Under the pieces are notes generated by a model. The model saw only the letters and a program-made list of their open reading frames with translations, ran no database searches and was not told where the DNA came from. Below, piece by piece: positions 1 to 64,000 of a stretch of 64,000 nucleotides of DNA. The translations under genes were made by a program, and so were the position numbers. Each line of letters opens with the position of its first letter. Position 1 is the stretch's first letter. The stretch is from Ruminococcus flavefaciens (GTDB taxonomy: Bacteria; Bacillota; Clostridia; Oscillospirales; Ruminococcaceae), in contig JAMPAU010000001.1 in NCBI GenBank assembly GCA_023667045.1, forward strand, positions 1,228,594-1,292,593, read 5' to 3'.

Positions 1-421
1 GAACAGGCAACTCAACATCACACATCTGTTGCCAGTCAAATATTTCCCTTACACTGCCATGTGATTTAAAGCGTGCATATCTGTCAAATTCAGGCCGCAT
101 AAACCATAACATAAGATATTCAGGCAATAATTTTTTATTGTCAGTAATTTCAAAAACAGTATAGGCATTTGAAATGATACATTCTTTTTCTTTAAGCAAT
201 GCAACTGAAATTTTATCGCCGTTTCTTGATGTGACAGGACAATATGCAAACTGTCCATGACAGACAATTTTATAATTTGAAAAATCTGTGCCAACAGTAT
301 TGGCGATAGATTCTATAAATGTTTTGTTTATACTTACACCAAGCAATCGGCTGACGGCAAGATTTTTATTTCTTATGTCAATGATTTTAATATATTTTCC
401 GAGTTTATGTTTTGTGTTCAT
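1..421 (-). CDS. hsdS: Type I restriction-modification specificity subunit (HsdS), N-terminal part, cut by window edge
   Basis: The minus-strand frame stays open from an ATG at 421 to base 1 (about 140 codons), so the gene continues outside the window. The protein has a typical target-recognition domain: KLGKYI near the start, a TSRNGDKIS segment, then LPEYLMLWFMRPEFDRYARF and an FDWQQMCD motif, which are hallmarks of HsdS. HsdS reads the DNA target for the HsdM/HsdR complex. It starts 8 bases after the PAS gene. The ribosome binding site is weak, so the exact start is uncertain. Whether hsdM and hsdR follow cannot be seen. Confidence 0.85.
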   Translation of the reverse strand, partial: MNTKHKLGKYIKIIDIRNKNLAVSRLLGVSINKTFIESIANTVGTDFSNYKIVCHGQFAYCPVTSRNGDKISVALLKEKECIISNAYTVFEITDNKKLLPEYLMLWFMRPEFDRYARFKSHGSVREIFDWQQMCDVELPV

Positions 422-429
422 AGATATTG

Positions 430-804
430 TCAGTCCATATTGTAGCGTGGTGCGGTTTCGGGATTGCGATATTCGTGCTTTTCGTAGTAGCCGATAAGTT
501 TACCGCTGTCGTCACGCAGAGCAATCATATATACGTCTTTGTTTTCCTTTTCGCTGTGGAATGTGAAAACCCTGTTATTATCCTTGCTTTCCTCAAACCA
601 CGCTATTACCATGCGTATAATACTGTTGGATTCCTCATTGTGACAGGCAAGCAGTGAGTGACCTATTAAATTTGCACCGCCTCTTTTGGCGTATCTCTCA
701 ACGGCTGTCGGATTCATGTATATGATAGTGTGATTTATGTCGCATAAAACAATAGCAGTGTTGTCAGCGTCGAGTACGCTCTTGAAAAAAACTGAAAGTT
801 CCAT
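430..804 (-). CDS. Single-domain PAS protein
   Basis: This 124-residue protein is almost entirely one PAS domain. Visible features are the N-terminal helix, an ADNTAIVLCDINHTIIYMN core strand pair, and a C-terminal IALRDDSGKLIGYYE strand followed by a short polar tail. PAS domains bind small ligands or partners and sense redox, light or metabolites. No output domain is attached, so it probably acts through a partner. A good ribosome binding site (AAGGGGG) precedes the ATG. It lies 24 bases after tgt and probably shares its transcript. The ligand is unknown. Confidence 0.75.
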   Translation of the reverse strand: MELSVFFKSVLDADNTAIVLCDINHTIIYMNPTAVERYAKRGGANLIGHSLLACHNEESNSIIRMVIAWFEESKDNNRVFTFHSEKENKDVYMIALRDDSGKLIGYYEKHEYRNPETAPRYNMD

Positions 805-828
805 AAAAAAATCCCCCTTGTGTTTGGC

Positions 829-1977
<1,149 letters not shown>

Positions 1978-2296
1978 TCAATCCGGCTGTCTGTCAATCC
2001 AGTTTTCGCCGGAATATCTGTTTATCTTTTCAATTAGTTCTGCCGGATAGTTTATTATTTTTTCCTCATATACGCATTCAGCAGAATGACTTAAACCATA
2101 AACATATGCCTTGTCATTGATGTAGGGGGATTTCCATAAAATTCTTGTTTCTTCCGGAAGCAGTACACAGTTTTTATATTCAGCCAATGCATAAATATCA
2201 AGCAATGGATAATATTTTTAGATTTACGTATGGAGCGTCATTATTTTTGCCTTTGTAGTACTTCATGTGTGCGATTTTGCAGAAAAGTATTCTCAT
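1978..2296 (-). pseudogene. Decayed remnant of a longer hypothetical gene, two frames
   Basis: A good ribosome binding site (AAAGGAG) precedes an ATG at 2296 that opens a 32-codon frame beginning MRILFCKIAHMKYYKG and stopping at 2198. In another frame, 1978-2205 encodes about 75 residues ending in IDRQPD and has only a TTG as start. I recall similar N-termini in hypothetical clostridial proteins of a few hundred residues, from memory. The two pieces fit an N-terminal end joined to a C-terminal end after internal deletion and frameshift. It lies directly upstream of tgt. A functional mini-protein cannot be excluded. Confidence 0.5.
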
Positions 2297-2330
2297 GGCA
2301 CTGCTCCTTTAAAAAAATTTCAAAAACATA

Positions 2331-2359
2331 TTGACATAACAAAATTAAAGTGATATTAT
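2331..2359 (+). promoter_or_regulatory. Sigma-A promoter of the lysine operon
   Basis: TTGACA at 2331-2336 and TATTAT at 2354-2359 are separated by 17 bases. The expected transcript start is just ahead of the lysine riboswitch. Confidence 0.8.
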
Positions 2360-2365
2360 TATAGA

Positions 2366-2530
2366 CAAGGTAGAGGTGCGGTCAAGATTAGTACCTGAAT
2401 ATCGGATAACCAGTCCTATGATATTCAGCGAAAGGTGAGACCGCCGAAGAACTGAATCCGGTAAATCCAGTTCTGGTCACTGACTTAAAAGGTTTTTGAC
2501 TGTCATCATATAATGGTGGAGAGCTATCGC
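2366..2530 (+). promoter_or_regulatory. Lysine riboswitch (L-box)
   Basis: The leader carries the conserved L-box blocks in order: AGGTAGAGGTGCGG near 2369, AAGATTAGTA near 2384, AAGGTGAGACCGCCGAA near 2430, a GTCACTGACTT segment, TTTGACTGTCAT, and the closing GGTGGAGAGCTATC ending near 2528. GCGGTC and GACCGC can pair as an internal helix. The riboswitch binds lysine. It sits between a sigma-A promoter and a terminator in front of asd, so lysine is expected to switch transcription off. Confidence 0.93.
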
Positions 2531-2577
2531 ATATGAGTTTTTTGTATGCCAGTATTTCTATTATACCGTATGATGAG

Positions 2578-2606
2578 CCTGTTTGCAACAGGTTTTTATT
2601 ATTTTT
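2578..2606 (+). terminator. Riboswitch-controlled terminator before asd
   Basis: CCTGTT and AACAGG form a 6-bp stem with a three-base loop, followed by TTTTTATTATTTTT. Its place between the riboswitch and the asd start fits lysine-dependent attenuation. The competing antiterminator was not modelled. Confidence 0.75.
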
Positions 2607-2634
2607 GTAAAAATTTACAAGGAGATGTTTTTTT

Positions 2635-3714
2635 ATGAAACAGTATAACGTTGGTATCATTGGTGCAACCGGTATGGTTGGACAGAGATTTGCTACTCTG
2701 CTTGAAAACCACCCGTGGTTTAATGTAAAGGTTCTTGCAGCCTCACCGAGAAGTGCAGGCAAGACTTACGAGGAAGTCGCAGGAAACCGCTGGAAAATGG
2801 CTGTACCCATGCCCGAATCAATGAAGAATATGGTACTCCTCGACGCAACAGCAGACATCGAAAAAATCGCCGGAATGGTAGATTTCTGTTTCTGTGCCGT
2901 TGATATGAAGAAGGACGAAATCAAGGCTCTTGAAGAAGCCTATGCTAAGGCAGAATGCCCGATCGTCTCCAATAACTCGGCACACAGATTTACTCCGGAC
3001 GTTCCTATGGTTGTGCCGGAAATCAATCCCGACCATATCGAAATCATCAAGGCACAGAGAGAACGTCTCGGCACTAAGAGAGGTTTTATCGCTGTAAAGT
3101 CTAACTGTTCTATACAGAGCTATGTCCCTGCACTCCACCCCCTCAGAAAGTTTGGTCTGAAAAACGTCCTTGCTTGTACTTATCAAGCTATTTCCGGAGC
3201 AGGAAAGAATTTCGAGACATGGCCCGAAATGGTTGACAATCTCATTCCATTTATCGGCGGTGAGGAAGAAAAGTCAGAGCAAGAACCGCTTAAGGTATGG
3301 GGTACTATACAGGGAAATGAAATCGTAAAGGCTGAAACTCCCTCAATCACTACACAGTGTCTCCGTGTACCTGTTTCCGACGGTCACACAGCGGCTGTTT
3401 TCGTAAGCTTTGAACAGAAACCCACTAAAGAGGAAATTCTTCAGCTCTGGGCAGACTTCAAAGGCGTACCGCAGGAACTTGAATTACCGTCAGCACCTAA
3501 GCAGTTTATACACTACTTTGAGGAAGACAACAGACCGCAGGCTAAACTTGACAGAAACCTTGAAAACGGCATGGCAGTTTCTACAGGTCGTCTCCGTGAA
3601 GATACACAGTATGACTATAAGTTTGTATGTCTTTCACATAATACTCTCAGAGGTGCTGCCGGCGGTGGCGTACTCCTTGCTGAACTCCTCGCAGCTAAGG
3701 GCTACTTTGATTAA
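2635..3714 (+). CDS. asd: Aspartate-semialdehyde dehydrogenase
   Basis: This 359-residue enzyme reduces aspartyl phosphate to aspartate semialdehyde with NADPH, the branch point to lysine/diaminopimelate, threonine and methionine. The N-terminal Rossmann motif is [13 protein letters not shown]. The catalytic Cys is near residue 158 in SNCSIQ. The C-terminal part carries [12 protein letters not shown] and [20 protein letters not shown]. The sequence resembles the branch of Asd shared with archaea and fungi more than the E. coli type. It is the first gene after the lysine riboswitch, with AAGGAG upstream of its ATG, and its stop overlaps the next start (TAATG). Confidence 0.95.
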
Positions 3715-4166
3715 TGATGACCGAAATAAAAGCTGCTTCTCATTCAGAAACAGACACGGCATATAATCTTACACGTGAACTTATGGAGTATCACAATGCA
3801 CTTGACATCTTCACCATGACAAAAGAGCGTTTCAGTGAACTTGTCACATCGGGTGCATTGATGAGTTTTATTGCATACGTGGACGGCGAACCCGTCGGCG
3901 TAATGAACGCTTTTTATAAGTACACGACTTTCACTGGACAGAAGATTTTCTATATTGAAGATTTGTATGTCCGTGAGAGTTCGAGAGGTTGCGGAACAGG
4001 CAGTAGACTGCTTGACAAGGCTAAGGAAATAGCCGTTTCCAGTGACTGCGGACAGATTGAGCTTAAATGTGCCGTCTGGAATAAGAAGTCGGCAGGTTTC
4101 TATGAATCGCACGGCTTGAAACATGACACAGAATGGAATATATATACTTTTAATATCACACACTGA
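3714..4166 (+). CDS. GNAT-family N-acetyltransferase
   Basis: This 150-residue protein has the GNAT fold. The acetyl-CoA pyrophosphate loop is seen as RGCGTGSRLLDKAKEIA, preceded by the FYIEDLYVRESSR strand and followed by the NKKSAGFYESHGL region. It overlaps asd by one base and lies 15 bases before dapA, so it is part of the lysine operon. The substrate is unknown. An amine on a lysine-pathway intermediate, lysine or a protein are all possible. No diaminopimelate-specific acetylase signature was recognised. Confidence 0.85.
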   Translation: MMTEIKAASHSETDTAYNLTRELMEYHNALDIFTMTKERFSELVTSGALMSFIAYVDGEPVGVMNAFYKYTTFTGQKIFYIEDLYVRESSRGCGTGSRLLDKAKEIAVSSDCGQIELKCAVWNKKSAGFYESHGLKHDTEWNIYTFNITH

Positions 4167-4181
4167 AAGGAGTGTTTCCGT

Positions 4182-5075
4182 ATGAAAAATACTATTTTTA
4201 CCGGAGCAGGTATTGCTATTATTACGCCTTTTAATAAGGACGGTTCAGTGAATTACGACCGTCTCGGCGAAATGATTGACTATCAGATTGCTAACCACAC
4301 CGACGCTATTATTATCTGCGGTACTACCGGAGAATCTTCTACCATGACCGATGAGGAACACCTCAACTGCATTAAGTATGCTGTCGAGAAGACCGCCGGC
4401 AGAGTTCCTGTTATTGCAGGTACTGGCAGTAACGATACACGCTATGCTATCGAACTCTCAAAGGAAGCCGAAGCTGTAGGTGCAGACGCACTTCTGCTGG
4501 TAACTCCCTACTACAACAAGACCACTCAGAAAGGTCTTATAATGCACTTCAATGCTATTGCCGACGCTGTTAATATCCCGATAGTCCTCTATAATATTCC
4601 CGGCAGAACAGGCATGGGCTTTGACGTTGCAACCGTTAAGGAACTCGCCAAGCACAAGAATATTGTCGCAATCAAAGAGGCTAGCGGAAATATCAGCTAC
4701 TGTGCAAAACTTCTTGCTGAATGCGGTGACGTTATTGACGTATACAGCGGTAACGACGACATGGTAGTACCTCTGATGTCTCTTGGTGCAAAGGGAGTTA
4801 TCTCTGTGGCTTCGCACGTTATTCCAGAGCAGATGCACGATATGGTACAATACTGTCTTGACAATAACTTTGCAGATGCTACAAAGTTACAGCTTGAATA
4901 CCTCGACTTAATCAATGCACTTTTCATTGAAGTAAACCCGATTCCTGTAAAAGAGGCTGTAAACATGACGGGCGTTGACGTTGGTTCATGCCGTATGCCT
5001 TTGTGCGATATGTCCGACGAACACAAGGCTATTTTAAGGGCAAAAATGGAAAAGCACGGGCTTATCAATGCATAA
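4182..5075 (+). CDS. dapA: 4-hydroxy-tetrahydrodipicolinate synthase
   Basis: This 297-residue TIM-barrel aldolase condenses pyruvate with aspartate semialdehyde, the first committed step of lysine and diaminopimelate synthesis. Visible hallmarks are CGTTGESSTM with the catalytic Thr, VLYNIPGRTG with the active-site Tyr and Arg, and the Schiff-base Lys near residue 165 in VAIKEASGN. The length is normal. The ribosome binding site AAAGGAG is well placed. The stop codon lies at the edge of an AT-rich inverted repeat that separates it from dapB. Confidence 0.97.
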   Translation: MKNTIFTGAGIAIITPFNKDGSVNYDRLGEMIDYQIANHTDAIIICGTTGESSTMTDEEHLNCIKYAVEKTAGRVPVIAGTGSNDTRYAIELSKEAEAVGADALLLVTPYYNKTTQKGLIMHFNAIADAVNIPIVLYNIPGRTGMGFDVATVKELAKHKNIVAIKEASGNISYCAKLLAECGDVIDVYSGNDDMVVPLMSLGAKGVISVASHVIPEQMHDMVQYCLDNNFADATKLQLEYLDLINALFIEVNPIPVKEAVNMTGVDVGSCRMPLCDMSDEHKAILRAKMEKHGLINA

Positions 5076-5216
5076 TTAAGAATGCATAATGCTGAATTAT
5101 TAATATATTGCTGATAAATATTAGTTTTATATCAAAATGTTTATAAATAATTATAAATTATGCATTGTAAATTCTTAATTAATTATGCATTCAGCATTAT
5201 GAATTATAAATTAAAT
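5069..5216. repeat. AT-rich palindromic repeat between dapA and dapB
   Basis: This stretch is built from variants of AATTATGCAT and GAATTATTAAT in both orientations. The left end (GCATAATTAAGAATGCATAA) is approximately the reverse complement of the right end (ending TTATGAATTATAAATTAA). Similar words recur near 41150-41190. It looks like a small MITE-type or hairpin repeat that has entered the lysine operon. No gene lies inside it. Confidence 0.6.
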
Positions 5217-5233
5217 AAAGGAAGTGTTTAAAA

Positions 5234-5983
5234 ATGACAAATATAGCTATATGCGGTGCTAACGGCAAAATGGGCAAGACCATTTACAACTGCATTAAAG
5301 ACCGTGAAGACTGTACTGTTGTTGCCGGTATTGATTTGTATACTGAGCAGTATGCAGATTTCCCGATAGTTGCAAAGCCCTCTGAACTGGAAGTTAAGCC
5401 GGACGTTATCATAGACTTCTCAAATCCTGCCTCACTGGACGGTCTCCTTGAATACTGTCTCGCAACAGGTACGCCTGTTGTTGTAGCCTCTACTGGTTAC
5501 AGCGACGAGCAGATTAACAGAATAAAGTCCGCATCACAGCAGATACCGGTATTCTTTACTTTCAATATGTCACTCGGAATAAATCTTCTCGTGGAACTCG
5601 CCAAAAAGGCTACTAAGGTTCTTGGCAACCAGTTTGACATTGAGATAGTGGAAAAACACCACAATCAGAAAATCGACGCACCGTCCGGTACTGCCATTAT
5701 GCTTGCTAACGCCATAAACGAAACTCTCGACAACTCAAAGCACTATGTCTATGATAGACACTCACGCCGTCAGAAACGTGAAAAGTCCGAAATCGGTATG
5801 CACGCTATCAGAGGTGGTACTATTGTGGGTGAACACGATGTTATCTTTGCAGGTCACGACGAGGTTATAACTCTCTCTCACTCTGCAGCCTCAAAGACCG
5901 TTTTTGCAGAGGGTTCAATAAATGCAGCTGTCTTCCTCAAAGACCAGCCAGCCGGACTTTATGACATGAGTATGCTGATATGA
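5234..5983 (+). CDS. dapB: 4-hydroxy-tetrahydrodipicolinate reductase
   Basis: This 249-residue enzyme reduces the DapA product to tetrahydrodipicolinate using NAD(P)H. The N-terminal nucleotide-binding motif is CGANGKMGKTI, followed by DFSNPASL and VASTGYS. The catalytic block EKHHNQKIDAPSGTA lies near residues 139-153. The C-terminus carries the RGGTIVGEHDVIFAGHDE segment typical of DapB. The ribosome binding site AAAGGAAG precedes the ATG. The final ATGA overlaps the start of the next gene by four bases, so the two are translationally coupled. Confidence 0.97.
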   Translation: MTNIAICGANGKMGKTIYNCIKDREDCTVVAGIDLYTEQYADFPIVAKPSELEVKPDVIIDFSNPASLDGLLEYCLATGTPVVVASTGYSDEQINRIKSASQQIPVFFTFNMSLGINLLVELAKKATKVLGNQFDIEIVEKHHNQKIDAPSGTAIMLANAINETLDNSKHYVYDRHSRRQKREKSEIGMHAIRGGTIVGEHDVIFAGHDEVITLSHSAASKTVFAEGSINAAVFLKDQPAGLYDMSMLI

Positions 5984-6378
5984 CGGAAGAACTTGAAAAA
6001 GTCCGTGAGATGTTCCGCAAAGACCGTTACGCCACTGAAACAGGTGCTGTCATCGACGAAATCGGCGACCATTACGCAAAAGTAAGTCTCATAATTACAG
6101 AACATCATAAAAACGCAGTCGGCGGAGTAATGGGCGGAGTTTATTTCACGCTTGCTGATTTTGCCTTTGCCGTGGCTTCAAACTGGCAGAAAGCCGGCAC
6201 TGTCTCGATAAATTCAGACATCTCCTTTATAGGAGTGCCGAAAAGCAACCGAATTATTGCCGAAACTCAGCTTATAAAAAACGGTCGCTCCACGTGCTGT
6301 TATAACGTGCAAGTTACTGACGACATCGGTACACCAGTAGCTATGGTAAAGATTATTGGTTTTCACAAGAGTGCATAA
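5980..6378 (+). CDS. PaaI-type hotdog thioesterase
   Basis: This 132-residue protein has the single hotdog fold of PaaI/YdiI acyl-CoA thioesterases. The signature NAVGGVMGGVYFTLADFAFAVA holds the expected active-site region with the acidic residue in LADFAF. The SINSDISFIGVPK and TCCYNVQVTDDIG strands follow. It overlaps dapB by four bases and ends the lysine operon. Its acyl-CoA substrate is not predictable, and its link to lysine synthesis may only be operon convenience. Confidence 0.85.
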   Translation: MTEELEKVREMFRKDRYATETGAVIDEIGDHYAKVSLIITEHHKNAVGGVMGGVYFTLADFAFAVASNWQKAGTVSINSDISFIGVPKSNRIIAETQLIKNGRSTCCYNVQVTDDIGTPVAMVKIIGFHKSA

Positions 6379-6388
6379 TATAAATAAA

Positions 6389-6425
6389 AACGGAGAGTCC
6401 GAAATTGGATTCTCCGTTAGTTTTT
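6389..6425 (+). terminator. Terminator of the lysine operon
   Basis: AACGGAGA pairs with TCTCCGTT, and TCC pairs with GGA further in. The hairpin is followed by a short T-rich run ending near 6425. It lies 3 bases from the first CRISPR repeat. Confidence 0.75.
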
Positions 6426-6427
6426 GT

Positions 6428-7434
6428 GGGATAACCCTGCGTATGCAGGAAAAAGCGTATCACGTCCCCGAAAAAAGCCCTCTATATAGGGTCATCCCCG
6501 CGTATGCGGGGAAAAGATCTTGAGCAAAAATACGGCTTAGTAACGTCCGGGGTCACCCCCGCGTATGCGGGGAAAAGATATCCCTCTGTGCCAAGTCCTT
6601 TATACTGGATAGGGTCACCCCCGCGTATGCGGGGAAAAGGTTGTGTTAAGTCGTATTTCCGGAGCATAGACAGGGTCACCCCCGCGTATGCGGGGAAAAG
6701 ATTTGTTGCTTTTATCAGTCAGTCAATCCGAGAGGGTCACCCCCGCGTATGCGGGGAAAAGACTATGAATTTTCGCAATCTGTCAATAACTACTAGGGTC
6801 ACCCCCGCGTATGCGGGGAAAAGCACACAACGCTTTTCGGGCGTGCGATTCCGCCCAGGGTCACCCCCGCGTATGCGGGGAAAAGAGTTACATCAATCTT
6901 TTACATCTCCGGAAGAACGGGTCACCCCCGCGTATGCGGGGAAAAGTTTTGGGGTATGATGCTGAAGTAGACACTGTTAGGGTCACCCCCGCGTATGCGG
7001 GGAAAAGTGATGCAGAAACTTTTCAACATGATATTCGACAGGGTCACCCCCGCGTATGCGGGGAAAAGACGTTGCCATTAAGAACGTAACCTACAATATA
7101 AGGGTCACCCCCGCGTATGCGGGGAAAAGTGATTTTTCGGGAAGTTTTTGTTTTAAAAGCAAGGGTCACCCCCGCGTATGCGGGGAAAAGGTAGAAAATT
7201 TTCAACATGACACTCGATACTTAGGGTCACCCCCGCGTATGCGGGGAAAAGGTATTTTTAATGCTTTTGATGTAAAATTCTTTAGGGTCACCCCCGCGTA
7301 TGCGGGGAAAAGTGATTTTTCGGGAAGCTTTTGCTTTAAAAGTAAGGGTCACCCCCGCGTATGCGGGGAAAAGGCATAAATCATTCGTTCGAAAGTTTCC
7401 CCCCTGGGGTCACCCCCGCGTATGCGGGGAAAAG
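6428..7434 (-). CRISPR. Type I-E-like CRISPR array, 17 repeats and 16 spacers, no adjacent cas genes
   Basis: The 28-base repeat on the plus strand is GGGTCACCCCCGCG then TATGCGGGGAAAAG. Repeats start at 6428, 6489, 6550, 6612, 6673, 6734, 6796, 6858, 6919, 6980, 7041, 7102, 7163, 7224, 7285, 7346 and 7407. Spacers are 33 bases, three of them 34. The minus-strand repeat (CTTTTCCCCGCATACGCGGG...) resembles type I-E repeats such as that of Streptococcus thermophilus CRISPR4, from memory. The repeat at 6428 is degenerate and the one at 6489 has one change, so the old end is on the left. The leader and promoter lie on the right. No cas gene is in the window, so it needs Cas proteins from elsewhere or is a relic. 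Confidence 0.98.
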
Positions 7435-7575
7435 ACTAAAAAAGAAGCTAAAATTAGCGGTTTTTATAAAACCGATTCTTAAATTTTATTTAACTTCCGT
7501 CGACCCTTTAAATAATAATAAACCCCACAAAGACCCTGTATATTACATTGTATCATATATTTTCATAAATGTCAA
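7435..7575 (-). promoter_or_regulatory. CRISPR leader with promoter reading into the array
   Basis: On the minus strand TTGACA (7575-7570) and TACAAT (7552-7547) are 17 bases apart, so a transcript would start about 105 bases before the first repeat. Next to that repeat are the palindrome GCTAAAATTAGC (7447-7458) and the inverted repeat CGGTTTT-TAT-AAAACCG (7458-7474). AT-rich composition and the position opposite the degenerate repeat fit a CRISPR leader. Confidence 0.8.
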
Positions 7576-7807
7576 TAGTTTTTGTGAATTTTCAAAAAGA
7601 CAAATAGAAAACATTTTCTACATATTTTCTGCACGTATGCATACTTAATATAAGCCGTTTATAATTTCATAAAATAAATATTTAATATTATCATTTATTT
7701 ATATATATAAAATTGAAATTAAATGTACAAATGTGCCAATAGCTATATTTCGGGAAATTATCCGTGCAAAGATGTGTGCTGGAATGCGTACGTGATGCAA
7801 ATATCGG
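7576..7807. other. AT-rich intergenic stretch
   Basis: Beyond the CRISPR promoter no gene, structured RNA or clear terminator was recognised up to the end of the next gene. Confidence 0.5.
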
Positions 7808-10186
7808 TTATTCGTTTTCGGAAAGATAAATAGCAAGCCTGTTCTGCATAGCCTCTGCACACTGCTGGGCTGTAGTCTCACCATTGAAGAAGCGGTCAAA
7901 CTCCTCGTATGCGACGTTATAGAAGTCCTCACCGGGATATATTCCGGCTTTTGCAGGCACTGCCTTTTCGATAAGACCGTTGACTGCCGAAATAATTTCG
8001 TCGTCTATGTAGCCGAGTTTGGAATAGTTGTCGCCGTCGCCGTACGGGTACAGATAGCCTGTATAGTCCTCAAAGCCCTCACAGTACTGGTTGTCCTGAG
8101 GTTGTTGTTCGTTTTCAGCAAGAATTGCCAGACCGCTTTTAGTTACCGGAAAACTGAAAAAATTACCCTCTGAATAGTACTCGTCGCTTAACATACTGCT
8201 TAGGAAATTCCACGCCAAGTCCTGTTTGTCGGAAGTGTACGTTATAGCATAGCCGAGTGTTCCACCGAACTCAAAAGTAACTGGAGTATTATTGTTGCCG
8301 ATTTCGCCGAGGGTAATAATGGGTTCACCGCCAAATTCGCCTTCAGTCAGATGAAGGTATGAATAGTAATTGGATACGTATGCGCCATTGAAAAGTGCGA
8401 GGTCGTCACGGTATTGTCTCTGCTGATTTTTGAAGTTAAGGTTGTGGTCTTCGTCCGTCCATGAGTCATAGAAATTCGGGTCAATTTCAGCGTCGATAAC
8501 GTCCGCACCGTCAACGTAATTCAGATAGCGGATAAACTCATCATTGTTGAAGTCGCACGTATTGTTTTCAAAGTCTGCCCAGTTTAGCCAGTTATAACAG
8601 CTTAAACGATTGTGTTTGGTGTCTTTGTAGGTATCTTCCTTGCGGTTGAATATACCCATATTTTCGGGGAGATTCTCGACAATATCCATGTAGGTGTTGA
8701 AGTCCCATGTCTCAATATCCTTTACAAACTTTTCCTTTGCGGTATACTTCAGCTGAATTGAAAAGGTATTCGGCAGAACGTAAAGACCGTTATCAATTTC
8801 AAGGGCATTAAGTAAGTTGGGGACAAAATCTTCACGGGAAAGGTTTTCGTCACTGTCGATAAAGCTGTAAAGGTCGCACAAAGCCCCCTGTTTGTAGAGG
8901 TTGGCAGTTTTGAAATTACCGCTCATGTCTTCCATTAAAAGAACGTCCGGAATGTCACCTGCGAGTAAATCCTTAGCGAAAGTTTCATTGCCTATTAGGT
9001 TTTCAGTTTCGCCGGAGTAGTCATTTTCATAGATTTTCATATCAACCTGCAAATCGTCGTGACTATCATTGAAAGTGCTTATGTATTCTTTAAGCCGGAA
9101 GTCTTCATATGACATACCGACCGTTATGCGTGGAATGCTCTCGTATTCCTCTTTGGTGCATTGTGTGTACGTCCTCATCTTCACGGTGAAATCGCTGTAC
9201 TTGTTTTCGATTACGGAGAATCTTCCGTCGTCGCCCATGACAAAGCCCTGTATATTATCCGAACCCAAACCCGAATAATTTATACTGAAAAGCGGTTCAA
9301 TAGCTGAACTGTCGGAGCGTATGCCGTAAATGGTACTTCTTGACCGGATAAACATATCATAGTCGCCAGTACCGGCGGTTATATTGTCCTGAATACTTTC
9401 GCTGAAGTCATAAGTCACTGAGGACTTTTCTATTTTGCCGTCAGCATTTACCGGACATATCTGCATTTTATCGCCGTCAGTAACCGCACATACAAGAGAG
9501 CCGTCTCTGTTGTGACCGACAGATTCTATAGTGCCGTTATCTGATGAAAGTTCGCCGATATATGAGCCGTCCGTCTTGAATACGTAATAAGTGCCGTTTA
9601 TTCCTGCAATGAGTAAGTTTCCGTCCGAGACAGTTTCTTCAATTATGACAGACTGGTCGGGAGTTTCCGGAAACTCCCCTACAGTTGCCGACGACAGAAG
9701 TTTTCCGTCTGTGGAGTACGTGCGTATTTTAAAGCTGTATTCAGCTACAGAGTCATATTCTGCCTCGTTGTAGTCTTCAGAAGTCGGGTCGGGGTCGGGC
9801 AGGTCGCCGTAATCAGCGTCAGCCAGGAACTCGACTAAAGTACCGTCTCCGGCAACGTCAATGTTGTAGGATATGCCTATTTTAAAATCGGGTATTTCTG
9901 TTTTTTCAAAGTTCTGCAAAGACCTGTCAGCCGTCCAGAACTCCGGCACAGTAAGACCAGCTCCGAGAATGAAGTAATTGTTTCCGGCATTGTATGATTT
10001 AAAGCTGTAAATCTGATTCATATCGTCGGGCAGTTTTACAGATTCTTTCTTGTATGCAATGTCAGTAAGCTTTCCGGCGGTATATGATTTGGGACTGTCA
10101 CCGGAGACGTTATTTTCAGTTTTTGCCTTGTCACTGCACGATACACAGCACAGCAGGGCAGTTATTAATATTATAGTTTTTTTCAT
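7808..10186 (-). CDS. Large substrate-binding lipoprotein with N-terminal propeller-like region
   Basis: This 792-residue protein starts with a lipoprotein signal (hydrophobic core ending CCVSC, then SDKA), so it should be anchored outside the membrane. Residues about 40-350 look like repeated beta-strand blades (phrases such as STDGKLLSS, FKTDGSYIGEL and NRDGSLVCAVTDGD). From about residue 365 it resembles an ABC-type solute-binding protein, with a strand-initiated ITVGMSYEDFRLKEYISTFN, LLAGDIPDVLLMED, and DLAWNFLSSMLSDEYYS near the end. No permease or ATPase gene is adjacent. The next gene, divergent across 434 bases, is a GGDEF protein with a periplasmic-binding-type sensor, so a sensory role is possible. 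The ligand is unknown. Confidence 0.75.
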   Translation of the reverse strand: MKKTIILITALLCCVSCSDKAKTENNVSGDSPKSYTAGKLTDIAYKKESVKLPDDMNQIYSFKSYNAGNNYFILGAGLTVPEFWTADRSLQNFEKTEIPDFKIGISYNIDVAGDGTLVEFLADADYGDLPDPDPTSEDYNEAEYDSVAEYSFKIRTYSTDGKLLSSATVGEFPETPDQSVIIEETVSDGNLLIAGINGTYYVFKTDGSYIGELSSDNGTIESVGHNRDGSLVCAVTDGDKMQICPVNADGKIEKSSVTYDFSESIQDNITAGTGDYDMFIRSRSTIYGIRSDSSAIEPLFSINYSGLGSDNIQGFVMGDDGRFSVIENKYSDFTVKMRTYTQCTKEEYESIPRITVGMSYEDFRLKEYISTFNDSHDDLQVDMKIYENDYSGETENLIGNETFAKDLLAGDIPDVLLMEDMSGNFKTANLYKQGALCDLYSFIDSDENLSREDFVPNLLNALEIDNGLYVLPNTFSIQLKYTAKEKFVKDIETWDFNTYMDIVENLPENMGIFNRKEDTYKDTKHNRLSCYNWLNWADFENNTCDFNNDEFIRYLNYVDGADVIDAEIDPNFYDSWTDEDHNLNFKNQQRQYRDDLALFNGAYVSNYYSYLHLTEGEFGGEPIITLGEIGNNNTPVTFEFGGTLGYAITYTSDKQDLAWNFLSSMLSDEYYSEGNFFSFPVTKSGLAILAENEQQPQDNQYCEGFEDYTGYLYPYGDGDNYSKLGYIDDEIISAVNGLIEKAVPAKAGIYPGEDFYNVAYEEFDRFFNGETTAQQCAEAMQNRLAIYLSENE

Positions 10187-10620
10187 GATTAAAACCTCCT
10201 TTTACATACAAGTGATTTTAAAAGCATAAAAAGACGATTTTTTTTGAAAATTCAGCAGACTGCCTAAAAATATATATTATTTATTGTGCGTATTGACGAT
10301 TTTGAGGGACGGGGCTTTTATTTTCCAGAAAACAGTGATAAAATAGGTTTAATAAAAGATTAGCAAAAATCCCTCTGCTTCTAAATAAGTTTGCGGACAA
10401 AAGCGGGGGATAAACTGCGTAAGACTTCACTTGACAGGCTGAAATATAATGAATTAGCGGTCAGCTATACTGCTATGATGAGGGATTGCTTAGTATCCTC
10501 CTTTTAAAATGTGTAAAGTCAGATTTGCAGACAACTAAGTGAAAAACGTGAGATATACAGGATTAGCTCATTGATACTTACATCATCAGATGTATTGAGT
10601 GGGAAAATCGGCAGAATAGT
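10187..10620. other. Divergent intergenic region
   Basis: This 434-base gap separates the minus-strand lipoprotein gene from the plus-strand GGDEF gene. It must hold both promoters. TTGACG (near 10292) and TTGACA (near 10431) are present, but neither has a convincing -10 at 16-18 bases. No gene, terminator or RNA motif was recognised. Confidence 0.4.
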
Positions 10621-12636
10621 ATGTCACATGAATCCGGTAATACTGTGAAAGTGGTGAAAAAAATGAACGAAGAAAAAGTTATACATATCGCTGTGGTTGT
10701 GGCTGGCATTGACGAGGAATATCAGAACAATATAATAAGCGGTATCAATAAGTATACGCATGAGCATAATGTCAATATATCATGCTTTGCCTCATACGGC
10801 GGTATGCTGAACGAAGAATACGAGAACAGTAATATAGAAGTCTCTTATTTTACGGCACACGGCGGTATGCTTAAAAGCAGACGTTTTGATGTGGGAGAAT
10901 ACAGTATCTATAATCTGATAAATTTCAAGGCTTTTGACGGAACTATTCTCATGACTAATACCATATGCGACCCCGAAACTAAAGAAAACATTATAAAGCG
11001 TGTCACTGAATCCGGCATACCTGCTGTGGTATTCGATTGTGACGATTACCCCGAACTTTACAATATCAGCATAAACAACGGTTCTGCAATGACTGACGTT
11101 ATTAGGCACGTCATTGAGGTACATAACGCAAAGGTTATAAATTTCATTTCCGGTCCTCTCTCAAACCCCGAAGCGACCGCCCGTTACAATGCATTCCTTG
11201 ATGTTATGAAAGAGCATAACCTGCCTGTTGACGAAAGACGTATATTTTTCGGCGAGTTCAGAAGTCAGGACGGCAGACAGGCAATAGATGAATTTCTTCA
11301 ATCCGGTATGTCTCTGCCCGACGCTTTTATATGTGCTAACGATGCTATGGCTCTTACGGCGGTCTCTGCACTCGAAAAAGCCGGCTATAAAGTGCCGGAC
11401 GATGTTATTGTAACAGGTTTTGACAATACATATAATGCAAGAAATTTCTGTCCGGTGCTTACTTCTGTAGACAGACCGCTTGTTGATATGGGTTATAAAT
11501 CCGTAGAGGTGATACTTGAAATAATAAGGGGCGGAAATCCCCCTAAGAATATACAGCTTGATTCATCGCCGGTCTTTTCTGAAAGCTGTGGCTGTAAAAA
11601 TCATAGCGACAACGATTTCATAAGCTACAAAAAAAGCACATACAAGAGAATAGAAAATATAAATGCCGGAATTACTATGCTTAACCGCCTTACAGCAGGG
11701 CTTGCTGAAACAGAAGAAATTGATGAGGCTATGGATATTATGGCTAATTTCGTTGAAGAATTGGGCTGTGACAAGTTCAGTCTGTGCCTTACTGAAAACT
11801 GGCAGGATACTATTGTTGCCGATACTTCTCTTACAGAAAATGACAGAAGCTATGCAGGATATATGACAGCTCCGCTTATATGGGACAGGGGCAAAAGACG
11901 TTCATGCGGTTATTTTCCGAGCAGAAATATGTTTCCCGAATCTGTCGGAAAAGGCGGTAATATAAATTACTTTCTGCCTCTGCATTTCCGTGAGAGATGT
12001 CTGGGATATTATATCATAACAAACAGCGACTTCCCTGTATATAGTCTGCTCTGCCACAGCCTTACAATGAACCTCAGCAACTCCCTTGAAAATATCCGCA
12101 AGCTTATTCACCTCAATAAAGCTATGGACGAACTCAACCGCCTATATGTAATAGACCCCATGTGCAATATCTACAACAGAAACGGTTTTATTAATCTCGC
12201 CGATATTAAATTCAGAGAGTGTGCCGAAAAGAAACAGAAAGTCATGCTGACATTCATTGATATGGACGGTCTTAAATTTATAAATGACAATTACGGTCAC
12301 AATGAGGGAGACTTTGCTATTCAGCGTATTGCAGGTGTTATTCAGGACAGCTGTGTGAATGGCTTCTGTGCGAGGTTCGGCGGTGATGAGTTTGTTGTGT
12401 TTACCTCTGATGTCGTGAACGGCGATGACGAGGCTTTCAAGAGACGTTTTAATTCTAAGATTGACAGCATGAATAATATCATCAAAAAGCCCTATACTCT
12501 CTCCGCAAGCGTGGGAAGCGTTATAGTCACTGCCGACGAAAACACTACTCTGTACAGCGTTATCAAACAGGCTGACGAAAAAATGTATAAAGTAAAGAAA
12601 CAGCGTAAAAACTCACGGTATGCAAGCGGTAAATAA
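10621..12636 (+). CDS. Diguanylate cyclase with LacI-type ligand-binding sensor
   Basis: The 671-residue protein has three parts. Residues about 20-330 form a LacI/periplasmic-binding core without the DNA-binding helix-turn-helix (VVFDCDDYPE, PDAFICANDAMALTAVSALEKAG and VIVTGFDN). Residues about 340-500 resemble a GAF-type linker domain. The last 170 residues are a GGDEF domain with intact GGDEF at 587-591. No RxxD inhibitory site precedes it. No signal peptide is visible, so the sensor is probably cytoplasmic. It should make cyclic di-GMP in response to a small ligand, perhaps a sugar. An in-frame ATG at 10663 is an alternative start, as neither start has a good ribosome binding site. Confidence 0.85.
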   Translation: MSHESGNTVKVVKKMNEEKVIHIAVVVAGIDEEYQNNIISGINKYTHEHNVNISCFASYGGMLNEEYENSNIEVSYFTAHGGMLKSRRFDVGEYSIYNLINFKAFDGTILMTNTICDPETKENIIKRVTESGIPAVVFDCDDYPELYNISINNGSAMTDVIRHVIEVHNAKVINFISGPLSNPEATARYNAFLDVMKEHNLPVDERRIFFGEFRSQDGRQAIDEFLQSGMSLPDAFICANDAMALTAVSALEKAGYKVPDDVIVTGFDNTYNARNFCPVLTSVDRPLVDMGYKSVEVILEIIRGGNPPKNIQLDSSPVFSESCGCKNHSDNDFISYKKSTYKRIENINAGITMLNRLTAGLAETEEIDEAMDIMANFVEELGCDKFSLCLTENWQDTIVADTSLTENDRSYAGYMTAPLIWDRGKRRSCGYFPSRNMFPESVGKGGNINYFLPLHFRERCLGYYIITNSDFPVYSLLCHSLTMNLSNSLENIRKLIHLNKAMDELNRLYVIDPMCNIYNRNGFINLADIKFRECAEKKQKVMLTFIDMDGLKFINDNYGHNEGDFAIQRIAGVIQDSCVNGFCARFGGDEFVVFTSDVVNGDDEAFKRRFNSKIDSMNNIIKKPYTLSASVGSVIVTADENTTLYSVIKQADEKMYKVKKQRKNSRYASGK

Positions 12637-12666
12637 TTACAATACGGTTAAAAATAATTTTTTCCC

Positions 12667-12695
12667 TTGACAAATAAAAATATTTGTTATATAAT
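12667..12695 (+). promoter_or_regulatory. Consensus sigma-A promoter of the rtcB unit
   Basis: TTGACA at 12667-12672 and TATAAT at 12690-12695, spaced by 17 bases, are a perfect consensus match. It lies about 210 bases upstream of rtcB, leaving a long leader. Confidence 0.88.
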
Positions 12696-12728
12696 AACTT
12701 AAAATTCTATGAAAGGACGGTGAACACC

Positions 12729-12809
12729 ATGACAATTGCATATAATCTTCTTACAAAAACTATCACACATACTAAGCATGGGGTTTGCCTGTATTTTTCT
12801 GTACACTGA
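12729..12809 (+). CDS. Possible 26-residue leader peptide upstream of rtcB
   Basis: A GAAAGGA ribosome binding site at 12710-12716 precedes an ATG at 12729. The frame reads MTIAYNLLTKTITHTKHG and ends SVH before TGA at 12807. It contains five Thr and three His. It lies between a consensus promoter and a terminator-like hairpin, an arrangement that fits a translated leader used in attenuation. It may also be chance, as no family was recognised. Confidence 0.35.
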   Translation: MTIAYNLLTKTITHTKHGVCLYFSVH

Positions 12810-12838
12810 TATAATATGGCGTACCGATACGTATAACG

Positions 12839-12867
12839 GCGTTCCTGCTATGCGGGGACGCTTTTTT
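12839..12867 (+). terminator. Terminator-like hairpin in the rtcB leader
   Basis: GCGTTCC pairs with GGGACGC (one G-T pair) across a 9-10 base loop, followed directly by TTTTTT at 12862-12867. It lies 35 bases before rtcB and downstream of the promoter, so it could be an attenuator. Confidence 0.6.
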
Positions 12868-12902
12868 GTGTTTACAGGCAGACCGGAAAGGATTTTTACT
12901 TT

Positions 12903-14108
12903 ATGATGATTCTAAACGGAAAATACAACTCAGCTAAGGTCTTTACAGACATAATCGACCAGAGTTCCATAGCACAGATTATTGAACTCTGCAATCAGCC
13001 GTCAAGCGAGGGTTTGCAGATACGCATAATGCCGGACGTTCACGCCGGAGCAGGCTGTACAATCGGCACGACTATGACCATAAAGGACAAGGCTGTGCCT
13101 AATCTCGTGGGCGTTGACATCGGTTGCGGTATGGAAACTGTAAGGCTGAAGGAAAAGCATATTGAACTCCAACAGCTTGACAAGCTTATTTACAGGGCTG
13201 TACCTTCGGGTTTTTCAATCAGAAAAAAGTCTCACAGATATATAAACAATATAAACCTTGCGGAGCTTTACTGTGCCGAACACGTAAACCTCGACCATGC
13301 AGAATTAAGCATGGGTACTCTCGGCGGTGGTAATCACTTCATTGAGGCTGACAAGGGAACAGACGGCAGTATTTATATTGTGATACATTCGGGTTCGAGA
13401 CATCTCGGAGTTGAGACAGCTAAATACTATCAGGAACAGGCATACAGAAATCTGAACAGGAGTTCACAGGCTGATATTGACGCACTCATAGCACGCCTTA
13501 AAGCAGAGGGTAAAACAAAACAGATAGAGTCTGAAATAAAAAAGCTGAAAAATACAAAGACTACTGATGTCCCTAAGCACCTCGCCTATACTGAGGGACG
13601 GCTCTTTGAGGAGTATATCCACGATATGAAAATAGTACAGGAGTTTGCACGCCTTAACCGTCTTGCCATGATGGACGAAATAATAAAGGGTATGGGACTT
13701 CATGTGGTTGAGCAGTTCACTACTATCCACAATTATATCGACACTGAAAGCATGATACTCCGCAAGGGTGCAGTTTCGGCAAAGAAAGGCGAAAAGCTCC
13801 TTATACCCATTAATATGCGTGACGGAAGTCTTATCTGTACTGGCAGGGGCAACCCCGACTGGAATTATTCCGCACCTCACGGAGCAGGCAGACTTATGTC
13901 ACGCTCACAGGCAAAGCAGAGTTTCACGGTATCGGAATACAAAAAACAGATGAAAGGCATATATACTACTTCTGTAAATTCAGCTACTCTTGACGAATGC
14001 CCTATGGCTTACAAGTCCATGAATGACATCGTTGACAATATCGGCGATACAGCGGAAATAACCGACATAATAAAACCGCTTTACAATTTCAAGGCAGGGG
14101 AGGAATGA
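12903..14108 (+). CDS. rtcB: RtcB-family RNA ligase
   Basis: This 401-residue protein belongs to the RtcB family, which joins 2',3'-cyclic phosphate or 3'-phosphate RNA ends to 5'-OH ends through GMP linked to a histidine. Metal and GTP-site motifs are intact: GVDIGCGM (Asp72, Cys75), GGGNHFIE at 141-148, HSGSRH at 162-167, and the guanylated His near residue 326 in CTGRGNPDWNYSAPHGAGR. A charged insert occupies roughly residues 185-220, as I recall for a bacterial RtcB subgroup. It likely repairs cleaved RNA, for instance after toxin damage. No archease or rtcA gene is adjacent. A 52-residue gene follows 3 bases later. Confidence 0.93.
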   Translation: MMILNGKYNSAKVFTDIIDQSSIAQIIELCNQPSSEGLQIRIMPDVHAGAGCTIGTTMTIKDKAVPNLVGVDIGCGMETVRLKEKHIELQQLDKLIYRAVPSGFSIRKKSHRYINNINLAELYCAEHVNLDHAELSMGTLGGGNHFIEADKGTDGSIYIVIHSGSRHLGVETAKYYQEQAYRNLNRSSQADIDALIARLKAEGKTKQIESEIKKLKNTKTTDVPKHLAYTEGRLFEEYIHDMKIVQEFARLNRLAMMDEIIKGMGLHVVEQFTTIHNYIDTESMILRKGAVSAKKGEKLLIPINMRDGSLICTGRGNPDWNYSAPHGAGRLMSRSQAKQSFTVSEYKKQMKGIYTTSVNSATLDECPMAYKSMNDIVDNIGDTAEITDIIKPLYNFKAGEE

Positions 14109-14111
14109 TTT

Positions 14112-14270
14112 ATGAACTTTGTACCTTATGAAAAACTCAGCAAAAAGGAAAAAAGAAAAATCGACAGCCTAAAACGCCGTGACTGGTCGGGACTTAATCC
14201 AGTGACGAGAGTTGCGGAAGAAAACAGAAAATACTCCCGTAAGGAAAAGCACCCACAGAGATATATATGA
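14112..14270 (+). CDS. Small basic protein coupled to rtcB
   Basis: A GGGGAGGA ribosome binding site inside the end of rtcB precedes an ATG at 14112. The frame gives 52 residues beginning MNFVPYEKLSKKEKRKID and ending HPQRYI. It is very rich in Lys and Arg, with a WSGLNPVTR motif in the middle. The strong ribosome binding site, tight spacing and a following terminator support a real gene. Its charge suggests RNA or nucleic-acid binding, perhaps an RtcB partner. That is inference. Confidence 0.7.
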   Translation: MNFVPYEKLSKKEKRKIDSLKRRDWSGLNPVTRVAEENRKYSRKEKHPQRYI

Positions 14271-14277
14271 TTATTTA

Positions 14278-14304
14278 TGCACGTTCTCCGGAGCGTGCAT
14301 TTTT
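14278..14304 (+). terminator. Terminator of the rtcB unit
   Basis: TGCACG pairs with CGTGCA around a CTCCGGAG-containing loop, followed by five T residues. Confidence 0.7.
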
Positions 14305-14374
14305 GCAATATGCAACAAAAAGTTACAGAAAATCAAGCCGAAAATCCGCAAAATGCAGAAAAAAGAAAATTTTC

Positions 14375-14403
14375 TTGAAAAAAATTGTTTGATGTGCTAT
14401 AAT
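14375..14403 (+). promoter_or_regulatory. Sigma-A promoter of the permease gene
   Basis: TTGAAA at 14375-14380 and TATAAT at 14398-14403 are spaced by 17 bases, upstream of the gene at 14446. Confidence 0.7.
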
Positions 14404-14445
14404 TCCAAAGGTGCAAATTTATAATTAACACAGGAGGTTGGATTT

Positions 14446-15795
14446 ATGACAGCACAAATTTTTGCCGTCGTCATATTCGTGGCTATGTTCATATTGATAG
14501 TCATGGACAAGATTGAACGGCACTACGTAACTCTCGGAAGCGGTATACTCACGCTTGTGGTGGTATTCGGCATCTGCATGAGGAGCGGTAAGGCAATATG
14601 GGACACTCTCGCTTTAAAGGGCTTTGCGACCAAAGAGTTCTGGTATCAGGTCACTGAGAGCGAAAGCAAGGGCATAAACTGGGCAACTATTATTTTCATT
14701 GCCGGTATGATGGTAATGGTAGAGGGAATGGCAAAGGCTGGCTTTTTCCGGTGGCTCTGCATGAAGATTGCCTTTCTTGTAAAATGTAAAACTATTCCGG
14801 TATTCATAACTTTCATGATTATGTCGGCTGTACTTTCAATGTTTATTGACAGTATAACGGTTATCATGTTTCTTGCGGCGGTAACTATTGAACTCTCACA
14901 GCTTTTGAAGTTCAATCCAGTGCCTATGATACTTTCAGAGATTTTCTGTGCCAACTTAGGCGGTTCGGCTACCATGTGCGGAGACCCCCCGAATATCATA
15001 GTAGGTACGGCACTGGGTTATTCCTTTGTTGACTTCCTCACAAATACCGGACTTGTTGCAGGTATATCACTGGTTGTTTCGATAATATTCTTTTACTTTG
15101 TATTTAAAAAGGAACTTGTCACAGGCAACGAATCAGAGGTTGATATGTCAAAGTTCCCTAAGCCGAGCGAGGCTATCACAAACAAGCGTGACTTCATAGT
15201 AAGCAGTGTTATTTTCGGCTGTGCTGTTGTGCTTCTCATTACTCACTCCGTAACTCATCTTACTGTTGCTACTATAGGACTTTTCATAGCGGTTGTTACA
15301 ATTATAGCGTTTGCTAAGGACGCTCTCGAACTCCTCAAAAAAGTAGACTACAAAACCCTCGTATTCTTTATAGGACTGTTTATAGTGGTAGGCGGTCTTG
15401 AGGAAACAGGCATACTTGAAATCATAGCAGACTTCATTGAAAAAATCAGTGGCGGTGACGCTAAACTCATGATTGTTATTATTCTCTGGGTATCTGCAAT
15501 TGCAAGTGCATTCGTTGACAATATACCGTTTGCGGCTACTATGGTGCCTGTTATACAGAGCCTTGCACAGACTTCCGGCATAGCATTGCCTACTCTTGCA
15601 TGGACTCTCTCAATCGGTACGGATATAGGCGGTAGTGCTACACCTATCGGTGCTTCTGCAAACGTTGTCGGCACATCTGTGGCTGCCAAAAACGGCTACC
15701 CGATTGGCTGGGGAAAATACTGCAAAAAGCTTGCTCCGGCTACTGTCATAGTGCTTGCCATTTCAACGGCTTACATTTTCATGAGATACTTATAA
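14446..15795 (+). CDS. SLC13/ArsB-superfamily ion or dicarboxylate permease
   Basis: This 449-residue protein has about 11-12 hydrophobic helices arranged as two related halves. Family signatures are SMFIDSITVIMFLAAVT with FCANLGGSATMCGDPPNIIVGTALG in the first half, and SAFVDNIPFAATMVPVI with GTDIGGSATPIGASANVVGTS in the second. These match the ion-transporter superfamily that includes ArsB, NhaD and citrate/dicarboxylate carriers. The substrate cannot be told from sequence. No arsenic-resistance genes are nearby. It has AGGAGG upstream and is 13 bases before the kinase-like gene, so the two form an operon. Confidence 0.88.
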   Translation: MTAQIFAVVIFVAMFILIVMDKIERHYVTLGSGILTLVVVFGICMRSGKAIWDTLALKGFATKEFWYQVTESESKGINWATIIFIAGMMVMVEGMAKAGFFRWLCMKIAFLVKCKTIPVFITFMIMSAVLSMFIDSITVIMFLAAVTIELSQLLKFNPVPMILSEIFCANLGGSATMCGDPPNIIVGTALGYSFVDFLTNTGLVAGISLVVSIIFFYFVFKKELVTGNESEVDMSKFPKPSEAITNKRDFIVSSVIFGCAVVLLITHSVTHLTVATIGLFIAVVTIIAFAKDALELLKKVDYKTLVFFIGLFIVVGGLEETGILEIIADFIEKISGGDAKLMIVIILWVSAIASAFVDNIPFAATMVPVIQSLAQTSGIALPTLAWTLSIGTDIGGSATPIGASANVVGTSVAAKNGYPIGWGKYCKKLAPATVIVLAISTAYIFMRYL

Positions 15796-15808
15796 TGGAG
15801 GAAATTTT

Positions 15809-16402
15809 ATGGGACAGCTTATAATTTCAGTCGGTCGAGAGTTCGGCAGCGGCGGACGTGTAATAGCTGAAGCACTCGCCAAAAGATTCAATATTCCGAT
15901 ATACGACCGTCATCTTATTACGGAAATTGCAGACCGCACCGGTCTTACTCCGGAGCAGATTGAAAAATACAACGAAAATCCGAAAAAGAAAATCATTTCA
16001 CGCCGTGTGCGTGGCTACAGCAACTCGATAGAGGACAATATAGCAGAAATGCAGTTTGAGTTTCTGAAAGAAAAGTCTGAAAGCGGAGAGTCTTTTGTGG
16101 TGGTCGGAAGATGTTCTGAAACAAAGCTGAAAAGCAATCCGGCACTTGTTTCGCTTTTTGTACTTGCCGACGAAAAGGCTAAAATCAAGCGTGTAATGGA
16201 AGTCTATGAACTCTCTGAAGACGACGCTGTGGAGTTTATCCGCAAGAAAGACAAGAAAAGAAAACGCTATCACAACTATCACTGCTCTGGACACTGGGGC
16301 GATTCAAGACTTTACGACCTGTGCATAAACAGCAGTTGTCTTGGCATTGAAAAAACCGTCGATTACCTTGAAACTTACATCAGGGCAAGGGCAGGAATAT
16401 AA
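15809..16402 (+). CDS. Cytidylate kinase-like P-loop protein
   Basis: This 197-residue protein begins with the modified P-loop ISVGREFGSGGR typical of the cytidylate-kinase-like family, which is distinct from the true Cmk. YDRHLITEIADRTGL and the FVVVGRCSETKLKS segment follow, with a Lys/Arg-rich lid region (RKKDKKRKRYHNYH). A C-terminal DLCINSS strand is also family-like. It is cytosolic and translated from a good GGAGG site just after the permease. The substrate is unknown. A link to the permease is suggested only by co-transcription. Confidence 0.85.
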   Translation: MGQLIISVGREFGSGGRVIAEALAKRFNIPIYDRHLITEIADRTGLTPEQIEKYNENPKKKIISRRVRGYSNSIEDNIAEMQFEFLKEKSESGESFVVVGRCSETKLKSNPALVSLFVLADEKAKIKRVMEVYELSEDDAVEFIRKKDKKRKRYHNYHCSGHWGDSRLYDLCINSSCLGIEKTVDYLETYIRARAGI

Positions 16403-16410
16403 AAAAATAT

Positions 16411-16438
16411 CGGGTATGTACTGCATACCCGATTTTCT
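16411..16438. terminator. Terminator between convergent genes
   Basis: CGGGTATG and CATACCCG form a perfect 8-bp stem with a five-base loop. It has a T-rich tail on the plus side and an A-run before it, so it can work in both directions. Confidence 0.8.
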
Positions 16439-16444
16439 GTATTA

Positions 16445-17644
16445 TTACAGACTGTTTACAATGTATATTGCGTTACCGCCGTTGCGTTTAGCGTTGTGCA
16501 TAACGTTGTCAAGTTTGAGCAGGAGCGAGCTTACATTCAGACAGTCATTGGGGAGATAATGATATATACTTCCCGAAGCTGTACACTGTACCGTGATACT
16601 TTCGATTGTAACAGGGCTTGACATAGTGGCACGTATCTTGTCGGCTATTCTCTGTGCCTGACTGTCCGGAATATCATCATTGAAGACAAAGCAAAATTCA
16701 TTGCTTGTTATGTTGTAGATAGAAGCCATTTCGCCAAATTCCTCAGCGAGCATTTCACCGATAGCAGAGAGGTACTCGTCGCCGAACTCATAGCCGTATG
16801 TATCGTTGAGTATGCGGAAATTATCAATATCGAATACGCCTATATTAAACTGGTCTGTTTCAAGCCTGTCTGCAATATCGTTTTCGAGTGCATAGCGGTT
16901 TTTCATGCCGGTAAGGATATTTGTAAGGGCAATATCGTACATTTTCTGATTTGAGCTTTCGATTTTCCGACCTGCTGCCACAATCTGTCTTTCCTGCATT
17001 TCCAACTGCATCATACGGCGTTTTGTTGACTTTGCAAGTGCGTGTACGATTATTTCACTGACAATAAGAATAACAACAAAGAAAATAAATCCTACACCAA
17101 AGAATATTGAGTTACGGCTCATAAGGTCTTCAGCGTTGCTTTTGCCTATTTCAAGGGTAGCCATAATCATTTCGACAGCGGCTGTCTGAGTGGGGTGGAT
17201 TTCCTGTAGATAAATGCTTTTCATCTGTTCTGCATCGAGACCGGCGAAAGAGTGTTCGAGGTTAAGCAGTTTGTTGTCATATGATTCAACAAGTAGCTTG
17301 GCGTGATTGTATCTTCTTGTTTCGAGTGCGGAGTGTTCAATTTCCTCGTATTCTTTCATGTTTTCTCTGATTACATCGAAAGAGTTGTGGATATTGTTTA
17401 CATTTGCCATAGGGTTGCCCATATCAGAAACAATCATGAGTACTTCACGGTTTACGGTAAGGATTTCTTCGCTTATAGTTGACATATTCTGGAGAGAGTT
17501 CATATTACGGTAGTAAACGTTTCTGCCGTTATAGAAAATGATAATACTGTTTGCTATATTCAGAATCATGATAATAAAAATCATGATATAAGCTATAGTA
17601 AAGTTTCGCTGTGTTTTTGAGCCGTTGTAATTATTGTTAGCCAT
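16445..17644 (-). CDS. Membrane GGDEF-like protein with degenerate active site
   Basis: The 399-residue protein has membrane helices at about 14-38 and 179-203. They enclose an all-helical extracellular region of about 140 residues that resembles a four-helix chemoreceptor-type sensor. A short coiled linker leads to a GGDEF-fold domain (FNIGVFDIDNFRILNDTYG at about 266-284). The signature loop reads TSNEF at 313-317 instead of GGDEF, so diguanylate cyclase activity is probably lost and it may act as a nucleotide sensor or partner. It lies 15 bases after a sugar-type binding lipoprotein gene, a plausible ligand sensor for it. Confidence 0.82.
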   Translation of the reverse strand: MANNNYNGSKTQRNFTIAYIMIFIIMILNIANSIIIFYNGRNVYYRNMNSLQNMSTISEEILTVNREVLMIVSDMGNPMANVNNIHNSFDVIRENMKEYEEIEHSALETRRYNHAKLLVESYDNKLLNLEHSFAGLDAEQMKSIYLQEIHPTQTAAVEMIMATLEIGKSNAEDLMSRNSIFFGVGFIFFVVILIVSEIIVHALAKSTKRRMMQLEMQERQIVAAGRKIESSNQKMYDIALTNILTGMKNRYALENDIADRLETDQFNIGVFDIDNFRILNDTYGYEFGDEYLSAIGEMLAEEFGEMASIYNITSNEFCFVFNDDIPDSQAQRIADKIRATMSSPVTIESITVQCTASGSIYHYLPNDCLNVSSLLLKLDNVMHNAKRNGGNAIYIVNSL

Positions 17645-17659
17645 TATTAAAGTCCTCCG

Positions 17660-18664
17660 TTAATATTCCATAGGGTTCATAATAAGCTTTACATCGCTGT
17701 CATTGATGTTGTCTTTAGTCACGAGAGTAGCACCAGTATCAATAGCAGTGGATATAGTCTGACCGTTTATAATATCCTTTGCATATCTTACACCGAGATA
17801 GCCCATGTTGTAAGGATTCTGGACTATAAAGCCGTCAAGCACACCGCTTTCAGTGTAGCTTTCGGCACTTTCAAAACCGTCACCCTTGTTGAATGAGTCA
17901 AAGCCTATAATCTGTATAGAATCAGCCTTGCCGAGTTCGTCAACAGCCAGACAAGCACCAATGGTACTGCCTTGATTTGTGGCATAGATAGCGTCTATAT
18001 CGGGGTTATCCTTTATAATCTTCAGAGCTGCTTCTTTAGATTTTTGAATATCGCCGTCACCGCTTTCTGTTGCAAGGATATTCAGTACGTCTTCACCCGC
18101 TTCAGCGTTGTATTCTTCAATCTGCGATATAAAACCGCCTTTTCTTTCGATAGCGGTAGAGGACGTGGGTATGTGGGTAATTATTCCTATATTTCCGTGA
18201 CCGCCGAGAATTTCAGACATTTTTCTTCCGGCTATAGCACCGCCGTAAGTATTATTGGTGCTGATACATGACGAGCGGACTTCTTCTCTCACGTCCGAGT
18301 CAATAGTTATTACGTTTATGCCATTGCTTTGTGCTTTTTTGAGTGCTTCGGCGAGTTCGTCGGTATCTTCTACCGGAGCGATAACAATAACGTCGGCTTT
18401 ATTTGAGATTGCCTTGTTTACATATTTGACCTGTGCGGTTACGTCTTCTTTTTCTGAGGCATCATATGTAACCTTTATCTTCATTTCTTCGCCTGCGTCT
18501 TCCACGCCTTTTTTGGTTGCGTCCCAGTACTGGTCAAGGCTCTTGCTGACTACAGCGATATAATCTTCATCGTCGTCTTTTCCGCACCCACCGGAAAAAG
18601 CAAGAGATGCTGTCAATGCTCCGAGTGTGAATATACTCAGAAGTTTTTTCATATTTTTTTTCAT
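17660..18664 (-). CDS. Sugar-type substrate-binding lipoprotein without transporter
   Basis: This 334-residue protein has a lipoprotein signal (SLAFSGGC then GKDDD) followed by a Peripla_BP_4 fold like ribose/galactose-binding proteins. Visible are IAVVSKSLDQYWDATKKG, ADVIVIAPVEDTDEL, NGINVITIDSDV, GHGNIGIITHIP, DIDAIYATNQGSTIGA and IQIIGFDSFNKG. No permease or ATPase gene is adjacent. It forms a two-gene operon with the membrane GGDEF-like protein. I infer that it presents a small ligand to that sensor. The first codons contain two possible ATG starts (MKKN, then MKKLL). Confidence 0.82.
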   Translation of the reverse strand: MKKNMKKLLSIFTLGALTASLAFSGGCGKDDDEDYIAVVSKSLDQYWDATKKGVEDAGEEMKIKVTYDASEKEDVTAQVKYVNKAISNKADVIVIAPVEDTDELAEALKKAQSNGINVITIDSDVREEVRSSCISTNNTYGGAIAGRKMSEILGGHGNIGIITHIPTSSTAIERKGGFISQIEEYNAEAGEDVLNILATESGDGDIQKSKEAALKIIKDNPDIDAIYATNQGSTIGACLAVDELGKADSIQIIGFDSFNKGDGFESAESYTESGVLDGFIVQNPYNMGYLGVRYAKDIINGQTISTAIDTGATLVTKDNINDSDVKLIMNPMEY

Positions 18665-18695
18665 TATCGGTATAAACCTCCTTAAAAAATGTATT

Positions 18696-18712
18696 CCCTA
18701 AAATCTTTAGGG
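18696..18712. promoter_or_regulatory. Inverted repeat in the leader of the lipoprotein-GGDEF operon
   Basis: CCCTAAA-ATC-TTTAGGG is a perfect 7-bp inverted repeat between the minus-strand promoter and the gene start. It may be an operator or an RNA hairpin. Confidence 0.4.
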
Positions 18713-18740
18713 ATTGTCCCGACATTATTTACCTATATTA

Positions 18741-18769
18741 ATTATAGCATATACACAGGAGGATTTCAA
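18741..18769 (-). promoter_or_regulatory. Sigma-A promoter of the lipoprotein-GGDEF operon
   Basis: On the minus strand TTGAAA (18769-18764) and TATAAT (18746-18741) are 17 bases apart, about 80 bases before the gene at 18664. Confidence 0.7.
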
Positions 18770-18940
18770 GATAATTTTTAATGAATTTTTAATAAAATAT
18801 TATACTGTTATTTATAATATCAGTTGCTTTAAAAATAAAAAAATATTATATAAATTTACTGGTTTTCTATGATATGCATATACTTTGAGTTATATTTTTG
18901 TGAGAAATATCAAAATTATGAGTAAAATCTCTGTTAACTC

Positions 18941-18969
18941 TTGACTTTTTTTCAGATACGTGTTATACT
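18941..18969 (+). promoter_or_regulatory. Sigma-A promoter of the kinase/phosphatase cassette
   Basis: TTGACT at 18941-18946 and TATACT at 18964-18969 are spaced by 17 bases, 100 bases before the first gene of the cassette. The rest of the 18770-19069 gap is AT-rich with nothing else recognised. Confidence 0.75.
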
Positions 18970-19069
18970 TCAATAATGGACAATATGATATTTATAATGG
19001 TATTATTGTGAATTAAGTTCAAATATTAAACTATAAATTGTGTCCTTGATAAAATTAGGAGGATTGATT

Positions 19070-20152
19070 ATGCTCTGTGAGAGATGCCGAAATGAACTCA
19101 GCCCCAATGCAGAAGTATGTCTGAAATGCGGAACACCGGTTTCACGCAACGTTGCCGGTTTTGAAAATACCATTGAAATAAAACGTGCTTTGAAATCCAT
19201 GATGAATGAACATGGACAGGATATTATACAGGATTCAAATAAATTTGTTTCTCTCCTCAGAGACTATATTCCGGAATATGAAAAGGAATGCCGTCTTCTT
19301 AGGAATATGCTACAGTCCGGCGTGCTTGCCAATATGATGAGAGAGAGCGAACAGCAAGGCATAGCTGTTATGAAAGCAAGAGAATTTATGGTCTCTGAAA
19401 TGTTCCTTTCTGAAAATGCAGCCGAATTTGTGCTTGTCTGTTTTACATATATGCTCGGCTGGGAGTATACCTCAAAGCTGACTGAAAAGCCTAAAGCAGT
19501 ATCTGAGCAGAGTACAGCCACAGGTGCGGGTACTCCAGCAAAGACACCTGCCCAGAAAAAACCGCCCATGCCTTTTGATTTGGATATGAAAGTTTTCCGT
19601 CCGGCAGACGCTGCTAAGTTCAGACTTAAAGGCTCAGTAAAAGTACCGGAAGGCTACACAAAGCTGGACAGTTTCGCTTTTGACGGATTCGGATTTATGA
19701 AAACCATTGAACTGCCCTCTACTCTCGTATCAATAGGAGAATACGCATTTTCGGAGTGCAAGAGGCTTAAAAGCGTTGATATTCCGGAAACAGTACAGGT
19801 GCTTAAACAGGGGGCATTCAGCCAGTGCGGAAAGCTGACTGTTGTAAAGCTCCCCGACGGCGTATTTGAAATTGAAGATAATACATTTTCATTCTGTCAC
19901 AGTCTGGAAATAATAGACGTTCCGGAAAGTGTAAGCAGTATAGGCAGAGAGGCTTTTTCCGGCTGTGAAAAGCTCCGCAAGCTGTTTCTTTCGGAAAACG
20001 TTAAATTTATAGATGAAGGTGCTTTTTCCTACTGCACGTCTCTTGTAATAAGATGCTATGAAAATTCATATGTTCACCGCTACTGCATGGCAAACGGTCT
20101 GAATGTTGAAACAGTAGCAAAAGGAACGCCTTTCAGTAAATTAAACTCATAA
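19070..20152 (+). CDS. Zinc-ribbon protein with BspA-type leucine-rich repeats
   Basis: From the ATG at 19070, which has AGGAGG at a good distance, the protein is 360 residues. It opens with a zinc ribbon (Cys 3, 6, 17 and 20: CERC and CLKCG). A helical region of about 150 residues follows, then an Ala/Thr/Pro linker. The C-terminal half has about six BspA-like repeats with phrases such as LVSIGEYAFSECKRLKSVDIP and VSSIGREAFSGCEKLRKLFL. There is no signal peptide, so unlike surface BspA proteins it should be cytosolic. It is the first gene of the kinase-vWA-phosphatase cassette, so an adaptor or substrate role is likely. An in-frame start at 19040 is less likely. Confidence 0.82.
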   Translation: MLCERCRNELSPNAEVCLKCGTPVSRNVAGFENTIEIKRALKSMMNEHGQDIIQDSNKFVSLLRDYIPEYEKECRLLRNMLQSGVLANMMRESEQQGIAVMKAREFMVSEMFLSENAAEFVLVCFTYMLGWEYTSKLTEKPKAVSEQSTATGAGTPAKTPAQKKPPMPFDLDMKVFRPADAAKFRLKGSVKVPEGYTKLDSFAFDGFGFMKTIELPSTLVSIGEYAFSECKRLKSVDIPETVQVLKQGAFSQCGKLTVVKLPDGVFEIEDNTFSFCHSLEIIDVPESVSSIGREAFSGCEKLRKLFLSENVKFIDEGAFSYCTSLVIRCYENSYVHRYCMANGLNVETVAKGTPFSKLNS

Positions 20153-20181
20153 CAATAAACTCATGAAAGGACTGAATACAA

Positions 20182-21525
20182 TTGGTAGAACTCAAAATAG
20201 GCGAACAGGTTGAGATGGAATACGGCGGTTCTGCTACAGTAAAGAAAATACTTGGCAGCGGCGGACAGGGTATTGTTTATCTCGTTGACTTCAACGGCAT
20301 AGATTATGCTCTTAAATGGTATGATGTCGATAAAATCAAGAATGCAAAGGCATTCCGCAAAAACATTGAAAACAATATCAAGGACGGAGCTCCGAGTGAA
20401 AAATTCCTCTGGCCTAAATATCTTACAAAGGAAAACAGTGCAGGAACTTTCGGCTACATAATGGATTTACGTCCACAGGGCTATGATTCATTCGTGGATA
20501 TTCTCAATACTTACAGACTGGATATTGATGAACTCACAGGACGTGCTACAAAGGTATCCGTTCAGTTTGCAAGTCTTTACGCTATGGTTACTGCTGTAAT
20601 CAATATAGTAAATGCTTTCCGTCAGCTCCACCGTGCCGGAAAAAGCTATCAGGACTTGAATGACGGCGGTTTCTTCATCAATGTCAATACCGGCGATATT
20701 CTTGTATGTGACTGCGACAATATCGCTCCGGACGGAAGCAACTTTGGTATCGGCGGTAAGCCCGGCTATATGGCACCCGAAGTAGTAAGAGGTGTGGCAA
20801 AGCCGAATGTTCAGACTGACAAGTATTCACTCGCTGTAGTGCTTTTCAAGCTCCTTTTCAGAGGAGACCCAATGGAAGGCGAAAAGGTTGTAAAGGACGT
20901 TTGCCTTACTGAAACCTCAGAGCTTAAGCATTACGGTCAGCAGGCTGTCTTTGTATATGACCCCGATGATACCTCAAACCGCCCAGTGCGTGGCATTCAC
21001 GACAATGTAATAAAGTTCTGGAGAATTTATCCTGCATACGTCCGTGAGGCTTTTATACGTTCTTTCACTACTGGTATAAGAGAACCTAACAAGCGTATTA
21101 TCGAAAACGAATGGCAGAAGCTATTTATCAGACTGCGTTCGGAAATTATTTCATGTACGTGCGGAAGAACAAACTTTACCTCAATGTTTGAAATTGTTGA
21201 TGAATCAACATATAGATGTCCAAAGTGCGGTGCGGAATTTGTCAGCCTTGCATTCAGCAGTCGTGATTACCGTATACCTCTGTATGTGGGCAGTAAATTC
21301 TATGAATGCGAAATCGACCCACGCTCCGATGATTTTCAGAAAGTTGTCGGCGAACTCGTTGAAAACAAGCTAAAACCCGGTATGCTGGGCATAAAGAACA
21401 GCTCCGGCAGGACATGGCGTGTGAAGATGCCCGACGGCGTTTTCTATGATATATTGTCTGGAAAAGGTTTTCCGCTCTGGAAAGGTCTGGAAATCGACTT
21501 CGGCGATGTAAACGCACATATTTAG
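20182..21525 (+). CDS. Atypical Ser/Thr protein kinase with C-terminal zinc ribbon (TerY-P-like)
   Basis: A TTG start 10 bases after AAAGGA gives 447 residues. The kinase N-lobe has the glycine loop LGSGGQGIVYL (residues 24-34) and the ATP-binding Lys45 in YALKWY. The catalytic loop is altered: YQDLNDGGFF around Asp158 replaces HRDLKPxN, and the DFG site reads CDCDN around Asp177-Asp179. The APE motif is intact (GYMAPE, 195-200). After about residue 330 come a zinc ribbon (CTCG then CPKCG) and a beta-rich end. This DxDN-type kinase resembles those found beside vWA and PP2C genes in TerY-P triads, and both follow here with 55- and 35-base gaps. It should phosphorylate a partner in the cassette. 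That is inference. Confidence 0.82.
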   Translation: MVELKIGEQVEMEYGGSATVKKILGSGGQGIVYLVDFNGIDYALKWYDVDKIKNAKAFRKNIENNIKDGAPSEKFLWPKYLTKENSAGTFGYIMDLRPQGYDSFVDILNTYRLDIDELTGRATKVSVQFASLYAMVTAVINIVNAFRQLHRAGKSYQDLNDGGFFINVNTGDILVCDCDNIAPDGSNFGIGGKPGYMAPEVVRGVAKPNVQTDKYSLAVVLFKLLFRGDPMEGEKVVKDVCLTETSELKHYGQQAVFVYDPDDTSNRPVRGIHDNVIKFWRIYPAYVREAFIRSFTTGIREPNKRIIENEWQKLFIRLRSEIISCTCGRTNFTSMFEIVDESTYRCPKCGAEFVSLAFSSRDYRIPLYVGSKFYECEIDPRSDDFQKVVGELVENKLKPGMLGIKNSSGRTWRVKMPDGVFYDILSGKGFPLWKGLEIDFGDVNAHI

Positions 21526-21580
21526 ACTTTAAAGTCGTATGTGGTGGTACATAATGGATATGAAAGGGAGTATGTAAATT

Positions 21581-22414
21581 ATGAGCAAAGATATGAATGA
21601 AAATGAAGTAAAAATACAGGCAGGCGGTGTCGGCGAGGATTTTGACAATATGCTTGATTTTGATGACGACGACCCGCTCAGTGCCACAAGCGTCTCCAAA
21701 AAGAGCCTTGTAATATTTTTCCTTATTGATACTTCGGGAAGTATGAAAGGCACTAAAATGGGTGAGCTTAATACCGTTATGGAAGAGCTTATTCCGGAAA
21801 TCCGCCGTGTAGGCGAGGCTGATACTGATGTAAAGGTAGCAGTGCTTACTTTTGCAAACAGCGTTATGTGGATGTATTCCGAGCCTGTTTCAATTGAGGA
21901 TTTTGAATGGACTCGTCTGAGAGCAGACGGCGTAACAAGCATGGGCGAGGCTTTCAGAGAGCTTTCTATAAGAATGTCAAGAAACAGCTTTTTAAGCTCT
22001 CCATCTCTTTCATTTGCACCTGTTATGTTCCTTATGACAGACGGCTACCCGTCAGATGATTATAAAGCAGGTCTTGAAGCACTTCAGAAAAACAGCTGGT
22101 ATAAGTTTGGTCTTAAAGCTGCTCTTGGTATCGGCAAGGAAGCTAATGATGATATGCTCGCTGAATTTACCGGCACTAAAGATACAGTAGTACACGCTTA
22201 TTCCGGCGGACAGCTTGCACAGATGATTAAGATTATTGCCGTTACTTCATCACAGATAGGCAGTAAGAGTATGACCCTCGCTGATGATACAAGCCATGAA
22301 CTCAGTGCTCAAGACGTTTATGCAGCTAAGCAGAAAATGCTCGGACAGCAGATTCAGGACCTTGTTAAGTCACAGGACTATCCGGATACTGTTCCTTTCG
22401 ATTCGGGATGGTAA
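21581..22414 (+). CDS. von Willebrand factor A domain protein (TerY-like)
   Basis: This 277-residue cytosolic protein begins with an acidic, disordered stretch (FDNMLDFDDDDP). A vWA domain follows from about residue 42. The metal-ion-dependent adhesion site is complete: DTSGSM at 50-55, the Thr loop in GVTSMGEAF, and the Asp in LMTDGYPSDD. The C-terminal 40 residues are polar and helical. TerY-like vWA proteins work with a kinase and a PP2C phosphatase as a phosphorylation-controlled unit, and those genes flank it here. The AAAGGGAG ribosome binding site is well placed. Confidence 0.87.
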   Translation: MSKDMNENEVKIQAGGVGEDFDNMLDFDDDDPLSATSVSKKSLVIFFLIDTSGSMKGTKMGELNTVMEELIPEIRRVGEADTDVKVAVLTFANSVMWMYSEPVSIEDFEWTRLRADGVTSMGEAFRELSIRMSRNSFLSSPSLSFAPVMFLMTDGYPSDDYKAGLEALQKNSWYKFGLKAALGIGKEANDDMLAEFTGTKDTVVHAYSGGQLAQMIKIIAVTSSQIGSKSMTLADDTSHELSAQDVYAAKQKMLGQQIQDLVKSQDYPDTVPFDSGW

Positions 22415-22449
22415 TCCAACTATATGCTGACCGAAAGGAGTGCTTATAA

Positions 22450-23418
22450 ATGTTTAATGGTTTTTGTCATACCGTTATCGGAGCAAGCCATATCACAAGC
22501 GGTACTGTGTGTCAGGACTCGTCGGTTTTCAGACAATATGAAAACTATGGTATTGCCGTTGTTGCGGACGGTCATGGAAGCAAAAAGCATTTCAGAAGCG
22601 ATAAAGGCTCTGAAATGGCTGTAAAGGCGGCACTCGATACGGTTGAGGAATTTTACAGAAACCCTGAGGCGTTTGAGGAAAGTTTTCTCAGTGACCCCGA
22701 TAACATAATCAAAAAAATGGAGAAGAATATTATCTCACGCTGGAACAGGCTTGTAATACATCATTACACCCACAATCCATATACAGATAAGGAAAAAGAG
22801 CCGTTTACTGAAAAGGAATTTAAACGAATAAAGGTAGAAACAGTATACGGCACTACCCTTGTCGTTGCTGTTATGGGCAGAAAATTTACTTTCGGCACAC
22901 AGATAGGCGACGGCAGTCTTGTGCTCATATGTGAAGACGCAGCCGCCGAAATGCCCATAGCATATGAAGAAAATGCTCCTGCTAATATTACTGCCTCGAT
23001 GTGCAACAGTCAGGCAATAAATTATTTCAACAGTTTCTATGCAATTGACGAAAAGCCAATAGCGGTTTTTGTATCAACAGACGGTCTTTACACGTCTTTC
23101 AGAAGTGATGAGGATTTTCTGGATTATCACAGCATTCTTGCAAATCAGCTTTCAAATATAGAGACGTTCAGCCCGTCAATCCGTAAAAATCTCTCAAAGA
23201 GGGCTCAGTGCGGTACTCAGGACGATACGTCGCTTTCATGTGTTTTTGACTGCGAAGTACTTGCAGAAAAGCTTGAAGACCTTAAAGAACAGGTTGAAGT
23301 AAATAAGATTCACGCTTCTATGCGTAAGGCAGAACAAAAGGCCCGCATGGAAAAACAAAGGCTTAAAAATTCTATGAATAACGCACGTTATGAATATGAA
23401 GAAAATTCAATTGAATAG
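22450..23418 (+). CDS. PP2C-family protein phosphatase
   Basis: This 322-residue protein has the PP2C motifs in order: VVADGHGS at 37-44 with the metal-binding Asp40, YGTTLVVAV, QIGDGSLVLI, STDGLYTSF, and QDDTSLSCVF near residue 258. All main metal ligands therefore appear present. The last 60 residues form a charged coiled-coil-like tail (KLEDLKEQVEVNKIH, then a Lys/Arg-rich segment). It should reverse phosphorylation by the kinase encoded two genes upstream. GAAAGGAG precedes the ATG. Confidence 0.87.
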   Translation: MFNGFCHTVIGASHITSGTVCQDSSVFRQYENYGIAVVADGHGSKKHFRSDKGSEMAVKAALDTVEEFYRNPEAFEESFLSDPDNIIKKMEKNIISRWNRLVIHHYTHNPYTDKEKEPFTEKEFKRIKVETVYGTTLVVAVMGRKFTFGTQIGDGSLVLICEDAAAEMPIAYEENAPANITASMCNSQAINYFNSFYAIDEKPIAVFVSTDGLYTSFRSDEDFLDYHSILANQLSNIETFSPSIRKNLSKRAQCGTQDDTSLSCVFDCEVLAEKLEDLKEQVEVNKIHASMRKAEQKARMEKQRLKNSMNNARYEYEENSIE

Positions 23419-23432
23419 AACAGGAATTAATT

Positions 23433-24353
23433 ATGGATAATAAATCACAAAAGAAGAATATTCCGGTACTGGTAGTCTGTATTATTCTGTTTGTTATATT
23501 TTTTGCACTGCAAAGAATGATAACAGCTAATCCGTCGCTTACCGGCTTTAACGGTATCATAGCACAGTTTCATGTTATGATTTCTGTAGTGCTGGTGCTT
23601 ACCAACAGAAAAACCGGATTCATTGCTGGCATTGTACTTAATGCAGTCAATCTTGTAATGGCAGTAATGGCGGTAGTTGGCGGTGGTCAGAAACAGGCTC
23701 TGCCGTCGATTGCAATTTCAATCTGTACAGTCATAATCATGGCTATCATTTACAACTATACAAACAAAAATGACGCTATGCATGATGAACTTATGGAAAA
23801 GTACGAGCAGGAAATTGAAAGCAAGCGTATTCTACAGGAAAAAGACGAGGTTCTCTCGTATCTTGCTTATTACGACCGTCTCACACAAATGCCCAACAGA
23901 CATCTTTTTATGGAAAATCTTGAGGATAATGTTTCACGTAACAGCCAGTGTGCAGTTGTCTGTATAAACCTTGACGATTTCCGCAGAGTAAATGACATAT
24001 ACGGTCTTCAGACAGGCGATGTACTCATAAAGACATATGCTGAAAGAATAGAAGAAATTATTTCTGACAATGAATTTGCGGCGAGAATTTCCGGCGATGA
24101 GTTCGGTATAATTTTAGGCTCTGGCTACAGCAATCAGGACGTTATTAATTTTGTCGGCAGAGTGCAGAGTATCTTTAATATACCTGTTACCGTTGAAGGA
24201 AATACTTTAGGTGTTTCATCGAGTATCGGCGTTGCTATGTTCCCACGTGACGCATCAGAGGCTGAGGAAATCCTTAGATGTGCTGAAAAGGCTATGTTTA
24301 TGTCAAAGAATAACGGCAAAAACAAGGTATGCTTCTACAGCCCTGTAGTATAA
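23433..24353 (+). CDS. Membrane-bound diguanylate cyclase (SGDEF)
   Basis: The 306-residue protein has four hydrophobic segments in its first 110 residues (such as VLVVCIILFVIFFAL and IAISICTVIIMAIIY). A short coiled coil follows, then a GGDEF domain starting at YYDRLTQMPNRHLFMENL. The active-site loop is SGDEF at 220-224, a variant known to be active in other cyclases. No RxxD inhibitory site is seen. It lies 14 bases after the phosphatase gene and before a strong terminator, so it belongs to the cassette and could be its output, making cyclic di-GMP. Confidence 0.85.
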   Translation: MDNKSQKKNIPVLVVCIILFVIFFALQRMITANPSLTGFNGIIAQFHVMISVVLVLTNRKTGFIAGIVLNAVNLVMAVMAVVGGGQKQALPSIAISICTVIIMAIIYNYTNKNDAMHDELMEKYEQEIESKRILQEKDEVLSYLAYYDRLTQMPNRHLFMENLEDNVSRNSQCAVVCINLDDFRRVNDIYGLQTGDVLIKTYAERIEEIISDNEFAARISGDEFGIILGSGYSNQDVINFVGRVQSIFNIPVTVEGNTLGVSSSIGVAMFPRDASEAEEILRCAEKAMFMSKNNGKNKVCFYSPVV

Positions 24354-24362
24354 AATAATATG

Positions 24363-24396
24363 TTTCACGTTTCCTTTTGGAGACGTGAAATTTTTT
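24363..24396 (+). terminator. Terminator of the kinase/phosphatase cassette
   Basis: TTTCACGT pairs with ACGTGAAA, with further pairing of TCC and GGA inside. Six T residues follow. Confidence 0.85.
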
Positions 24397-24419
24397 ATCC
24401 CTTAAAATTTATTTTTTTA

Positions 24420-24448
24420 TTGACAAATTCCAGAGAATGAAGTATAAT
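24420..24448 (+). promoter_or_regulatory. Consensus sigma-A promoter
   Basis: TTGACA at 24420-24425 and TATAAT at 24443-24448 are spaced by 17 bases. It drives the deaminase-fold gene. Confidence 0.85.
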
Positions 24449-24540
24449 TATATTTGTATAAATAATATCGGCAGACAAGTTTATCAGAATCGGGATTTTA
24501 TCATAATCCCTAAATACATATGAAAGGATTTTGATTTCAC

Positions 24541-25785
24541 GTGGAATTAGTTGAATTATACAACAAAGCTGTCAGTCTTGTTGAAAAGGTGAAAAGTTTC
24601 AGCAGTCAGACCGCTGAAGAAAATGACGTTTCCCTTTGCGTTATAGTAAGCGACAGCAATGAAATATATGCAGGTATTACCGGCATAAGAATAAAAGGTG
24701 AAAATGTAACAAGGGCTTGCTCGGAATATAATGCACTTATGTCAATGATTGCCGACGGTCATGTTTCTGCCAAGCAGATGATGACGGTTTCCTTTGCTGA
24801 CGGCAGTATATGTCTTCCGTGCAGTGAATGCATTGATATGCTTTACAAGGCAGACGAAAACAACACTCAGTGCGAGATAGCTCTTTCTGTTGAAAAATCC
24901 GTAAAAGCCTGTGAGATTGGCAAGGAAGAACCCGCTGAACCCGAAACGGTTCACCCACCTATTGAAGAAGCACCTGTTTTTTCAGATGAGCCTGTAAGCG
25001 ACAGTTTCAGCTTTGAAGAAAAATTCGGTTTTGATTTTGACGATACTCCGGCAGAGCCTGTCCCCACTCTTGCAGACCAGAACACAGAACCGCAGACAGT
25101 TCCGGAACAGCCTGTTAATCCAGCACCTTATCCGGAGCAGTATCAGAATATTCCCCAACAGCCAAGCGGTATGAATCCGCAGTTTATACAGCCCGATAAT
25201 ATGCAGGGATATTCTCAGTCGCAGGGTTATCCGTATCCACAGCAGACCACCTATCCGCAGGGTTATCCATATCCGCAACAGGCGTATCAGCAGGGCTATC
25301 CATATCCACAGCAGGCATATCCGCAACAGCCCAACGGCATGAATCCGCAGTTTGTACAGCCCGACAATATGTCGGCATACTCTCAGCAGTACGGACAGCC
25401 TGTTAATCAGCCGGCTAATCAGGGAAGTTTTCCGTATAATGCACAGCCTTATCCTCAGAATCCCGTGCAGAGCCAGCCTATTCAGAGTGTATCTCCTCAT
25501 CAGCCTGCACCGTACACTTCCAGTCACTATATTAACAGTGGTATGGGCAGTGGTTCAGTTCCTACAGGTTCAGTACCGCTTTCCGGAGAGGGCAAGTCAA
25601 AATTCAGACAGCGTTTAAATAAGTTTATGGGCGAGGATTCGCCTGTTGCTCCTGTTGCACCAGTAAGCAAGCCGACAGAGGAGAGTCTTTCAAAGGACGA
25701 ACTGAAAAGAATGGCTCGTGATAAAAAGAAAATGGCTAAAGTAAACGCTGATTTCAAAAAGCGTATGAAAGATTTAGGATATTAA
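24541..25785 (+). CDS. Cytidine-deaminase-fold protein with Pro/Gln/Tyr-rich tail
   Basis: A GTG start after AAAGGATTT gives 414 residues. Residues 1-115 resemble a small cytidine deaminase: the zinc and catalytic residues are Cys60 and Glu62 in ACSEYNAL, and Cys94 and Cys97 in LPCSEC. From about 130 to 180 the chain is acidic. Residues about 180-330 are low-complexity, with repeats of GYPYPQQ, two copies of GMNPQF[IV]QPDNM, and many Pro, Gln, Tyr and Asn. The last 60 residues are Lys-rich and helical. It has its own promoter right after the kinase cassette. The tail could mediate clustering or binding to other proteins. Deaminase activity and substrate are unproven. Confidence 0.75.
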   Translation: MELVELYNKAVSLVEKVKSFSSQTAEENDVSLCVIVSDSNEIYAGITGIRIKGENVTRACSEYNALMSMIADGHVSAKQMMTVSFADGSICLPCSECIDMLYKADENNTQCEIALSVEKSVKACEIGKEEPAEPETVHPPIEEAPVFSDEPVSDSFSFEEKFGFDFDDTPAEPVPTLADQNTEPQTVPEQPVNPAPYPEQYQNIPQQPSGMNPQFIQPDNMQGYSQSQGYPYPQQTTYPQGYPYPQQAYQQGYPYPQQAYPQQPNGMNPQFVQPDNMSAYSQQYGQPVNQPANQGSFPYNAQPYPQNPVQSQPIQSVSPHQPAPYTSSHYINSGMGSGSVPTGSVPLSGEGKSKFRQRLNKFMGEDSPVAPVAPVSKPTEESLSKDELKRMARDKKKMAKVNADFKKRMKDLGY

Positions 25786-25792
25786 TATTGAA

Positions 25793-25824
25793 ACTCTCCG
25801 TTTTTTTGGGACGGAGAGTTTTTT
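25793..25824 (+). terminator. Terminator of the deaminase-fold gene
   Basis: ACTCTCCGT pairs with ACGGAGAGT around a T-rich loop, followed by six T residues. Confidence 0.85.
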
Positions 25825-25846
25825 GCGGATTTTTTTGTTTCAGCTA

Positions 25847-25875
25847 TTGGAATATCAGCAATTTTATGTTATAAT
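25847..25875 (+). promoter_or_regulatory. Likely promoter of trmB
   Basis: TTGGAA at 25847-25852 and TATAAT at 25870-25875 are 17 bases apart, 28 bases before the trmB start. Confidence 0.65.
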
Positions 25876-25903
25876 AGATTAAGTACATTATTGGAGGTAA
25901 TTT

Positions 25904-26563
25904 ATGCGAATACGTCACAAACCTTGGGCAAAGCCTGAGCTTGAATCATGCTCTTTTTATGTTGCCGATACACAAAGTCAGAAAGGAAAATGGACTGAGC
26001 TTTTCAGTGAGCCGGAAAAACCGCTTTACGTTGAGTTAGGTTGTGGAAAAGGCGGATTTATTTCACAGATTGCTCCGGCACACCCAGAGATAAATTTTAT
26101 TGCTATGGATATAAAAAATGAAATGCTTGTACTCGCAAAACGCAAGCTTGAAACGGCTTACAATGCTAAGAATATGCCGTTTGATAATGTCCGTATAGCC
26201 ATACAGAATATCGAAAGGCTTGACATGGCATGGGACGAAAATGACCGTGCAGACAGGATTTATATTAATTTCTGCAACCCATGGGGAAAGAAAAAACACA
26301 AGAAACGCCGTCTCACTCATACACGACAGCTTATTAATTACAAGAAATTCTTAAAGGGCGAACTGTGGTTCAAGACCGACGACGACGAACTCTTTGAAGA
26401 ATCTTTCGAGTATTTCCGTGAGGCTGGTTTTAATATCAAGTTCAGTACCCACGATCTGCACAGCGAGACAGGTATTGAAAACTATGTTACGGAACACGAA
26501 AAGATGTTCACGGACGAAGGTAAGAAAATAAAGTTTCTGATAGCAGAAACCATTAAGGAGTAA
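25904..26563 (+). CDS. trmB: tRNA (guanine-46-N7)-methyltransferase
   Basis: This 219-residue enzyme methylates G46 in the variable loop of tRNA using S-adenosylmethionine. The SAM-binding motif is VELGCGKGGFI near residues 44-54. FIAMDIKNEML, the RIYINFCNPWGKKKHKKRRLTH block with its conserved Asn-Pro-Trp, and the C-terminal THDLHSETGIENYVTEHE with TEYE-like end follow. The length matches the family. TTGGAGG precedes the ATG. It is followed 4 bases later by a small gene and then the pyrimidine cluster. Confidence 0.95.
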   Translation: MRIRHKPWAKPELESCSFYVADTQSQKGKWTELFSEPEKPLYVELGCGKGGFISQIAPAHPEINFIAMDIKNEMLVLAKRKLETAYNAKNMPFDNVRIAIQNIERLDMAWDENDRADRIYINFCNPWGKKKHKKRRLTHTRQLINYKKFLKGELWFKTDDDELFEESFEYFREAGFNIKFSTHDLHSETGIENYVTEHEKMFTDEGKKIKFLIAETIKE

Positions 26564-26567
26564 ACCT

Positions 26568-26771
26568 ATGGAATACGAAAAAACAGGCGAAAATTTTTCT
26601 TTCGGAGTAGGTACTGTTAAAACGGCAGGAGCAGGAAAACTTTCTGAAGCTGAGAAGATAACCGGAAAACTTTCAAATAAGGCAATAGCTAAAAAAGCAG
26701 TTACTGCCGGATTGCAGGCAATGGCTGTAGCAACGGTTGTCGGGCTGAAAGTGAAGTTTTCAAGAAAATAA
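26568..26771 (+). CDS. Small hypothetical protein
   Basis: This 67-residue protein has a short acidic N-terminus and an Ala/Lys/Gly-rich middle, and ends with a moderately hydrophobic helix (KAVTAGLQAMAVATVVGLKV). It has no Cys or His motif and no clear signal peptide. The tight spacing between trmB and pyrC (4 and 13 bases) and the AAGGAG ribosome binding site argue that it is translated. No family was recognised, and peripheral membrane association is possible. Confidence 0.6.
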   Translation: MEYEKTGENFSFGVGTVKTAGAGKLSEAEKITGKLSNKAIAKKAVTAGLQAMAVATVVGLKVKFSRK

Positions 26772-26784
26772 AGGAGGAATGAAA

Positions 26785-28053
26785 TTGGAATCTATACTTA
26801 TTAAAAATATACGTGCAGTAGACACAAAAAACGACAATATAACGGACGTACTCATAGAGGAAGGTAAAATCTCCACTATGGGCGAAAAAATCGACGTACA
26901 GGCAGACCGCATTATAGATGGTACAGGTCTTGTGCTTATGCCGTCGCTCTTTGATATGCATGTGCATTTCCGTGACCCTGGCTTGACTTACAAGGAAGAT
27001 ATTATTACTGGCTGTAATTCCGCACTCGCCGGAGGTGTTACCGGAGTGCTTGCTATGCCTAATACCAAACCGCCATGCGACAATCCAGAAACTATCCGCT
27101 ATATCATTGACAAGGCAAAGGACACAGGCGTTGAAGTATATCCGGTTGGCTGTATAACCAACGGCATGAACGGCGGTGGCTTATGCGATTATGACGAACT
27201 TAAAAAAGCCGGCTGTATATGCATTTCTGACGACGGCAGACCAGTGGAAAATGCCGAAATGATGAGACAGGCTCTTGAAAAATCCAATGATAACGGTTTA
27301 CTGGTGGCATCTCATTGTGAGGATTTGAGCATAATAAACGGCGGTATCATGAACAAAGGCGAAACTTCCAGAAAACTCGGAGTAAAGGGCATGGACAGGT
27401 CTTCTGAAGACTACATAACCGCCCGTGAGATTATTCTTGCCTCATCAGTGAATGCACGCATACATATATGCCACGTCAGCACAGAGGGTAGCACTGCTAT
27501 TATACAGTTTGCAAAGTCAAGAGGCATTAAAGTAACGTGCGAGACTGCACCTCATTATTTCATGCTTACCGATAAGCTCCTTGAAAAGCGTGACGCTGAT
27601 TACAGAATGAATCCGCCCCTAAGAACTCCCGAAGATGTGAGAGCCATAATAGACGGCATAAAGGACGGCACAATAGACTGCATAATTACAGACCATGCTC
27701 CCCACGCTCCCGAAGAAAAAGCAGACTTTGAAAAAGCCCCCAACGGTGTGGTAGGTCTGGAGACTTCTTTAGGTGCAACCCTCACGGCACTTTATCATAC
27801 TGGTGAAATAACTTTGCAGAAAGTCATTGAACTGATGTGCGTGAATCCAAGAAAAATACTCGGTCTTGAAATACCCGAAATCTCAGTGGGAAAAACTGCC
27901 GACTTAATAATTGCCGACCTTGACAAAAAGTGGACTGTCAATCCCGATGAACTTCACTCAAAGTCGCATAATACGGTTTTCAAGGGCATGGAACTTACTG
28001 GAAAAAACCTTATGACGATTTCAAAGGGTATCGTAAGATACGAAAATTTATAA
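26785..28053 (+). CDS. pyrC: Dihydroorotase
   Basis: This enzyme closes carbamoyl aspartate to dihydroorotate in pyrimidine synthesis. It is a type I amidohydrolase with the metal ligands in DMHVHFRDPG (residues about 58-67), later His residues in ASHCEDLS and HICHVSTEG, and the Asp in IITDHAPHAPEEK. The first catalytic Lys position of other family members is replaced, as is common in class I dihydroorotases. AGGAGG at 26772-26777 is only one base from the ATG at 26779 but seven bases from an in-frame TTG at 26785. I therefore prefer the TTG start, giving about 422 residues. It leads a pyrC-pyrF-carA-carB cluster. Confidence 0.93.
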   Translation: MESILIKNIRAVDTKNDNITDVLIEEGKISTMGEKIDVQADRIIDGTGLVLMPSLFDMHVHFRDPGLTYKEDIITGCNSALAGGVTGVLAMPNTKPPCDNPETIRYIIDKAKDTGVEVYPVGCITNGMNGGGLCDYDELKKAGCICISDDGRPVENAEMMRQALEKSNDNGLLVASHCEDLSIINGGIMNKGETSRKLGVKGMDRSSEDYITAREIILASSVNARIHICHVSTEGSTAIIQFAKSRGIKVTCETAPHYFMLTDKLLEKRDADYRMNPPLRTPEDVRAIIDGIKDGTIDCIITDHAPHAPEEKADFEKAPNGVVGLETSLGATLTALYHTGEITLQKVIELMCVNPRKILGLEIPEISVGKTADLIIADLDKKWTVNPDELHSKSHNTVFKGMELTGKNLMTISKGIVRYENL

Positions 28054-28080
28054 TTTTTTAACGAAAGGAAAGATTTGATT

Positions 28081-29010
28081 ATGTCATTTGACAGACTTAT
28101 TGAAAAAATCATTGAAATGAAAAATCCTACAGTAGTAGGTCTTGACCCTAAGCTTGAATACGTTCCGGAGTATATCCAGAGAAGATACCTCGAAGACGAC
28201 GGCGGAACTCTCAAAGCTGCCGCAAAGGCTATTTTCGCATTCAATCAGGCTATTATCGACGAAATACACGACATCGTACCGGCTATCAAACCACAGGCTG
28301 CATATTACGAAATGTACGGACATTACGGCATAAAAGCCCTTGAAAAGACTATCCGCTATGCAAAACTCAACGGAATGTTTGTCATCACTGACGGCAAGCG
28401 TAATGACATCGGTGCTACTATGGAAGCCTACACAAATGCTCATCTCGGTACTGTCAAGGTATGCGACAACGACGAAATAGAACCCTTTGGGGCTGACGCA
28501 CTCACAGTCAACGGCTATCTCGGCACTGATGGCATTGAACCGCTCCTTAAAGTATGCCGTGAAAGAGACAAGGGAATATATGTTCTTGTTAAAACTTCAA
28601 ATAAGTCAAGCGGTGAGATTCAGGATATGAAACTTGCTGACGGTACGCCGATTTATGCACTCATGGGCGATATGTGCGAAAAATGGGGTGCTGATACTAT
28701 CGGAAAGTACGGCTATTCGGCTGTAGGTGCTGTAGTAGGTGCGACTTATCCGGAAATGCTTACCGAACTCAGACAGAGACTTCCGCATACAATGTTTCTT
28801 GTTCCCGGCTATGGTGCACAGGGTGGTGGTGCTGAGGGTCTCAAAGGCGGTTTTGATGAGAACGGTCTTGGTGCTATCGTAAACTCCAGTCGTGCTGTAA
28901 TGTGTGCATACAAGAAAGAGGGTTGCGACGAGCGTGATTTTGCTAAGGCTGCACGCCGTGAGGCTATCCGCATGAGAGACGACATAACTCAGTATATCAA
29001 CCTTAAATGA
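28081..29010 (+). CDS. pyrF: Orotidine 5'-phosphate decarboxylase
   Basis: This enzyme converts OMP to UMP, the last step of the pathway. At about 309 residues it is the longer PyrF type: TVVGLDPKLEYVPEYI at the N-terminus, the catalytic FVITDGKRNDIGATMEAY block with its Lys and Asp, VNGYLGTDGIEPLL, and FLVPGYGAQGGG for phosphate binding. The ATG at 28081 has AAAGGAAAG at a normal distance. An upstream TTG two codons earlier is less likely. It lies 27 bases after pyrC. The gap of about 320 bases to carA holds a gene fragment. Confidence 0.95.
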   Translation: MSFDRLIEKIIEMKNPTVVGLDPKLEYVPEYIQRRYLEDDGGTLKAAAKAIFAFNQAIIDEIHDIVPAIKPQAAYYEMYGHYGIKALEKTIRYAKLNGMFVITDGKRNDIGATMEAYTNAHLGTVKVCDNDEIEPFGADALTVNGYLGTDGIEPLLKVCRERDKGIYVLVKTSNKSSGEIQDMKLADGTPIYALMGDMCEKWGADTIGKYGYSAVGAVVGATYPEMLTELRQRLPHTMFLVPGYGAQGGGAEGLKGGFDENGLGAIVNSSRAVMCAYKKEGCDERDFAKAARREAIRMRDDITQYINLK

Positions 29011-29045
29011 TGTGACATTATATCATAAAAAAACGGCACTGATGA

Positions 29046-29261
29046 GGAAAGACAAAACGGTATTCCGGCAGTAAACTGTATTTTCTGATATGCGGAAATA
29101 TTCCCAAAATTGCCACGCCGTATAAAAAAGAATTACCGCCGGACTACAGACAGGCAAAGACGGAACTTATTGAAAATATCGGCTATATACCTGAAGATAT
29201 TCCGCTTAATGTGAAGTATACCGTCAGGGACGGAAAATTTTATGTAAAAAAATATGTTTAA
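29046..29261 (+). pseudogene. C-terminal gene fragment between pyrF and carA
   Basis: One frame stays open for 71 codons from just after an in-frame TGA (29043) to TAA at 29259. It has no ATG, GTG or TTG start. It reads protein-like near the end, with AKTELIENIGYIPEDIPLNV and then VRDGKFYVKKYV. The lack of a start and ribosome binding site suggests the remnant of a deleted gene. The parent family was not recognised. The rest of the 29011-29327 gap holds only a weak hairpin (CCAC/GTGG near 29270). Confidence 0.35.
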
Positions 29262-29327
29262 CTCATGACCACAAAGGCGTGGTTGTGTTTTATAAATTTT
29301 CAGACTAATTGAAAGGATTGATAAAAA

Positions 29328-30434
29328 TTGTCATTATTCAATCAGAGTGAAAAGGCTTATCTCATGCTTGCCAACGGGCAGGTATTCGAGGGTAAGAGCT
29401 TAGGTGCAAAGGGTACTGTTATCGGCGAGGTTGTTTTTACAACAGGTCTTACTGGCTATCAGGAAACCCTAACAGACCCCAGTTATTACGGTCAGATTGT
29501 AACGCAGACTTTCCCCCTCATTGGAAATTACGGCGTGAACCATGAAGACAACGAGTCGGCACGCTCCTATGTAACCGGCTACATTGTAAGAGAATCATGT
29601 GATATGCCGTCTAATTTCCGCTGTGAAGGCAATATAAGGGATTTCCTTACGGAGAATAATATTGTCGGCATATCCGGTATTGACACCAGAAGTCTTACAA
29701 GAGTTATCCGTGAGACAGGCGTTATGAACGGCGTTATCACTACAGAAGATGTTTACGCACAGAAAGACAGTCTGCTTGAAAAGGTAAAGGCGTTTGAGAT
29801 AAAGAACGCTGTAAAGACTGTCACAAACAGCGAGATTCTGACATATTCCGGAGAAAACCCGAAATACAAGGTTGTGCTTTTTGATTTCGGCTATAAAAGA
29901 AATATCCGGCAGGAACTCGTCAAGCGTGGCTGTGAAGTGATAGTCGTTCCGGCTGACACTACCGCCGAACAGGTAAAGTCAATTAACCCCGACGGCATAA
30001 TGTTCTCTAATGGTCCGGGAAATCCTGCTGAAAACGTTCAGATTATTGAGAATATCAAGGAAATTCAGAAACTCGGCATATCTATTTTCGGAATCTGTCT
30101 CGGACATCAGCTCATGGCACTCGCAAACGGTGCAAAAACTGAAAAGCTCAAATACGGTCACAGAGGTGCTAACCAGCCTGTTATTGACCTTGAAAGCGGT
30201 CTGACATACGTTACCAGTCAGAATCACGGCTATGCGGTTATCGGTGAAAGTATTCCTGCTGAAGTAGGTCACGTTTCGCACATCAATGCCAACGACAAGA
30301 CCTGTGAGGGTATACGCTATACAGCCGTTAAAGCATTCACGGTGCAGTTTCACCCAGAGGCTCACGGCGGTCCGCTTGATACAGCGTATCTGTTTGACGA
30401 GTTTGTGCGTACTATGGAAAGTGAGGTAAAGTAA
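29328..30434 (+). CDS. carA: Carbamoyl phosphate synthase, small (glutaminase) subunit
   Basis: This 368-residue subunit hydrolyses glutamine and passes ammonia to CarB for carbamoyl phosphate synthesis. The N-terminal domain carries GEVVFTTGLTGYQETLTDPSY. The C-terminal class I glutaminase domain has the nucleophilic Cys in FGICLGHQLMALA and the His-Glu pair in FTVQFHPEAHGGP. A TTG start is chosen because the AAAGGA ribosome binding site lies 11 bases before it and no ATG is closer. It ends two bases before carB. Confidence 0.97.
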   Translation: MSLFNQSEKAYLMLANGQVFEGKSLGAKGTVIGEVVFTTGLTGYQETLTDPSYYGQIVTQTFPLIGNYGVNHEDNESARSYVTGYIVRESCDMPSNFRCEGNIRDFLTENNIVGISGIDTRSLTRVIRETGVMNGVITTEDVYAQKDSLLEKVKAFEIKNAVKTVTNSEILTYSGENPKYKVVLFDFGYKRNIRQELVKRGCEVIVVPADTTAEQVKSINPDGIMFSNGPGNPAENVQIIENIKEIQKLGISIFGICLGHQLMALANGAKTEKLKYGHRGANQPVIDLESGLTYVTSQNHGYAVIGESIPAEVGHVSHINANDKTCEGIRYTAVKAFTVQFHPEAHGGPLDTAYLFDEFVRTMESEVK

Positions 30435-30436
30435 TT

Positions 30437-33400
30437 ATGCCACTCAGAAAGGATATAAAAAAAGTACTTGTTATCGGTTCTGGACCTATCGTAATCGGAC
30501 AGGCTGCCGAGTTTGACTATGCCGGCACACAGGCTTGCCGTGCCTTGAAACAGGAGGGTCTTGAAGTCGTTCTGATAAACTCCAATCCGGCTACTATCAT
30601 GACAGATAAGGCTATGGCTGACAAGGTTTATATTGAACCCCTCACCCTTGACGTTGTAAAGCGTATAATAGAAATCGAAAAGCCCGACAGCGTTCTTTCC
30701 ACTCTCGGCGGTCAGACAGGACTTACTCTTTCCATGCAGTTGGCAGAGGAGGGTTTTTTAGAGTCTCACAATGTAAAGCTTCTTGGTGCAGACCCCGAAA
30801 CAATCCACAAGGCTGAGGACAGACAGGCTTTCAAGGACACTATGGAAAAAATCGGAGAGCCGTGTATTCCGTCTAAAGTTGTCGAGACGGTCGAGGACGC
30901 TATGGAGTTTGCAAAGGTAATAGATTATCCGGTAATAGTACGTCCTGCATTTACTCTCGGCGGAACTGGCGGTGGTATAGCACAGAATCCGGAAGAACTC
31001 CACGAGATAGCCACCAACGGTCTGAGACTTTCGCCGATAACACAGATATTGGTTGAAAAGTGCATAAGCGGTTGGAAAGAGATAGAATTTGAAGTTATCC
31101 GTGACGCTAAAGGAAACGTTATAACGGTATGTTCTATGGAAAATTTCGACCCTGTAGGCGTACATACCGGAGACAGTATAGTTATTGCTCCGGCGGTAAC
31201 TCTCACAGACCGTGAATATCAGATGTTGCGTACTTCTGCAATAAATATCATAAAGGAACTCAAAGTAGAGGGCGGTTGCAACTGTCAGTTTGCACTTCAC
31301 CCGACGAGTTTTGAATATGCCGTAATCGAGGTAAACCCCCGTGTGTCACGTTCTTCTGCACTCGCATCAAAGGCTACTGGTTATCCGATTGCAAAGACCG
31401 CCGCAAAAATTGCTATCGGCTATACTCTCGACGAAATCATAAATCAGGTTACCGGAAAGACTTACGCCTGCTTTGAGCCGGCACTTGACTATGTGGTTGT
31501 AAAGTTTCCTAAATGGGCTTTTGATAAGTTTGTTTATGCAAAGAGAACTCTCGGCACACAGATGAAAGCCACCGGCGAAGTTATGGCTATCGGCACGAGT
31601 TTTGAGCAGGCTATGATGAAGGCTGTCCGCTCTATTGAGTTAGGTCTTGACACTATGAACCTCAAAAAGCTTGAAAAGTACTCAACAGAGGAAATCCGTG
31701 AAAAACTCCATGTTGTAGATGATGAGCGTTCTTTTGTGGTATTTGAGGCTCTCAAACGTGGCATTACTCCGGAAGAAATACATGAAATCACCATGATTGA
31801 CAACTGGTTCTTGTATAAGCTACTCAATCTTGTTGAGCTGGAAAAGTGGCTTGCTGACGGCGAACTCACTGAAGATAAGTACAATACCGCCAAGCAGTAC
31901 GGTTATCTTGACAGCACCATAGAAAGAATATCCGGTCAGAAATGCCCCCTCAGAAGACACGCCGTATATAAAATGGTTGATACGTGTGCAGGAGAGTTCA
32001 AGGCTGAAACGCCGTACTTTTATTCTACTTTCGATGAGGAAAACGAGGCACTCCAGTTTATTGAACGTCAGAACTCCGGCAAGAAAAAGGTTATAGTATT
32101 CGGTTCAGGACCTATCAGAATCGGACAGGGCATAGAGTTTGACTACTGCTCCGTGCATTGCGTATGGACTTTGAAAGAATTAGGCTATGAGGCTGTAATC
32201 TGCAACAACAACCCCGAAACTGTCTCGACTGATTTCGACACAGGTGACCGTCTGTATTTCGACCCCCTCACCAAAGAAGACGTTGAATCAATTATCGAAA
32301 CTGAAAAGCCTTATGGTGTAGTGGTGCAGTTTGGCGGACAGACAGCTATAAAACTTACACGTTACCTTTCTGATATGGGCGTTAGGATTCTCGGCACTTC
32401 TGCCGATATGATTGACGCAGCCGAAGACAGAGAGCGTTTTGATGAGATACTTGAAAAGTGCGGTATACCACGTCCGCAGGGTCATACGGTAATGACTACT
32501 GAGGAAGCTATAACTGCTGCTGAAAGTCTCGGCTATCCGGTACTTTTAAGACCGTCGTATGTTCTCGGCGGACAGAATATGATTATTGCACACTCAAAGG
32601 AAGACGTTATTGAATACATGGGAATCATCACAAGCCACATGATTGAGAATCCCGTACTTATTGACAAGTACATGATGGGTACGGAAGTTGAGGTTGACGC
32701 TATATGTGACGGCGAGGATTTCCTTATTCCCGGTATCATGGAACATATCGAGCGTGCTGGCGTACATTCTGGAGACTCGATTTCAATATATCCTGCACAG
32801 CACCTTTCTGACAGAATCAAGAGAATCATAGTTGAGTATACACGCAAGCTTGCAAAGGAACTCAACGTTATAGGACTTGTTAACATACAGTACGTTGTGT
32901 ATAATCATGAGGTGTATGTCATTGAGGTAAACCCACGTTCTTCACGTACAGTGCCGTATATCAGCAAGGTTACTGGCATACCTATGGTTGACATAGCAAC
33001 AAAGATAATGTTCGGTGCTAAACTCAAAGACATGGGCTACGAGAGCGGACTTTATCCGGCTGGCGACTATGTGGCTGTTAAAGTACCGGTATTCAGCTTT
33101 GAAAAGCTCACAGACGTTGACACGATGTTAGGACCGGAAATGAAATCCACAGGCGAGTGTCTCGGCATAGGCAGAAACCTTGAGGACGCACTTCTGAAAG
33201 GTCTTATTGCAGGCGGTTTTGACCTGAAACGTGAGGGCGGTGTGCTTATTTCCGTGCGTGATACCGACAAGCAGGAAATACTGCCAATTGCTGACAAGTT
33301 TGAACAAATGGGCTTTGAGCTTTATGCTACTTCCGGCACACAGAGTGTTCTGACAAGAAATATGATAGCCTCAAACCTTGTGCGTAAGATTTCCGACGGC

Positions 33401-33628
33401 GAGCCTAATGTTGTCTCGCTCCTTGAAAGCGGTAAGGTAAATTATGTTATATCCACCTCCGCAAAGGGCAGACTTCCGGAGCGTGACAGTGTTAAGATGA
33501 GACGTAAGTCTATAGAGCGTTCTATATGCAGTCTCACAGCTATTGATACTGCAAAGTCTCTTGTAAAGGTTCTTGAATCGGGACGTACCATAAACGACGT
33601 TGAACTTATTGACATAACCGAAATATAA
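30437..33628 (+). CDS. carB: Carbamoyl phosphate synthase, large subunit
   Basis: This 1063-residue protein makes carbamoyl phosphate from bicarbonate, ammonia and two ATP, feeding pyrimidine and arginine synthesis. Two ATP-grasp halves are visible, each opening with a similar motif: VLVIGSGPIVIGQAAEFDYA near residue 10 and VIVFGSGPIRIGQGIEFDY near 555. Both carry the EVNPR metal-binding segment (VIEVNPRVSRSSALASKATG and VIEVNPRSSRTVPYISKVTG). The last 130 residues are the MGS-like allosteric domain (ELYATSGTQSVL). The length and both active sites look complete. A terminator follows. Confidence 0.98.
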   Translation: MPLRKDIKKVLVIGSGPIVIGQAAEFDYAGTQACRALKQEGLEVVLINSNPATIMTDKAMADKVYIEPLTLDVVKRIIEIEKPDSVLSTLGGQTGLTLSMQLAEEGFLESHNVKLLGADPETIHKAEDRQAFKDTMEKIGEPCIPSKVVETVEDAMEFAKVIDYPVIVRPAFTLGGTGGGIAQNPEELHEIATNGLRLSPITQILVEKCISGWKEIEFEVIRDAKGNVITVCSMENFDPVGVHTGDSIVIAPAVTLTDREYQMLRTSAINIIKELKVEGGCNCQFALHPTSFEYAVIEVNPRVSRSSALASKATGYPIAKTAAKIAIGYTLDEIINQVTGKTYACFEPALDYVVVKFPKWAFDKFVYAKRTLGTQMKATGEVMAIGTSFEQAMMKAVRSIELGLDTMNLKKLEKYSTEEIREKLHVVDDERSFVVFEALKRGITPEEIHEITMIDNWFLYKLLNLVELEKWLADGELTEDKYNTAKQYGYLDSTIERISGQKCPLRRHAVYKMVDTCAGEFKAETPYFYSTFDEENEALQFIERQNSGKKKVIVFGSGPIRIGQGIEFDYCSVHCVWTLKELGYEAVICNNNPETVSTDFDTGDRLYFDPLTKEDVESIIETEKPYGVVVQFGGQTAIKLTRYLSDMGVRILGTSADMIDAAEDRERFDEILEKCGIPRPQGHTVMTTEEAITAAESLGYPVLLRPSYVLGGQNMIIAHSKEDVIEYMGIITSHMIENPVLIDKYMMGTEVEVDAICDGEDFLIPGIMEHIERAGVHSGDSISIYPAQHLSDRIKRIIVEYTRKLAKELNVIGLVNIQYVVYNHEVYVIEVNPRSSRTVPYISKVTGIPMVDIATKIMFGAKLKDMGYESGLYPAGDYVAVKVPVFSFEKLTDVDTMLGPEMKSTGECLGIGRNLEDALLKGLIAGGFDLKREGGVLISVRDTDKQEILPIADKFEQMGFELYATSGTQSVLTRNMIASNLVRKISDGEPNVVSLLESGKVNYVISTSAKGRLPERDSVKMRRKSIERSICSLTAIDTAKSLVKVLESGRTINDVELIDITEI

Positions 33629-33637
33629 TTGCAGACT

Positions 33638-33668
33638 GCCGGATATTAAAATGTCCGGCGGTTTTTTT
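33638..33668 (+). terminator. Terminator of the pyrimidine cluster
   Basis: GCCGGA pairs with TCCGGC around an A/T-rich loop, followed by GG and seven T residues. Confidence 0.82.
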
Positions 33669-33732
33669 ATAAAAAAAACTGTCAATTATACACAAAAAAA
33701 CAGCTTTTCATGAATTTACCGTCATATTAAGA

Positions 33733-33761
33733 TTGACTGAAAACAAATATAATAGTATAAT
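33733..33761 (+). promoter_or_regulatory. Sigma-A promoter
   Basis: TTGACT at 33733-33738 and TATAAT at 33756-33761 are spaced by 17 bases, upstream of the lipoprotein gene. Confidence 0.8.
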
Positions 33762-33798
33762 AGATTTTACAGACTAAAAATTAAGGAGTAATAAAATT

Positions 33799-34548
33799 AT
33801 GAAAAAGTTCGCAAGGTATACAGCATTTTTGCTGGCACTTATGGCAGTAACGGCAGTCTCCGGCTGTGAGGGAAAAAATGACAGCTCAGACAGCTCTGTT
33901 TCAGTGATTGCAGATGTTGAGGATTCACAGGAAACTACTGCTCCGGAAGAAACAACCGCTCCGGAAGAAACTACAGAGCCAGTAACAGAAGAACCGGCAA
34001 CAGAAGAAAATACCACAGAAGATTCCAGTTTTAACAATACCGAATACAGACCCGTCCTTGACGCATATCATCAGGCTTACATTGACGGCAATGCAGAGGC
34101 GGTATATGCTCTTTTCAGTCCGGACGAGATAACAGCTTTTGATACATACATGAAAGAATACCTCAAAAACAATCTCGGCGAATCAGAAGAAATGGTCGAA
34201 AGTATGTTCAGTAAGGAAAACGTAATATCAGCTATAAACGGCTCTGTCGAGAATATTCACGGCATTATGCAGAATTACAATGTATCAGACGGCGACGTAT
34301 GGGCAATAAATATAGATGAGACAACTATTGAACAGTACACGGCTGAAGAACTCTCTGAAATAAATAAAAGTCTCGGCATGAATATTACTGACGGCTATAT
34401 GTGCGAGATTCCTTTCTATAAAAATACCGCAAACGATGAGGTCTTTGTGGCTGAACCTGCCTCTATATTCCAGATTGACGGAAAATGGTATGTCAGCTAC
34501 AGTGTAGCCTGTGACAGACTTATTGAATTTATGGACATAGAATTTTAA
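33799..34548 (+). CDS. Lipoprotein with acidic Thr/Glu linker
   Basis: This 249-residue protein has a lipoprotein signal (MAVTAVSGC then EGKND). A 50-residue spacer rich in Thr, Glu and Pro follows, with APEETT repeats. The C-terminal domain of about 160 residues begins YRPVLDAYHQAYIDGNAEAVYALF, and its helix pattern resembles NTF2-like folds. It should sit on the outer face of the membrane. It lies 15 bases before the ABC exporter genes, probably in the same transcript. Function unknown. Confidence 0.72.
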   Translation: MKKFARYTAFLLALMAVTAVSGCEGKNDSSDSSVSVIADVEDSQETTAPEETTAPEETTEPVTEEPATEENTTEDSSFNNTEYRPVLDAYHQAYIDGNAEAVYALFSPDEITAFDTYMKEYLKNNLGESEEMVESMFSKENVISAINGSVENIHGIMQNYNVSDGDVWAINIDETTIEQYTAEELSEINKSLGMNITDGYMCEIPFYKNTANDEVFVAEPASIFQIDGKWYVSYSVACDRLIEFMDIEF

Positions 34549-34563
34549 TGATAAAGGTGAACC

Positions 34564-36294
34564 ATGAAGAAACTGCTTAAATATCTTAAAAACTATAAAA
34601 AGGAACTCGTTTTAGGTCCTTTCTTCAAACTGCTGGAGGCTATATTTGAACTTATAGTACCGCACGTCATGGCAAAAATCATTGATATAGGCATTAAAAA
34701 CAACGACACTAAATATATACTCCGTATGTCCGGACTTATTGTACTGCTGGGCTTCTGCGGTCTTGCCTTTGCACTGACCTGTCAGATTCTCGCCGCCAAG
34801 TGTGCATACGGTTTCGGCACGGAACTACGAACAGACTTATATAAGCATATAAATTCACTCTCATACAGCAGTATTGATAAAGTCGGCACAGCTTCTCTCG
34901 TCAACCGTCTCACCAACGATTCAAACACTGTGCAGAATGGCGTTAATATGTTTATAAGGCTTGCCACACGTTCGCCTTTTCTTGTAATCGGTGCTATGGT
35001 GAAAGCCATGATGATTGACCTTAAGCTCTCATTGATATTCTTTGCTGTGGCTGTACTGACTACTATTGTTATAGTCTCGGTAATGCACAAAACTGTACCT
35101 ATGTACAAAACCACTCAGAAAAATCTTGACAGGGCTTCAATGCTTACCCGTGAAAATTTAGAGGGTGCAAGGGTTATCAGAGCCTTTTCACGTCAGAAAG
35201 AGGAAATCAGCGAATTTAAAGAATCTGTTGACGATATAGCGGTAAGTTCTATAGCTGTCGGCAGAATATCTTCAATACTCAATCCTTTTTCTTTCATGAT
35301 TATGAATTTAGGTATAGTATTTATCTTGTGGTTCGGCGGTGTGAGAATCGACACGGGCTATCTTACACAGGGCGAACTTACAGAGTTTGTCAACTATATG
35401 ACACAGATTCTGCTTGCTCTCATAGTGCTTGCTAACCTCATTGTTACGTTTACAAAGGCTTTTGCTTCGGCAAACCGCATAAGTGAGGTGTTTGACATTC
35501 AGCCCGAAACGTCCGGCGGTGACGAAAAGCCCTCTGACCACAGGGACAGCAGAAATATCCTTGAATTTAAAAACGTTTCCTTTGCATACGATACTGCCGG
35601 CGACCACTCTGTGAAAAATATCTCATTTACTCTTAAAAGAGGCGAAATGCTTGGTATTATCGGCGGTACTGGCAGTGGTAAGTCCACCCTCGCAAACCTC
35701 ATACCGTGTTTTTACCGTGCTACTGAAGGACAGGTGCTTGTATCTGATGTGGATGTATATAATTATGACCTTGACGAATTAAGAAAGTCTATAGGCATAG
35801 TTCCGCAGAAAGCTGTACTCTTTACCGGCACTGTCCGTGATAACATGAAGTGGCACAACGCTAAAGCTACAGACGAGGAAATTATTTCAGCCCTTAAAAC
35901 CGCACAGGCATGGGAGTTTGTCAGCAGAATGCCGGACGGTCTTGACACTAAAATATCACAGGGCGGTAAAAATCTGTCCGGCGGTCAGAAACAGAGAATA
36001 TCCATTGCACGTGCCATAGCAGGAAATCCCGATATACTCATTCTTGACGATTCAACAAGTGCTTTGGACTATGCAACAGACCTTGCACTCCGAAAGGCTT
36101 TAAAAACTGATATGCCCGATACTACCGTTATAATGATTTCACAGAGAACTACTTCCCTTAAAGACGCTGATAAGATTATTGTCATGGACGACGGCGAGGC
36201 GGTCGGAATAGGCACGCACGATGAACTCTTAAATAACTGTGAAATATACAGCGAAATCTATAAATCACAGATGAACGAAAAGGAGGGCGTATAA
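34564..36294 (+). CDS. ABC exporter subunit with degenerate catalytic site
   Basis: This 576-residue half-transporter has about six membrane helices (residues 15-300) and a C-terminal ATPase domain. Walker A is GGTGSGKST near 367 and the signature is LSGGQKQR. Walker B reads ILILDDS, with Asp where the catalytic Glu is expected, and the H-loop reads ISQRTTS, with Gln instead of His. Its own Walker site is therefore probably inactive or slow. The next gene overlaps by one base and encodes the partner with a normal Walker B. Together they form a heterodimeric multidrug, lipid or peptide-type exporter. The substrate is unknown. Confidence 0.92.
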   Translation: MKKLLKYLKNYKKELVLGPFFKLLEAIFELIVPHVMAKIIDIGIKNNDTKYILRMSGLIVLLGFCGLAFALTCQILAAKCAYGFGTELRTDLYKHINSLSYSSIDKVGTASLVNRLTNDSNTVQNGVNMFIRLATRSPFLVIGAMVKAMMIDLKLSLIFFAVAVLTTIVIVSVMHKTVPMYKTTQKNLDRASMLTRENLEGARVIRAFSRQKEEISEFKESVDDIAVSSIAVGRISSILNPFSFMIMNLGIVFILWFGGVRIDTGYLTQGELTEFVNYMTQILLALIVLANLIVTFTKAFASANRISEVFDIQPETSGGDEKPSDHRDSRNILEFKNVSFAYDTAGDHSVKNISFTLKRGEMLGIIGGTGSGKSTLANLIPCFYRATEGQVLVSDVDVYNYDLDELRKSIGIVPQKAVLFTGTVRDNMKWHNAKATDEEIISALKTAQAWEFVSRMPDGLDTKISQGGKNLSGGQKQRISIARAIAGNPDILILDDSTSALDYATDLALRKALKTDMPDTTVIMISQRTTSLKDADKIIVMDDGEAVGIGTHDELLNNCEIYSEIYKSQMNEKEGV

Positions 36295-38033
36295 TGCTTG
36301 ATACTCTTAAAAGGGTTATTTCCTATGCCCGACCCTATATAGCTTATCTTGTAAGTACGGTTATATTTGCTGTAGCCGGAGTGGGACTTTCGCTTTTAGT
36401 GCCTGTCTTTATCGGCGACGCTGTGGACTGCTGTATAAAAAAAGGCGACGTTGATTTCAGCGACCTTAAAAAAATTGTAACAGAACTTGCTGTTATGGTT
36501 ATTGCAAGCGGTATTTTCCAGTGGATTATGAGTTTATGCACAAACAAGCTTGCGTTTCTGACAATACGTGACTTGCGTGCGGATATTTTCAATAAGCTCG
36601 AAAGAGTGCCTTTAAAGTACATTGATGGTCACACAAAGGGCGAACTGACAAGCCGTGTAATCAATGACATTGAAATAGTCTCTGACGGTCTCTTGCAGGG
36701 ATTCACACAGTTTTTCAGCAGTATAATGACTATTGTCGGCACGCTTGTCTTTATGATGTTTATAAATTTCAGAATAGCACTTGTTGTTGTTATTCTCACG
36801 CCGTTGTCTTTCATAGCAGCGTCTAAGATAACAAAGGCTTCGCATGATTCATATATGAAACAGTCTAAACTGCGTGGCGACATGGTAGGACTTGCTGAGG
36901 AAATGGCAGGCAATCAGAAGATAGTCAAGGCTTTTGTATATGATACAAGGGCTATGGAGCGTTTTGATGTGATAAACAATGATTACGGAAAAATCGGAGT
37001 AAAAGCTACTTTTCTTAGTTCTATAACCAATCCGGTTACACGTTTTGTAAACGGCATGATTTACGCTTCAGTCGGACTTCTCGGAGCTTTAGGCGTAACC
37101 GGTGCTGTCGGTTTTATCGGCACAATGACAGTCGGCAAGCTGACAAGTTTTCTTTCATTCTCCAACCAGTATACTAAGCCTTTCAATGAAGTATCCGGAG
37201 TTTTTGCCGAATTGCAGAACGCTGTAGCTTCGGCACAGAGAGTATTCAGTGTGCTTGACGAAACGGAAGTACCGGACGATTCCGGCAAGGAAACAATTAC
37301 TTCTTCAGACGGAACACTTGCATTTGAAGACGTTAAATTTTCATATAATCCGGAAGTCGAGCTGATTAAGAATTTCAGTCTCAATGTAAAGTCCGGTGAA
37401 AAAATCGCCATAGTAGGACCTACTGGTTGCGGAAAGTCCACTATAATTAATCTTCTGCTGAGATTTTACGATATTGACAGCGGTAAGATAATTGTTTCCG
37501 GCAAAAATATAAACGATATAACCCGTGACAGTTTAAGAAGTCAGTTCGGTATGGTTTTGCAGGAGACGTGGATTTTTACCGGTACTGTAGCCGAAAATAT
37601 CGCTTATGGTATGCCGTCGGCTACCCGTGAGCAGATTATTGAATCCGCAAAGGCAGTGTATGCACACGGCTTTATAAAGAGACTGCCGGACGGCTACGAT
37701 ACTGTTATAAGTGACGACAGCGGACTCTCTCAAGGTCAGAAACAGCTTATCTGTATCGCAAGAATCATGCTCATGAATCCGCCCATGCTTATTCTTGACG
37801 AGGCGACAAGTTCCATAGATTTACGCACAGAACACCGCATACAAAAGGCTTTCACCAAACTTATGGACGGCAGAACAAGCTTTATTATTGCACACCGTCT
37901 CTCTACTATAAAAAACTCTGATACTATTCTTGTCATGAAAAACGGCAATATAATTGAGCAGGGAAGTCACGGCGAACTTATGCATAATAACGGCTTCTAT
38001 GCAGAACTCTACAACAGCCAGTTTGCAACATAA
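36294..38033 (+). CDS. ABC exporter subunit with canonical catalytic site
   Basis: This 579-residue half-transporter has six predicted membrane helices and an ATPase domain. Walker A is GPTGCGKST near residue 375, Walker B is LILDEATSSID with the catalytic Glu, and the H-loop is IIAHRLST. Its signature motif is LSQGQKQL rather than LSGGQ. In the heterodimer this altered signature would face the degenerate Walker site of the partner, leaving one full catalytic site, as known for asymmetric exporters. The start overlaps the partner's stop (TAATG). A weak inverted repeat at 38041-38060 follows. Confidence 0.93.
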   Translation: MLDTLKRVISYARPYIAYLVSTVIFAVAGVGLSLLVPVFIGDAVDCCIKKGDVDFSDLKKIVTELAVMVIASGIFQWIMSLCTNKLAFLTIRDLRADIFNKLERVPLKYIDGHTKGELTSRVINDIEIVSDGLLQGFTQFFSSIMTIVGTLVFMMFINFRIALVVVILTPLSFIAASKITKASHDSYMKQSKLRGDMVGLAEEMAGNQKIVKAFVYDTRAMERFDVINNDYGKIGVKATFLSSITNPVTRFVNGMIYASVGLLGALGVTGAVGFIGTMTVGKLTSFLSFSNQYTKPFNEVSGVFAELQNAVASAQRVFSVLDETEVPDDSGKETITSSDGTLAFEDVKFSYNPEVELIKNFSLNVKSGEKIAIVGPTGCGKSTIINLLLRFYDIDSGKIIVSGKNINDITRDSLRSQFGMVLQETWIFTGTVAENIAYGMPSATREQIIESAKAVYAHGFIKRLPDGYDTVISDDSGLSQGQKQLICIARIMLMNPPMLILDEATSSIDLRTEHRIQKAFTKLMDGRTSFIIAHRLSTIKNSDTILVMKNGNIIEQGSHGELMHNNGFYAELYNSQFAT

Positions 38034-38128
38034 ATAATATTCAACATTAGGGATTGTTGATATTTCATAAAATATTTTCAGTGCTGTACGCCGTCGGTTT
38101 ATCGTTTGTATAAATTGTGCTTTGGCTA

Positions 38129-38157
38129 TTGACTGCATTTGATTAATGTGATATAAT
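38129..38157 (+). promoter_or_regulatory. Sigma-A promoter
   Basis: TTGACT at 38129-38134 and TATAAT at 38152-38157 are spaced by 17 bases, upstream of the UDP-sugar pyrophosphorylase gene. Confidence 0.8.
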
Positions 38158-38221
38158 ATTCAAAATATACTGAGTATTTTTTAAGTGAAATATAAAAAAA
38201 TTATCAAAGGGGGTTGTGTCA

Positions 38222-39454
38222 ATGATTACACTTGATACAGCAAAAAATGTACTAAAGCAGTATGGACAGGAGCATATTCTTGACTACTATGAGGAGCTTG
38301 ACGAAAAAGATAAAGCCAAACTCCTTTCACAGATTGAACTGATTGATTTTTCTGTACTGGAAAATCTCAGCGTCGAAAACAGACATTCCTCAAAGAGAGG
38401 AAAGCTTGAACCGCTCGGAGCAGTGACCATTGGTGATATTGAAAAAAACAAAGAAAAATATCATCATACAGGTGCAGAGGCAATAAAAGAGGGAAAGGTT
38501 GCCACAGTGCTGCTGGCAGGCGGTCAAGGTACTCGTCTGGGCTTTGAAAAACCTAAGGGAATGTTTGATATAGGCGTTACAAGAGAACTATATATATTTG
38601 AATGCCTTATAAACAATATGCTTAAAGTCGTTGAAGATACAGGGGCTTTTGTTCCGCTCTACATCATGACAAGCGAAAAAAACTATCACGATACTGTTGA
38701 TTTCTTTGAGGAAAAAAATTACTTCGGCTACGATAAAAGCTATGTGAAGTTCTTCATTCAAGATATGGCACCCTCTGTTGACTTCAACGGCAGAATCTAC
38801 ATGGAAAGCAAATCTGATATATCTATCTCGCCAAACGGCAACGGCGGTTGGTTTTCTTCAATAGTAAGGGCAGGACTGCTTGACGACATCAAAAATAAAG
38901 GCGTTGAGTGGATTAACGTATTTGCCGTTGATAATGTTCTTCAGCAGATTGCAGACCCATGCTTTATCGGTGCTGTGATAAATTCCGGCAGTCAGTCCGG
39001 AAGCAAGGTAGTAAGCAAAGCCTCGCCCGATGAACGTGTGGGGGTTCTCTGTACTGAGGACGGCAGACCCTCTATTGTCGAATACTATGAAATGACTAAG
39101 GATATGCGTGAACTGCTTACAGAAGACGGAGAGCTTGCCTATAAATACGGCGTTATTCTCAATTATCTTTTCAGCGTGGACAGGCTTGAGGAAATTATCT
39201 CTGAAAAAATGCCAGTACACGTTGTTGAAAAGAAAATACCATACATGAATGAAAACGGCGAACTGATAACCCCCGAAAGTCCTAACGGGTATAAGTTTGA
39301 AACACTCGTGCTTGATATGGTGCATATGCAGGAAAGTTGTCTGCCGTATGAGGTGGAGAGGTCTAAGGAATTTGCACCAGTAAAGAATGCTGACGGCGTT
39401 GATTCTGTTGATACAGCAAGAAAACTCCTCGCACAGAACGGCATTGAACTATAA
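38222..39454 (+). CDS. UDP-sugar (UDP-GlcNAc or UDP-glucose) pyrophosphorylase, eukaryote-like family
   Basis: From the ATG at 38222, with AAAGGGGG eight bases upstream, the protein has about 410 residues. It belongs to the UDPGP family of UTP:sugar-1-phosphate uridylyltransferases, seen from LLAGGQGTRLGFEKPKGMFDIG near residue 96, MTSEKNYHDT, VFAVDNVLQQIADP, and the late NGYKFETLVLDMV. The pattern is closest to the eukaryotic UDP-N-acetylglucosamine pyrophosphorylase type rather than bacterial GlmU or GalU. It supplies nucleotide sugars for the cell wall or glycans. Its last 16 bases are repeated 300 bases downstream, beyond a triplicated repeat. Confidence 0.85.
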   Translation: MITLDTAKNVLKQYGQEHILDYYEELDEKDKAKLLSQIELIDFSVLENLSVENRHSSKRGKLEPLGAVTIGDIEKNKEKYHHTGAEAIKEGKVATVLLAGGQGTRLGFEKPKGMFDIGVTRELYIFECLINNMLKVVEDTGAFVPLYIMTSEKNYHDTVDFFEEKNYFGYDKSYVKFFIQDMAPSVDFNGRIYMESKSDISISPNGNGGWFSSIVRAGLLDDIKNKGVEWINVFAVDNVLQQIADPCFIGAVINSGSQSGSKVVSKASPDERVGVLCTEDGRPSIVEYYEMTKDMRELLTEDGELAYKYGVILNYLFSVDRLEEIISEKMPVHVVEKKIPYMNENGELITPESPNGYKFETLVLDMVHMQESCLPYEVERSKEFAPVKNADGVDSVDTARKLLAQNGIEL

Positions 39455-39754
39455 GCAAACCGCAATCCCACGATTTCAGACAGCGGTCTGAGTTTGGCGA
39501 AAAGAACCAAGCCGTTGGAACATGAACCCTATAGTTTTTAGGTAATCGTCAGTTACTGCAATCTCACGATTTCAGACAGCGGTCTGAGTTTGGCGAAAAG
39601 AACCAAGCCGTTGGAACATGAACCCTATAGTTTTTAGGTAATCGTCAGTTACTGCAATCTCACGATTTCAGACAGCGGTCTGAGTTTGGCGAAAAGAACC
39701 AAGCCGTTGGAACATGAACCCTATAGGCTCTAGGTAATCGGCATTGAACTATAA
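39439..39754 (+). repeat. Three 96-bp tandem repeats bracketed by a 16-bp direct repeat
   Basis: A unit of exactly 96 bases occurs almost three times (about 39462-39557, 39558-39653, 39654-39738). The copies are nearly identical. The last ends GGCTC instead of GTTTT at the CCTATAG segment. Each unit contains small inverted repeats (CAGAC-AGCG-GTCTG, TTGG-CGAAAAGAA-CCAA, CCTA/TAGG) enclosed by GATT/AATC, suggesting a structured RNA or DNA. CGGCATTGAACTATAA, the end of the upstream gene, is present at 39439-39454 and again at 39739-39754. No open frame of note lies inside. Confidence 0.9.
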
Positions 39755-39762
39755 CAACATAA

Positions 39763-39794
39763 AACAGGCTGTATTTTATGCGGTCTGTTTTTTT
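39763..39794 (+). terminator. Terminator-like hairpin after the repeats
   Basis: ACAG/CTGT with adjacent weak pairs around a T-rich loop is followed by seven T residues. It probably ends the pyrophosphorylase transcript beyond the tandem repeats. Confidence 0.6.
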
Positions 39795-39815
39795 GTGCAT
39801 TTTGTGGAATTGCTA

Positions 39816-39844
39816 TTGACTTGTTGAAAAAAATGGTGTATAAT
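39816..39844 (+). promoter_or_regulatory. Sigma-A promoter of ldh
   Basis: TTGACT at 39816-39821 and TATAAT at 39839-39844 are spaced by 17 bases. Confidence 0.85.
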
Positions 39845-39877
39845 AAATATATAATTTTTTAAAACCGGAGGTTTATT

Positions 39878-40831
39878 ATGAATACGGATAAAAGAAAAGT
39901 CGTGCTTATCGGTACGGGTATGGTCGGCATGAGCTTTGCATACGCTCTCGTGAATCAAGGCGGTATCTGCAATGAACTTGTCCTCATAGACGTAAACAAG
40001 GAACGTGCTAACGGCGAGGCTATGGACCTAAATCACGGTCTTGCCTTTGCAAAGTCCAATATGCGAATCTATGCCGGAGAATACAAGGACTGCAAAGACG
40101 CTGATATTGTCGTTATTGCTGCCGGAGTTGCTCAGAAAGACGGTGAGACACGTCTTGACCTGCTACAGAGGAATACTGAGGTTTTCCGCTCTATTATAAA
40201 TCCTGTCGTAAAGTCGGGTTTTGACGGCATATTCCTTGTCGCTACAAACCCTGTCGACATCATGACAAGAGTAACATATGAACTCTCACGCTTTGGTGCT
40301 TCACGTGTTATTGGTACAGGTACTTCTCTTGATACTGCACGTCTGCGTTATCTGCTCGGCGACTACTTCACTGTTGACCCGAAAAACATTCACGCTTATG
40401 TTATCGGCGAACACGGCGACAGCGAGTTTGTGCCTTTCTCACAGGTTATGCTTGCTACAAAGTCCGTAACCGAAATCCTAGAGGACGAACGTAACGACTA
40501 TAACATAGATGATATGCAGTCCATTGAAGAACAGGTGCGTACCTCTGCATATAAGATTATCAAGGCTAAAAGAGCAACATATTACGGCATAGGTATGGCT
40601 ATAGCACGTATCGTCAAGGCTATACTCGGCGACGAAAACAGTGTGCTTACAGTGTCCGCTAAACTTTGCGGTGAATACGACAGCAAGAATGTTTTCATAG
40701 GCGTGCCTTGCATTATCGGCAGAAACGGCGTTAAGGAAATAGTAGAACTCTCTCTTACCGACGAGGAAAAGGAAAAGTTCCAGAATTCAAGACAGGTGCT
40801 GGAAGATAATTTCAACGGTCTTAATCTCTGA
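39878..40831 (+). CDS. ldh: L-lactate dehydrogenase
   Basis: This 317-residue enzyme reduces pyruvate to L-lactate with NADH, regenerating NAD during fermentation. The nucleotide-binding motif is LIGTGMVGMSFA. The substrate loop AAGVAQKDGETRLDLLQRN has Gln at the position that distinguishes lactate from malate dehydrogenases. VATNPVDIMT and the catalytic His in VIGEHGDSE near residue 178 are intact. An ACCGGAGG ribosome binding site precedes the ATG. It has its own promoter, and a terminator hairpin that is also part of the downstream repeat element. Confidence 0.96.
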   Translation: MNTDKRKVVLIGTGMVGMSFAYALVNQGGICNELVLIDVNKERANGEAMDLNHGLAFAKSNMRIYAGEYKDCKDADIVVIAAGVAQKDGETRLDLLQRNTEVFRSIINPVVKSGFDGIFLVATNPVDIMTRVTYELSRFGASRVIGTGTSLDTARLRYLLGDYFTVDPKNIHAYVIGEHGDSEFVPFSQVMLATKSVTEILEDERNDYNIDDMQSIEEQVRTSAYKIIKAKRATYYGIGMAIARIVKAILGDENSVLTVSAKLCGEYDSKNVFIGVPCIIGRNGVKEIVELSLTDEEKEKFQNSRQVLEDNFNGLNL

Positions 40832-40837
40832 TTATAA

Positions 40838-40876
40838 GGTGACGGATTGAAAAATTATCCGTCACCCATATTTTTG
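40838..40876 (+). terminator. Terminator hairpin of ldh, part of repeat element A
   Basis: GGTGACGGAT (40838-40847) and ATCCGTCACC (40857-40866) form a perfect 10-bp stem with a nine-base loop. CATATTTTT follows. Confidence 0.65.
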
Positions 40877-41098
40877 GCTATATATCAGCGAAAACAGTAC
40901 TTCCGGTGACGAAAGGTGACGGATATTTACTATTTTTATAACTCTTTAATAAAAGAATATATAATATATATATAAAATAGAAAAATAAAAAAGGTTTTAG
41001 AAAATGCGTCATATCCGTCACCCGAGAGACTGAAAAGTTTGATTTATGGCTGTATTTAGGAAAAAATCAAGGTGACGGATAAATATGAATCTGTCACC
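40838..41098. repeat. Non-coding element A with GGTGACGGAT inverted repeats
   Basis: The word GGTGACGGAT or its reverse complement occurs at 40838, 40857, 40915, 41013 and 41071, with partial copies at 40905 and 41093. Between 40915 and 41022 the words flank an AT-rich core (40925-41006) containing TAATAAAAGAATATATAATA. Segments like GGCTATATATCAGCGAAAAC and TTTATGGCTGTATTT follow the words. The layout matches element B downstream, but the word is different. No gene is present. Confidence 0.8.
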
Positions 41099-41104
41099 AA
41101 AAAG

Positions 41105-41190
41105 AACGTTGCAATTAATAATTAATTTCTGAGGATATATATCACTGTAAGATATTTATGAATTATGCATTATAAATTATGAATTAAAAG
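41105..41190. repeat. AT-rich palindromic repeat related to that at 5069-5216
   Basis: AATTAATAATTAATTTC near 41113 and TTATGAATTATGCATTATAAATTATGAATTA near 41157-41187 use the same words as the dapA-dapB repeat. It separates elements A and B. Confidence 0.5.
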
Positions 41191-41204
41191 TCTGTCACAC
41201 GAAA

Positions 41205-41465
41205 ATATGACCCATAAAAAATTATAGGTCATACTGGATTTATGGCTGTATATCAGCAAAAACAAGGCTTTTAAAAAATAAATATGACCTATATTTACTA
41301 TTTTTATAATTCTCTAATAAAAGAATATATAATATATATATAAAATAAAAAAATAGAAATAGTTTTAGAAAATGGGTCATATAGGTCATATGAAAACAAG
41401 AAACATCTTATTTGTGGCTATATTTCGAGTAAAATTAATATGACCCATAAAAAATTATAGGTCAT
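41205..41465. repeat. Non-coding element B with TATGACCYATA inverted repeats
   Basis: TATGACC(C/T)ATA or its reverse complement TATAGGTCATA occurs near 41206, 41223, 41283, 41380, 41439 and 41456. The core 41294-41374 is about 90% identical to the core of element A. Flanking segments (TTTATGGCTGTATATCAGCAAAAAC and TTTGTGGCTATATTTCG) are also shared. Only the inverted-repeat word differs, consistently at every position. No gene is present. Confidence 0.8.
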
Positions 41466-41488
41466 GCGGAACATAGAATATTTTATAT

Positions 41489-41518
41489 AAAAAAGGGTCT
41501 TTCAACAGTCCTTTTTTT
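41489..41518 (+). terminator. Possible terminator upstream of the MATE gene
   Basis: A-rich GG and CCTTTTTTT arms can pair around TCTTTCAACAG. The stem is imperfect. Confidence 0.4.
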
Positions 41519-41543
41519 GGCGGGAATTTTTACCGGAAATATG

Positions 41544-41572
41544 TTGACATTACAGGAAAAAAGTGATAGAAT
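41544..41572 (+). promoter_or_regulatory. Sigma-A promoter of the first MATE gene
   Basis: TTGACA at 41544-41549 and TAGAAT at 41567-41572 are spaced by 17 bases. This promoter rules out the longer frame starting at 41563. Confidence 0.78.
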
Positions 41573-41607
41573 GCTATTCGATACAAAAAAGGGGAGTTGA
41601 TGTCAAC

Positions 41608-42966
41608 ATGACAAAAAGCATGACAGAGGGAAATCCAGTGAAACTGATTCTTGAATTTTCACTGCCTTTACTGCTCGGAAATATTCTACAGCAGGCATAT
41701 AATATGGTTGATACGGCTATAGTCGGACGTGTACTCGGTGCTGACGCTCTCGGTGCGGTGGGTGCTTCAAGCAGTGTGCAGTTTCTTGTGCTGGGATTCT
41801 GTATCGGTACGTGTGCGGGATTCGGTATACCTATGGCTAAATATTTCGGTGCAAAACAACCCGACCGTCTGCGGAGTACTGTTTTTCACTCGTATCTGCT
41901 TACCGGATTCTTTGCGGTGGTGCTTACGCTGGTTACGTGCCTTATGTGCGGAAATATCATCGACCTCATGAAAGTTACCGGTGAAATCCGCAAGGACGCA
42001 TATACATATCTTTTTATTATTCTCGCCGGAATACCTTTCACGCTCTTCTATAATCTCCTTGCCAGTATGCTTCGTGCCATAGGCGACAGCAAAACCCCTT
42101 TTATATTTCTTGCCGTGTCGGCAGTGCTGAATATCATACTCGACTTTACTTTTATAGTGGTTATACCGTTAGGGTGTGCCGGAGCAAGTCTCGCTACTGT
42201 CATGGCACAGGCGTGCAGTGGAATAGCCTGTTTCGTGGTCATTCAGAAGAAATACCCTCTGCTGAAACTCTCTAAGGATATATGCCGTTTCAATCCGTAT
42301 GCCCTTAAAGAACTCATGGTTATGGGTGTACCAATGGGTTTGCAGTACTCCATAACGGCTATCGGTGCTATGGTTATGCAGTCGGCTAATAACTCTCTTG
42401 AGGACGTTTATATATCGGCATTTGCGGTTACTTCAAAACTAAAACAGCTTGCAATGTGTCCGTTTGACGCTATAGCTACCGGAGTGTCTGTATTCAGCAG
42501 TCAGAACTTAGGTGCAGGAAAGACAGACCGTGTTAAAAAGGGCATTATAAAAGGCACAGCTATAAACACAGCTTACGGTCTTATAATAGGAGTGGTGCTT
42601 ATATTCTGCGGACGGTCGCTGTCGCTGATGTTCCTTGACAGTACTGAGACAGCCGTGCTTGATGCGTGCGGTGAGTACATGAAATGCGTCGGCTATTTCT
42701 TCTGGTCGCTCGGTATTCTCAACACTTGCCGTATGAGTATACAGGGCATAGGTTTTTCCGGAATGGCTATATTCTCCGGAGTACTGGAGATGTTCGCCCG
42801 AATATTCGTAAGCAGGAAGTTTATTTCAGATTACGGATTCACGGCTATATGCTATACCGACCAAGCTGCATGGATTGTCGCTACTATATACTGCATGATA
42901 ATGTGTGTGGTGTGCGTTAGGAAAGCCTCTGAAAAGAACGTCATTCACGAAAAAATAAAAGTATAA
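41608..42966 (+). CDS. MATE-family efflux transporter
   Basis: The ATG at 41608, 11 bases after GGGGAG, gives about 452 residues and 12 hydrophobic helices. Family features are LILEFSLPLLLGNILQQAYNMVDTAIVGR at the N-terminus, the IIDLMKVTGEI loop, LLASMLRAIGDSKTPF, and the second-half AISAFAVTSKLKQLA-type segment with FSSQNLGAGKTDRVKKG. MATE proteins export drugs or metabolites using Na+ or H+ gradients. It is transcribed alone from its own promoter and ends at a bidirectional terminator. The substrate is unknown. Confidence 0.9.
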   Translation: MTKSMTEGNPVKLILEFSLPLLLGNILQQAYNMVDTAIVGRVLGADALGAVGASSSVQFLVLGFCIGTCAGFGIPMAKYFGAKQPDRLRSTVFHSYLLTGFFAVVLTLVTCLMCGNIIDLMKVTGEIRKDAYTYLFIILAGIPFTLFYNLLASMLRAIGDSKTPFIFLAVSAVLNIILDFTFIVVIPLGCAGASLATVMAQACSGIACFVVIQKKYPLLKLSKDICRFNPYALKELMVMGVPMGLQYSITAIGAMVMQSANNSLEDVYISAFAVTSKLKQLAMCPFDAIATGVSVFSSQNLGAGKTDRVKKGIIKGTAINTAYGLIIGVVLIFCGRSLSLMFLDSTETAVLDACGEYMKCVGYFFWSLGILNTCRMSIQGIGFSGMAIFSGVLEMFARIFVSRKFISDYGFTAICYTDQAAWIVATIYCMIMCVVCVRKASEKNVIHEKIKV

Positions 42967-42971
42967 CAAAA

Positions 42972-42997
42972 AACTCCCTTTTTACAGGGAGCTTTTT
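42972..42997. terminator. Terminator between convergent genes
   Basis: CTCCCT pairs with AGGGAG. It has an A-run before it and C plus five T after it, so it can end transcripts from both sides. Confidence 0.75.
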
Positions 42998-43006
42998 ATA
43001 AGGAGG

Positions 43007-44932
43007 TTATTCAAGACCGGAGAGGTTTACAAAGCCGTTTTCGTTCATTGAGAGATAGAGGTTGTCACGGAGCTTATCTTCAACTATATATGCAAGAGTA
43101 ACTTCTGCCGTCTCACGAGGTGCAAGGTCTATGTTGTTCTTGCTTGACTGGTTAGGACTGCTGAAAGAGAAGCACATATTATCAGATTCAAGGTGTATGA
43201 AAGTATCATCATAATCAACGGAATTTTTCTGACTTTTATTCTGCATTTCAATTTTATTGTAAATTGACGGCTTAAAGAAATATCCTTCACATATAGTCTG
43301 CAAATCGGGACATACACAGTAATCGTTAATCGGAGTATCGCCGTTGTTGGTGTATGTGACAACTACCGTCATAACGCTTACTGGTACAGTTTGCGTTTCA
43401 AAGACTTCATTTTTGTCGGCATTGGTGTACCATGTACGGACGTTTTCAATCAGTCTGTTGTCGTCGTCAAGGTAGCCGTTATAGTCTGCCAAAAGACCTA
43501 TGCTGTCATTGGTCAGACCGTTGAAGTCGTTGTCAAAACGCACACCAGTTACCTTAGCGGTAACGTTTCCCCAGCTGTCCGGATATTTTTCATATATCTC
43601 ATCGCCGACCTGTACTATTTCAGCTTCGTCTACCGACGTGCCTAAACGTTCATAAGAGCCTGTATCAAACGATACGTTGCTTTCATTTTCGTTTCCGGAT
43701 TCCTGCTGATAGATTTGTGCTGTTTCAGTATCGGATGGCACAAGTTTTAAATTTTCAATAATTCTGCTGAAATCTTCTTCTGAAATGCCGTCAGTGACAT
43801 ATAACTGAAGAACGTACGGCGTATTGTCAAAATATATAAATGCTATACGACCGAAATTAAGTTCCGGATTATCGGGGTTATAGGTACTGCGGTAATACAT
43901 TGAAACGTTTTTACCGTCAATATGAAATTCAGTTTTTGTAGTTTCTATATCCGGATTTCCTGTATCTTCATAATATTCTGTACCTTCCGGAACTTTACAG
44001 AATACCAGTGTCATGCCGTCACTGGTAGTCCAGTTATGGAACTTATTGCCGTAAGGACTGTCTTCACCTTGATATTCAATACCCTCCGGCAACCAACCGT
44101 ATTCAACATCATAGATTGTGTTATAGTCTGTATTATCTTCTGTAAATACGTGTGTTTCCTCGTTAATTTCGCCGTCTTCGATACCGTTGCTTACTTCAAC
44201 TGCTGTCAAGTTAGACGGGTGGTAGTCTTTGGCGGTCTCCGTATCGGACGGTATAAGTTTCATTTCATTAATGATTTTCTTTAAATCGTCTTTTGAGATA
44301 CTGTCTGTAACAATAAGGCGTGCAAGATAATTTGTGCCGTCGAATGCTACCATTGCCCTGCGTCCTATCACATTAGGGTCTGCAAGTTCTTCGTCATATG
44401 AATCGTTGTAATTTATAACAAAACTTCTGCCGTCTGAAATTCCCGCCTCCACTGTATTGACTATATTATTATCGGGATTAAATGCAATGGGGGTGTAGCT
44501 GACATTTTTTAAGAAAAGCACCGTGATTTCTGCTTCTCCTCCGCTTTTTCCGTAACATATACCCTCTTCGTTTTCTTCCAGTTTTTCAAAGCCCTCCGGC
44601 AACCAGCCCATTTCGAGTGCATAGAAAGTCTCATTGTTCATGGCTTCGGCGGACATCTCGGTGTTTTCATCTGAAGAAACTTCTGTAGCTGGAGTAGTTT
44701 CAGCGGTACGGGTTGTGAGGTATATGCCTGTCGGGAATGCCACCACTGCCAGTGCTGCCGCTGTGACTGTAAGATTCATGATAAGATTATTTTTTTTCAT
44801 GGTAATGCCTTTCCGCATTGACTGCTTTTTTATTCTGTAGTTTTCGGAGAATACGTGCATATCGTCTGACGAAAACGCCTCGTCAACGATTTTGTCCCAT
44901 TCGTCCCTGTCCGGAAGTTTATATTTTTTCAT
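43007..44932 (-). CDS. Membrane anti-sigma-like protein with duplicated sensor domain
   Basis: This 641-residue protein has a cytosolic N-terminus of about 50 residues. One membrane helix follows at about 50-72 (NLIMNLTVTAAALAVVAF), then a large outer part. The outer part holds two related domains (each with a WLPEG[FI]E core and closing [NE][NE][ML]KL[IV]PSDTETA), like DUF4367 domains, and then a beta-rich C-terminal domain. Its start overlaps the sigma-factor gene by 14 bases. The layout fits an anti-sigma factor or cell-envelope sensor controlling that sigma factor. No classical zinc anti-sigma motif was seen. Confidence 0.75.
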   Translation of the reverse strand: MKKYKLPDRDEWDKIVDEAFSSDDMHVFSENYRIKKQSMRKGITMKKNNLIMNLTVTAAALAVVAFPTGIYLTTRTAETTPATEVSSDENTEMSAEAMNNETFYALEMGWLPEGFEKLEENEEGICYGKSGGEAEITVLFLKNVSYTPIAFNPDNNIVNTVEAGISDGRSFVINYNDSYDEELADPNVIGRRAMVAFDGTNYLARLIVTDSISKDDLKKIINEMKLIPSDTETAKDYHPSNLTAVEVSNGIEDGEINEETHVFTEDNTDYNTIYDVEYGWLPEGIEYQGEDSPYGNKFHNWTTSDGMTLVFCKVPEGTEYYEDTGNPDIETTKTEFHIDGKNVSMYYRSTYNPDNPELNFGRIAFIYFDNTPYVLQLYVTDGISEEDFSRIIENLKLVPSDTETAQIYQQESGNENESNVSFDTGSYERLGTSVDEAEIVQVGDEIYEKYPDSWGNVTAKVTGVRFDNDFNGLTNDSIGLLADYNGYLDDDNRLIENVRTWYTNADKNEVFETQTVPVSVMTVVVTYTNNGDTPINDYCVCPDLQTICEGYFFKPSIYNKIEMQNKSQKNSVDYDDTFIHLESDNMCFSFSSPNQSSKNNIDLAPRETAEVTLAYIVEDKLRDNLYLSMNENGFVNLSGLE

Positions 44933-45455
44933 CAGACATTTCCCCTTTCATGTTTATTAATTTCTTTTTTGCCCGCTCAAAACGCTTGCGTGCGGTTGAT
45001 TCCGTCATTGAAGTGTGTTCGGCTACTTCTTTCCATGACATTTCATTTCCGCACCGGAGCATAATAATATTGCGGTCTGTGTCGTCGAGTTTATTTAATA
45101 AATTTCTTTTGTCCTGCCCGTCCATGACCGATATGACGTGTTCTTCAATGTTCTGTGAACTGTCGGGTATCTGTACAATGCTGTCATCTATCGGGAGTTC
45201 ACGGACAAGCGAGCGTTTGTTCTTTCTGTATATATTTATAGACGTGCTTTTTATTACTTTGACTATATAAGCCTTTGTCTTGTCGCTTTCTGGAATTTTT
45301 ATTTTATTCAGCCGGTCAATTATCCTCATGAATGCGTCCGAAACAGCGTCTTCGGCGAGTTCTGGATTTTTGAGTACAGCGAATGCTATTCTGTACATTG
45401 GCTGTTCGTATAGCTGATATATACGGTTAAGTTTTTCGTTATCTTCCGGCTTCAT
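44919..45455 (-). CDS. ECF-type RNA polymerase sigma factor
   Basis: From the ATG at 45455, directly preceded by GGAGGTGA, the protein has 178 residues. Region 2 is seen in LYEQPMYRIAFAVLKNPELAEDAVSDAFMRI. Region 4 is the helix-turn-helix in LDDTDRNIIMLRCGNEMSWKEVAEHTSMTESTARKRFERAKKKL. It should direct RNA polymerase to a small set of genes, probably including its own. It is co-transcribed with the membrane anti-sigma-like gene that overlaps its end. Its regulon is unknown. Confidence 0.9.
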   Translation of the reverse strand: MKPEDNEKLNRIYQLYEQPMYRIAFAVLKNPELAEDAVSDAFMRIIDRLNKIKIPESDKTKAYIVKVIKSTSINIYRKNKRSLVRELPIDDSIVQIPDSSQNIEEHVISVMDGQDKRNLLNKLDDTDRNIIMLRCGNEMSWKEVAEHTSMTESTARKRFERAKKKLINMKGEMSDEKI

Positions 45456-45565
45456 AAAAATCACCTCCGTTTGTGATATTGAGAACGTTCTGTATAATAT
45501 AACACGTCTGAGGGATAGAATGTGACGTGCAAATTATGAACTTTTTGTAAACTTATCATTTTCTG

Positions 45566-45595
45566 TTGTCATGGCATGACAAAACATGGTAGAAT
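45566..45595 (+). promoter_or_regulatory. Promoter with palindromic operator in the divergent sigma-factor region
   Basis: TTGTCAT-GGC-ATGACAA (45566-45582) is a perfect inverted repeat. Its left arm doubles as a -35 (TTGTCA), and TAGAAT follows at 45590-45595 with an 18-base spacer. A regulator bound here could block the plus-strand sigma gene. No repressor was identified. Confidence 0.55.
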
Positions 45596-45716
45596 ATATA
45601 ATGGTCAGTCTTAATAAAAAAGAAAACATGAGCGGAATGTGTCCTTTTTTTTCGTCTGAAAACGAATGTATTATATAAAGGCATATTTCGGTATAAAAAT
45701 TTACAGGGGTGAAAAG

Positions 45717-46286
45717 ATGAGCGATTCGGAATGGGAGCAGTTACTGGCGAGTTCCCCAAGAGATGCTTATGAATATCTTATTGAAAATTACGGAAATCTT
45801 ATATATGCGATAGTTATAAACAAGCTCGGCAAATATGGCACTAAGGAAGACATAGAAGACTGTGTGAGCGATATTATGGTTGAGTTCCTCAGAAATGCCG
45901 GAAACTTTTCTTCCGGTACAGGCAGTCTGAAGTCCTACATAAGCACGGTCGCAAAGTACAGGGCAATTGACGCTTTCCGGCGACTTTCATGGCAGAACAG
46001 CAGTATATATTTTGATATAGATGATGAGAATGTAAATCTTCCGCCCTCAGACAGTGACACGGAAGAAGAAGCCGGAAACCGCATATTCCGTGAAAGGCTG
46101 TGGAGCGTGGTGCAGTCTCTCGGTGAGCCGGACAGTTCTATAATTATATATCAGTATTTCTATAATCAGAAAGTAAGCGAAATAGCACACAGGCTCGGCA
46201 TGACATCGGGTGCAGTACAGAAAAGAAGTTTGCGTGCCAGAAAAAAAATAGGCACAATACTGGAAAATGGTGAAGATTATGAATGA
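45717..46286 (+). CDS. Second sigma-70-family (ECF-like) factor
   Basis: The ATG at 45717, after CAGGGGTG, gives 189 residues. Region 2 resembles AYEYLIENYGNLIYAIVINKLGKYGTKEDIEDCVSDIMVEFLRN and ends with VAKYRAIDAFRRLS. Region 4 is IIIYQYFYNQKVSEIAHRLGMTSGAVQKRSLRARKKI. It is divergent from the other sigma gene across about 260 bases. The next gene starts inside its end and encodes a membrane protein, probably its anti-sigma partner. Confidence 0.88.
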   Translation: MSDSEWEQLLASSPRDAYEYLIENYGNLIYAIVINKLGKYGTKEDIEDCVSDIMVEFLRNAGNFSSGTGSLKSYISTVAKYRAIDAFRRLSWQNSSIYFDIDDENVNLPPSDSDTEEEAGNRIFRERLWSVVQSLGEPDSSIIIYQYFYNQKVSEIAHRLGMTSGAVQKRSLRARKKIGTILENGEDYE

Positions 46287-47613
46287 AAATGAAAAAGACT
46301 TTATGGAACAGCTCAATAACCTCGACGATTCTTCCGTTGAGGAAATAGCTGAAAACTACCCTGCACTTGATGATAATGCAAAAAAGCGTATTCTTAAAAA
46401 GTCGCTCAGAAAAAGCGGTCTGCCGGACGGCGATATTGAAGTAACTGAAAATGAAGAATACAGTGAAGACGATGAAGTTACAGTTTCCGGCACAGAACGC
46501 TATGACAGTAATATATCGTGGCGTAAGTATGCAGGTTCGGTGGCTGTACTGGCAGTTGCGGTTATAGGCATAGCAAGCGTTGTACTGCTGAAAGGCAATC
46601 TTAACAGCATTGATGATTTTGATACATCATCGCCGACCGTTATAGGAGACAGCTATGAAAACGAACAGAGTCAGGTGACTGAAATAGTTTCCGGCTCGTA
46701 TATAGACAAGGGCTATCATGCCAACGGTCACGACTATGCCAATGAAAACGACTATCAAGGCGTTATCGTGGGCGGTCAGACGGCTGTCACTGAACCGCAG
46801 GAGCAGGGACACGTTGTAGATGTTGGCGACCCTCCCGAAATAAATATCAACGGCAATGCACATGAAGATACTCCTCCGCCGACAACAGCACCTCCGGCAA
46901 CAACCGCTCCGCCTGTCGTCACTACATCACTGCCTGTTACTACAGTGTCTGCCGTTACTACTACAGTGGTTGCAGAAACAAGCCCGGCAGTACAGAAAAC
47001 TTTCCTTACTGGTCAATACTATATTGTTTCAGACAAGGGAGAATATGACGGCTTTGAGTTTTCACCGTCCGGTACAGTGGAGTCTTTTATCTTTGATGTT
47101 CCTTTCGGAAACTTCAGAGACTATACAGGCGAAGTATACGGCTATGAGATAATTGAAAATCAGTTTTCATACGGACTTTTCGGCGATGAATCCTCATGGA
47201 AGACCGGAACTATACTCAACGGTAATGACGGCACAACCTTTTCTGTACAGTTTGACGACGGCGTTTATACTTTCAGTACAGATAAGACGATTCTGGAAAA
47301 TATCGCAATAAAAAGAACTGCTCTCAGCGGTACATGGTACGCCAATGGTGCAGGCGGTTTCAGAAGACTTGATTTCTATGACGATATAAGCGGTAGTATG
47401 ACATACATTGAAAGCGGTACAGGTGTAGGATTCAGCTATGTAATCAACAGCGACAATAATTATATTGCTTTCAGCATAGGCTCAACCGACATTGTAATGA
47501 CAGGCACTATTATTGACTATGCTGAAAATCAGACTATGGTTGTTTCATGGGACGACGGCACGGTTGAATCTTTCTACAGTGAATCCGTCTGGACTGAAAT
47601 GAATCAGCAGTAA
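46279..47613 (+). CDS. Membrane protein partner of the second sigma factor, Thr/Pro-rich linker
   Basis: The ATG at 46279 overlaps the sigma gene by eight bases, with GGTGAAG upstream. An ATG at 46267 is also in frame. The protein of about 444 residues has an acidic cytosolic N-terminus (about 75 residues) and one membrane helix (YAGSVAVLAVAVIGIASVVLL). Outside the membrane come a 40-residue Thr/Pro/Val linker and a C-terminal beta-rich region of two related parts (FLTGQYYIVSDKGEYDGFEF and ALSGTWYANGAGGFRRLDFYD). This fits an anti-sigma or signal-receiving protein. The ligand is unknown. Confidence 0.75.
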   Translation: MNENEKDFMEQLNNLDDSSVEEIAENYPALDDNAKKRILKKSLRKSGLPDGDIEVTENEEYSEDDEVTVSGTERYDSNISWRKYAGSVAVLAVAVIGIASVVLLKGNLNSIDDFDTSSPTVIGDSYENEQSQVTEIVSGSYIDKGYHANGHDYANENDYQGVIVGGQTAVTEPQEQGHVVDVGDPPEININGNAHEDTPPPTTAPPATTAPPVVTTSLPVTTVSAVTTTVVAETSPAVQKTFLTGQYYIVSDKGEYDGFEFSPSGTVESFIFDVPFGNFRDYTGEVYGYEIIENQFSYGLFGDESSWKTGTILNGNDGTTFSVQFDDGVYTFSTDKTILENIAIKRTALSGTWYANGAGGFRRLDFYDDISGSMTYIESGTGVGFSYVINSDNNYIAFSIGSTDIVMTGTIIDYAENQTMVVSWDDGTVESFYSESVWTEMNQQ

Positions 47614-47651
47614 TATAAGCTATCTACAATTTTCAACCTCCTTATATATAT

Positions 47652-47684
47652 CTCCCTGCAAGGAAAATGTTTCTTTGCAGGGAG
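47652..47684 (+). terminator. Strong hairpin after the second sigma unit
   Basis: CTCCCTGCAA pairs perfectly with TTGCAGGGAG around a 13-base loop. No T-run follows, so it may be a weak terminator or an mRNA-stabilising structure. Confidence 0.55.
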
Positions 47685-47695
47685 AACTTGCTATA

Positions 47696-47724
47696 TTGAC
47701 AGATTATTTACGGAGTGCTATAAT
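47696..47724 (+). promoter_or_regulatory. Consensus sigma-A promoter
   Basis: TTGACA at 47696-47701 and TATAAT at 47719-47724 are spaced by 17 bases. It lies upstream of the MocR-type gene and excludes a start before it. Confidence 0.85.
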
Positions 47725-47755
47725 TTACTTATTCTTGGAAAGGAGTTTTTTTATC

Positions 47756-48838
47756 ATGAATATTTCCGTAAATTTCACCAGTGACAAGCCCGTGTACGTT
47801 CAGATTTATGAGATACTCAAAGAAAAGATAATATGCGGAGCTTTTCCGTGCGGTGCAAGACTGCCCTCAAAGCGTACCCTTGCGGAAGACTGCGGAGTAA
47901 GTATTGTTACCATTGAACACGCCTACTCTCTACTGCGTGACGAGGACTACTGCGAAACACGTGAAAGAAGCGGTTATTATGTAATATACAGTCCGGAGAG
48001 AAGTTTTCCGTCGGGCATGGCAACCATAAAGACTATGCCGAAATCTGCCGGAAATGTTGCAGTTTCAGCGGATATACCCTTTTCGGCTTTTGCAGGACGT
48101 ATGCGTAAAGTACTTTCTGATTACGGCGAAAGGGTATTGATGAAGTCTCAGGACAACGGCTGTCCGGAACTCCGTGAGGCTATAAGCCGTTATCTTATGC
48201 GGAGCAGAAATATAAACGTCTCTCCGGAGCAGGTAATAATAGGTTCGGGGGCTGAGTATCTTTATGGAATCTGCATACAGATGTTAGGCAGAGACCGCAC
48301 CATAGCCCTTGAGAATCCCTCATACGAAAAAATAAGGCTTGTCTATACGGCAAATGGTGCAGTCTGTGATATGCTTGAAATGGACAGCGAGGGCATACGT
48401 CCGGAAGAACTTACACGTACAAAAGCCTCAGTACTTCATGTAACTCCTTTCAACAGCTTTCCGAGTAATATAACCGCCTCTGCTGAACGCCGTGCCGAGT
48501 ACATAAAATGGGCAGAAAAAAGAAACGCCTTTATCATTGAGGACGATTATGATTCTGAATTTATTCTTACCGGCACTGCTCCGGAAACGCTTTTTTCCAT
48601 GTGTCCGGACGGAAACGTTATATACATAAATACTTTTTCAAAGACCATTGCACCGTCAGTGAGAGCCGGATATATGCTTCTGCCGGAACATATGCTACCT
48701 ATGTACGCCGAAAAAACAGGTTTTTACTCGTGTACCGTGCCTATGCTTGAACAGTACTTCCTTGCCGACTGGATAGACAGCGGTGACTTTGAACGTAACA
48801 TTAACCGTATGCGTCATAAAAGAAATGCCGGAAAATAA
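47756..48838 (+). CDS. MocR-type GntR regulator with aminotransferase domain, C-terminally truncated
   Basis: The ATG at 47756, after AAAGGAG, gives about 360 residues. Residues 1-75 are a GntR winged helix (PVYVQIYEILKEKIICGAFPCGARLPSKRTLAEDCGVS...). The rest is a class I aminotransferase fold with the PLP Lys in INTFSKTIAPSVRAGYM and the Asp-Tyr in IIEDDYDSEF. The chain stops at NRMRHKRNAGK, where family members normally go on for some 80-100 residues, so part of the C-terminal domain is missing. Such regulators control vitamin B6 or amino-acid genes. The downstream bioY gene has its own promoter. It may be a decaying gene. Confidence 0.8.
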   Translation: MNISVNFTSDKPVYVQIYEILKEKIICGAFPCGARLPSKRTLAEDCGVSIVTIEHAYSLLRDEDYCETRERSGYYVIYSPERSFPSGMATIKTMPKSAGNVAVSADIPFSAFAGRMRKVLSDYGERVLMKSQDNGCPELREAISRYLMRSRNINVSPEQVIIGSGAEYLYGICIQMLGRDRTIALENPSYEKIRLVYTANGAVCDMLEMDSEGIRPEELTRTKASVLHVTPFNSFPSNITASAERRAEYIKWAEKRNAFIIEDDYDSEFILTGTAPETLFSMCPDGNVIYINTFSKTIAPSVRAGYMLLPEHMLPMYAEKTGFYSCTVPMLEQYFLADWIDSGDFERNINRMRHKRNAGK

Positions 48839-48864
48839 TTGTCACCTCATTTTAAAATAAATAG

Positions 48865-48893
48865 TTGACAATCAGATTTTTTTGTGATATAAT
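48865..48893 (+). promoter_or_regulatory. Consensus sigma-A promoter of bioY
   Basis: TTGACA at 48865-48870 and TATAAT at 48888-48893 are spaced by 17 bases, 32 bases before bioY. No clear BirA operator was seen. Confidence 0.85.
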
Positions 48894-48924
48894 ATTCTCA
48901 TAAAATCATAAGGAGGATTTTTTT

Positions 48925-49473
48925 ATGTCAGAAAATATTGTATCACGTCCGAAATACTTTAAAACACGTGAGATTGTGCTGATAGCCATGTTTTCGGCGA
49001 TAATGGCGGTATGTTCTTGGATTTCAGTGCCGACGACTATTCCGTTTACATTGCAGACTTTCGGGGTATTCTGTGCATTGAGTATTCTCGGCGGAAAGAA
49101 AGGTTTCTTTGCCATACTGGTGTACATACTACTGGGTGCGGTCGGAATGCCTGTCTTTTCGGGATTCAGTGCCGGATTAAGTGCATTGACTTCCTATTCC
49201 GGCGGTTATATATGGGGATTCATTTTCCTTGCACTTGTATTCTGGGGTGCTGAAAAACTTTTCGGCAGTAAGCTAGGCGTACAGATTATTTCGCTTATCA
49301 CTGGAATGGCTGTCTGCTATCTGTGCGGAACTCTGTGGTTTATGCACGTGACAAAAAGCACGTTTATTTACGGACTGAGTATGTGTGTAGCACCGTATGT
49401 GCTTTTCGACCTGCTGAAAATGGCTTGTGCGGTTGGTATTTCCGTGAGGGTGAAAAAATATGTTAGAATATAG
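48925..49473 (+). CDS. bioY: Biotin transporter substrate-binding subunit BioY
   Basis: This 182-residue membrane protein has six hydrophobic helices and the BioY signatures TIPFTLQTFGVFCALSILGGKKG, LLGAVGMPVFSGFSAGLSAL and GGYIWGF. BioY captures biotin and works with the ECF energizing module (AAT). Those genes are not in the window, so it probably shares a module encoded elsewhere. Its start follows AAGGAGG. Its last codons overlap the next gene by 14 bases. Confidence 0.95.
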   Translation: MSENIVSRPKYFKTREIVLIAMFSAIMAVCSWISVPTTIPFTLQTFGVFCALSILGGKKGFFAILVYILLGAVGMPVFSGFSAGLSALTSYSGGYIWGFIFLALVFWGAEKLFGSKLGVQIISLITGMAVCYLCGTLWFMHVTKSTFIYGLSMCVAPYVLFDLLKMACAVGISVRVKKYVRI

Positions 49474-49825
49474 GTTAAGACCGCACCATGCCTTATGCAT
49501 AGGTTTTTTTGAGGGAAAAGGCTACAGTCGGGAGTTTACGGAAAACATGACCGAAATAATAGAACTTCTGAACGGCGAAAATCCCGAAACGGAAATAACT
49601 ACAGACAGTGACATTATCTGCCGTTGCTGTCCGTGTACCGACTGCCATGAAAAAGCCTTGTCATACGATATGAAAGTTATTGAGATATGCGGACTGTCGG
49701 ATAAAATCAAGTGGGAAGACTTACGGCATAGAGTTCAGAAGAATATAATAAAATCCGGCAGACTGAAAGAAATATGCGGTGACTGCCAGTGGTTTTACAT
49801 ATGCGAAAAAAAGGGACTTAATTAA
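49460..49825 (+). CDS. DUF1284-type Cys-rich protein
   Basis: This 121-residue protein begins LRPHHALCIGFFEGKGYSREF and contains clustered cysteines (CRCCPCTDCHEK, then CGDCQWFYIC). The His-His pair and the eight or so Cys residues suggest binding of zinc or an iron-sulfur cluster. The N-terminal motif matches the DUF1284 family as I recall it. It overlaps bioY by 14 bases and ends at a bidirectional terminator. Its role, and any link to biotin, are unknown. Confidence 0.8.
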   Translation: MLEYRLRPHHALCIGFFEGKGYSREFTENMTEIIELLNGENPETEITTDSDIICRCCPCTDCHEKALSYDMKVIEICGLSDKIKWEDLRHRVQKNIIKSGRLKEICGDCQWFYICEKKGLN

Positions 49826-49838
49826 AAGCCCCTTTTTT
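49806..49838. terminator. Terminator between convergent genes
   Basis: AAAAAAAGGG pairs with CCCCTTTTTT around an ATTAATTAAAAG-like loop. It serves both strands because it has an A-run on one side and a T-run on the other. Confidence 0.8.
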
Positions 49839-49841
49839 GTA

Positions 49842-52253
49842 TTAAAGTTCGATTTCTTTTTTTGTGTCGTTGTAGCTTTTGGTGAAAAGCTCCTTTATCT
49901 TATTGAAAAGCATAGTCAGATACCGCATGAAAGGCTCTGCTATAATCGAGAAGTTTATACAGAGGAGTATAGCCTTTGTGGACATTCCCGAAATACCAAA
50001 AAGGTCGCTCACGAAAACCATACAGAAAGCAAGTCCGAATATGCAGAATATCCACAGCGTCATCTTGTAAACGTTCATGGGACGGCTTATTTCAAAGAGA
50101 ATCATAAGTCCGACAATGCACAGCAGAATAGTTGAAGCAGTGGCAATATCCGCTTGGTCGACGTTATAGGCGTTACCGAAGAACACCATAGCCGCTACTA
50201 TTATTGTGTCGGTAATTCCGGCTGGAAAGGCTTTCAGCAGAATGTTTGTCATAAATTTGCCACGTATCATATCTTGGTTGGGCATCTGTGAGAGTACGAG
50301 TGCGGGTATTCCGATAGTAAAAAGACTTATAAGCGAAATCTGCGAGGGTTTGAGGGGGTATGTTATACCGAAACATATTGTCAGTATCGACATGATAAGT
50401 GAAAAGATATTCTTTACAAGGAAAAGACTGCCGGAGCGTTCAAGGTTATTTACTACACGCCGACCCTCCATAACAACATCTGGCATTTTTGAGAAGTCCG
50501 ATTCAAGCAGTACAAGCTGTGAAACCTGTGCCGCCGCCTCACTGCCGGAAGCCATAGCAACGGAGCAGTCTGCGTCTTTGAGGGCGAGAACGTCGTTTAC
50601 GCCGTCGCCTGTCATTGCAACGGTACGCCCCTGAAGTTTAAGAGCCTTTACAAACTTTCTTTTTTGGTCGGGGGTAACACGTCCGAAAACCGTATACCGC
50701 TGTACAGCGTCGTATATAGCATTGTCGTTGGTGAGAGTTGAAGCGTCGATGTAGTTTTTGGCGTTTTCAATGCCTGCCTGCTTGGCGACCTCTGAGACGG
50801 TAACTGGATTGTCGCCGGAAATTACTTTTATCTCCACACCCTGCTCGGCGAAAAATTTAAACGTTTCCGGAGCGTTTTCACGTATGGGGTTTGAAATCAG
50901 TATAAAGCATATGGGTTTGAAATCGTCTTTTAGTTCTTTGCCGTCGGGAACTCCGCCGTATCTGCCAAATACAAGCACACGGTGACCCTTACGGCTGTTT
51001 TCATCAATAATCTGTCTGTGCTGTGGCGTAATTTCTTTAATTATGAAGTCCGGCGCACCTATTACGTATGAACCGCTCTCAAAAGTAACACTGCTGTACT
51101 TATACTTTGAAGAAAAGCCTGTCCTGCCGACTGCCTTTCTGCCGGACGGCGTACTGAAATAGTTTTTAAGGGAAGCCATTGTTTCGTTGTCTGAATCCTG
51201 CGAGGCTGAGAAGTCGCTGAGAAGTCCGTGAAGCTCTCCCTCTGATATTTCGTTGGTCAGCGGAATAACCTTATTTACAGACATGGAATTTTCCGTGATA
51301 GTGCCTGTCTTGTCTACACAGAGAACGTCAACACGGGCGAGGGTTTCAATGCATTTCATGTCATGGACGAGTACTTTACCCATAGCAAGTCTCATGGCAC
51401 TTATCGCAAGGGTAGTACTTGCAATAAGGAAAAGCCCCTCAGGTACCATGCCTATTACAGCGGCTACCATAGCTTCGATACTGTCTTTCATGGGAATATC
51501 ATTTATAAAGTACTGCTGGTAGAACATAAATACGCCAATCGGGATAATTATAATTCCGGCGATTTTTACAATGCGGTTAAGGGAGCGTATCATCTCGGAC
51601 TGCTCGCCCTTTCTTGAACGTTTCGCCTGTAAGGTAAGCTGTGAAATATACGAATCACTGCCGACCTTTTCAAGCCTTGCACGGCAAGCACCGGAAACTA
51701 CAAAACTTCCCGACATGAGAGTATCTCCGGCAGATTTTATAATTTCGTCAGCCTCGCCGGTAAGCAGAGATTCATTTACTGAAACGCTACCGTCGAGTAT
51801 AATAGCGTCTGCACTTATCTGATTTCCGGCACGGAATACCGCTATATCATCGAGTACAAGGCTTTGCGACTGTACTGTCATTTCCTTGCCGTCACGGATA
51901 ACTGTAGTAACCGGAGCGTTGAGCATAGTCAGTTTGTCCAGAGTTTTCTTTGAGCGTAATTCCTGAAAAATGCCGATGAGGGTATTTGCTATGATAATCG
52001 GAATAAATGTCATATCCCTGTACGAACCTACAAAAACAAGCAGACACGCCAATATAAAGAATATGAAATTGAAGTAGGTAAATACATTTTCAGATATGAT
52101 TTCCTTTGTTGATTTTGACGGAGATTCAACTGGTTTGTTGTCATATCCGTCTGCAATTCTTTGCGAGACCTGTTCCGGAGTAAGTCCTCTGTCTGCAGGG
52201 GCGTTAATCCGGACGGGAGCAGGTTTTTCGATATTTACGGGTTTTTTGACCAT
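49842..52253 (-). CDS. Cation-transporting P-type ATPase
   Basis: This 803-residue pump has the P-type motifs: LLTGEAD in the actuator domain, phosphorylated Asp near residue 314 in CVDKTGTIT, and MTGDGVNDVLALKDADCSVAM in the hinge. Two helices precede the actuator domain, two follow it, and about six lie at the C-terminus. The fourth helix carries GMVPEGLFLI, a PEGL ion site as in Ca2+-type and related pumps, not the CPC motif of heavy-metal pumps. The nucleotide-binding domain is short. It should move a cation, but the ion is not certain. No HMA domain is attached. Confidence 0.9.
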   Translation of the reverse strand: MVKKPVNIEKPAPVRINAPADRGLTPEQVSQRIADGYDNKPVESPSKSTKEIISENVFTYFNFIFFILACLLVFVGSYRDMTFIPIIIANTLIGIFQELRSKKTLDKLTMLNAPVTTVIRDGKEMTVQSQSLVLDDIAVFRAGNQISADAIILDGSVSVNESLLTGEADEIIKSAGDTLMSGSFVVSGACRARLEKVGSDSYISQLTLQAKRSRKGEQSEMIRSLNRIVKIAGIIIIPIGVFMFYQQYFINDIPMKDSIEAMVAAVIGMVPEGLFLIASTTLAISAMRLAMGKVLVHDMKCIETLARVDVLCVDKTGTITENSMSVNKVIPLTNEISEGELHGLLSDFSASQDSDNETMASLKNYFSTPSGRKAVGRTGFSSKYKYSSVTFESGSYVIGAPDFIIKEITPQHRQIIDENSRKGHRVLVFGRYGGVPDGKELKDDFKPICFILISNPIRENAPETFKFFAEQGVEIKVISGDNPVTVSEVAKQAGIENAKNYIDASTLTNDNAIYDAVQRYTVFGRVTPDQKRKFVKALKLQGRTVAMTGDGVNDVLALKDADCSVAMASGSEAAAQVSQLVLLESDFSKMPDVVMEGRRVVNNLERSGSLFLVKNIFSLIMSILTICFGITYPLKPSQISLISLFTIGIPALVLSQMPNQDMIRGKFMTNILLKAFPAGITDTIIVAAMVFFGNAYNVDQADIATASTILLCIVGLMILFEISRPMNVYKMTLWIFCIFGLAFCMVFVSDLFGISGMSTKAILLCINFSIIAEPFMRYLTMLFNKIKELFTKSYNDTKKEIEL

Positions 52254-52345
52254 ATATACACACCTTTCATGCTGTGATACAATTAATTATATCACATATA
52301 TTGCCAGTTTTCAATCTGCAATGTGTGATAGATAAGTGAAATTTT

Positions 52346-53677
52346 TTACATATAGCCGTATTTTTTTCTGTTTCTGAAAATAAAGAAAGCCGTCACAAAA
52401 AGTGCTAAAAGTTCAGCGAAGATAATTGATACCCATATGCCGTCAATGCCGAAGATTTTCGGAATGACAAGTACCATTATAATCTGGAATAAAAGGGTTC
52501 TGAGGAATGATATTACAGCGGAGACTATGCCGTTGTTAAGTGCCGTAAAGAACGACGAGCCATATATATTGAATCCGGATAAAAGGAATGATATAGCATA
52601 TATCCGGAATGCGTGTATAGTGAGTTCAAATAGTTCGGGTTTGTAGCCGACGAATATCTTAGCAAGCGGATATGCAATAGCCTGTGAAAGCAAAGTCATG
52701 GCAACGGCTGTGCAGGAGATGACAATAAGGCTCTTTTTAAAGATATTTTTCAGTTCGCTGTTGTTTTTAGCACCGTAGTTGTAGCTTGTTATAGGTGCAG
52801 AACCTATTGAAAAGCCTATGAATATCGACACGAATATAAAGCTGACATACATGATAACGCCATATGCTGAAACACCGTCCTGTCCGGCGTACTTCATGAG
52901 CTGATTGTTGTAGAGCATATTCACGACCGACATTGAGATATTAGTCATCAGTTCAGAAGAACCGTTTGTACACGTACGTGTTATTATACGGCGGTCAAAC
53001 TTGAATTTAACGAAATGCAGTGTACTGGTATTTTTGCGTGCAAAGTAGAATATAGGAATCAAAGCACCCACTGCCTGTGAGAGTGCCGTAGCCAGTGCCG
53101 CACCTGTCACGCCCCACTTGAATACGCCTATGAATAAGAAATCGAATATCATGTTTGTCACTCCGGCGGATATTGATATAGCCAGTCCCGTGTCGGGTTT
53201 TCCGGCGGTGACAAAGAAACTCTGAAAGACGTTCTGCAACATGAAAAGAGGTACAACGCATATAAGTATACGACCGTATTTAAGGCAGTACGGAAGCATT
53301 GCCTCGTCTGCACCCATAAGTACAGTTGCAGGTCTGAGCAGGATAAAGCCCAGTACGGCAAGCACAACACCTATTATGACGTTTACAGCTACTATCATTG
53401 TGAAGTATTCGTTAGCCTTTTCCTTTTTGCCCTCTCCTATGGTTTTTGCGACTATGGCACTGCCACCAGTACCAAACATAAACCCCAGCGAACCAAAAGC
53501 CATGAGCAACGGCATTATGAAGTTTACAGCAGAAAATGCAGTATCTCCGGCATAGTTTGATACAAAAAGACCGTCTACCACGCCGTACACAGACGTAAAG
53601 ACCATCATTATTATCGACGGCAGACAGAAACTTATAAGTTTTTTCATGGTAAAGTGTTCTGAAATCTGAATTTTCAT
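52346..53677 (-). CDS. MATE-family efflux transporter (second)
   Basis: This 443-residue membrane protein has 12 hydrophobic helices. Features are LISFCLPSIIMMVFTSVYGVVDGLFVSN near the start, FMFGTGGSAIVAKTIGEGKKEKANE, and SAPITSYNYGAKNNSELKNIFKKS in the second half. These identify the MATE family, in a different subgroup from the protein encoded at 41608. AAAGGAAATACAT precedes the ATG. It lies 70 bases from the HMA gene, separated by a terminator. The substrate is unknown. Confidence 0.9.
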   Translation of the reverse strand: MKIQISEHFTMKKLISFCLPSIIMMVFTSVYGVVDGLFVSNYAGDTAFSAVNFIMPLLMAFGSLGFMFGTGGSAIVAKTIGEGKKEKANEYFTMIVAVNVIIGVVLAVLGFILLRPATVLMGADEAMLPYCLKYGRILICVVPLFMLQNVFQSFFVTAGKPDTGLAISISAGVTNMIFDFLFIGVFKWGVTGAALATALSQAVGALIPIFYFARKNTSTLHFVKFKFDRRIITRTCTNGSSELMTNISMSVVNMLYNNQLMKYAGQDGVSAYGVIMYVSFIFVSIFIGFSIGSAPITSYNYGAKNNSELKNIFKKSLIVISCTAVAMTLLSQAIAYPLAKIFVGYKPELFELTIHAFRIYAISFLLSGFNIYGSSFFTALNNGIVSAVISFLRTLLFQIIMVLVIPKIFGIDGIWVSIIFAELLALFVTAFFIFRNRKKYGYM

Positions 53678-53703
53678 TTTTATGTATTTCCTTTCTGATA
53701 AAT

Positions 53704-53734
53704 AAAAAAACTGCTGTACTCGTCAGAATACAGC
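53704..53734 (-). terminator. Terminator of the HMA gene
   Basis: On the minus strand GCTGTA pairs with TACAGC around TTCTGACGAG, followed by AG and seven T residues. Confidence 0.78.
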
Positions 53735-53747
53735 AAAAAGGGGTTTA

Positions 53748-54008
53748 TTACTTTTTATTACCGAATAAACCGAACTTTTTCTTTTCATAAGGTTCACTTG
53801 TCATAGAAATGACCTTATATCCCGTTTCCTCAACCGCTTTACGCAGAGCAGTTTCATCGGGTGCTGTTTCTGATATTATTTCTGTTTCGCCTTTTTTGTG
53901 GGAAGAAACAACCTTTTCGGTAACAAATGCATTTCTTATAGTATTATTGACATGGCTTTCGCACATACCGCACATCATGCCGTCAATTTTAACAATAGTC
54001 TTAACCAT
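53748..54008 (-). CDS. Heavy-metal-associated (HMA) domain protein
   Basis: This 86-residue protein is a single HMA domain with the metal-binding motif MMCGMCESHV near residues 11-20 and the ferredoxin-like strand-helix pattern to about residue 72. A basic tail KKKFGLFGNKK ends it. Such proteins carry copper or zinc, or act as detached domains of metal ATPases. No CPC-type ATPase is next to it. The nearest P-type pump is of a different ion class. The start follows AAAGGAG. Confidence 0.87.
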   Translation of the reverse strand: MVKTIVKIDGMMCGMCESHVNNTIRNAFVTEKVVSSHKKGETEIISETAPDETALRKAVEETGYKVISMTSEPYEKKKFGLFGNKK

Positions 54009-54176
54009 GAAAAAAACACTCCTTTTTAATAATATTATTACAGTAATACTGATTATATATCAATTAAAAATTTTTGTCAATAGGAAAAGCAAAATTTGTT
54101 GATTGTGCTGTTTTTTTACACACAGATTGCATTTGAGATTTTGTCTGATATGCACAACAAACAGTATAATATGCCG

Positions 54177-54214
54177 AAAAAAATACGCTCTCTTTACTGC
54201 AAAGAAAGCGTATT
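54177..54214 (-). terminator. Terminator of ackA
   Basis: On the minus strand AATACGCT pairs with AGCGTATT, with inner CTTT/AAAG pairs, and the arm runs into seven T residues. The rest of the gap to the HMA gene is AT-rich with nothing recognised. Confidence 0.82.
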
Positions 54215-54259
54215 TATAAAAACTTATTGATTTTTACATCATACTAATGTATAATGAAA

Positions 54260-55459
54260 TTACTTGGAAATGAGTGCGAGAGTGTCTCTTGCTATGAGGA
54301 GTTCTTCATTTGTCGGAACAACCCATACCTGTACCTTTGAGTCTTCAGCAGAAATCTTTTTAAGCTGTCCTCTCATGCCGTCGTTAGCGGACTTGTCGAG
54401 CTTTATGCCGAAAAATTCCATATCTGTACATACTTTTTCTCTTACGTCGTAAGCGTTTTCACCGATACCGCCGGTAAAGAGTACAGCGTCAAGACCGTTC
54501 ATTGCAGCAGCGTATGAACCGATATACTTTTTGATTTCGTATACGAGCATATCAGAAACGAGTTTAGCTCTTTCGTTGCCGTGTTCAGCAGCGTCTGTGA
54601 TGTCACGGTTGTCAGAACCTACTCCCGACACGCCAAGAAAACCGGACTTCTTATTCATGTAGTTGCTCATTTCAGCAGGTGTGAATCCGTGCTTGTCTGC
54701 AACGAATGTTACGGCTGACGGGTCAACAGAGCCTGTACGTGTACCCATAACAACGCCATCAAGAGGTGTGAATCCCATTGAAGTATCAACAGATTTACCG
54801 CCGTCTACAGCAGTGATTGAAGAACCGTTGCCGAGATGACATGAAACAATCTTGAGGTCTTTAATGTCCTTGCCCATAGCTTCAGCGAGAGCAGCAGAAA
54901 CGAATCTGTGTGATGTGCCGTGGAAGCCGTACTTTCTTACGTGGAGATTTTCATAGTCCTCATAAGGCAGACCGAACATATAAGCCTTAGGTGGCATAGT
55001 CTGGTGGAATGCTGTATCAAATACAACAACCTGCGGTACACCCTCCGGAATAACCTTTTTGCAGGCACGGAGAGCAAGAGCGTGTGCGTGGTTGTGAACC
55101 GGAGCGAGTTCACGGAGTTCATCAATTTTGTCAATGATTTCGTCAGTAACGAGTACGGATTTGTCGAAAATATCAGCACCCTGTACGATTCTGTGACCAA
55201 CTGCTGAGATTTCGTCCATGCTGTCGATAACCTTTGCGTCTCCTGTAGTGAGAGCCTCAACGAGCTTCATGAAAGCTTCTGTGTGAGTAGGGAAGTTGCA
55301 GTCAGCCTCAAAGGACTTGCCGTTTCCTGCCTTGTGTGAGATGTGACCGTCGATACCGATTCTGTCACAGTTGCCCTTAGCGATAACGCTCTCATCGTCC
55401 ATATTGATGAGCTGGTACTTCAGTGAAGAACTTCCGGCATTTACAACTAAGATAATCAT
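54260..55459 (-). CDS. ackA: Acetate kinase
   Basis: From the ATG at 55459, with AAAGGAA upstream, the enzyme has 399 residues, the normal length. A longer open frame upstream is not used. It converts acetyl phosphate and ADP to acetate and ATP, the energy-yielding last step of acetate fermentation. Motifs are VNAGSSSLKYQLI at the N-terminus, GHRIVQGAD, VFDTAFHQTMPP, YGFHGTSHRFVS, HLGNGSSI, and the nucleotide-binding FTGGIGENA. No pta gene is adjacent. It is divergent from tmcAL, whose enzyme uses acetate. Confidence 0.97.
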   Translation of the reverse strand: MIILVVNAGSSSLKYQLINMDDESVIAKGNCDRIGIDGHISHKAGNGKSFEADCNFPTHTEAFMKLVEALTTGDAKVIDSMDEISAVGHRIVQGADIFDKSVLVTDEIIDKIDELRELAPVHNHAHALALRACKKVIPEGVPQVVVFDTAFHQTMPPKAYMFGLPYEDYENLHVRKYGFHGTSHRFVSAALAEAMGKDIKDLKIVSCHLGNGSSITAVDGGKSVDTSMGFTPLDGVVMGTRTGSVDPSAVTFVADKHGFTPAEMSNYMNKKSGFLGVSGVGSDNRDITDAAEHGNERAKLVSDMLVYEIKKYIGSYAAAMNGLDAVLFTGGIGENAYDVREKVCTDMEFFGIKLDKSANDGMRGQLKKISAEDSKVQVWVVPTNEELLIARDTLALISK

Positions 55460-55499
55460 AATAAAAAACATTCCTTTCGTTTTGATGTATGCATATATA

Positions 55500-55527
55500 A
55501 TTATATACTTTTTTCTGCAAATTGCAA
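55500..55527 (-). promoter_or_regulatory. Likely promoter of ackA
   Basis: On the minus strand TTGCAA (55527-55522) and TATAAT (55505-55500) are 16 bases apart, about 40 bases before the ackA start. Confidence 0.6.
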
Positions 55528-55666
55528 GAGTTTTTGAAAAATTTATTATGTTAAATTTGTAAAAAAAGAAAAAAGTAAACAAAGGATTCCATAAAATTGC
55601 AAATAATATGTACAATAAATGAAACTTTTATAATAATCATTGAAATTTGTGAAAAGAGGTAGTAAA

Positions 55667-56869
55667 ATGAAAATCAGCGGTATTATATGCGAGTACAATC
55701 CGTTTCATAACGGACACCTCCACCATATACGTGAAACAAGAAAAAACGGTGCTACACACATAGTAGCCGTGATGAGCGGAAACTTTGTACAGCGTGGCGA
55801 CGTGGCGGTAATGGATAAGCTGGAGCGTGCAAGGCTTGCGGTGCGTTCCGGAGTTGATTTGGTTATAGAGCTTCCTGTGCAGTATTGTCTTTCTTCTGCT
55901 GAAAATTTTTCGGCTGGTGCGGTATGGCTTCTCAATTCTTTGGGCGTTGTTGATGAACTTTCTTTCGGCAGTGAGTGCGGAGACATAAAAAAACTCTGCA
56001 ATGCTATGAAGACAGTTCAGGCGGTTGCTCTTTCACGGCATGACGAAATAATAAATATAATGGAAAAGGGTTATACTTATCCAAAGGCACTGAGTTCAGT
56101 AATAAACGGCATAGACCCCCTGTCAGCCTCGATTATAGCTGAACCTAATAACTTGCTTGCTATTGAGTATCTCAATTCAATGGCGAGGTTTTCGTCAAAG
56201 ATGAAACCTTTCACCGTAAAGAGAACAGGCACGGCACATGACAGTACTGAACCCTCCGGTGATATAACAAGTGCATCAGACATAAGGAGCAGGATTGTTT
56301 CTGAAAAAAGCATACAGCTTGTAAGGCAGTATATGCCGGATATATGGGGCGACGCTCTCACAAATGCCATGCATAAGGGTGAAATAGCCTCTCTTGACAG
56401 GCTTGAAAGAGTTATGCTGTATAAGCTGAGAACTTCCACGCCGGAAGAAATATCCATGATAAACGACGTGGGGCAGGGTCTTGAACACCGCATATATAGT
56501 GCGAGAATGTCCGGCTCTCTTGACGAACTCTTTTTCACTGTAAAGACAAAACGCTACACTATGGCACGCATAAGACGTATAATGCTCTCCATACTGCTTG
56601 GCATAACAAAGGACGATATGAAGTATCTGTCGCCTTTTGGTCGCATACTTGCCTTTAATGAAAGGGGTCGGGAGATACTCGCACAGGCTAAGGGCAAAAC
56701 CGCTATTCCCTATGGCTCGTCAATAGCAAAGCTCTCACAGCTGAGCGAAACCGCCGGACGTTTTGCCGGCATAGAAATAAGAGCCTCAGATGTATATGGT
56801 CTTTCACTGGAAACGGTGACTTCAGCCCAGAAGGATTACAGGGCAAAAATTATGATAGACATGGAGTAG
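55667..56869 (+). CDS. tmcAL: tRNA(Met) cytidine acetate ligase
   Basis: The ATG at 55667, after AAGAGGTAG, gives 401 residues. TmcAL makes N4-acetylcytidine at position 34 of elongator tRNA-Met from acetate and ATP. The nucleotidyltransferase motif GIICEYNPFHNGHLHHI lies at residues 4-20. VAVMSGNFVQRGD, LVIELPVQYCLSSAENF and the C-terminal RIRRIMLSILLGI are typical of the YlbM/TmcAL family. The adjacent divergent ackA produces acetate, so a metabolic link is possible. The next gene starts four bases later. Confidence 0.93.
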   Translation: MKISGIICEYNPFHNGHLHHIRETRKNGATHIVAVMSGNFVQRGDVAVMDKLERARLAVRSGVDLVIELPVQYCLSSAENFSAGAVWLLNSLGVVDELSFGSECGDIKKLCNAMKTVQAVALSRHDEIINIMEKGYTYPKALSSVINGIDPLSASIIAEPNNLLAIEYLNSMARFSSKMKPFTVKRTGTAHDSTEPSGDITSASDIRSRIVSEKSIQLVRQYMPDIWGDALTNAMHKGEIASLDRLERVMLYKLRTSTPEEISMINDVGQGLEHRIYSARMSGSLDELFFTVKTKRYTMARIRRIMLSILLGITKDDMKYLSPFGRILAFNERGREILAQAKGKTAIPYGSSIAKLSQLSETAGRFAGIEIRASDVYGLSLETVTSAQKDYRAKIMIDME

Positions 56870-56872
56870 AAA

Positions 56873-57943
56873 ATGATAAACAAATTTCTGAAAATCACAG
56901 CGGTTGCTGTAGTTGCAGTAACAACACTTGCCTCATGCGGTGGCAGAGTAAGACTAATGAACAGTTCCACAGAAGCCGACGCTGATACTATATCAGACAT
57001 AAGCTATATCGAAAATGAGCAGTATCAGAATCAGGATTCCGCTGAACCCGAACAGCAGACAGAAATAGAAAAGGAAATCCCTACTGAACCGACTACCATT
57101 AATATTTATGAAAAGGATTATGAACTGCCCTCAATGGCTGTTATTGATGACTTTGAAACGGTAATGCAGAATCCGGAACTCCCTACAGGCTGTGAGATTA
57201 CCGCGCTTACTCAGACACTGAATTTTCTGGGATTTGATGTTGATAAGGTCACTATGTGCGACGAGTACATGAATATTGATTTAAAAGGCGAGTACACCAT
57301 GAATCAGTGCTATATAGGCGACCCTAAATCTCATACCGGATTCGGCTGTAGTTCTCCGGTAATATGCAAGTCGGCAAGGCGTTATTTCCGTGTGCAGAAG
57401 TCCGACTGCTACCCAGTAGACCTAACAGGAACGGATTTTCAGGAGTTATTTTATCAGATAGAACAGGGCAGACCTGTTATAGTATGGTCTACAATGTATC
57501 TCCTTGACACAAAACCGGAATATGTCTACACTGCTAAAAACGGTGAGGAAATGTGGTTCTGTACGTATCAGCACTGTCTTACACTGTATGGTTACGACCT
57601 CGACAAAGGCATTGTTTACCTTGCAGACCCTCTCGTAGGCAATACAACTTATCCGCTTGAAAAGTTTGAAAGACTTTATGATATACTCGGCAAACAGGCT
57701 GTCATTATATGTGGTGACGCTGAAAACGGTCTCGAAGCTGAACCTAAGCCCGTTACAAAGTCAGAGCCGGAAATAACAACGGAAGCTGAAACGGAAGAAA
57801 TAACTATTGAAGAAATCATTGAGACTGAACTGGAAACAGAAGAAGTTACTGAACCCGAACTGGAAACGGAAGAAGACGTATCTGAAGAATCTGAAAATCC
57901 GGAAGAATCTGGAGAAGAACAGGCAGAAGAAACTGATGATTAA
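56873..57943 (+). CDS. C39-like cysteine peptidase lipoprotein with acidic tail
   Basis: This 356-residue protein has a lipoprotein signal (VAVTTLASC then GGRV) and a polar linker. A papain-like C39 domain occupies about residues 90-285: the catalytic Cys is in LPTGCEITALTQTLNFLG and the His in QHCLTLYGYDLDKG, with YLADPL after it. The last 70 residues are almost entirely Glu, Thr, Pro and Ser with EL[EE]TEE repeats, likely disordered or wall-spanning. It may cleave peptides at the cell surface. No bacteriocin or exporter genes are nearby. It overlaps the HAD gene by eight bases. Confidence 0.82.
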   Translation: MINKFLKITAVAVVAVTTLASCGGRVRLMNSSTEADADTISDISYIENEQYQNQDSAEPEQQTEIEKEIPTEPTTINIYEKDYELPSMAVIDDFETVMQNPELPTGCEITALTQTLNFLGFDVDKVTMCDEYMNIDLKGEYTMNQCYIGDPKSHTGFGCSSPVICKSARRYFRVQKSDCYPVDLTGTDFQELFYQIEQGRPVIVWSTMYLLDTKPEYVYTAKNGEEMWFCTYQHCLTLYGYDLDKGIVYLADPLVGNTTYPLEKFERLYDILGKQAVIICGDAENGLEAEPKPVTKSEPEITTEAETEEITIEEIIETELETEEVTEPELETEEDVSEESENPEESGEEQAEETDD

Positions 57944-58583
57944 GGGTGTTATATTCGACCTTGACGGCACTCTCATTGATTCAATGAATGTATGGTACGA
58001 TATTGACCGTGCTTTTCTGAGGGAAAACGGCGTGCAGAATCCGCCCGAAGATATTTCTGACCGTGTGAAAAAACTTACCGTTGACAAGTCGGCAGAGCTT
58101 TTTATAAGGGAGTTCGGGCTTAATCTGACGGTTGAATATATCATAGACCGCATTGAAGAACTTGTCCGGCATGAGTATTTTTATAATATTCCGCTTAAAT
58201 CCAAAGTTCTTGAAACGCTAGACTTTCTTGACAGATATAGTATTCCCTATGGCGTGGCAACGGTTACTTACAGGAATCTTGCAGAGGCAGTGCTGAAACG
58301 TCTTGGTATATATGACAGGATTAAGTTTCTGTTGACTTCGGCGGAGTTTCCGCAGGGTAAAAAGTCTCCGGATATGTACCTTAAATGTGCGGAGATTATG
58401 GGTTTTCTGCCGGAAAATGTCCTTGTCGCTGAAGACTCTCTGCACTGCATTGAAACGGCTCACGGAGCAGGTTTTATAACGGCAGGGGTTTATGACAGTC
58501 TTTCAGCTGTAGACCGTCCGGAAATAGAAAGAAAAGCGAATTATTATTTCATCAAACTCAATGAACTGACTGATATTTTTTAA
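57936..58583 (+). CDS. HAD-superfamily phosphatase (beta-phosphoglucomutase-like)
   Basis: The ATG at 57936 gives 215 residues and starts inside the end of the previous gene. The longer frame upstream only reads the acidic tail of that gene in another phase. Motif I is VIFDLDGTLIDSMNVW with nucleophile Asp8 and acid Asp10. The Thr motif is in VATVTYRN, the Lys in FPQGKKSPDMY, and the metal Asp in VLVAEDSLHCIETAHGAG. A helical cap lies between motifs I and II. It probably dephosphorylates a small sugar phosphate or nucleotide. Confidence 0.9.
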   Translation: MIKGVIFDLDGTLIDSMNVWYDIDRAFLRENGVQNPPEDISDRVKKLTVDKSAELFIREFGLNLTVEYIIDRIEELVRHEYFYNIPLKSKVLETLDFLDRYSIPYGVATVTYRNLAEAVLKRLGIYDRIKFLLTSAEFPQGKKSPDMYLKCAEIMGFLPENVLVAEDSLHCIETAHGAGFITAGVYDSLSAVDRPEIERKANYYFIKLNELTDIF

Positions 58584-58584
58584 A

Positions 58585-58611
58585 GGGCGAACACTGTTCG
58601 CCCGATTTTAT
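58585..58611 (+). terminator. Hairpin terminator before mnmA
   Basis: GGGCGAA pairs with TTCGCCC around CACTG, followed by GATTTTAT. The T-run is short, so read-through to mnmA is possible. Confidence 0.65.
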
Positions 58612-58628
58612 ATAAGGACGTGATATTT

Positions 58629-59705
58629 ATGAAAAAAGTAATGGTAGGCATGAGCGGTGGCGTGGACAGTTCCGTATCTGCTCTTATTCTCAGAGAAAAG
58701 GGCTATGAGGTTATGGGCGTTACTCTGAAACTTTTCGGCGATGAAGATATTGTACAGGCTGAAAAGGACGGCAAGACCTGTTGTGCTTTATCTGACGTTG
58801 AAGACGCAAGGAGCGTTGCATACAGGCTGGGCTTTGAACACCTTGTTTTTAATTTCAAGGATAGTTTCCGTGAATGCGTAATGAAGAACTTTTCAGACAG
58901 CTACCTCTGCGGACGTACTCCGAATCCATGCATAGAGTGCAACCGTCATATCAAATTCGACAAAATGCTACGCCGTGCCTTTGAGCTTGAATACGACTAT
59001 ATAGCTACCGGACATTATGCCGTAAACGAATACGACGAAAAAACAGGGCGTTACTTATTGAAACGTCCTAAAGACCGGAGCAAAGACCAGACTTATGTGC
59101 TGTACTCGCTTACACAGGAACAGCTGAAGCATATAATTTTTCCGCTCGGAAATCTTGAAAAGTCGGAAGTCCGTGAAATAGCCGAAAAAGCCGGACTTGT
59201 AAACTCCAATAAGCCCGACAGTCAGGATATATGCTTTGTGCCGGACGGCGACTATGTTTCCTTTATAGAAAAGTTCACAGGGGAAAAAGTTCCGCACGGA
59301 AACTTTATCGGCACGGACGGAAAAATTCTCGGCACTCACAAGGGCATAATAAACTATACAATAGGTCAGCGTAAAGGTCTCGGCATTTCGCTCGGCAAGC
59401 CCGCATATGTCGTTAAAAAGGATATTTCCGGAAATACTGTCACTCTCGGCGACGAAAAAGATTTATATACTGATTCGCTTATTGCTGAGGACGTTAATTT
59501 AATATCGGTCGCTGAAATTACCGAACCTATGAGAGTTACCGCAAAGACACGCTACAGTCAGCACGAACAGCCAGCGGTTGTCTCCAGTCTCGGCAACGGC
59601 GAGTACCTTGTTGAGTTTGACAAGCCTCAGAGGGCAATAACAAGCGGACAGGCAGTTGTTTTTTATGACGGGGACGTTGTTGTGGGCGGAGGTACTATAA
59701 AATGA
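58629..59705 (+). CDS. mnmA: tRNA-specific 2-thiouridylase
   Basis: The ATG at 58629 with AAGGACG upstream gives 358 residues. MnmA places sulfur on U34 of Lys, Glu and Gln tRNAs using ATP and a sulfur relay. The PP-loop is VGMSGGVDSSVSA at the N-terminus. The two catalytic Cys residues are in NPCIECN near residue 100 and SQDICFVPDGDY near 200. GHYAV and the IGQRKGLGIS segment are typical. It overlaps the next gene by four bases and heads an RNA-modification operon. Confidence 0.96.
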   Translation: MKKVMVGMSGGVDSSVSALILREKGYEVMGVTLKLFGDEDIVQAEKDGKTCCALSDVEDARSVAYRLGFEHLVFNFKDSFRECVMKNFSDSYLCGRTPNPCIECNRHIKFDKMLRRAFELEYDYIATGHYAVNEYDEKTGRYLLKRPKDRSKDQTYVLYSLTQEQLKHIIFPLGNLEKSEVREIAEKAGLVNSNKPDSQDICFVPDGDYVSFIEKFTGEKVPHGNFIGTDGKILGTHKGIINYTIGQRKGLGISLGKPAYVVKKDISGNTVTLGDEKDLYTDSLIAEDVNLISVAEITEPMRVTAKTRYSQHEQPAVVSSLGNGEYLVEFDKPQRAITSGQAVVFYDGDVVVGGGTIK

Positions 59706-60421
59706 CAGAATACAAATACGAAAAACTCACCGATAAAATCTATGTCTGTGCAAGTACTGAACACCGTTTCGGGACTGACGCTTTTTTGCTGGCAGACTTC
59801 TCAAGGTACAGAAAAAAAGATAAGGTTTGCGATTTAGGCACAGGCTGTGGGATAATTCCGCTTATCATGCAGAAAAAGTTACCGCCGGAAGTAATATACG
59901 CCGTTGACATTCAAGAGGGGGCTATCGAACAGCTTAAAGCCGGAATGGAAAAAAGCGAAGTAAATAATATAGTTCCGGTGTGTGCCGACTTGAAAGAACT
60001 ATGGGAAAACGCACCTCTCGGACAGCTTGACCTTGTGACCTGCAACCCTCCGTACAAGGCAGTGAACGCTGGTTTTGAGAGTGCCATAACCGCACAGAAA
60101 ATAGCCCGTCATGAGATTATGTGCAATATTGACGACGTTTGTCGCTGTGCCGGAAAACTGCTTAAATTCGGCGGTAGGTTGTGCGTATGCAACCGTCCGG
60201 AAAGGCTCGCTGACGTAATATGTGCCATGCGTAACAACGGCATAGAACCTAAAAGAATACGGTTTGTTTCAAAGAATCCGGATTCTGCACCTTGGCTTTT
60301 TCTGATAGAGGGAAAAAAAGGCTCTAAACCTTTCATGCAGGTTGAAACTCAGCTTTATATCCGCAACGAAAACGGCTTTTCGGAAGAACTTGAAAGAATA
60401 TACAGCACAGGAAAGGAGTAA
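59702..60421 (+). CDS. trmN: tRNA1(Val) (adenine-37-N6)-methyltransferase-like
   Basis: This 239-residue SAM-dependent enzyme has motif I in VCDLGTGCGIIPL, the acidic strand IYAVDIQEGAIEQL, and the adenine-methylating motif CNPPY in LVTCNPPYKAVNAG. This pattern matches the YfiC/TrmN6 group. The substrate is inferred from family and from its place between mnmA (four-base overlap) and rsmI (three-base gap). Related enzymes modify other small substrates, so the exact target is not certain. Confidence 0.82.
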   Translation: MTEYKYEKLTDKIYVCASTEHRFGTDAFLLADFSRYRKKDKVCDLGTGCGIIPLIMQKKLPPEVIYAVDIQEGAIEQLKAGMEKSEVNNIVPVCADLKELWENAPLGQLDLVTCNPPYKAVNAGFESAITAQKIARHEIMCNIDDVCRCAGKLLKFGGRLCVCNRPERLADVICAMRNNGIEPKRIRFVSKNPDSAPWLFLIEGKKGSKPFMQVETQLYIRNENGFSEELERIYSTGKE

Positions 60422-60424
60422 GCT

Positions 60425-61252
60425 ATGGGAATATTTTACGTTATCGGAACACCAATCGGAAATCTTGACGACATAACTATACGTCAGCTTGACACTCTGA
60501 AAAGCGTTGACTTTATCTGTGCGGAAGATACAAGGGTTACTCTGAAACTCCTCAACCGCTACGAGATAAAAAAACAGCTTGTGAGTTTTCACGAACATAG
60601 TTCAAAAGCCGACGCACAGCGGATTATTGACAGACTGCTTAACGGCGAAAACTGCGGTATCGTCACAGATGCCGGAATGCCCTGTATCTCAGACCCCGGT
60701 GAAGTACTCGTCAAGCTGTGTGCCGAAAACAACATAGAAGTAAAGGTCGTGCCGGGAGCAAGTGCGGTAGTATCAGCGGTGGCTGTCTCCGGACTTGATA
60801 CAAGGCGTTTCATGTTTGAGGGATTTTTACCGGTGAATAAAAAAGAACGTTCTGAACGCCTTGAACTCCTCAGAGATGAGACTGGTCTTATGGTATTCTA
60901 TGAAGCTCCCCACAAGCTGAAAAATACTCTTTTATGTCTGGCGGATTTTTTCGGAGGTGACAGGAAGATTTCCCTCTGCCGTGAACTCACCAAAATACAT
61001 GAGGAAGTTTTACGCATGACTTTAAGAGAGGCTGTCGAGTACTACAATGTCACTGAACCTCGTGGGGAGTTTGTGCTTGTGGTTGAGGGTAAAAAACAGA
61101 ACACGGACGAAAAAATAACTCTTGAAAGTGCCGTTGAGCAGGTGAAGAAACTCGTTGAGATGGGGGAAAGACCCACTGACGCTTGCAAGGCAGTGGCGAA
61201 AGAATCGGGATTTAAAAAGGGTGAACTGTATTCGGCATTCTGCAATGACTAA
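60425..61252 (+). CDS. rsmI: 16S rRNA (cytidine-1402-2'-O)-methyltransferase
   Basis: This 275-residue enzyme methylates the ribose of C1402 in the decoding centre. It is a tetrapyrrole-methylase-fold protein with FYVIGTPIGNLDDITIRQLDTL at the start, CAEDTRVTLKLL, LVSFHEHS, the SAM-site GIVTDAGMPCISDPGEVLV, and VPGASAVVSAVAVSGL. A C-terminal helical extension follows FVLVVEGK. AAAGGAG precedes the ATG. It ends the mnmA-trmN-rsmI unit, perhaps followed by the small membrane protein gene 11 bases later. Confidence 0.95.
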   Translation: MGIFYVIGTPIGNLDDITIRQLDTLKSVDFICAEDTRVTLKLLNRYEIKKQLVSFHEHSSKADAQRIIDRLLNGENCGIVTDAGMPCISDPGEVLVKLCAENNIEVKVVPGASAVVSAVAVSGLDTRRFMFEGFLPVNKKERSERLELLRDETGLMVFYEAPHKLKNTLLCLADFFGGDRKISLCRELTKIHEEVLRMTLREAVEYYNVTEPRGEFVLVVEGKKQNTDEKITLESAVEQVKKLVEMGERPTDACKAVAKESGFKKGELYSAFCND

Positions 61253-61263
61253 GGGGGACTATT

Positions 61264-61731
61264 ATGAGCGGAAAATTCAGATACAGATGTAATATATGCT
61301 ATTTTATAGCCTTACTGGATATTGTGTTTTTATATTGTGTGAGCAGAGTAGTATGGATAAGCCTTATATTACTTTTAGCCGGAATTATTTCTTTTGTTTA
61401 TTTTCTGAATGCTGAGGGTGCATTTGAACTTCCGGAAGATGAAGAAGAATTTGAAATAGCAGGATTTTTCTGGTCTAACGATGTAAAATATGAGGAGATA
61501 GAAAAAGTTTCCGTTGAAAAAATTTACAGAAAGGATTTTTTCGGAATATATCACAAGGACATAATTAAAAAAATCCGTCTCCGCATAGAAACTATTGACA
61601 GAGTGCTAATATTTGACGCAAAAGATACAGAAACGGCAGATAGCCATTGTTTTTATCCACTTTGCGATTACATAAAACAGCGTGTACATGAAACATACGG
61701 AAAAAGTGTTGATATGATGAAAAATGCATAA
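61264..61731 (+). CDS. Small membrane protein with PH-like outer domain
   Basis: This 155-residue protein has two hydrophobic segments near the N-terminus (CYFIALLDIVFLYCV and VVWISLILLLAGIISFVYFL). The soluble part of about 95 residues begins with an acidic patch (ELPEDEEEFEIAG). Its strand pattern (VKYEEIEKVSVEKIY, IKKIRLRIETIDRVLIFDAKD) resembles bacterial PH-like domains. It has AAGGGGG upstream and follows rsmI closely. Function unknown. Confidence 0.65.
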   Translation: MSGKFRYRCNICYFIALLDIVFLYCVSRVVWISLILLLAGIISFVYFLNAEGAFELPEDEEEFEIAGFFWSNDVKYEEIEKVSVEKIYRKDFFGIYHKDIIKKIRLRIETIDRVLIFDAKDTETADSHCFYPLCDYIKQRVHETYGKSVDMMKNA

Positions 61732-61736
61732 AATAC

Positions 61737-61765
61737 TTGAAATCTACATAAAAATATGATATAAT
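61737..61765 (+). promoter_or_regulatory. Sigma-A promoter
   Basis: TTGAAA at 61737-61742 and TATAAT at 61760-61765 are spaced by 17 bases, 80 bases before the PHP gene. Confidence 0.7.
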
Positions 61766-61844
61766 ATACATAAACTTTAGTTTAAAGAATAAACCGCTGA
61801 TTTTTATATATATTAATTATCTGCACAGAAAAGAGGATTTCTTT

Positions 61845-62681
61845 ATGATTTGCGATTTACATTGTCATACTAAACTTTCCGACGGCTCTATGGGCATTGA
61901 AGACGTTATCGAACAGGCAAAGCGTACAAATATAGAATGGCTGTCAATAACAGACCATGACACTATGTCATCATTTTCAAGGGCGAGCATTCTCGGAGAA
62001 CGTGCCGGAGTGAATATTCTGAAAGGCGTTGAGCTTTCCGCATGGGACAAGAAAAGAAGCAGAAAAGTCCACATACTCTGCTATGCCCCCCGCAAACCCG
62101 ACAGGCTTGAAGGTCTCTGTCTCAAATCGTGCGAGATAAGAAAAGAATGCTCAAAAGAGATGATAGCTAAAGTCATGGAAAAATACCCCATTACTATGGA
62201 GAGTATTCTCAAACATACTACCGCCTCTAAAAGCATTTTCAAACAACATATAATGCGTGCCTTGATTGATTACGGATATGCACTGGAGTTTTACGGCAGT
62301 CTCGACAGGGAGCTTTTCAACCGTGAGACAGGCTCTTGTTACGTTGAACGTGAATACCCCGATGTTAACTTTGTTATAGACCTCATTCATACCGCTAAGG
62401 GCGTTGCGGTAATGGCACACCCTGCTCATTATGACAGCATTGAACTCCTTGAAGAACTCGCTCAGAAAGGCAAGATTGACGGCGTTGAGGTCGGTCACTG
62501 GTCTGCTGACGAAAACTACCGCCATGAACTTTCTGCCATTGCAGACCGCTATGAACTTATTCAGACAGGCGGTTCAGATTTTCACGGGCTGTATAACAAT
62601 GTCCCCACGCATTTGGGCAGTGAGTCCACCACAAAGGAAAACCTCGACCGCATACTGAAACTTTCCGCTAAAATGAAATAG
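61845..62681 (+). CDS. PHP-domain phosphoesterase (RNase AM / YciV-like)
   Basis: This 278-residue protein has the PHP metal sites in order: DLHCHTKLSDGS at residues 4-15, SITDHDTMSS near 38, GVELSAWDKKRSRKVHILCY near 62-80, MAHPAHY near 192, and GSDFHG near the end. This architecture matches TrpH/RNase AM-type phosphoesterases that remove nucleotides from 5' ends of RNA or 3',5'-bisphosphates. The exact substrate is inferred from the family. AGAGGAT precedes the ATG. It is followed 10 bases later by the DUF218 gene. Confidence 0.88.
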   Translation: MICDLHCHTKLSDGSMGIEDVIEQAKRTNIEWLSITDHDTMSSFSRASILGERAGVNILKGVELSAWDKKRSRKVHILCYAPRKPDRLEGLCLKSCEIRKECSKEMIAKVMEKYPITMESILKHTTASKSIFKQHIMRALIDYGYALEFYGSLDRELFNRETGSCYVEREYPDVNFVIDLIHTAKGVAVMAHPAHYDSIELLEELAQKGKIDGVEVGHWSADENYRHELSAIADRYELIQTGGSDFHGLYNNVPTHLGSESTTKENLDRILKLSAKMK

Positions 62682-62691
62682 GAGCTTTATA

Positions 62692-63465
62692 TTGAAAAAT
62701 ATGGACGTTAAAATTATACCGCTGATTATCTCGCTCGGACTGCTTTTTATATTCGTTGCTCCCATACCTATGGGAATATTCAATATCGGAAACGCTGTCG
62801 GAATACTTGTTTCCGGAGCTATGAGTTTGGTTTTTCTGTTCTGGAGACCTTTCACTAATCTTATAAAAAATCTATGGGACAAATCAGCCGGAAAAATATT
62901 TATCAGTATATTTTCTGTTTTTCTGGCAGTATGCGTGATACTGGCGGTAGTAATAAGCGTTTTCATGGTAAAGTCAGCCGACGACCCGCCCCCCGATGAA
63001 AACACTACCCTTGTTGTTCTCGGCTGTAAGGTAAAGAACGGCAGACCAAGCCTTATGCTGAAACGCCGTCTTGACTGTGCATATGAATATCTTTCGGAGC
63101 ATAATACTGTAAACGTTATCGTTTCCGGCGGACAGGGCAGTGATGAGGTTATGAGTGAGGCACAGTGCATGAGAGAATATTTAACGGAAAAGGGCATATC
63201 TCCGGAGCGTATTTTCATGGAAGACCAGTCAACAAGCACAGAGGAAAATCTTAAATTTTCACAGGAGATAATAAACCGTGAAAGACTTCCGGAAAAAATA
63301 ACTCTTGTGACGGACGCTTTTCATCAGTGCCGTGCCGAAATGTTAGCTAAGAATATCGGCATAGACCCATATAATATATCCGGCTATACAAGCTGGTATA
63401 TAGTGCCTGTGTACTGGGTGCGTGAGTGGTTCGGGATAATGTACTATTCAGTGGCAGATAATTGA
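62692..63465 (+). CDS. DUF218 (YdcF/SanA-like) membrane protein
   Basis: A TTG start is chosen because GGAG lies at a normal distance, while the ATG nine bases further is too far. The 257-residue protein has about three hydrophobic helices in its first 90 residues, and then a DUF218 domain: TTLVVLGCKVKNGRPSLMLKRRLD, VIVSGGQGSDEVMSEAQCM, the basic EDQSTSTEENLKFS loop, and LVTDAFHQCRAEML. Members act in envelope or lipid-carrier metabolism. The reaction here is unknown. It ends near a strong terminator. Confidence 0.88.
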   Translation: MKNMDVKIIPLIISLGLLFIFVAPIPMGIFNIGNAVGILVSGAMSLVFLFWRPFTNLIKNLWDKSAGKIFISIFSVFLAVCVILAVVISVFMVKSADDPPPDENTTLVVLGCKVKNGRPSLMLKRRLDCAYEYLSEHNTVNVIVSGGQGSDEVMSEAQCMREYLTEKGISPERIFMEDQSTSTEENLKFSQEIINRERLPEKITLVTDAFHQCRAEMLAKNIGIDPYNISGYTSWYIVPVYWVREWFGIMYYSVADN

Positions 63466-63485
63466 TAATTACAGCTTGTCAAGCT

Positions 63486-63527
63486 AAAACAGTTCCGGAA
63501 AATAAATATTTTTTTCGGAACTGTTTT
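63486..63527 (+). terminator. Terminator after the DUF218 gene
   Basis: AAAACAGTTCCG pairs perfectly with CGGAACTGTTTT around a T-rich loop, giving a 12-bp stem. Confidence 0.8.
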
Positions 63528-63581
63528 ATATATTTTTTCTTCTTTTTCTGTGTTATTATATTATCACAGGAGGTGAAGAAT

Positions 63582-63761
63582 ATGGGGCTTTTTGAAAGCA
63601 AAAGAAAAAAAGATGCAAGAAAACTCGCTGAGTCTCTGGCAGAATCTGCAAAACAAGGCTATTTTACCTGTTTTTGTGGCAGACCTCAGAGGATTACATA
63701 CTATGGAAGCAATGATACATGGACTTGTCCGGCGTGCGGTCGCAGAAATTATTGCAGATAA
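63582..63761 (+). CDS. Zinc-ribbon mini-protein
   Basis: The ATG at 63582 follows a perfect AGGAGGTGA site. The 59-residue protein starts with a charged helix (LFESKRKKDARKLAESLAES) and ends in a zinc ribbon with Cys pairs CFCG and CPACG, plus a final Cys in RRNYCR. The frame could be extended upstream to 63462, but that part covers the terminator. Zinc ribbons of this kind bind nucleic acid or protein. The role is unknown. Confidence 0.75.
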   Translation: MGLFESKRKKDARKLAESLAESAKQGYFTCFCGRPQRITYYGSNDTWTCPACGRRNYCR

Positions 63762-63774
63762 AATACAGAAAAAT

Positions 63775-63807
63775 TCTCCGTGCTGAAAAAAGTACGGAGA
63801 TTTTTTT
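63775..63807 (+). terminator. Terminator after the zinc-ribbon gene
   Basis: TCTCCGT pairs with ACGGAGA around GCTGAAAAAAGT, followed by seven T residues. Confidence 0.83.
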
Positions 63808-63822
63808 ATTTAATATTGCCGA

Positions 63823-63851
63823 TTGACAATAGCCATAAACTATGATATAAT
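63823..63851 (+). promoter_or_regulatory. Consensus sigma-A promoter
   Basis: TTGACA at 63823-63828 and TATAAT at 63846-63851 are spaced by 17 bases, upstream of the last, partial gene. Confidence 0.85.
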
Positions 63852-63890
63852 TATTTTCATATAACATAATAACAAAAAGGAATGATGTAT

Positions 63891-64000
63891 TTGAAGATAA
63901 GCTTTTCAACTCTCGCTTGTCCGGAATGGTCATGGTCGGACATCTATTCAATTGCAAAGGACTTTAAATTCAATGGCATAGAAGTGCGTGGCATCGGAGA
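63891..64000 (+). CDS. Sugar phosphate isomerase/epimerase-like protein, N-terminal part, cut by window edge
   Basis: Only 36 codons are visible. A TTG start nine bases after AAGGA is preferred, because in-frame ATG codons at 63882 and 63885 touch the ribosome binding site. The start MKISFSTLACPEWSWSDIY, followed by AKDFKFNGIEVRG, is typical of the AP-endonuclease-2-like TIM barrels (xylose isomerase-like sugar isomerases and epimerases). The gene is driven by its own consensus promoter. The substrate is unknown. Confidence 0.7.
   Translation, partial: MKISFSTLACPEWSWSDIYSIAKDFKFNGIEVRGIG

Follow-up and report, generated by a model that had tools for sequence, protein, structure and literature searches.

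Stray copies of phage replication origins at shared chromosomal sites in Ruminococcus, and their possible action as decoys

Two intergenic elements of Ruminococcus flavefaciens, A and B, found in the stretch of 64,000 nucleotides analysed here (the window), are very probably orphan copies of phage replication origins, to judge from comparison of their sequences with those behind phage primase-helicase genes. They belong to a family of stray copies dispersed over the chromosome, whose iteron words match words at phage origins; the word is associated with a residue of the phage primase-helicase (Rep), and some copies lie at orthologous sites with changed words. Phage origins, the Per element and lambda origin decoys are already known; what appears to be new is the occurrence of stray copies at orthologous chromosomal sites in several species, with a word that differs by species. 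To judge from the listings of a search of the open literature in PMC, outside which most subscription journals lie, orphan phage origins that are scattered over a chromosome and occupy orthologous sites with changed words have not been described there. We hypothesize that the chromosomal copies act as decoys for phage initiators, and we regard the whole statement, stray origins and decoys together, as evenly poised.

Position and architecture of elements A and B

Elements A (40838-41098) and B (41208-41464) lie where an earlier note on this DNA had placed them, and both are intergenic. They are flanked by an ORF of the L-lactate dehydrogenase (LDH) type (39878-40831) and by one of the MATE transporter type (41563-42966), both named from their translations, and the window's ORF list contains no ORF of 80 aa or more within 40832-41562. 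The elements are composed of the following features.

40838..40866, + strand: A, left inverted word pair (GGTGACGGAT ... ATCCGTCACC)
40870..40896, + strand: A, left GGCTATATATCAGC module, like a module in the phage origins L101/L110
40905..40924, + strand: A, left iterons (GGTGACGAAA GGTGACGGAT)
40925..41003, + strand: A, AT-rich core, 90% A+T (family model R1)
41004..41022, - strand: A, right iterons, inverted (TGACGCAT, GGTGACGGAT)
41040..41068, + strand: A, right GGCTGTATTT module
41071..41098, + strand: A, right inverted word pair
41208..41231, + strand: B, left inverted word pair (TGACCCAT ... ATAGGTCA), with a one-base difference between the arms
41238..41264, + strand: B, left GGCTGTATATCAGC module
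41283..41293, + strand: B, left iteron (TATGACCTATA)
41294..41371, + strand: B, AT-rich core, 91% A+T (family model R1)
41372..41391, - strand: B, right iterons, inverted (TGACCCAT, TGACCTAT)
41410..41436, + strand: B, right GGCTATATTTC module
41441..41464, + strand: B, right inverted word pair, same as the left pair

In both elements an AT-rich core lies between inverted iterons, as in the replication origins of D5/P4-type phages, and both have terminal inverted repeats, as do MITEs and derivatives of insertion sequences. The common core that the earlier note had described is real, with 77 of 83 bases identical, and so is the exchange of words between the twins: A carries TGACGGAT words, B carries TGACC(C/T)AT words. 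There are five exact copies of GGTGACGGAT in A, together with GGTGACAGAT; with at most one mismatch, the GGTGACGGAT-type word has eight matches in the whole window against 2.6 expected, a number reached in none of 100 shuffles. The eight TGAC words of A comprise TGACGGAT five times and TGACGAAA, TGACGCAT and TGACAGAT once each, and every one of the seven TGAC words of B is TGACCCAT or TGACCTAT.

We also observed a second motif, GGCTRTATWTC followed by A-rich sequence, at 40870-40896, 41040-41068, 41238-41264 and 41410-41436. It lies between the core and the outer word pairs, in phage origins and stray copies alike.

A dispersed family in the genome

R1, a sequence-only model of the core made from 13 copies, identifies 19 core places (E <= 3.1e-14) in this Ruminococcus-type genome, which include the 13 copies used as seeds. 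All 19 were also recovered by blast; three are truncated at contig ends and could be halves that belong together, and one extra, weak R1 place lies at C57:120257. Element A gave 28 blast matches in its own genome, short pieces counted. The inverted-word pattern occurs 18 times in this genome, against between 0 and 5 occurrences per genome in 124 others of the genus, and the backwards control of the pattern does not occur in this genome. Words of the family include TGACGGAT, TGACCYAT, TGACGATA (L012), TGACAGGT (L016), TGACGTAT/TGACGCTT (L017) and TGTACCTTATG/TGTATGAT (L019, L020).

The ten places around which ORF lists were read (A, B, L002, L003, L014, L015, L016, L017, L019 and L020) all lie between chromosomal genes and none adjoins an intact primase; a primase fragment is found about 370 bases from L002. 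No primase lies near A and B, and none of the six primase-homologous places in the genome is on C24. Two chromosomal fragments (C68, C101) consist of the last ~60 codons of a primase joined to an origin-like stretch. The only primase gene of full-length type (C35) is broken into two ORFs and has the origin word GGGACGATAA, and an intact phage with the word TGACGGAT or TGACCYAT was not found in this genome. As side observations, the origin-like stretches of the two primase-end fragments (L036:8920-9290 and L092:8200-8530) have other words (GGACAGATAA; AAAGGATAAATG), and both fragments by eye start near the same primase residue; the broken primase and the GGGACGATAA origin are held by a prophage-like region, L091 (G000:C35:30000-49000).

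The same architecture behind phage primase-helicase genes

When run over 60 genomes of the genus, R1 also matched two prophage-like regions (L044, L047), in both cases just past the stop of a gene for a phage primase-helicase that matches D5_N, NrS-1 polymerase HBD and TIGR01613. Relatives of this primase are present in 35 of 125 genus genomes (E <= 1e-30), and among viral contigs 191 stretches encode one, of which 80 were kept. Behind the primase stop, most of the loci printed contain words, an AT-rich core and inverted words by eye, the words being highly varied; no origin was seen by eye behind the primases of L145 and L388. L110 and L101 reproduce the whole A/B build, the two outer word pairs and the two GGCTATATATC-like modules included: an outer word pair is followed by a GGCTATATATC-like module and an iteron, then by the core, and beyond it by an iteron, the second module, the second word pair and the ribosome site of the next gene. 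The earlier suggestion of iterons around an AT-rich unwinding core is thereby supported, the same architecture being found immediately downstream of phage primase-helicase genes.

The iteron words of both elements are used by phages of this primase family. That of A occurs as TATGACGGATAAAAATTTATCCGTCATA right after the primase stop of phage L103, whose contig ends before the core; that of B occurs as GGTGACCTATAAATTTTTATAGGTCACC in phage L108, whose contig ends within the core, and as TGACCCAT/TGACCTAT around the core in L099/L104/L126. In phages A2 and phiadh, GenBank records a rep_origin feature at the same position after the primase. Against the viral contigs, an exact 28-base core pattern and a hairpin-plus-module pattern each gave no match, and a shorter 21-mer core pattern gave six, none of them clearly an origin of the A/B build by eye.

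The word goes with a residue near the primase C-terminus

The earlier note had proposed that each element is matched to a different recognition partner and had advised a search for a protein gene that tracks the word. Both words are found behind phage primases, and the word tracks a C-terminal residue of the primase, in an exploratory association that was formed on the same data used for its test. From 151 primase loci we parsed 132, of which 88 are distinct and 86 have enough downstream sequence. Among these 86 pairs, a TGAC word is found in 18 of 22 in which the primase has a tryptophan in its wing, two residues before a conserved tyrosine near the C-terminus, vs 5 of 64 in which it has none (Fisher 1.2e-10); after dereplication at 80% identity the counts are 9/9 and 4/35 (1e-6). 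Of all alignment columns that were scored, that of the tryptophan ranks first (z 10.5) and a His-enriched position second (z 10.1). Nine of the 86 pairs are exceptions: L101, L110, L127 and L163 have the tryptophan without TGAC as top word (L127 has TGAC..GTCA), and L139, L141, L170, L197 and L231 have TGAC without the tryptophan.

Proteins fetched later all lack the wing tryptophan, so they probe the negative side of the rule only. No TGAC inverted word was flagged for any of 16 named phages (14 distinct tails). Two extra viral scans yielded nine further parsed proteins, besides five that did not parse; several of the nine have no origin directly behind the gene, and three were flagged (L353, L354, L359); for L353 and L354 the flag lies in sequence without a visible origin, and L359 has a true origin and contradicts the rule. 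We noted by eye other pairings of wing residues and words (L126-L261), namely GI.Y with TGTAGGG, GLYY with TGCAGGG and SG[FY]FY with TGTAT, which the named phages fit only in part.

Of 36 proteins, 35 match Pox_D5 and 13 match RFX_DNA_binding over their C-terminal 140 residues; the wing is the part with which RFX proteins read DNA. Against the PDB, the phage primase matches entry 7ola ('DNA primase'), which we take to be a SaPI5 protein, at 1e-45, and a profile of the C-terminal part gives weak matches, with 7ola at E 0.061 and chance matches to dynein scoring better.

Words are concerted within elements, with exceptions

The claim that the copies within an element change in concert was examined on the 17 elements of this genome that contain two or more TGAC words, 100 words in total; L019 and L020 lack such words. 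Over the four bases after TGAC, identity is 0.72 within elements and 0.586 with words shuffled between elements, the largest value of 5000 shuffles being 0.643 (p = 0.0002). The words thus do not vary at random within single elements, and this part of the claim stands; the concert is, however, not absolute, as chimeras exist. One element of this genome, L007, is a clear chimera, with TGACGGAT together with TGACCCAT and TGACCTAT, and elements with mixed words are also present in G050, G051, G107 and G038. Chance as the source of the words is rejected by both shuffle tests, that of the word count in the window and that of identity within elements.

The further idea that the hairpins are kept by compensatory change found no support. 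One or two mismatches separate the 8-base arms in 8 of the 16 listed hairpins of this genome (18 counted), and likewise in 5 of the 6 listed hairpins taken as chromosomal elements of relatives, a set from which other listed matches were dropped as chance by eye and in which most of the five of G118 are not listed. A recognition partner, rather than compensation within hairpins, accounts for the swapped words.

Shared chromosomal sites with changed words

In related genomes R1 identified 13 elements (L043, L059, L062, L046, L321, L325, L327, L328, L329, L330, L322, L324 and L326), a count that omits L051 and L323, which are doubtful, as well as the two phage loci, duplicates on the opposite strand and matches judged by eye to be due to chance; the weak matches L045, L048-L050, L052-L057 and L060 were discarded by eye as chance AT-rich sequence. 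Six of the 13, or six of 15 with the two doubtful ones, lie at sites that are occupied in our genome too, with different words (L043; L321; L329, L322 and L326; L330). For four others (L059, L046, L327 and L324) our genome has the site without an element, by eye, and the flanks of the remaining three match none of its element loci. Chance alone would, by a rough estimate based on 19 sites and some 2500 intergenic regions, give about 0.1 shared site. The shared sites are more readily put down to common descent of the insertion, which leaves the changed words unexplained. The genes that flank the shared sites are about 15-25% different between species; the cores and the paired iterons are intact.

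At the LDH site of A and B, 24 relatives could be compared: G118, G107 and G051 have an element, G002 and G055 have a lone hairpin (by eye), and 19 have no element in the stretch printed, where the next gene is often not the MATE gene. Another site lies directly upstream of a small unnamed gene, MNNYEE..., which has a relative in 121 of 125 genomes. In the 24 loci printed of 30 fetched, this site is occupied in 8, empty in 15 and clipped in 1; R1 recovered seven of the eight occupied loci and nothing in the remaining loci of the 30. There are at least three types of word at this site: TGTACCTTA/TGTATGAT in our genome, TGTATGAT in G107, G097 and G116, TGTATGGT/TGTATGAT in G055, TGTATGGT in G118, GTGACGGAT with TGACCTAT in G103 and GGTGACGGAT with TGACGCTT in G081. 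The copy of G116 (G116:C56, L400) is a tandem pair of origin elements, like A and B at the LDH site.

Upstream of a speE-type gene the words are TGACGTAT/TGACGGAT in our genome and GTGGTGGG in G118. Upstream of a gene MNGYSLW... our genome has TGTACC/TGTATCAT, a Ruminococcus MAG (L208) has TGACGGAT/TGACCTAT on both sides of the core, and G038 has TGAC-type words to the left of the core and TGTATGATATGAACC to the right. On its sequence, the G038 copy resembles an unfinished exchange of words, for which recombination within the common core would be the simplest cause. A scan with a 26-base core of one genome per species, 84,980 species in all, gave four stretches, in two Ruminococcus MAGs, one of which is the MAG of L208; its other copy, L207, lies at the MNNYEE site and by eye has the same sequence as that of G081.

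A decoy hypothesis and its alternatives

We hypothesize that the partner of the elements is a phage Rep of the D5/P4 type, whose Pox_D5/RFX-like C-terminal domain would read the iteron word. The words of A and B would then differ because the phage origins from which the elements descend, or by which they were converted, had different Rep specificities. On entry of a phage with a matching Rep, we infer that this protein would be drawn to the numerous iterons of the chromosome and away from the lone phage origin; some 20 chromosomal elements with about six iterons each would far outnumber one entering origin. Rep would be titrated, replication of the phage would come late or not at all, and the cell would be protected, against several phages if the set of words is diverse. 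The words would turn over at their fixed sites as phage specificities change, presumably through recombination in the shared core. That the copies titrate incoming initiators in this way, as a natural form of Per resistance, is a hypothesis that we place slightly below even. We keep it there because no matching phage was found in our genome, many relatives lack elements at the sites compared, chimeras and remnants show decay, and phage debris with occasional recombination explains much. The many empty sites (15 of 24 at the MNNYEE site and 19 of 24, in the stretch printed, at the LDH site) imply that the copies are not essential; that some copies are chimeric or decayed speaks against a decoy function; and the plasmid copies behind the resistance in published cases may have been more numerous than twenty chromosomal ones.

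Much of this could also be accounted for by debris, that is, by origins left by or captured from past prophages or phage DNA and kept or lost without function, an explanation that is doubtful in our estimate, though a serious contender. The words would differ as the source phages differed, and the shared sites would be old insertions, hot spots or places of recombination with new phage origins. The two fragments that join a primase C-terminus to an origin-like stretch speak for debris, and the chimeras L007 and L043 of G038 (left iterons of TGAC type, right iterons of TGTATGAT type), the empty sites and the lone hairpins left in G002 and G055 at the LDH site (by eye) agree with it. However, 18 of the 19 R1 core places have no detectable piece of primase nearby, the only exception being C68, by L002; cores and paired iterons are intact at orthologous sites despite the divergence of the flanking genes; and the inverted arrangement stays while the words change. 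The elements might instead be gene-free satellites, miniature elements that are replicated by the Rep of a helper phage and spread as phage parasites. Their many copies, their lack of genes and their complete origin would suit such parasites, and an excerpt of PMC7581432 describes SaPI Rep proteins that likewise use iterons just downstream of their own gene. We consider satellites improbable, however, since no integrase, attachment site, packaging signal or satellite-typical size was seen around A and B, and several species share sites of some copies, contrary to what is expected of a mobile satellite.

A further alternative is regulation in cis, in which binding or unwinding by Rep at an element would alter transcription of the neighbouring gene and so sense the phage. 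The eight elements seen at the MNNYEE site all immediately precede that gene, although the gene on the other side varies, and further shared elements precede the speE-type gene and MNGYSLW. Against this, most neighbours read are unnamed or of housekeeping type, neither of the two small genes matches Pfam or NCBIfam at E <= 0.1, and a terminator-like hairpin and promoter-like sequence downstream of A and B separate them from the MATE gene (by eye); such sensors are, in our view, as improbable as the satellites. The inverted word pairs at both ends could also belong to a structured RNA with compensatory hairpins or to transposon ends recognized by a transposase, both of which we regard as very improbable. 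The arms are mismatched in half of the listed hairpins of our genome and in nearly all of those listed from relatives, no Rfam covariance model reaches its gathering score in the region of A and B, and the identical build is a phage origin. An RNA hairpin under compensatory change is rejected on the mismatched arms and the missing Rfam match, and a transposase with changing specificity, which the earlier note had raised, finds no support: none was noticed in the ORF lists read, and the partner is a replication protein. Empty sites were also compared by eye for a target-site duplication, and their flanks are too diverged.

Decoy origins are the most likely of the mechanisms weighed here, tentatively and with slightly less than even confidence. 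Going further, we consider it possible, though somewhat more doubtful, that some Ruminococcus lineages keep a dispersed and evolving repertoire of decoy origins, with fixed sites, exchangeable words and several Rep specificities covered. If so, this would be an innate defence made of DNA only, without any gene, whose partner would be a phage initiator with wing residues that set the word; if the decoy hypothesis holds, such gene-free antiphage defence would be invisible to gene annotation. Even if it fails, the orphan copies would be a record of the phage specificities met by the lineage, the variety of origin words and the single wing residue that tracks one of them open the way to direct tests of how D5-type initiators recognize origins, and the changed words at constant sites pose a clear evolutionary question that strain collections can answer.

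Relation to known systems

Among the closest known counterparts are the origins of Lactobacillus phages A2 and phiadh, which have a primase-helicase of the D5/P4 type and, like A and B, an AT-rich core between inverted iterons. These origins lie directly behind the primase gene, whereas A and B have no adjoining primase or other phage gene, and the chromosome studied here holds about 20 copies with several words. The Per element of Streptococcus phage Sfi21, a noncoding element of 302 bp, is likewise a noncoding phage origin in a host. The primase of Sfi21 is distantly related to the present family, with 24.7% identity over a third. An excerpt of PMC6356513, citing Foley et al. 1998, states that this noncoding origin (PER) protected against 17 of 25 phages and that it works by copy number, in raised copies or in a prophage. 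In contrast, the copies described here are dispersed, orphan and chromosomal, some at sites common to species, and protection by them is putative.

Ectopic lambda origins on a plasmid of 20-40 copies arrest lambda, as do origin variants that still bind the O protein, and binding alone appears to be enough, according to an excerpt of PMC4488673; these decoys differ from ours in that they are artificial, are present in 20-40 plasmid copies and act on another initiator (O). Extra copies of a phage origin can thus stop that phage in lambda and Sfi21, which gives a precedent for decoy action. In SaPI Rep and SCCmec Cch2, the helicase C-terminal domain binds iterons just downstream of its own gene (excerpt of PMC7581432). 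SaPIs are, however, multi-gene islands, whereas A and B are origin only, and the integrase, Rep and regulator genes of SaPIs/PICIs are absent there, given the lack of ORFs of >=80 aa in 40832-41562. Interspersed intergenic repeats and MITEs are alike in being short and gene-free, with many intergenic copies and inverted ends; the A/B family differs in being derived from a phage origin, with no transposase partner noticed in the ORF lists read.

Other features of the window

The sole Rfam match in the window at gathering scores is a lysine riboswitch (RF00168, 2363-2534, 101 bits). AT-rich palindromic repeats (AATTATGCATT, AATTAAGAATT and variants) lie at 5067-5181 and 41161-41186 and flank several elements; the window has six matches, whereas 50 block shuffles gave 0.4 on average. 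These repeats are also found between genes of the dapA and dapB types, where G118 has an origin element instead.
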